A stretch of 20,718 nucleotides of DNA from positions 1 to 20,718 of IMG/VR virus record IMGVR_UViG_3300031987_000006. One strand, given 5' to 3'. The translations under genes were made by a program, and so were the position numbers. Origin of the DNA: a virus. Under the pieces are notes generated by a model, which searched no databases, was not told where the DNA came from, and worked only from the letters and a program-made list of their open reading frames with translations. This document shows positions 1 to 20,718 of this stretch, piece after piece (the first letter of the stretch is position 1; each line of letters opens with the position of its first letter).

Positions 1-1
1 T

Positions 2-409
2 TTATGCCTCCTCCACTGTGATTACTGATACGCCGCTGACGCGGCCGATGGCGCCTTCATGGGCATCCAGCATTGCCTGGACGCCCGCCGGGTGAGCGGC
101 CTTCCCGTTCAGCTGGCCCGCAACATGCTCAGAAGGGGTCGCAAATTGCACCATGCCACTTCGAGACTCGGTAGCGGCTCTGCGGATAGCCTCAGACAGG
201 CGTCCAAGCTCTTCATGATTTGGCGTCAAGCCTGCATCAACAATAACCCGCCTCAGGCTCTCCGTTATCATGTAGAACCAGTAACTTCCTGGCGCCGTAG
301 CGGGAACGCTCTGAGACGAATCGCCGTCTGTTGGATAACCAACACTGGGAGCCGACGGAACAGGCGGCGCGCTTTGTATTGCGTTGCGCTGATAGACTCT
401 ATCAACCAT
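2..409 (-). CDS. Short tail-fibre-like protein (N-terminal fibre module)
   Basis: This 135-aa protein follows the gp48 homologue, where Mu-like phages carry tail-fibre genes. Residues about 42-75 (WFYMITESLRRVI, then GLTPNHEELGRLSEAIRR) resemble the conserved N-terminal fibre segment that attaches to the baseplate. The following stretch GMVQFATPSEHVAG...KAAHPAGVQA resembles the repeat often seen in phage tail-fibre shafts. It starts at an ATG sharing one base with the gp48 stop (TGATG), so translation is coupled. A TAA at 2-4 ends it, so it is complete but much shorter than a usual fibre (several hundred residues). It has no visible receptor-binding domain. It may be a baseplate-to-fibre adaptor with the distal fibre encoded just outside the window, or a fibre cut short by recombination. 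The fibre assignment rests on motif resemblance and position. Confidence 0.65.
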   Translation of the reverse strand: MVDRVYQRNAIQSAPPVPSAPSVGYPTDGDSSQSVPATAPGSYWFYMITESLRRVIVDAGLTPNHEELGRLSEAIRRAATESRSGMVQFATPSEHVAGQLNGKAAHPAGVQAMLDAHEGAIGRVSGVSVITVEEA

Positions 410-999
410 CAGTCATTCTCTCCGTATGCAAATAAAACAAGGGTGTGGGCTGGTTTCAGGCGGCTTATGACGCACTCCAGCCGGTCGTTGCCCCATGTCG
501 CCAGGGGCTCGCTGACGGTGCTTTTGGTGGTAAAAACATTCACGGTTTGTTCGGGGGCGCGGACGGTCCAGACCCAGCGCCATTCAAGGCCGTAGATGGG
601 CTTATCTACTGGGTCTGCCACGGTGTAAGGGGTGTAGTCTTCCACCTCCACGTCATAGCCCAGATCTGCCGCTACGCCTTTGAAGTACTTGCGGCTGGCG
701 CCGCCGGTACCGGTGAGTACCCGCAGCAGTGCGGCCCGGCGTTCGGCTACGGTTTGTTCTCGCTTTACGCAGGGGTCCGGCAGGCCGGCCACGCGCTCCC
801 AGTCGGGCAGCAGCTCGTAGGCGGTGCGGGGGTCAGCCTCTTCCAGGAGCAGATCCGCGCGGGCGTCTACTCGCTGGAACAGGCCGGCGCGGGCGTAGGT
901 CAACATCTGCCAGTTGGTGTCTGGCGCCTGCGGCAGCGCCCGCCCGGGCGGTGCCAGCATGTTCATCAGGTCGCGGTATTGCTCACGGCTCAGAGCCAT
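409..999 (-). CDS. Mu gp48-like baseplate protein (YmfQ/DUF2313 family)
   Basis: This 196-aa protein has the pattern of the YmfQ/DUF2313 family: an N-terminal helical stretch (MALSREQYRDLMNMLAPPG), a central DPRTAYELLPDWERVAGLPD segment, then ERRAALLRVLTGTGG, and a C-terminal ECVISRLKPAHTLVLFAYG ending. In Mu, gp48 is a baseplate component near the junction with the tail fibres. The ATG at 999 overlaps the end of gp47 by 10 nt and is preceded by a GGGGA ribosome-binding site. Its length is close to that of the family. The next gene downstream starts within its stop codon. Family and role are well supported by motif and gene order; the exact structural role is taken from Mu. Confidence 0.9.
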   Translation of the reverse strand: MALSREQYRDLMNMLAPPGRALPQAPDTNWQMLTYARAGLFQRVDARADLLLEEADPRTAYELLPDWERVAGLPDPCVKREQTVAERRAALLRVLTGTGGASRKYFKGVAADLGYDVEVEDYTPYTVADPVDKPIYGLEWRWVWTVRAPEQTVNVFTTKSTVSEPLATWGNDRLECVISRLKPAHTLVLFAYGEND

Positions 1000-2051
1000 G
1001 TCGGCGTCCCCAGTACAGGAATCTGGTTAATGGTGTGGTCCACGTTGTCGGCGGGCATCACCAGTTCGTGGCGACTTTCACCGGCGGCCACGTAGATCAC
1101 CCCGGAAAGCTGCTCTCTATATAGCGTGCCACCAGGCTTCGCGGTATCGGTCAGAAAGTCCTTGAGTGCGGCGGTTACGCGGTCACGCGCTTCCTGGGTG
1201 TCGGGCGTTAGACGTATCTGCGGATCTAACGGCGCCGGCGTCGGCTTGACGACATAAAAGCCCCTGGCAGTCACCGGGCGCTCTTCATCAATGTGTTCTG
1301 CAACCGCTTGAATCACGGCATCCGTGGGGATGATGTCTTCCAGCTCGTCACATACCAGGCGCAGGGTTACTTCGCCGATATCCGGCTGGCGCGGGTACAC
1401 CCACACGCGGGTGATATCGGGGTGGGCTTCCTCTGCCCAGGTGATGTAATCGTCTTCGTTTCCGCCGTGTGGCGGGCGACGAATGCGGCGCAGCACGCGG
1501 GCTCTGTAACGCTCCAGGTCTTCCTTGTCCGCCCCGCCGGTCAGGCCTTCGGAGCCCAAAATAGCCTCACCGTCCACGCCGTCAGCCGGTTCTACGAATT
1601 GCAGCTTTTCACCGGTGGCCAGGTTTCCGGCCGCGCCGGCTTCCTGGGCTGTCACCTGAAGGGTTGCTTCACCCTGGGCGTCCAGGGTCACCGTCTCATC
1701 CACGATGTAGACAGCGCCAGTGGTATGCTCCAGCTCTGCCCCCTGCAGTACCTGCGCGCCAGCGGTACCGGTTACAGGCACCGGGCCAGCGGCCTTCACC
1801 GCGCCTTCACGCAGCACTTTCCAGATTCCGCCCCAGCGCTCCAGCCATTCCTCGTCGGCGGTATCAATCATCAGCTGCTTGGCCAGCCAGGCCAGATAGC
1901 CGTACAGGCCGTGGCCCACGCCGGCATCCACCTTGGCCACTACACCCAGCAGCGAACGACGCAGCTCCGGGCGGGCGCTCGGGCGCTGGGCGCGAATATC
2001 AGCGCGTACGCCTTCAGCCAGTTCAGTTAATGTTGGTGACTGCCAGGGCAT
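990..2051 (-). CDS. Baseplate J-like protein (Mu gp47)
   Basis: This is the baseplate wedge protein of the gpJ family. The N-terminus (MPWQSPTLTELAEGVRADI) and the conserved region around residues 170-230, with GGADKEDLERYRARVLRRIR, PPHGGNEDDYITWAEEA and VTRVWVYPR-like segments, are typical of baseplate J proteins. I chose ATG 2051 (353 aa) over an upstream in-frame GTG at 2063. The strong ribosome-binding site GGAGGT lies between the two, and it would be inside the coding sequence if the GTG were used. That site sits in the last codons of gp46, whose stop is only 2 nt upstream of the ATG, so the two genes are translationally coupled. The role is to connect the central hub with fibre-bearing parts of the contractile-tail baseplate. 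Confidence 0.93.
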   Translation of the reverse strand: MPWQSPTLTELAEGVRADIRAQRPSARPELRRSLLGVVAKVDAGVGHGLYGYLAWLAKQLMIDTADEEWLERWGGIWKVLREGAVKAAGPVPVTGTAGAQVLQGAELEHTTGAVYIVDETVTLDAQGEATLQVTAQEAGAAGNLATGEKLQFVEPADGVDGEAILGSEGLTGGADKEDLERYRARVLRRIRRPPHGGNEDDYITWAEEAHPDITRVWVYPRQPDIGEVTLRLVCDELEDIIPTDAVIQAVAEHIDEERPVTARGFYVVKPTPAPLDPQIRLTPDTQEARDRVTAALKDFLTDTAKPGGTLYREQLSGVIYVAAGESRHELVMPADNVDHTINQIPVLGTPTWL

Positions 2052-2053
2052 TA

Positions 2054-2494
2054 CTACCTCCACACATATTGAAATTGTTCGGCCAGGCGGGAGCCATCGC
2101 CGCGAATCACCACCACGCGGATCTGCAGCGTGTCGTTAGAGACTGTGGTAGCGCTCACCTCCAAGGATTCAGCCACCTTGTCTTCCAGCAGCCATTCCAG
2201 GGACTCGCGGGCGTAGGTTTCTGCCCGGTTGCGCACGCTTTCCAGGTCTTTTTCCCGGCCAAGCAGCCACAGGCGGGAACCGAACTGGTCACCTTCGCTT
2301 TCGGCCAGGGCATCGGCCCACCAGCCACGGCGATCGGTGCCGCCGCCCGGCAGCTCGTCATCGGGCAGGGCCCGGCGATCGCTCAGCAGTGACAGCGCCA
2401 CGGCCGTGCGCATGCCTTCGTCACTCTGCAGGTCTCCGGCTTGGTCCAGGGCCACGTCCAGCTCACCGCCAATCACATCCAGAAGCACGTCCAT
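2054..2494 (-). CDS. Mu gp46-like baseplate protein (GP46 family)
   Basis: This 146-aa protein belongs to the phage GP46 family. The signature is the central PDDELPGGGTDRRGWWADAL segment, followed by LWLLGREKDLESVRNRAETYARESLEWLLED. In Mu it is a small baseplate protein, structurally analogous to the lysozyme-free gp25/wedge group of contractile tails. It starts at an ATG that shares one base with the gp45 stop codon (TGATG). The end of its coding sequence carries the ribosome-binding site for gp47. Length is normal for the family and nothing is missing. Confidence 0.92.
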   Translation of the reverse strand: MDVLLDVIGGELDVALDQAGDLQSDEGMRTAVALSLLSDRRALPDDELPGGGTDRRGWWADALAESEGDQFGSRLWLLGREKDLESVRNRAETYARESLEWLLEDKVAESLEVSATTVSNDTLQIRVVVIRGDGSRLAEQFQYVWR

Positions 2495-3120
2495 CAGCTC
2501 ATCTCCTGGTTAGGGGTGTTGGTCGGGCCGCCGTTGTCGTTTTCATCATGGTCATGGCCGTTGTAAGTGCTGCGCATGCTGCTCATGGTGCCCACGCCGT
2601 CCTGCACCTCGCCGCCAGCTGACACGTTCATGGTGGCGGTAATGCTCTTGAGCACTTTCAAGTTTCCGGTGCAGGTGGTTTCCGGGGTGTCCAGAAGGAC
2701 CGAAGTACTGGCAAACACCTTTACTTCTGGCGCCTGCACTTCCACGGCACTGCCCGCTTCCAGACGGACAACCCGCCCACGTTTGAAAACTAGCTTGTCT
2801 CCCTCATCGGTGTACAAAGCCACTTCGCCCGGGGCCAGCCCCTTCAGGCGGTGCCGGCGGTCACTGGCCACCAATCCCACCAGGTGGCCACGAACACCAC
2901 CGATGGCTGCGGCGATGGTTTCCGCACCCTTCAATGGGCGAGCGGTGAAGCCGTACGGCTCCATGTGTTCCACGTTGCGGGTCTCACCTTTCAGCAGCTT
3001 CACCTGTAGGCGCTGGAGGCCGCCGGCGGAATCACTCAGGGTGACAACGCCCCGGCTGATCAGCAGGCGCAGGCGGCGCCAGATTGGGGACAGCAGCTTG
3101 TATGCTTCGCGACGATTCAC
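2494..3120 (-). CDS. Baseplate spike protein (Mu gp45, membrane-piercing tip)
   Basis: This 208-aa protein is the Mu gp45 / P2 gpV-type central spike. The N-terminal part (residues about 1-100) is the OB-fold-like collar region, with the family phrase HMEPYGFTARPLKGAE. Residues about 105-170 form the repetitive beta-helix (KLVFKRGRVVRLEAGS, VEVQAPEVKVFAS). The C-terminal tip reads YNGHDHDENDN, with H189 and H191. In Mu gp45 and P2 gpV the same HxH pair from each of three subunits coordinates an iron ion at the spike apex. The start is a GTG at 3120, preceded by AGGAGGA and overlapping the stop of gp44 by 4 nt (GTGA). The spike sits under the hub and pierces the outer membrane on tail contraction. 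Confidence 0.93.
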   Translation of the reverse strand: MNRREAYKLLSPIWRRLRLLISRGVVTLSDSAGGLQRLQVKLLKGETRNVEHMEPYGFTARPLKGAETIAAAIGGVRGHLVGLVASDRRHRLKGLAPGEVALYTDEGDKLVFKRGRVVRLEAGSAVEVQAPEVKVFASTSVLLDTPETTCTGNLKVLKSITATMNVSAGGEVQDGVGTMSSMRSTYNGHDHDENDNGGPTNTPNQEMS

Positions 3121-4154
3121 CAGGCGTCCTCCTCTTGCTCGGGCTCCGGTTGGGCCTGCAAATCAAAGCTGCTCGGCGGGGCTACGCGGATCTCCGCGCG
3201 CTCGCCTTGTTCGTCCAGGATCAGCTGCACCTCAGTGATCAGCCACTCCACGCCATCCAGCTCCAGCCATGGGTCATACACCGGCACCAGGTAACCAGGC
3301 CGCCAAACGCCTTCAGCATGCCGCCAGCCGGCCACGGTGTAGGTCACACCCCGGGATTCACCCCAGCGGCGGCGCACTTCCCATTCGGCGCGCTGCTTGC
3401 ACGAACTGCGGTCCACGCCGGTGTCACACAGCACCAGCGTGGGGCGGTACCGGCCAACGGCCTTATCCTTGGCGCGGCCTTCCGGCTCGCTGGCTGTCTC
3501 GCCCCACACCTCGTCACTGGCCACGCTCTGGCCCTGGACGATCACATCACTGAAGCGGTCCCGGTCGCTGAAACGGCCGCTGGCCCGGCGGATGTTCTCA
3601 CCCAGCACCAGGGCGGTGGTCAGGCGGCCACGTGGCGGGCGGGTGATCACCAGCCGGCCCCGGGCATCGGCAACCAGGATCAGGGCGCGGTAACTGGCGA
3701 TCTGCGCCAGCGCCTCGCCGTAGGTCTGGCCGGGCTCAATTTCCAGGTTTCGGATTGGTGCGCCCACATCCACCTCGGCAACCACTTCAACGCCGAACGG
3801 CCGTGCCAACTGGCGGGCCACCTGCGTTACGGTGCGGGATGTTTCGATGGGCTGGGCGGTACCGGAGCAATCCACCAGGTCCGCCGTTTTGGAGCGGCCG
3901 TTGACCACCAGCTCGTGGCCCTTCGCGTCATAGTCCGGCAACACGTCGTCGATATGGCCAGTAATAACGGGCTCACCATCAATCTCCAGTGAAAACGGCT
4001 CGCTGGTACGAATCGGCCGGCGCTTGGCCTTGCCCCATTTTTCGGTAACGCTGACCTCAAATTTGTCCGCCATTTGCCGCAGACCCAGGCGAACGGTCGC
4101 AGTCTTCCAGCCGCCGTGGCGCTGGCCATCGGTGCGCAGAATCAGCTCACTCAC
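3117..4154 (-). CDS. P: Baseplate hub protein P (Mu gp44)
   Basis: This 345-aa protein is the Mu gp44/P hub, related to P2 gpD and T4 gp27. The N-terminal segment (LILRTDGQRHGGWKTATVRLGLRQMADKFEVSVTEKW) is the conserved start of the first barrel. A later stretch with PGQTYGEALAQIASYRALILVADARGRLVITRP is typical of the hub family. The start is a GTG at 4154 behind GGAGGTGCTGA; the coding sequences of gp43 and gp44 overlap by 8 nt. In Mu a late promoter (P_P) lies upstream of this gene, so an equivalent could sit inside the 3' end of the gp43 gene here, but I see no convincing box. The protein forms the trimeric hub that holds the gp45 spike and links it to the tube. Confidence 0.92.
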   Translation of the reverse strand: MSELILRTDGQRHGGWKTATVRLGLRQMADKFEVSVTEKWGKAKRRPIRTSEPFSLEIDGEPVITGHIDDVLPDYDAKGHELVVNGRSKTADLVDCSGTAQPIETSRTVTQVARQLARPFGVEVVAEVDVGAPIRNLEIEPGQTYGEALAQIASYRALILVADARGRLVITRPPRGRLTTALVLGENIRRASGRFSDRDRFSDVIVQGQSVASDEVWGETASEPEGRAKDKAVGRYRPTLVLCDTGVDRSSCKQRAEWEVRRRWGESRGVTYTVAGWRHAEGVWRPGYLVPVYDPWLELDGVEWLITEVQLILDEQGERAEIRVAPPSSFDLQAQPEPEQEEDAW

Positions 4155-5307
4155 TCAGCACCTCCAGCTCTGCGCCACCTGGTACCGCGCCGGGGTGGCG
4201 TACGCGGTTGCGGGTCACAATCTCATCAGCGCGGGTGGCATCGCCATACAGCCGTTGAGCGATTACCAGGGCGGGCATTGCCCGGCGGGTTTCGTACACG
4301 GTCAGCTCTGGCAGCGCGGCGCCTCGCTGGCGCAGGTCATCCACTACGGCCGCGCGCAGGAGCACCAGGCGCTGGGCGGTGTCCGGGTTCAGGGTTTTGG
4401 AAGTCTCCAGCGGCTCGGTCAGCCCCTGGGTGATCTTTTCCATGGTGTCCTGGGCATCCTGCCGGGTGTCGTAATTCCATTGGGCTGAGGCCTTGGCTGC
4501 TGCCACGGCCGCGCCACGGCGGATCAGGTTCACCGCTGCGGTCTGCGCCTGGGCTTGCTGCCGGGCGTCGGCTGGTGCCGCTGCGGATTCAGACTCTGTT
4601 TCACCCGCATCAAACAGGGCTTCGTAGCCGCGCAATGCTCGCAGGGGCTCCTGGAGCTGGTTGGAAATGCCGCTGATGGTGTCGATGATGGCGCCGGCCA
4701 GTTCACCCGGGGTGCGGATAACTCGGGCGATCTTCCCGGTTACGTCACTCACCACGCCCTCGGCATCCTGCAGCGCATTCAGGATGGTCTTCTCCACCTC
4801 GGCCACGCGGTCGGCGGCGAGATCCAGGACGCTGTAATCCTCTTCAAAATCTTCTTTTAGTGCTGTTTCCGCCTCGGCAGCGCGGGCTTCCACTACCTTC
4901 GGGGTATCGGTAACCGAGCGCGGATAGCGGGGCTTGTCATCCGCCCGCAGCACCGTCATGTTCACCCGGGCCATGCCGCCTTCACGGGTGGTTTCGGTGA
5001 TGCGCGGCTCACCAATCATCACCACCTTGTGGGTGCCGTAGTAACTGTGGCGCATCTCAAACGCGCCCGGCAGCTCCAGCGCTTCCGCCAGGCGGTTGCG
5101 CTGCACGTCGTAGTCATCGCCGATCAGGTAGCCGGTGATCTGCCATTCCCGCGCCGCGCGGCCCAGGTCTTCGGCGTAGGGTTCGTCACGCAGCGGGTAT
5201 TCATGCACCTGCACCCGGCGCCCGGGTGAGATGGAGCCGCGTTCCAGGTGCAACACAATGCCCCGGAATTCTGCGGTGCCGTCGCCAATTCGATCTCTCC
5301 AGCTCAT
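4147..5307 (-). CDS. N: Tail/baseplate protein N (Mu gp43, DNA-circularisation N-terminal family)
   Basis: This 386-aa protein starts with the domain named after 'DNA circularisation protein N': MSWRDRIGDGTAEFRGIVL, then GRRVQVHEYPLRDEPYAEDLGRAAREWQITGYLIGDDY and a LELPGAFEMRHSYYG segment (residues 1-95). Despite the family name, it is a tail protein in Mu and related phages. It lies between tube and hub (distal tail/hub adaptor, comparable to T4 gp53 or LysM-bearing adaptors). The middle (about 135-300) is acidic, alanine-rich and probably helical. ATG 5307 has AGGAGC 8 nt upstream. That ribosome-binding site sits in the short gap shared with the divergent plus-strand gene at 5343 rather than in the tape-measure gene, as would be expected if the two tail genes were adjacent. 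Confidence 0.9.
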   Translation of the reverse strand: MSWRDRIGDGTAEFRGIVLHLERGSISPGRRVQVHEYPLRDEPYAEDLGRAAREWQITGYLIGDDYDVQRNRLAEALELPGAFEMRHSYYGTHKVVMIGEPRITETTREGGMARVNMTVLRADDKPRYPRSVTDTPKVVEARAAEAETALKEDFEEDYSVLDLAADRVAEVEKTILNALQDAEGVVSDVTGKIARVIRTPGELAGAIIDTISGISNQLQEPLRALRGYEALFDAGETESESAAAPADARQQAQAQTAAVNLIRRGAAVAAAKASAQWNYDTRQDAQDTMEKITQGLTEPLETSKTLNPDTAQRLVLLRAAVVDDLRQRGAALPELTVYETRRAMPALVIAQRLYGDATRADEIVTRNRVRHPGAVPGGAELEVLSE

Positions 5308-5312
5308 TGGGC

Positions 5313-5340
5313 TATGCTCCTGCAGAAGATGGAGGGAAAG
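5313..5340 (+). promoter_or_regulatory. Start region of the plus-strand cargo gene: RBS and weak promoter candidate
   Basis: A clear Shine-Dalgarno sequence, GGAGGG, lies at 5331-5336, 6 nt before the ATG at 5343. Further upstream TATGCT (5313-5318) matches four of six bases of a sigma-70 -10 box. The best -35 at a 17-nt spacing is TCGATC (5290-5295), a three-of-six match inside the gp43 coding sequence. The ribosome-binding site is solid. The promoter is only a guess, because the divergent gp43 start leaves just 35 nt of noncoding DNA and the real promoter may lie further inside gp43. Confidence 0.35.
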
Positions 5341-5342
5341 TC

Positions 5343-6215
5343 ATGTTGAATAACTGGATTCGAGTGCCGCTTGGAATGGCGGCCGGCCTTTTGGTGTACG
5401 CCCTGGTTTCTCAAGCCGGTGAAGACCGCACCCTGGACATGAAAATCAGCGCCGAGAACGCGACACAGGAAGACATACAGAAGGCCAAGGGCTACCTGGA
5501 CGGCTTTCTGGAATCCTGCCCAACCATCTTTAATGAATTTGAAGACCGCATTGCTGAAGGCCCGGAGATTGAGCTGAAACCCCCCATGCCTTACCGGGAA
5601 GACACTTACGGCTGGCCCCTGGAGGTTGCCGTCAAGCTCGTTGTGAAGGCTGACGGAGGCGTGGCCAGTGGGCACCATCTGCGGTACTTCATGTGGAATG
5701 ACGCCTGGCTTACGGGAAAACACCAAGGTGCTGAGTTCTGCGGCCGAGAAGGAGAACAGGTAAGAGATACTGTGGTTTACACCAAGGGGGAGCCCGCCAG
5801 CAACGCGCCCATCCCCGTTGAAGTCGACGAGGCCGAAAAAGCCAAATCGAAAAAACTCGCAAGTGACCTCGGGCTCAAATACGGGCAGAAGTACAGCTAC
5901 ACCGAGTGGAGACAGGAAACGCTGGAAGGATTCCGCTTCCATGTCCCCGCTATTGGCGACTGCGGTACCTGGACCGAGCCCAAGGACTGCGAGCGGCATG
6001 CCAGTATTGGAGGGGTGGAGACCATTTTCTGCTCTCACGGCGAAGACCGTTATGGTGATTGCGTCACCCCCGGCGATGGCCCCTTCCTGGAAACCTACTA
6101 CCTGACCGAGCATGATGTGACCCTCCTGGCAGAGGAACATCTGACCGATGAGGGAAGCTACTTCAAGCTGCTGCAGCTGGCCCAGGGCCGGAAGCCTGAC
6201 CTCTACAAAAACTAG
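5343..6215 (+). CDS. Unrecognised exported or membrane-anchored protein, likely prophage moron (cargo gene)
   Basis: I do not recognise this 290-aa protein. It is the only gene on the plus strand, lying between the tape-measure and gp43 genes, which are adjacent in Mu. An in-frame ORF extends upstream, but ATG 5343 is the convincing start because of GGAGGG just before it. Residues 1-25 are a signal peptide or anchor: R7, a hydrophobic run at about 8-22, then S-Q-A as a possible signal-peptidase I site after A25. The rest is acidic and soluble, with six cysteines (59, 133, 207, 216, 230, 240), an even number that would suit disulphides in the periplasm. A lysine-rich helix-like stretch lies around 163-173. 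Rough counts give about 55% GC against 60-67% in many neighbours, suggesting separate acquisition. The stop is 2 nt from the convergent tape-measure stop. Position, strand and export suggest lysogenic conversion (for example superinfection exclusion or an envelope trait), but the function is unknown. Confidence 0.8.
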   Translation: MLNNWIRVPLGMAAGLLVYALVSQAGEDRTLDMKISAENATQEDIQKAKGYLDGFLESCPTIFNEFEDRIAEGPEIELKPPMPYREDTYGWPLEVAVKLVVKADGGVASGHHLRYFMWNDAWLTGKHQGAEFCGREGEQVRDTVVYTKGEPASNAPIPVEVDEAEKAKSKKLASDLGLKYGQKYSYTEWRQETLEGFRFHVPAIGDCGTWTEPKDCERHASIGGVETIFCSHGEDRYGDCVTPGDGPFLETYYLTEHDVTLLAEEHLTDEGSYFKLLQLAQGRKPDLYKN

Positions 6216-6217
6216 GG

Positions 6218-8059
6218 TCATGGCCACAACCCCCAGGCACCGGAATCCACATCCAGATCGGGCCCGCCCGGGCCCTTTTCTGGCGTGACACTTCTAACGC
6301 GGCCTTCCTGGTCAACCTGAATTCTAACGGTGCTCTCGCGCTGGTCATTGAAGTTCACCGCCCGCTGGGCCTCATCAAATCCCAGCGCGGCCAGAGCCCT
6401 CGCCACACCTTCCCCAATCGCTTCGCCAATATCGCGGCCGGTCTCGGTACCCAGCGGGCCTTTGTCGGTTAGCAGGTTGTCGCTGATGAGGGTGCCGACA
6501 CCGTAGCCAGCAGCCCCGGCACCGCCAACAGCCAGGCCAGCAGTACCCATGGCCCCAAGGCCTGCGGCGGGAATCATCCGGAGGGAGGGCGCACGGCGCG
6601 CCACCTGCCAGTTGCTAAGACGGTTTACCCGGTGCCTTGGCAAGCCAGCGCGGCTACCACGGCGGCCACCAAAACCACCAGTGCCTGACCCGCCACCGAG
6701 CCCACCACCCGGCATATTCACAACATAGACCGGCTGCACACCGGCCACTTCTTCCAGTGCCTTGCCGGCTGCAACGCCGGCACCCACGCCGCCGAAGCGC
6801 TGTAGCAGCTTGCCGCCACCCTTCACCAGGCCAAACCCGGCAGCACCAACCAGCGCCCCGCCAGCCATTATTTCCTTGCCGCTCAGGTTCTGCTCATCAA
6901 GCAGGTACTTCACGGCGTTTTCAACGGCCTCATTGATCGGCCCTGCGAACTCATCCGCTGCGTTACTGAGGGCATTCTTAAGGCGGGCCACCTGGTCAAC
7001 TGAATTGGAGAGCGCCTCTTCCAGATCTTTGCTAATGGTGCCAGCACTACTAGTGATAACATCCGTCTTGGCCCTGGCAGCTGCAATCGTGCCTTCACTC
7101 AACAGCATACGGAGCCCTTTAATCGTATCCTGATCCGCACCATCGAATGCTTTTGCGAGAGCCGCGTTCTGCTGTTGCTCCGTCTCAAACTGCCGATACT
7201 TTTTGGCGATATCGTCAAAGACATCAAACGCCGCGCGGCGGTCGCCTTCTGCGTTATAGAATCTAACCCCAGTTGTCTCTTGGGCGGCGCTCATATATTT
7301 GGCGTTGTTGAACAGCCGAAGCGTGGAGTCCACCAGGGTCGCCAGGCGCTCGGGTTCCCTTTCAGTCAACGAAAGCTGCTCAATTAAACCCAGGGTATCT
7401 GCAAAACCAAGTCCGGCTGACTTAGCATTCACACCCACACGGGCAAAGATACTGGACAGATCTTCCAGCTCTGCATTGCCCTGGCGTCCGGCCTCGGTCA
7501 TCTGATCAATCAGAGAAATGGCGGTTTTTGGATTGGATAAGTCAAACTTGAACGCCTCACCAGCCACACCAACTGCAGACGCCAACACTTCAGCATTGGC
7601 ACCCGTTACCGCCATGGCCGGGTTAATCGCCATGATGGTGGCCAAAGCCTCTTCCCATGACTGGCCGGCCTGGATAAGGCTGTTGAAGCCGTTCAGAAGG
7701 GAGTTTAAAGACTGGCCGGTTTCCTCGCTCATGCGGTGCAGTTCTTCCCGCAGAATCTGAGACTGCTCAACTGTAGCGCCTGCAGTCTGCCGGATCTGGA
7801 TCAGCTGCTTATCCAGCTTCGCCGACTCAACAGCAACCCGAACCCCCGCATACGCACCAGCAGCGCCGCCGAGCATGGCGGTGTATTTGCCCCCCAGGGA
7901 TTCCAGGGTGCGCCCCAGACCACCAGCAACCCGTTGCAGCCGGCCCATATGGCGGCTGCCATTAGTGGACAGCTGGCGCATGGAGTTTTCATAACGCCTG
8001 GCGTTTTGCTCCAGGTTGCCCCGCAGGTTCATCACCACACTGGCGCGCAATTCACTCAT
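6218..8059 (-). CDS. Tail tape-measure protein (Mu gp42)
   Basis: This 613-aa protein sets tail length and is threaded inside the tail tube. The N-terminal half is helical, with a TP901-type tape-measure segment (KLDKQLIQIRQTAGATVEQ, then SLLNGFNSLIQAGQSWEEAL and NPAMAVTGANAEVLASAVG). Residues about 395-425 (MAGGALVGAAGFGLVKGGG) and about 495-530 are hydrophobic glycine/alanine-rich stretches. Between them is a Gly-rich loop after QPVYVVNMPGGG, a phrase I associate with Mu-like tape measures. At about 0.15 nm per residue the tail would be near 92 nm, similar to Mu. The start shares ATGA with the end of the frameshifted chaperone extension. Parts of the coding sequence around 7000-7800 look less GC-rich than the flanking genes, as is common for mosaic tape measures. 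The end lies 2 nt from the convergent cargo gene. Confidence 0.93.
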   Translation of the reverse strand: MSELRASVVMNLRGNLEQNARRYENSMRQLSTNGSRHMGRLQRVAGGLGRTLESLGGKYTAMLGGAAGAYAGVRVAVESAKLDKQLIQIRQTAGATVEQSQILREELHRMSEETGQSLNSLLNGFNSLIQAGQSWEEALATIMAINPAMAVTGANAEVLASAVGVAGEAFKFDLSNPKTAISLIDQMTEAGRQGNAELEDLSSIFARVGVNAKSAGLGFADTLGLIEQLSLTEREPERLATLVDSTLRLFNNAKYMSAAQETTGVRFYNAEGDRRAAFDVFDDIAKKYRQFETEQQQNAALAKAFDGADQDTIKGLRMLLSEGTIAAARAKTDVITSSAGTISKDLEEALSNSVDQVARLKNALSNAADEFAGPINEAVENAVKYLLDEQNLSGKEIMAGGALVGAAGFGLVKGGGKLLQRFGGVGAGVAAGKALEEVAGVQPVYVVNMPGGGLGGGSGTGGFGGRRGSRAGLPRHRVNRLSNWQVARRAPSLRMIPAAGLGAMGTAGLAVGGAGAAGYGVGTLISDNLLTDKGPLGTETGRDIGEAIGEGVARALAALGFDEAQRAVNFNDQRESTVRIQVDQEGRVRSVTPEKGPGGPDLDVDSGAWGLWP

Positions 8060-8572
8060 TCGGATTCGTCCTTACGGGCTTGGTTGATGTAGCGGTAGAG
8101 TTGGCGGATGGTGAGGCCGCGTTGTTCGGCCTCGCTCCATCCAGTTATCGTGGCGACCTTCCAGATGACCTTACTCAGCGCCCGGGCGGCCGCCTTCGTC
8201 TCGCCCCCGCCGGACAACCTCCTTTTGCACCTGATTGGAACCACCGGCATCAAAGTTGCCGGTTACCGCCAGCAGCAAGTCCAGGTCTTCCGGGTCCAGC
8301 TTGCGCAGGAGTTTTTCATCCAGCGGGCCGCTGATATCGCCGATGGAGACGATCTGCCGGCGCAACACTTCCACGCTGCTGCGGGAAGGGCTGGAGATCA
8401 GCATGGGCTCTGCGCCGCCTTCGGGCGTGGGCACCATCATCAGGCGCTCGGAGGCTTCCTGGGCGTCCAGGATGTCGCCGGCGGTGGGCTCACGCAGCAC
8501 CACTTCCTTGTGGGTGTCCTCGCCGATCGCCAGGCCGTGAATCAACGTGATGGTTACTCGGGTTTTGGACAT
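8056..8572 (-). CDS. Tail-assembly chaperone fusion made by -2 frameshift (Mu gp41 plus extension; lambda G-T analogue)
   Basis: Ribosomes that slip back two bases at 8201-8208 would join residues 1-123 of the short chaperone to a 49-residue tail encoded in the overlapping frame, ending at 8056. The product would be 172 aa. The join would be complement(8205-8056) after complement(8572-8204). The extension begins GETKAAARALSKVIWKVA and continues to a helix-rich end (RQLYRYINQARKDESE). It has no ribosome-binding site or sensible start of its own, and it ends by overlapping the tape-measure start as ATGA. In tailed phages the short and frameshifted chaperones bind the tape measure before tube assembly. 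Mu is the known example using -2 rather than -1. The frame offset is read directly from the sequence; slippage itself is inferred. Confidence 0.8.
8171..8572 (-). CDS. Tail-assembly chaperone, short form (Mu gp41)
   Basis: This 133-aa protein belongs to the phage tail-assembly chaperone family (E-set/gp41). It contains RVTITLIHGLAIGEDTHKEVVLREPTAGDILDA followed by ASERLMMVPTPEG and, near the C-terminus, the acidic LDEKLLRKLDPEDLDLLLA. It lies between tube and tape-measure genes, the standard place for the lambda G / Mu gp41 equivalents. The ATG shares one base with the tail-tube stop (TAATG). The zero-frame product ends at the TAA at 8171-8173, 10 codons after the slippery site, so the last residues (RDEGGRPGAE) are unique to the short form. 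The two forms together regulate assembly of the tube around the tape measure. Confidence 0.88.
   Translation of the reverse strand: MSKTRVTITLIHGLAIGEDTHKEVVLREPTAGDILDAQEASERLMMVPTPEGGAEPMLISSPSRSSVEVLRRQIVSIGDISGPLDEKLLRKLDPEDLDLLLAVTGNFDAGGSNQVQKEVVRRGRDEGGRPGAE
8201..8224 (-). promoter_or_regulatory. -2 ribosomal frameshift site with SD-like stimulator
   Basis: The slippery octamer GGGGGCGA is at 8208-8201, read on the minus strand with the P-site codon GGG and the A-site codon CGA. Slipping back two bases lets GGG re-pair perfectly with GGG, and the new frame continues GGC GAG. A perfect eight-base anti-SD match, AAGGAGGT, lies at 8224-8217, 10 nt before the P-site GGG. That spacing is similar to SD-like elements known to stimulate backward frameshifting in dnaX. 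GC-rich self-complementary sequence (GGCGGCCGCC) follows a few bases downstream and may add a pause. As I recall it, the octamer is the same as that reported for Mu. Confidence 0.75.
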
Positions 8573-8934
8573 TAGATGCGCTCCACTCCGAAGGCGCCCC
8601 AGTTCAGGCGCACGTTACCGTTTCCGCTGCCCAGCTCGATGGTGTCCGTTACGAATGCACGGCGCAGCATGTAGGTGTCGCCGGTGTCGGTCTCAAAGAG
8701 AACCGTTGCACCGGTGATCTTGCCGAGGGCTATCAGGTCCGTCTTGGCGGTGTGGCGCACAGTGGTAGAAAGCGCGGGAGCTTCCGGGCTCTCCTGGAAG
8801 CCCTGCACCCCGTGCGGGCCCATCACAGCCTGACGGCTCACTCCCCCGACATTCAGGGTGGCGTCAACGTCGGCAAGTAGCTCCTCGCCGTCCACCTTTA
8901 CGGTGGCCTTGCCGGTAATTTGACCTTCGCTCAT
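8572..8934 (-). CDS. Tail tube protein (Mu gp40/M)
   Basis: This 120-aa protein is the tail tube subunit, which stacks in hexameric rings to form the DNA channel. The family pattern is clear: GKATVKVDGEEL near the start, then LNVGGVSRQAVMG, TTVRHTAKTDLIALGKITGATVLFETDTG, and the end VRLNWGAFGVERI. Its length matches Mu gp40 (about 118 aa). The ATG is preceded by AGGAGAG. It follows the sheath gene after a 34-nt gap, and its stop overlaps the start of the chaperone gene. Confidence 0.93.
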   Translation of the reverse strand: MSEGQITGKATVKVDGEELLADVDATLNVGGVSRQAVMGPHGVQGFQESPEAPALSTTVRHTAKTDLIALGKITGATVLFETDTGDTYMLRRAFVTDTIELGSGNGNVRLNWGAFGVERI

Positions 8935-8968
8935 GGTTCTTTACTCTCCTGCGTTTAAGGGCAGCCCG

Positions 8969-10447
8969 TTACTGCCGGAACTGGGTCTGCATCGCGTGGG
9001 TGCGGTACTGACCAACCAGCTTCGGCGAGTCGATCACGTTCAGGCGCTTGGGGTTGTCCGGGTCGATGCTGACGACCAGGCTTTCCTTGTAGCCTTCGTA
9101 GTCCTGGGCCCAGCCGGCCTGGATGAAGTCCTGGTATAGGTCCAGCAGTTCCGCCTTGGCCACCTTCGGGGTCACGATCGGCTGGCCGGCGCCGAACAGT
9201 GCGGCGTCTGCGTCCTCTGCCAATTTGTGGCGCGGGAACTTGGACAAAATGCGGCTGACCTGCTCGTAGCGGATACGCTCCAGGGTTTCAGGTACCTGGA
9301 TGTCCAGGTAGGCGTCACTGGCAATGCCTGCGTCATTCTGCTGGAAGGTGGTGATTTCCCGCTCAATGCGCACGGTGCCGTCATCGGCCACGGTGTAGGT
9401 GGCGATGCCGTCAAACAGCAGCAGGTTGCGCTCTGCGTTGGTCCACGCCTTGGATGTGCGCGGGCCGATCAGGCCGGGCAGTTCCAGGTACTGCAGCGGG
9501 CGGGCCGGGTCATTGCTCAGGGAGCCAGAAGCCACAATGGCGTAGGTGGCCGCCCACAACCAGGTGGGGCTGGCCGCGTGGTTGGTACCCATCACGGTCA
9601 GGTGCGGGCTGTTGTGGTTGCCCCCGAAATCACCGGTTTCCGAGTGAGTGCCACGAACCGCGCCAAACGCACGGCCACCTTGCTGCACCATGGGGCCGAA
9701 GCGCCGGTCCAGCTCGTCTTTGAGCAGTGCCAGGTTAGCGGTGTCGTTGTACGCGCATGCAAGATGGTGGTACCACTGGTCACCCATCACATCGATGGCC
9801 GCCGACAGGTCCGGGTTGGCGCTGCCGTTGGCCATGGCCGTGAAGGCCACGGAGATACCGGCCGGGGTTTCTTCGTCCTGGCGATTCAGGTCCAGATCAA
9901 TGTCGTTGCCGGTTTCGCCCTTCCAGCGGCAGGTCAGATCCACCTTGGCGGAATCGGTGCCGTTCACCACGGCCGTTACCGGCAGGCGGTCATTGGCGTT
10001 AATGGCATCCACAATGGCCTGGGCTACGTCCGCAGCCTGGTTAGTGGCAGCAACACCCACCCGCACGCGGTACCCGGCAATGTAGAGCGCCAGGGTTCCG
10101 GGAACGGTGGCGGTACCAGACACGGTAATGCTGCCGCTTGCGGCTGCCCCGGCCGGGTCGTCATCCAGGGCGATGGCCACGGTTTCCCGAAACGGGTTGA
10201 TTTTGAGCGCAACACGCAGCATCTCGGCAATCATGGAGCCACGGCCGTAGTAGCGTTCAGCCTGTTCCGGGCTGGTTACACGGTCGATCTCTCCGGCCTG
10301 CTTTGAGCCATTTTCATTACGCTGGCCCAGCACCAGCAGGCGGGTTTGCCACACGCCGCTGTTGGCCAAGCGGTCATCAAATTCAATGAACACGCCCGGC
10401 AGGCGCAGGTCACTGGGGATGTTGTTAAAAACACCGGCGGTAATCAT
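8969..10447 (-). CDS. L: Contractile tail sheath protein (Mu gpL)
   Basis: This 492-aa protein is the tail sheath subunit, close to the length of Mu gpL (about 495 aa). The N-terminus (FNNIPSDLRLPGVFIEFDD) and the later RLLVLGQRNENGS are typical of Mu-like sheaths. So is the ERYYGRGSMIAEMLRVALKINPF segment, where the sheath handshake and core domains begin. A C-terminal core follows, with RNLLLFDGIATYTVADDGTVRIEREITT. It contracts around the tube to drive the spike through the cell envelope. ATG 10447 follows AGGAGTAAGCG, and the gp38 stop is only 3 nt upstream. Confidence 0.96.
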   Translation of the reverse strand: MITAGVFNNIPSDLRLPGVFIEFDDRLANSGVWQTRLLVLGQRNENGSKQAGEIDRVTSPEQAERYYGRGSMIAEMLRVALKINPFRETVAIALDDDPAGAAASGSITVSGTATVPGTLALYIAGYRVRVGVAATNQAADVAQAIVDAINANDRLPVTAVVNGTDSAKVDLTCRWKGETGNDIDLDLNRQDEETPAGISVAFTAMANGSANPDLSAAIDVMGDQWYHHLACAYNDTANLALLKDELDRRFGPMVQQGGRAFGAVRGTHSETGDFGGNHNSPHLTVMGTNHAASPTWLWAATYAIVASGSLSNDPARPLQYLELPGLIGPRTSKAWTNAERNLLLFDGIATYTVADDGTVRIEREITTFQQNDAGIASDAYLDIQVPETLERIRYEQVSRILSKFPRHKLAEDADAALFGAGQPIVTPKVAKAELLDLYQDFIQAGWAQDYEGYKESLVVSIDPDNPKRLNVIDSPKLVGQYRTHAMQTQFRQ

Positions 10448-10450
10448 CGC

Positions 10451-10690
10451 TTACTCCTCGGCCTGGGTTTTGGTGGATTTTGCGGCGGGTTTGGCACTCG
10501 CTTCCTTCGGCGGCTTCGCCTCTACCAGGTCGCCATCACGCATGCGCCGGCGGATGTACTGGTTGGGCTCTACCCAGGCACCAGCGGCCGGAATGGGTTT
10601 GCCGTTTTCCCGGCGCACCTGCAGCACACCTTCGGCGGGCTTTTTGGGGTTACGCTGGCGCGGCTGTACATAAATCGGTTTGCGGGCCAC
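10451..10690 (-). CDS. Mu gp38-like small protein (DUF2635)
   Basis: This 79-aa basic protein matches the DUF2635 family found immediately upstream of Mu-like sheath genes. The signature is VRRENGKPIPAAGAWVEPNQYIRRRMRDGDL in its middle. The last 20 residues are Lys/Ala-rich and probably disordered. The start is a GTG at 10690 with a strong AGGAGGA ribosome-binding site. The gene begins 3 nt after the gp37 stop. The molecular role is unknown even in Mu; the position suggests a head-tail joining or sheath-initiation accessory factor. Confidence 0.85.
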   Translation of the reverse strand: MARKPIYVQPRQRNPKKPAEGVLQVRRENGKPIPAAGAWVEPNQYIRRRMRDGDLVEAKPPKEASAKPAAKSTKTQAEE

Positions 10691-10693
10691 GGA

Positions 10694-11254
10694 TTATTCC
10701 TCCTGGTTCAGCTCTGCCCGGCTGTGCAGCTCGGGATCGTTGTCACCACCCACCTGGTGGGTGCCGGTATAAAGCTCGAAATCGTTCAGGGTGTTGGCGT
10801 CGAACGGAGCCTTGAAGTTGAGGGGCAGGCGGTAGGCAATGCCGTAAATCACCACCCCTTCCTTGTCGAAGCGCTCTGAATACAGGTTGTCGATGCTGTC
10901 CAGCTCCAAAGTGCCAATGCCTTCCACTTTCAGGGCGTGGACGGCTGGGGCTACGCGCTCAACCAGCTCATACGCACCCACCTGGCGCTCATTGCCCCGG
11001 CGGCGTTCACGTTCGCCACTGGCGTGGGACGTCACCACGTACACCACGTAACGCCCACCCACGGCGGCCTGATTGGTGGTGTTCGACGGGCTCTTGCCGC
11101 CACCCCAAGCCACATAAACACCTGGTGTTTTGCGCAGGGCCGCGCGCAAGGTTGCCTCACTCCATCGGCCTGGCAGGTCTTCCACGGTTTTCACGTGGTT
11201 GCCCAGCACCAGTTGGCAGCGGGCAATAATTGCGTCTTCCACTTCGGCCAGCAT
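10694..11254 (-). CDS. Mu gp37-like protein (tail terminator/completion candidate)
   Basis: This 186-aa protein belongs to the Mu gp37 (DUF1834-like) family. The N-terminal helix MLAEVEDAIIARCQLVLG and the following VKTVEDLPGRW are characteristic. YVVYVVTSHASGERERR and ERVAPAVHALKVEGIGTL follow, and near the C-terminus VVIYGIAYRLPLNF. The fold is probably similar to tail-terminator/tail-completion proteins (lambda gpU type), which would suit a place between the connector gp36 and the sheath. That functional reading is inference. ATG 11254 shares a base with the gp36 stop (TGATG). Confidence 0.85.
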   Translation of the reverse strand: MLAEVEDAIIARCQLVLGNHVKTVEDLPGRWSEATLRAALRKTPGVYVAWGGGKSPSNTTNQAAVGGRYVVYVVTSHASGERERRRGNERQVGAYELVERVAPAVHALKVEGIGTLELDSIDNLYSERFDKEGVVIYGIAYRLPLNFKAPFDANTLNDFELYTGTHQVGGDNDPELHSRAELNQEE

Positions 11255-11658
11255 CAGAAGCCACCTCCACCGAAAACGCGACGGCCGGCGTCAAACTGCA
11301 CATCACCCACCGACGACTCAGCAGGCACCCGGGCGCCCAGCTTTACGTCACCCCTGGAGACCGAACGCAGAAACTTCACGGCATCTTCGTAGCGCTTGCG
11401 CACCTGTTCGGTGGCGCGGTCGTCGTACAGGCGATACCGGGCGATGTCTGCGCAGTAGGCGGTAACGATGAGCGGTACCGGGTCCATCGGCACCGGGTAG
11501 CCGGCGGCGGAAATAAAGCCGTCCATTTCGCCGGTGGCGTCTTCAATCGCGCGGTCTACCACGGCCTGGTCAACGGCCTGGCCGGTGTCGTCGTGGGCAA
11601 GATCCAGCAGCTCGTCTTCACCAAACCGCTTAACCAGGTCATCCAGGGTGCAGTACAT
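11254..11658 (-). CDS. Mu gp36-like head-tail connector protein (DUF1320)
   Basis: This 134-aa protein is a DUF1320/gp36 protein. It has the expected N-terminus MYCTLDDLVKRFGEDELLDLA, a helix VVDRAIEDATGEMDGFI, and the repeated family features AGYPVPMDPVPLIVTAYCADIARYRLYDD and VRKRYEDAVKFLRSVSRGDV. It is related to the gp15/gp6-type adaptor proteins that sit below the portal. The ATG follows an extended AGGAG signal located in the end of the gp35 gene. A C-terminal glycine run (GGGGF) ends the protein. Confidence 0.9.
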   Translation of the reverse strand: MYCTLDDLVKRFGEDELLDLAHDDTGQAVDQAVVDRAIEDATGEMDGFISAAGYPVPMDPVPLIVTAYCADIARYRLYDDRATEQVRKRYEDAVKFLRSVSRGDVKLGARVPAESSVGDVQFDAGRRVFGGGGF

Positions 11659-11664
11659 TGCCGG

Positions 11665-12201
11665 TTACTCCTCGGGCTCGGCCGGGTAGGTGATCTCTTC
11701 CACGTCCAGCGCCGGGTCTTCCTTGATAGCCTTCACCTGGTCCTTGGTGAGGGATTCCAGGTCCACGCCCATGCCTTCGCGGTTGAAGCGGATGCCAGCG
11801 CGGCGGCTGCCTACACGGCGCTTGGTGCGTACCCACAGGGCCGGCTTTTCATTGGCCGGCTTGGCCTCATCATCCTTGAGGCCCTCCTGATCGCCGGAGT
11901 TGTCGCCCTGGTCTTCAGGCTCTTTTTCGTTGCTGGAGCCGTCGCCCTGACTGTCCTTGGGCTCGGAGTCTTTGCCCTGGTCTTCGCCCGGCTTGTCGTT
12001 TTCAGCCGGTGCGGCGTTGTCCTGCCCGGCATCACCAGGTGCGGCGTTCTGCTCTTGTTGCTTCTCCGCGTCCTTGGGCTCGGGCTGGGTTGCCTGGTTG
12101 GCATCCCCGGCCGCTGAATTCTGTTCGGCCGTTTTGGCCTCGGCGGCGGCCTTGGTGCTGGCTGCGGCCTTGTTTTTTGCGGTGCTGTTACGTGCTGCCA
12201 T
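11665..12201 (-). CDS. Mu gp35-like protein (HI1506 family) with long disordered acidic N-terminus
   Basis: This 178-aa protein has two parts. Residues about 120-171 (PALWVRTKRRVGSRRAGIRF, then LESLTKDQVKAIKEDPALDVEEI) match the HI1506/Mu gp35 domain of FluMu-type prophages. The first 118 residues are low complexity: Ala/Lys-rich at first, then Gln/Asp/Glu/Gly/Asn-rich, with loosely repeated phrases such as AAGDANQ and AAPGDAGQ. This part is surely disordered. The domain is found next to head genes, and its function is unknown; capsid decoration or head completion is possible. ATG 12201 has GGAG 9 nt upstream and is the first gene after the hairpin at 12215-12244. Confidence 0.75.
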   Translation of the reverse strand: MAARNSTAKNKAAASTKAAAEAKTAEQNSAAGDANQATQPEPKDAEKQQEQNAAPGDAGQDNAAPAENDKPGEDQGKDSEPKDSQGDGSSNEKEPEDQGDNSGDQEGLKDDEAKPANEKPALWVRTKRRVGSRRAGIRFNREGMGVDLESLTKDQVKAIKEDPALDVEEITYPAEPEE

Positions 12202-12214
12202 GATCGGTCTCCTG

Positions 12215-12244
12215 AAAAACCCGCCCCACGCGGGAGCGGGTTTT
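12215..12244 (-). terminator. Rho-independent terminator after the major head gene
   Basis: On the minus strand the sequence reads AAAACCCGCTCCC, a small loop, GGGGCGGGTTTTT. An eight-pair GC-rich stem (one G-U pair) is extended by four A-T pairs and followed by a T run. It lies 28 nt after the major head stop and 14 nt before the gp35 start. The A-run on the other side makes it formally bidirectional. Because essential tail genes lie downstream, it is likely a partial terminator that makes the head genes more abundant than the tail genes. Confidence 0.8.
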
Positions 12245-12271
12245 CTAACGCTTCATCGTTCGCCTAACGCC

Positions 12272-13174
12272 TTAGCTGCTCGGCAGCCAGGGGTTGAGGA
12301 TCAGCTTGGATGTGTTGGCCCACTCGTTGGTCTCGCCACCGGTGGTCAGGCTGTTTTGCAACACCTTGCGGGCGGGGCCTTCCATGTTGCTGGGCACCAT
12401 GGTGTGGCTGTGACGCAGCGCCAGCGGGCGGCCGTAGTCGCCTTTCATCTGCTGCAGGCGCTTACGGGCCGCCTCGTAGTTGGCCGCCGTGAACTCCTGC
12501 TTGGAGCGAACCACCAGTTGCCACAGGCCGGGACCTGCGTTAACCCGAGCATCCACACCGAACAGGAACTGATCGGTCATAAACACCTGCGCGTCATTCA
12601 GGTTGGTGATGGACCGGAAGTTGTAATCACGGCGCTTCTGGAAGACAAAAGGCTTGATCGCGCGGGTAGCGTCCATGACGTACCAGGCCGGGCCGGTGCC
12701 GCCCATGTCGTTGCTGACGGACTGCTCGTTGCCCTTTTCATCCAGTACGGGGTGGTCTGCATCAAACAGCGGCTGGCCGTCGTAGCACTCAGGGTTGCTC
12801 TGCATGACCTCTACAACCAGCTCATTCGGGTGCTCACCCGAGCTGCGGCCGAATTCCTGGAACACAGGTGCATACAGGCCGTAGGTGTCGTCTTCAATGT
12901 TGTCGCGCGGTACGCCTTCGGTCAGCTCGAACTTGCGGTTCTTGATGCTGAAGCCGGCGCTTTCCAGAGAGTTGACCACCCGATCACCAATCCACTCACG
13001 CATGCGCGGCAGGCTTTTCAGGAACGGGTAGACCTCTACGCCCGTGGTACTGGGAACCACAGTGGTGAAAGCTTTGTAGAGGCCTGCGTCATCACCCAGA
13101 GAGGACATGCCCTCCTGGAATTGCGTCTTGTAGCCCTGGAACAGGGCTTGGAGATTTGCGTTATTCAAATCCAT
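12272..13174 (-). CDS. T: Major head (capsid) subunit T (Mu gp34)
   Basis: This 300-aa protein is the Mu gpT-type major capsid protein (Mu about 305 aa). The N-terminus MDLNNANLQALFQGYKTQFQEG and the stretch PSTTGVEVYPFLKSLPRMREWIGDR are the family signature. RKFELTEGVPRDNIEDDTYGLY and a later QPLFDADHPV agree with it. The fold is HK97-like. ATG 13174 follows AGGAGTAATCCG. A strong hairpin lies just after its stop, as expected for a highly expressed capsid gene. The scaffold (Z part of gene I) and a small capsid-associated protein are encoded just upstream. Confidence 0.96.
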   Translation of the reverse strand: MDLNNANLQALFQGYKTQFQEGMSSLGDDAGLYKAFTTVVPSTTGVEVYPFLKSLPRMREWIGDRVVNSLESAGFSIKNRKFELTEGVPRDNIEDDTYGLYAPVFQEFGRSSGEHPNELVVEVMQSNPECYDGQPLFDADHPVLDEKGNEQSVSNDMGGTGPAWYVMDATRAIKPFVFQKRRDYNFRSITNLNDAQVFMTDQFLFGVDARVNAGPGLWQLVVRSKQEFTAANYEAARKRLQQMKGDYGRPLALRHSHTMVPSNMEGPARKVLQNSLTTGGETNEWANTSKLILNPWLPSS

Positions 13175-13188
13175 CGGATTACTCCTGA

Positions 13189-13623
13189 TTAGTTAGCGGC
13201 AACGCCGTTGGTGGGGTCGATGTTTACCCACACACCGGCATCGTCCACGCCGTCGATAAGGCCGGCAGGTGAGCGGCTGCTGGTGGCGCTGGTAAGGGCC
13301 ACGGTCTGGTCATCGACGATGTAACAGACCTTGCCGACATCAGCGGCGGTGATCTCGTCGGCGCTGGTGCTGTTGGCATAGCGGAAGTTGCCGCGAGAAA
13401 TGGGCGCCAGCTTTTCGCCATCGGCGCCGCCGGTGTTGTCCACCTGTTCGTCAAATCGGCCCAGGGCAACCAGACCGGTGGCGGTGGTGCCCGGCTTGGC
13501 GAAGCCGTCCGCGCCCATGACAGCGATGGTGCCGGCATGGCACAGCACACCAGCTTTAACGCCATGGCCACGCGCACCGCCGGCGCGCTGTGGGGTGTTT
13601 CGGTTTTTGTTGGCCGCAACCAT
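13189..13623 (-). CDS. Small capsid-associated protein at the Mu gp33 position (possible decoration/cement protein)
   Basis: This 144-aa protein has no catalytic motif. It is rich in Gly, Ala, Thr and Val, and looks all-beta in its second half (KVCYIVDDQTVALTS, then PAGLIDGVDDAGVWVNID). The pattern of a 'GLIDGVDD-VWV' ending is like capsid decoration proteins of the DUF2190/cement type found between scaffold and major capsid genes. A basic, flexible N-terminus (MVAANKNRNTPQRAGG) precedes it. ATG 13623 has a strong GGGAGGA ribosome-binding site. The gene ends 14 nt before the major head start. The assignment as a decoration protein is inference from position and composition. Confidence 0.6.
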   Translation of the reverse strand: MVAANKNRNTPQRAGGARGHGVKAGVLCHAGTIAVMGADGFAKPGTTATGLVALGRFDEQVDNTGGADGEKLAPISRGNFRYANSTSADEITAADVGKVCYIVDDQTVALTSATSSRSPAGLIDGVDDAGVWVNIDPTNGVAAN

Positions 13624-13658
13624 TAGGGTTTCCTCCCGTTATTCAGTGGGGTCAGTGA

Positions 13659-14216
13659 TCAGGCCTGGGCGGCCAGATTCTTGCGGTAAGTTTCGGGGTC
13701 CAGCCCCATGTTTTTGCAGACGGCCAGCTGCTCTTCCGTCAGCTGCTTGTCATCGCCATCGTTGGGCGGCTTGCGGCCATCCACTTGGGTGGTGCCTTTC
13801 AGGGCTGCGATGCCCGGCGCGTCTTTCAGGTGCGCTTTGAGGGCTGCAACGCCCTGGCCACGGAGCCAGTCGGCGTGGGCCTTGCCGGCAATGCGGCCGT
13901 CTTTCAGGCCAGCGTCAATCAGCTCTTCCAGTTCCTTGGTTTCGCCACCCTGCTTGAGCACGGCCAGCTGCTGGTTGAGTTCGTTGTAGACCGCTACCGG
14001 CACATAGCCGGTGAGGTCCGGCTCGGCGGCTTTCGCCTTGCTCTTGAGCGCGGCCACGGCTTCGGTGGGTTTGTCGTCGTCGCCCAGCTCCAGGGCCTGG
14101 CGGATTTCGTCGGTCTGGCCGGCCTTGGATTTGAGGGCCGCCAGTTCCTGGTTGATCTGCTCATCGGTGGCGTCGGCCTTCAGGCCCAGCGCCTTGATCA
14201 GTTCTTCACGTTTCAC
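13659..14216 (-). CDS. Z: Capsid scaffold Z from internal start in gene I
   Basis: An in-frame GTG at 14216 (codon 194 of gene I) is preceded by AGGAGGA at 14230-14224, eight bases after the AGGAGG core, a much better initiation signal than that of the full-length gene. It would give a 185-aa protein starting VKREELIKALGLKAD and containing only the scaffold region. In Mu the scaffold gpZ is translated from inside gene I in the same way and is the substrate for the protease during maturation. The site is visible in the sequence; its use is inferred from Mu. Confidence 0.75.
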   Translation of the reverse strand: MKREELIKALGLKADATDEQINQELAALKSKAGQTDEIRQALELGDDDKPTEAVAALKSKAKAAEPDLTGYVPVAVYNELNQQLAVLKQGGETKELEELIDAGLKDGRIAGKAHADWLRGQGVAALKAHLKDAPGIAALKGTTQVDGRKPPNDGDDKQLTEEQLAVCKNMGLDPETYRKNLAAQA

Positions 14217-14795
14217 GGAGTCTTCCTCCTGGTCTGCTTCGTTGATTGCCATGCGGGCGGCCGCCAGTTCGGTAATAGCGCCGTCATCAATCGCAGGCGT
14301 GTTGGTAAGTGCTAGGTGCAACAGATCCAGCACGGCGCCGGTGGTGGCGTCATACGGGAACACGGGGGAGAGGTAGCGCATTTCGGGCGGCTCACCATTG
14401 GGGCCTGGCGTGATCGCTTCCTTGGCCTTGGCGGTCCACCTCACGTGGCCGTAGAGGCCATCGCTGCGCCACTCCAGTGAGCGTGGGTCTACCCAACCAC
14501 TGGCCGGAGCCGGTTTGCCGTTAACCTCAGACAGCAGAATCTGGTGCTCGTAATCAACGGCAATGTCTGTGCTGCGACTGGAAGCCTTGCGGATCACTTC
14601 CTGGGCGTGGGCTTCGTCCAGGTACCACGGCCCTTTTCCAGACATGGAGCCCCTTGGCGCGTTGAACTGGCCGGAGGGGATCAGCCGGGTCTTGTCGTCG
14701 GTCAGCCGAACTTCCAGGGCACACACCGCAATGGGTGGGCGTTTGCCCTGGGCGCAGACTGCTATGGTCGGGTACTTCGATGCGTGTCGTTTCAT
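13659..14795 (-). CDS. I: Prohead protease I with C-terminal scaffold Z
   Basis: This 378-aa protein combines the Mu gpI protease (residues about 1-185) with the scaffold. Protease-family landmarks are RLIPSGQF (37-44), the highly conserved DIAVDYEHQ around D81-Q85, GWVDPRSLEW (100-109), RYLSPVF (140-146) and ALTNTPAID (162-170). The scaffold half is helical and charged, with repeated AALK phrases. It ends with TEEQLAVCKNMGLDPETYRKNL, a conserved tail likely to contact the capsid protein. The start ATG 14795 has a weak ribosome-binding site; I keep it because the family N-terminus fits. A near-duplicated phrase, TIAVCAQG/PIAVCALE, lies at 10-28. An internal start makes the scaffold alone (listed separately). 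Confidence 0.92.
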   Translation of the reverse strand: MKRHASKYPTIAVCAQGKRPPIAVCALEVRLTDDKTRLIPSGQFNAPRGSMSGKGPWYLDEAHAQEVIRKASSRSTDIAVDYEHQILLSEVNGKPAPASGWVDPRSLEWRSDGLYGHVRWTAKAKEAITPGPNGEPPEMRYLSPVFPYDATTGAVLDLLHLALTNTPAIDDGAITELAAARMAINEADQEEDSVKREELIKALGLKADATDEQINQELAALKSKAGQTDEIRQALELGDDDKPTEAVAALKSKAKAAEPDLTGYVPVAVYNELNQQLAVLKQGGETKELEELIDAGLKDGRIAGKAHADWLRGQGVAALKAHLKDAPGIAALKGTTQVDGRKPPNDGDDKQLTEEQLAVCKNMGLDPETYRKNLAAQA

Positions 14796-15016
14796 GGGGC
14801 CAGATTGCCGGCCCGGGCATGGATGAAGGATATAAAGCGTTTTGGGAGTTTTTGGGGGTCTGGCGGGGGTGTTGCGTGCGTGAGGGTTCGGGCTGAGAGT
14901 TCAGGTTGCCCGTTGCAGGCAATCTAACGCGGGTCTAACGGGGGCTTCGTTGTTCTGTGGTGCGCTGGCCCCGGTTCGGAATCTTCGGGGCGCTGTAGCG
15001 CTTCTGAGGCGGTCGG
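14796..15016. promoter_or_regulatory. Noncoding gap between G and I: expected strong gyrase site and late promoter region
   Basis: This 221-nt stretch is the longest noncoding DNA in the window. In Mu the centrally placed strong gyrase site needed for replicative transposition, and the late promoter P_I, both lie between genes G and I. Within it I see five G-runs on the plus strand (14844-14892), a tandem 11-bp near-repeat (14923-14944), a small inverted repeat TTGCC/GGCAA (14906-14922), and on the minus strand an AT-rich TTTATAT at 14836-14830 that could act as a -10. No Mu C-protein-type dyad is obvious. Assignment as SGS/P_I is by synteny. Confidence 0.5.
14923..14944 (+). repeat. Tandem 11-bp direct repeat
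   Basis: TCTAACGCGGG is followed immediately by TCTAACGGGGG, one mismatch in eleven. It lies in the noncoding gap between the G and I homologues. Two more copies of the CTAACG core occur in the other long noncoding gap, at 12245-12250 and 12264-12269. It could be a protein-binding site or chance. Confidence 0.45.
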
Positions 15017-15466
15017 CTAATTATCGCTGAGCGGTTCGCCCATGTAGTCCAGCAGAGTGTTCACCGCGTTGGCTTCATCGTCGCTGGAAAGGCCCAGCCA
15101 TTCCCGGGACGGTATGCCTCGCTCCGGATCGCCATAATGTTGGGTAGCGCCGTACTTGCTATCGGTGCCGTACTCTAACTGATCATCGTCCGCCTGGTAG
15201 CGCTGAGTGTCTCGCAGATAGGTATTCAATACCAGTATCTCATCCTTGCGGCGCTTCTTGCGCTTGCGGTACTCATCACTCAGGGGCTCCCAGGGTTCGC
15301 CGCTCGGGCTCTCCTGGCGGTCGAAGCGCTCCCGGTGGCTGACCAGCAGATCCTCACCAATGGCCGCGAACGCCGGGCGGGCGTTACGGCCACGTTCGCC
15401 CAGCTGTTCCAGGGCGCGCTCCACCCGTTCGGTTTCAATGCGCCAGTCCAGGCTCACGCCGGCCAT
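15017..15466 (-). CDS. G: Phage virion morphogenesis protein G (Mu gp31)
   Basis: This 149-aa protein is in the phage virion morphogenesis family. The family layout is seen as an N-terminal helix (ERVERALEQLGERGRNARPAF), RERFDRQESPSGEPWEPLSDEY, a basic KRKKRRKDEILVLNTYLRDT, YGATQHYG and the ending IPSREWLGLSSDDEA. In Mu, gpG acts at the head-tail interface and is found attached to tail structures. The ATG overlaps the gpF stop by one base. It is followed by the longest noncoding gap in the window. Confidence 0.92.
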   Translation of the reverse strand: MAGVSLDWRIETERVERALEQLGERGRNARPAFAAIGEDLLVSHRERFDRQESPSGEPWEPLSDEYRKRKKRRKDEILVLNTYLRDTQRYQADDDQLEYGTDSKYGATQHYGDPERGIPSREWLGLSSDDEANAVNTLLDYMGEPLSDN

Positions 15467-16707
15467 CAGTCATCCTCTCCCCGGCGGTACAGGCGCACCC
15501 CCTGGCGCAGGCGGTCCAGCCCGGCTGCCTGTTCGTCGGTGGTGGTGATGCCGGCCCAGCCATCGCGGCCCCATTCGAAGATGGCCACGGCCGTGCCTTC
15601 ATCACCAGGTAATGCAAACCGGGCCAGGTAACGCCGTCGCAGCACGGGGCGCTGGCCATCGCCTGGCAGTTCGGCGGCTACCCAGATCTCGTCTGGATCG
15701 CGCAGAGCGTTGGCCAGTACGCCCATGTACCGGCCGTCGGTGCCGGCGGGCAGCTGCCAGCTGTCGTCCGCTGCCAGGAACAGGGCGTCACTGATCGGCA
15801 GGGGCTCACCCATGGGGTCTTCAAAGCGCATCATCTGGCCGTCACGGCGGGCACCGAATACGCCTAGGAACCGGTCCACGGCCGTGGGGGTATCTTCGGC
15901 CTGGCTGGGGAGGTCATCGGCAAAGGTGCGGGCCTCGGGCATTGGGTCGCTGGCTGGCCGGCGCGGGAATGGGCCGGTGGTGCCTCGCAGCGGGCCATCC
16001 ATCTGGGGCGGGGTTACGCCCCGCACACGGCCGGCGCCGGGGCGGTGTTCAAAGCCGGGGTCTATGCCCTTGGGTACGCGCACGGTGCGGGGGCTGGGGC
16101 CGTTGGCACCCACCACCTTTTCCTCGTATTCGATATCGGGGCCCCGGTCCAGCACGGTGTAGCCCCGGCGCTCCGCTTCCTTCTGGCTGATCATGTATTT
16201 CTTGCAGGTGCAGCCCCAGCCATTTTTAGGTGTCCACCGCTGCCACCAGGCGTCGTCAAGAGGTACCACCATGCCATCGTTCGCCAGGTGTTCCGGGCGC
16301 GGGTTTTCGCTGCCGCCGTGGCGGTACAACCCGTACGGCCGCAGGCGGCGCAGCTCCGGGTCTGACATCTGCGCCTCACGCCCGGCGTTGTAGCTCTGCA
16401 TCAGGTTGGTTTCATAGATCACGCGGGTGCGCCAGCCCCGGGAGCCGTTGTAGCTCCAGCCGTGGCGCTCCACGATCTTGTCAAAATCCTTGCGGAAGTC
16501 CTGCAGGGTGCCGCCGTTTTCGATCGCTTTCAGCACAGAGCGCTGGAAGTCTTCCACGATGGCCATGCGGTTGGCACCGGCCACCATGAACGCGTGGTCG
16601 TGCTCGCTGCCGTAGATATCTGTCCAGGCGCGGGTGGGTATGGCCACCTTCTGGCGCAGGTAGTCAATCTGCTCACGGAACGGCAGGTTGCCATAGCGCA
16701 CGGCCAT
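15466..16707 (-). CDS. F: Minor head protein F (Mu gp30) with C-terminal PBECR-like domain
   Basis: This 413-aa protein has an N-terminal gpF/SPP1 gp7-type head morphogenesis domain: REQIDYLRQKVAIPTRAWTDI, TRVIYETNLMQSYNAGREAQ, a HGGSENPRPEHL segment with H140, and the WGCTCKK pair C166/C168. A Pro/Arg-rich linker (about 205-270) leads to a second domain, residues about 278-409. This has DRFLGVFG, a D-P-M-G-E-P-L phrase, ISDALF, LRDPDEIW, RRRYLARF, AIFEWGRDGWAGIT and RLRQGVRLYRR. I recognise that as the PBECR group (phage domains related to Barnase, EndoU, colicin E5/D and RelE), also found at the end of Mu gpF. Coding sequences of portal, F and G overlap by one base each. Confidence 0.92.
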   Translation of the reverse strand: MAVRYGNLPFREQIDYLRQKVAIPTRAWTDIYGSEHDHAFMVAGANRMAIVEDFQRSVLKAIENGGTLQDFRKDFDKIVERHGWSYNGSRGWRTRVIYETNLMQSYNAGREAQMSDPELRRLRPYGLYRHGGSENPRPEHLANDGMVVPLDDAWWQRWTPKNGWGCTCKKYMISQKEAERRGYTVLDRGPDIEYEEKVVGANGPSPRTVRVPKGIDPGFEHRPGAGRVRGVTPPQMDGPLRGTTGPFPRRPASDPMPEARTFADDLPSQAEDTPTAVDRFLGVFGARRDGQMMRFEDPMGEPLPISDALFLAADDSWQLPAGTDGRYMGVLANALRDPDEIWVAAELPGDGQRPVLRRRYLARFALPGDEGTAVAIFEWGRDGWAGITTTDEQAAGLDRLRQGVRLYRRGEDD

Positions 16708-18326
16708 TAATTCACCTCATCCAGCAGGTCTGAACGGCCGGCCAGTTCAGCGGCGGCCAGGGCATCGCCCATGAGTTCGGCCAGGTCGTTAATGGGCAGC
16801 TCGGCGGAGATCTCCACCAGCCGATCGCGCAGGTCTTCCAGGCTTTCGGCCTGTTCCACCGCCTGGCGGATTACTTCCACCTGGGCGTTTTCAGCATCGG
16901 TGGCGGCCGTTGCCAGCGTTTTCAGCTGGGCGCCCTGTTCTTCGCCGTCGCGGATGGGCTCGTCCTGTTTCAGGGCGGCCACCGGTTTGGTGGCCAATGC
17001 CTGGCGCAGGGCGCCCAGGCCCTGGGGCTGCGGCTTTACTTTGGGCTGCAGTACTTCGTCGTCATCACTGGCGCGGGGTATGCCCGTGCGCTCGTGCAGC
17101 CACCACACCGGGACGCGCGCGCCCATGTCGACAAACACCGGCAGGGATTCAGAGAGGGTTTTGTAGTCCTCGGTTTCGCCGGTGTCCAGGTAGAAGCGCG
17201 GGGCCCGGTTTACCCGTTCAATGCCAAAGTTCAGGCAGGCCATCGGCCACAGGATGTCGCGGCGGATGGTGCCGGCGTACTGGCGGATGTCTGACTTGAT
17301 CAGGCTGTTCTGGCCGCGCTCGTGGACGTTGCCCAGGGCGTTGGTGTTGGTGCCTTCGCCGGTACCACTGGTGAGAGTGCCGCCCAAAATCGCTTTGGCC
17401 TTGGCGCGCTCACACCAGTTGATCATTACTTCATAGACATCAGACCGGCCCTGGGCGGCTTCCAGGAAGTCGATCGCCATGCCATCCGGGATGATGCCGG
17501 CGGCGTTCTGCCCCAGGCTGACGACCGCCCGCAGCAGTGTGGCTTTTTCCTTGTCGGATGCGTTGCGCGGGTATTTACCCACGCGGGCGGGCATGCCGTA
17601 GATTTCCAGCAGCTGGGCCAGATCACCCAGGGCGTAGTTTTGAAACAAATACGGCCACACCAGCATGCGCGCGAGGCCGCTGCGGGCAATGTACCCGGGC
17701 TTGGCCTTGTGGCGGTGCTGCACCCAACCCAACGGCCACAGCGGGGCGCCGGTGGCGCTCATGTCGCGCAGGGTGATCTGGTTCTGGTCATCCGGGTGCA
17801 GCCGGAACCAGGAATGCGGGCACAGCTCCGGCTGGCCGATGTGGCGCAGGCTGCCGTCACGATCCCAGGGCAAGGTCAGGTTGGCAAAGCCGTGGCCGAT
17901 CGCTGAGCCCATATCAAGAATCAGATCTTCCACGGCCATGGAACTGAACACCTCGGCAGCGTGGTCTGCCGCCTTGCGTTCCGCGCGGTTGGCGCCATCG
18001 GGCGGCACAATCTGCCACTCCAGCTCAGCAGCGAGCTGCCGGCGTTTGCCCAGGTCCGCGCCGATCTGAGGATCTTTCTCTTCCATATCCTCGAACAGCT
18101 CGTGCTGGGCTTTGATATCGCCTTGCTCTGCCGCTTCCAGGATGTTGTAAAGCTTGGCCGGTGTGAGCCCCTTGGTGGGGTGCTCGGCAAACTCCCGGCG
18201 CAGCATACCCACGCGGGCATCGTTGGTTTGTTCGTCTTCCAGGGCTTTTTCAATTTCGTCTTTGTCTGCGCCGTCATCGCCAACCAGGCGGCCAATCAGG
18301 CGTTTCAAATTCGGTACGTTTACCAT
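16707..18326 (-). CDS. Portal protein (Mu gp29, DUF935)
   Basis: This 539-aa protein is a DUF935 portal. Typical features are KDPQIGADLGKRRQLAAELEW, FANLTLPWDRDG, HSWFRLHPDDQNQITLRD and LLEIYGMPARVGKYPRNASDKE. ILGGTLTSGTGEGTNTNALG is the strongest family phrase. The last 100 residues are acidic and helical (EQAESLEDLRDRLVEISAEL). It forms the dodecameric ring at one capsid vertex through which DNA enters and leaves. ATG 18326 follows GGAGGTGGCGC and overlaps the terminase end by 7 nt. Confidence 0.95.
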   Translation of the reverse strand: MVNVPNLKRLIGRLVGDDGADKDEIEKALEDEQTNDARVGMLRREFAEHPTKGLTPAKLYNILEAAEQGDIKAQHELFEDMEEKDPQIGADLGKRRQLAAELEWQIVPPDGANRAERKAADHAAEVFSSMAVEDLILDMGSAIGHGFANLTLPWDRDGSLRHIGQPELCPHSWFRLHPDDQNQITLRDMSATGAPLWPLGWVQHRHKAKPGYIARSGLARMLVWPYLFQNYALGDLAQLLEIYGMPARVGKYPRNASDKEKATLLRAVVSLGQNAAGIIPDGMAIDFLEAAQGRSDVYEVMINWCERAKAKAILGGTLTSGTGEGTNTNALGNVHERGQNSLIKSDIRQYAGTIRRDILWPMACLNFGIERVNRAPRFYLDTGETEDYKTLSESLPVFVDMGARVPVWWLHERTGIPRASDDDEVLQPKVKPQPQGLGALRQALATKPVAALKQDEPIRDGEEQGAQLKTLATAATDAENAQVEVIRQAVEQAESLEDLRDRLVEISAELPINDLAELMGDALAAAELAGRSDLLDEVN

Positions 18327-19858
18327 GCGCCACCTCCAATGCCGAAGCCGATCGCCTCGTCTTCGTCATCATCAAAACTGCCGCCCGGCCGGGGGGCCGG
18401 GGTGAATTCAATCTCTACGCCGTCCATGTCGGAGGCGCTGTCGGCCAATACGCAGGCCATGGCGGCATCACCGTGGCGGGTGCCGTCCTTGTTGGTTTTG
18501 CCCTCGGGCAGGCGGGCCACGCCGCGCACCAGGGTGAACGCGCGGTGGTCTTCCAGCACCTCATCGGATTTCGGGATGGTGATGGTGCCGTCTTCAAACC
18601 GCGCCTTGTATCGGGGCATGCGCTCCCGGTACCAGCTTTCGGTGGCCATCACCTGGTCTACCAGTGAGCCCCATTCGTCCAGGGCGGCTTCACCGATGTA
18701 GGAGCCATTGCCCCGGCTGTCGATGGCCACGCCGCACAGCCTGGGCAAGCCGTTGCCCACGGCAAACAGCACCTGCTCCTGTTGCTTGAAGGGCACGTTG
18801 TGCATTTCAACCAGGAAGGGCACCGTGCGGTGCAGGGTGGAGCCGATCTCCATGGGCGCAATCACAGACAAGTCACCGCTGCGGGCAAAGTCCTGACCCA
18901 ATGCGTGGCGGCGTTTGGGGTCCAGGGTGCGCAGCAGTGGGTTCAGGTTGTCGCGTATCCAGTCATCCATTTCGGCCCGGCGGGCGGGCTCTGGCAGGGC
19001 GTTGAATTCGCGGGTGCCGTTGAAACGCATAATGGGCGCTTCGGCCATGCAGGCTTCAATCTGCACGCGGGTCAGGTAGCTGCCGCCGCCCAGGGCCGGA
19101 ATGCAGAACAGCTCTTCATCTTCGTTGGGCTTGTAGCGGTTGATCAGCTGCTGGCGCCACTGGGCTTCGCCCTCGCGGGTCCACTGTTTGCCGGTTACCT
19201 GGCAGATCCGCTTGTACAAGCCATCGCCCAGGGCGTTGTCCAGGTCTACCCGGTGCAAACTGTAGTCGTAGCGGCCGGCGCGGATGTCATTAACCAGGGT
19301 GTTAAACGGGTTGTCTTCGCCGTTGTGGGTGCTGATGATGCGGATCTGGCCGCCCCAGATGGTCATGGCCATGGCGGCTTTCAGCAGCTCTTCGATGTCG
19401 TCGACAAACGCGGCTTCATCAATCACCAGGCGTTCGCCCGGCCGGCCCTTGGAGCGCAGGTTACGCGGGTTGCTGGTAAAGGCCTGGATCTGGTGGCCGG
19501 AGTCAAACTTGATGGTGTAGGTGAGGATCTGCTTGTCATCCGCCTCCAGCACTGACTCTTCGATCTGGCTGGCCGCTGCCTGGTAGGCCTTGGCCCACCC
19601 GGCGCAATCCTGGATAAAGCCCTGGGTCATCTCTTTGTTGTAGGAGATGTAGTAGACGTTGGCGCCGCCATCGCTGGCCGCGTACAGCACATCGTCCGCC
19701 GCTTCGGCGTAGGACAAACCGATACGGCGGCTTTTCTCAATGACCTTTACTGCGGCGTTATCCGCCACCCACTTCTGCTGATAACCCAGCAGGATGGCGT
19801 TGGCCTGTTGTGGCTGGCTGTGCTCCGCCACGGCCTGGGATAGGCGGCTACGGGTCAT
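18320..19858 (-). CDS. Terminase large subunit (Mu gp28)
   Basis: This 512-aa packaging motor has an N-terminal ATPase and a C-terminal nuclease. The P-loop is the deviant KSRRIGLS (42-49), with lysine at the front as in lambda gpA instead of the usual GK(S/T). Walker B is LVIDE (144-148), and the coupling motif is IISTHNGED (174-182). The RNase H-like nuclease has GQDFARSGD with D323, VAIDSRGNG with D380 and HGDAAMA with D464, so all three metal-binding acidic residues are present. The acidic/Gly C-terminal tail (SFDDDEDEAIGFGIGGG) probably docks on the portal. Start and small-terminase stop overlap as ATGA. In Mu this enzyme performs headful packaging from the left end into host DNA. Confidence 0.96.
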   Translation of the reverse strand: MTRSRLSQAVAEHSQPQQANAILLGYQQKWVADNAAVKVIEKSRRIGLSYAEAADDVLYAASDGGANVYYISYNKEMTQGFIQDCAGWAKAYQAAASQIEESVLEADDKQILTYTIKFDSGHQIQAFTSNPRNLRSKGRPGERLVIDEAAFVDDIEELLKAAMAMTIWGGQIRIISTHNGEDNPFNTLVNDIRAGRYDYSLHRVDLDNALGDGLYKRICQVTGKQWTREGEAQWRQQLINRYKPNEDEELFCIPALGGGSYLTRVQIEACMAEAPIMRFNGTREFNALPEPARRAEMDDWIRDNLNPLLRTLDPKRRHALGQDFARSGDLSVIAPMEIGSTLHRTVPFLVEMHNVPFKQQEQVLFAVGNGLPRLCGVAIDSRGNGSYIGEAALDEWGSLVDQVMATESWYRERMPRYKARFEDGTITIPKSDEVLEDHRAFTLVRGVARLPEGKTNKDGTRHGDAAMACVLADSASDMDGVEIEFTPAPRPGGSFDDDEDEAIGFGIGGGAW

Positions 19859-20439
19859 GCCATGCCTCCCAGTATGGCTTCACGCAGGGCGGCCACGCCT
19901 TCGCTGGACAGCCCCTGAGCCCGGGCGGCGGTTTCCGCACTGGCGGCCGCTTCTTCGGCGGCGCGCTCACGCTCTTGCCGGCGGATCTCCGCTTCACGCT
20001 TGACGTTCTCGGAGCTGGCCTTTTCCAGCCGGGTGACAGACAGGGACAGCTCTTTGACCATCTCAATAACTGCGGGCATGGATTCCTCGGTCAGCTCGCC
20101 TTCCTGGAGTTTCAGGGCGAGGTCGAAGGCCATTGAACGCAGCATTTCGTTAACCAGGTTGCCCAATTGGCCCTGGGGTTGTGCGCCCAGTTTGGCTATC
20201 CACATTTCGGCCACTTCGCGGCTTTGGCGCAGCTTCTCGCCCACCTGGTTCATGCGCACGGCATAGCGGTTGACGGCCGATTTGCTCAGCCGTTCTTCGT
20301 GTCCTTCGGCTTCCAGGATGTCGTTAATCTGTGCCGTGGCGTCCAGCTGGGTCACGCGTGGATCGCGCAGCAGCTCCTGGAGCTTTTCGCGTACGTCGTC
20401 CGGCAGGCGCTCAACGGAGCCCGGTCTGATTCTGGCCAT
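19855..20439 (-). CDS. Small terminase subunit / DNA-packaging protein (Mu gp27, DUF3486)
   Basis: This 194-aa protein matches the DUF3486 family: it begins RPGSVERLPDDVREKLQELL, continues TQLDATAQINDILEAEGHEERLSKSAVNRYA, a helix-turn-helix-like DNA-binding region (about 30-66), and then long charged helices (about 70-175). The C-terminus, QGLSSEGVAALREAILGG, could contact the large subunit. It lies immediately upstream of the large terminase with ATGA overlap and downstream of the gp26-like gene with 3 nt spacing, exactly as in Mu. The role is recognition of the packaging signal at the phage left end; this is by analogy. Confidence 0.88.
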   Translation of the reverse strand: MARIRPGSVERLPDDVREKLQELLRDPRVTQLDATAQINDILEAEGHEERLSKSAVNRYAVRMNQVGEKLRQSREVAEMWIAKLGAQPQGQLGNLVNEMLRSMAFDLALKLQEGELTEESMPAVIEMVKELSLSVTRLEKASSENVKREAEIRRQERERAAEEAAASAETAARAQGLSSEGVAALREAILGGMA

Positions 20440-20442
20440 GGC

Positions 20443-20718
20443 TCAGCCCTCCAGGCGTGGGCGGGCCACACCGGGCACGCGGGCACGACCCATAGCCACA
20501 TCTTCGCCACGGGCGGTCAGGCGCACCACCTGGATGTCACCAGTCTGGGTGATGGTGACCAGCCCCTGTTCCTCCAGCCACGCGAGTTCGGTGCGCAGAG
20601 CATCCCGCGACACGGTATGGCCAACGCTGCCCAGAACGCTGCGCAATACGGCTTCGTTGTGGCTGTAGCCGGGATCTTGTTCCAGGGCCTGCAGAATCAC
20701 CAGGCGTTGGTCCGCTGC
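20443..20718 (-). CDS. gp26-like winged-helix protein, 5' end cut by the window edge
   Basis: The 85 residues after a GTG at 20700 form a complete-looking small wHTH: VILQALEQDPGYSHNEAVLRSVLG, GHTVSRDALRTELAWLEEQGLV, ITQTGDIQVVRLTARGEDVAMG. However, the frame stays open upstream to the edge, coding AADQRL before the valine. That matches the start of related Mu-like gp26 proteins, so the true start is almost surely outside the window. The fold resembles ArsR-type winged helices (residues about 1-70). It sits just before the terminase genes; a DNA-binding role in packaging or late control is possible but not established. Confidence 0.8.
   Translation of the reverse strand, partial: AADQRLVILQALEQDPGYSHNEAVLRSVLGSVGHTVSRDALRTELAWLEEQGLVTITQTGDIQVVRLTARGEDVAMGRARVPGVARPRLEG

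Follow-up and report, generated by a model that had tools for sequence, protein, structure and literature searches.

A gene on the plus strand of the window (the whole 20,718-nt stretch of viral DNA analysed here) encodes a 290-aa protein of exported type in which two unrelated domains, A and B, are fused. In related Mu-like phages of Halomonadaceae and Alteromonadaceae, each of the two is found as a protein in its own right at the same antisense slot, between the tape measure protein (TMP) gene and a gp43-like DNA-circularisation (DNAC) gene; the A+B fusion was found only in the window and in a 98% relative. We are confident that this cargo gene is a moron, an exchangeable cassette in a fixed antisense slot. 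The cassette is probably expressed in the lysogen, and by analogy with known systems its likeliest job is superinfection exclusion from the periplasm, a reading to which we give about an even chance.

The cargo gene, its coding strand and its signals

The sequence-only reading of this DNA had described a real plus-strand gene between tape measure and gp43, with its own ribosome-binding site, a signal peptide or anchor, six cysteines and a lower GC content than most neighbours, and each of these features was borne out (Table 1). The minus strand carries every head and tail gene of the window, and the remaining plus-strand ORFs read as shadows of minus-strand genes, in agreement with the earlier claim that the cargo is the sole plus-strand gene. 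At 56.9% GC, compared with a mean of 62.7% (sd 2.0) in the 22 other genes, the cargo is the lowest of the genes measured and differs from its neighbours in composition, as morons do. In a rule-based reading, its N-terminus, MLNNWIRVPLGMAAGLLVYALVSQA followed by GEDRT, is a cleavable Sec signal, past which a hydrophobic segment of equal strength is absent; the product would thus reside in the periplasm.

Table 1. Features of the cargo locus in the window
Feature	Position	Strand	Basis
DNAC gene (DNA-circularisation/gp43-like baseplate hub), divergent neighbour	4147..5307	-	DNA_circ_N; PHROG 184
Competing 307-aa ORF, judged non-coding	5304..6227	-	dN/dS mostly about 1-2 across relatives
TGGGCTATGCT, extended -10-like promoter motif (hexamer TATGCT, 5313-5318)	5308..5318	+	Gap before DNAC start
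Shine-Dalgarno-like GGAGGG of cargo	5331..5336	+	Six bases 5' of ATG
Cargo (moron) gene, exported two-domain protein (predicted)	5343..6215	+	ORF, purifying selection in six pairs, same-slot homologues
Predicted Sec signal peptide, residues 1-25, cleavage about VSQA-GE	5343..5417	+	Sequence, hydropathy
Domain A, about residues 26-145, 2 conserved Cys	5418..5777	+	Standalone in L009, L010, L013, L014, L064, L065, L067, L137
Domain B, about residues 161-290, 4 Cys	5823..6212	+	Standalone in L004, L005, L008, L012, L059, L066, L069, phage B23
TMP (tape measure) gene, convergent neighbour	6218..8059	-	PhageMin_Tail; PHROG 973
Intrinsic-terminator-like GGGCCCGCCCGGGCCC-TTTT, inside TMP 3' end	6260..6279	+	Window and L004 only among scanned loci

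The slot is also spanned by the 307-aa ORF on the tail strand, whose start and stop neatly overlap both neighbours (with an ATGA overlap at DNAC), and the plus ORF could in principle be the shadow of this one. Codon evolution rules this out. Between the window and its 98% relative, dN/dS was 0.08 in the plus frame and 1.12 in the opposing open frame, and in five more close pairs it was 0.14-0.19 and 0.47-2.14 (mostly about 1-2), respectively; one near-identical pair (3 differences) was uninformative, and six pairs were informative. GenBank annotation of phages B23 and YPCBV-1 likewise picks the gene antisense to the tail operon, and we give the 307-aa ORF next to no credence.

On the cargo strand, the gap before DNAC reads TGnGCTAnnCTCC. 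Its TGnGCTA motif occurs in 25 of 32 filled slots, in all main cargo classes, and in none of the 45 verified empty slots; its three other hits are at loci that lack upstream DNA. A conserved CTCC in the upstream motif was discounted as promoter evidence, since it is accounted for by the DNAC Shine-Dalgarno, to which it is complementary, and only TGnGCTA was used. A good -35 was not found upstream of the cargo's -10-like motif. The terminator-like site carries little weight because of its narrow distribution among the loci scanned (Table 1). Since late transcription would be antisense to the cargo, expression in the lysogen is the natural reading. The minus strand of YPCBV-1, an isolated Mu-like phage of Chromohalobacter, carries a repressor-like gene and the slot cargo only, and as cargo and repressor share a strand, the cargo is most likely active in the lysogen. 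In B23, besides the cargo, minus-strand genes lie at the two ends only (AVI04917.1, AVI04966.1; 34600-35112, 1-291), and the right-end gene could be another lysogen-expressed cargo.

Domains A and B

The two-domain fusion had been overlooked in the sequence-only reading, as had the other exported or membrane cargo of relatives and the competing antisense ORF. The same reading did not recognise the family, and neither domain matched Pfam, NCBIfam, PHROGs or PDB sequences in our searches. A cytosine deaminase match in the PDB (E 0.05) and a cytochrome c-550 match (E 0.005, beginning in the signal peptide) were taken as chance, and a match of genome G592 to domain B was to a Nudix-like protein and was spurious by inspection. 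The single viral match, A0A2P9JZK1 (E 3e-6, 165 aa), is probably the B23 protein itself, as judged by length only. From sequence, A and B appear to be two families of exported proteins that have no known relatives. We considered whether they were duplicates of one domain and dropped the idea, profile similarity between them being absent.

The cargo's six cysteines are residues 59, 133, 207, 216, 230 and 240. The two in domain A are invariant among homologues; two of those in domain B lie within an insert that is absent from the short form of the domain, and the other two are retained or lost jointly. Cysteines are thus gained and lost by pairs in A and B homologues, which fits periplasmic disulfides in both domains. 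A first structure model of the cargo protein was too poor for use (pLDDT 53). In a second model of moderate quality (pLDDT 73.9), A and B are predicted as alpha/beta domains, and a PDB fold search with this model gave no match at E <= 0.001.

DNA similarity between the window and L004, a locus with domain B only, extends into the signal peptide to about 5392 and resumes from about 5871, where it covers B and the TMP end. As the similarity is present in the signal peptide and again over B, it looks from the alignment as if A had either been gained between signal peptide and B or been lost from L004. Another instance of cargo fusion in the slot is found in L080, in which a two-helix membrane cargo before DNAC (at 2475) is a tandem duplicate in one 119-aa ORF.

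The antisense slot in Mu-like relatives

The locus was found in relatives by searching with the neighbouring DNAC gene, the cargo itself matching no library. The relatives are Mu-like phages and prophages of Vreelandella, Billgrantia and Chromohalobacter (Halomonadaceae) and of an Alteromonadaceae host, and a Mu transposase C domain was present in all four near-complete relatives tested. Their slots hold A, B, the A+B fusion, a predicted two-helix membrane protein of 62-85 aa, or unrelated exported proteins; the last are those of L063 and L098 (179 and 119 aa), which have no family match. B23, of Alteromonadaceae, carries a domain B homologue annotated as hypothetical (AVI04958.1) in the same antisense slot, without domain A and without any of the four B cysteines. 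The YPCBV-1 cargo (UXF57497.1, ORF44), in the same slot and on the same strand, is a predicted two-helix membrane protein of 68 aa in which recognisable homology to A or B is absent. Although the payloads are unrelated, the cargo is always antisense and always predicted to be envelope-directed, and all exported cargo examined has a signal-peptide-like N-terminus by prediction. A description of the slot was not found in the literature at the level of titles and abstracts.

The slot is empty in 45 relatives, in which TMP abuts DNAC within 40 bp. Three of the empty-slot relatives (L068, L070, L071) have about 50% DNAC identity, and TMP abuts DNAC also in eight annotated phages, from Bordetella to Shigella. 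The cargo is therefore a single-gene insertion between otherwise adjacent genes. The sequence-only reading had proposed a moron and a survey of the same locus in related Mu-like phages, and that survey gave presence/absence variation on a syntenic background, which together with allele replacement, the promoter-like motif, low GC and the antisense strand upholds the proposal.

Cargo alleles are swapped cleanly. The flanks of the slot in L012 and L013 match at 94% and 93% identity, and the two phages carry B and A, respectively, the change falling within the cargo ORF only; L008/L009 and L009/L059 display the same replacement, and flanks of these swap pairs are 82-94% identical on both sides. 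Genes of diversifying specificity would be expected to show such clean ORF replacement. Outside this region, L004 and the window share 88-90% identity, and they differ in the cargo and most of TMP. The C-terminal 150 TMP residues track cargo class in the Alteromonadaceae group, with 57-65% identity between classes, 95-99% within A and 81% within B. In these phages (L064, L065, L067 compared with L066, L046) the N-terminal 150 TMP residues are 92-95% identical and the C-terminal 150 are 57-65% identical. In the Halomonadaceae group, the last 150 TMP residues do not track cargo class. Strict co-inheritance of TMP and cargo was rejected as proof of a target, given that several swaps leave TMP unchanged (L008/L009, L012/L013). 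Physical linkage (hitchhiking) suffices to explain the cases of co-variation, and TMP as the cargo's target is only a hypothesis.

Possible roles of the cargo

The conservation of the slot, the unrelated envelope-directed payloads, the swapping of alleles and the presence/absence variation are all in keeping with moron biology. The sites of action of known exclusion proteins are the membrane or the periplasm, and some of these proteins act on TMP (PMC10883804, PMC7677548, PMC3952083). In the exclusion model, the cargo gene would be transcribed in the lysogen from its own promoter, on the repressor strand, and its product would be exported by Sec and fold in the periplasm as two disulfide-stabilised domains. 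The product would then shield the lysogen by keeping the genomes of related phages from entering at the periplasm or inner membrane, in the manner of T4 Spackle, HK97 gp15 or TP-J34 Ltp. A and B might be modules with different specificities, both of which the fusion would combine.

As in the case of HK97 gp15, the cargo is a single small envelope-directed gene of a temperate phage; gp15 exclusion is evaded by HK97 hybrids that carry the tail tube and TMP genes of HK022 (PMC10883804). By description, gp15 is set apart as a predicted inner-membrane protein of a siphophage, whereas the window protein is two-domain and exported. Spackle is periplasmic, with a disulfide and a signal that is removed upon export (PMC7677548), features that are predicted for the window protein; mature Spackle, however, is a helical bundle of 75 aa and an inhibitor of gp5 lysozyme, and A and B are larger and, in the model, alpha/beta. 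Ltp is an exported exclusion protein whose repeat domain interacts with TMP (PMC3952083). It is a lipid-anchored Gram-positive protein, whereas the window protein has no cysteine in its signal region and hence no lipobox. By signal-peptide prediction, the cargo shares the membrane, surface or periplasmic location of these proteins; sequence or fold homology to them was not found (Pfam, PHROG, NCBIfam, PDB; fold E <= 0.001), and we file the cargo outside the gp15/Ltp/Spackle-type exclusion proteins for lack of homology.

Several points stand against exclusion. Other lysogenic-conversion cargo would leave the same pattern; the cargo/TMP co-variation expected if the phage's own TMP were the target fails in L008/L009 and L012/L013; homologues of known function or a PDB fold match were not found; the -35 of the cargo is poor; and the double lysogens number only two. 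More tentatively still, the slot may be a dedicated specificity locus of Mu-like phages, with a single promoter, exclusion proteins of the periplasm or membrane that can be interchanged, and a specificity-stacking A-B fusion. If so, this locus would decide which related phages co-inhabit a host.

The strongest competitor, which we regard as possible and well short of probable, is lysogenic conversion to the benefit of the host, by a periplasmic protein that alters the envelope, the response to stress or salt, or the ability to withstand a toxin or lysozyme from a competitor. The same architecture would be expected, and the hosts reached are halophilic or marine. However, unrelated payloads in one slot and rapid swapping fit phage-phage conflict better, and a search of 275 Halomonadaceae species and about 390 genomes of the order gave no homologue of A or B other than in prophages. 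We think a lysis or antiholin-type regulator improbable: small membrane proteins do occur in the slot and have weak holin PHROG scores, but these are not significant, YPCBV-1 has a separate annotated holin, the cargo is antisense to late transcription, and domains A and B are soluble. More improbable again is an accessory gene for the virion or for tail assembly, inverted by chance. Although the cargo sits inside the tail operon, it is on the strand opposite to the late genes, has a predicted export signal, is missing from most Mu-like relatives and is replaced without change of its neighbours, so that it is not a conserved co-directional member of the tail module. These results agree with the earlier view that nothing in the gene looks like a virion protein, in that a virion homologue was not found, and most distant Mu-like relatives have an empty slot, as they would not in the case of an essential conserved tail gene.

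Morons are usually described singly. The fixed antisense slot can be compared over many phages, with natural swaps on near-identical backgrounds (L012/L013, L008/L009), close empty-slot relatives and double lysogens, by which both the role of the cargo in phage-phage exclusion and its target become testable; the A and B families would be candidate exclusion proteins against contractile Mu-like phages. Two Vreelandella strains (V. subterranea and V. maris QX-1; G001 and G002) each have two related prophages, both Mu-like, of different cargo classes. The cargo pairs are A with short B and B with the membrane class, as expected if like excludes like (n=2).
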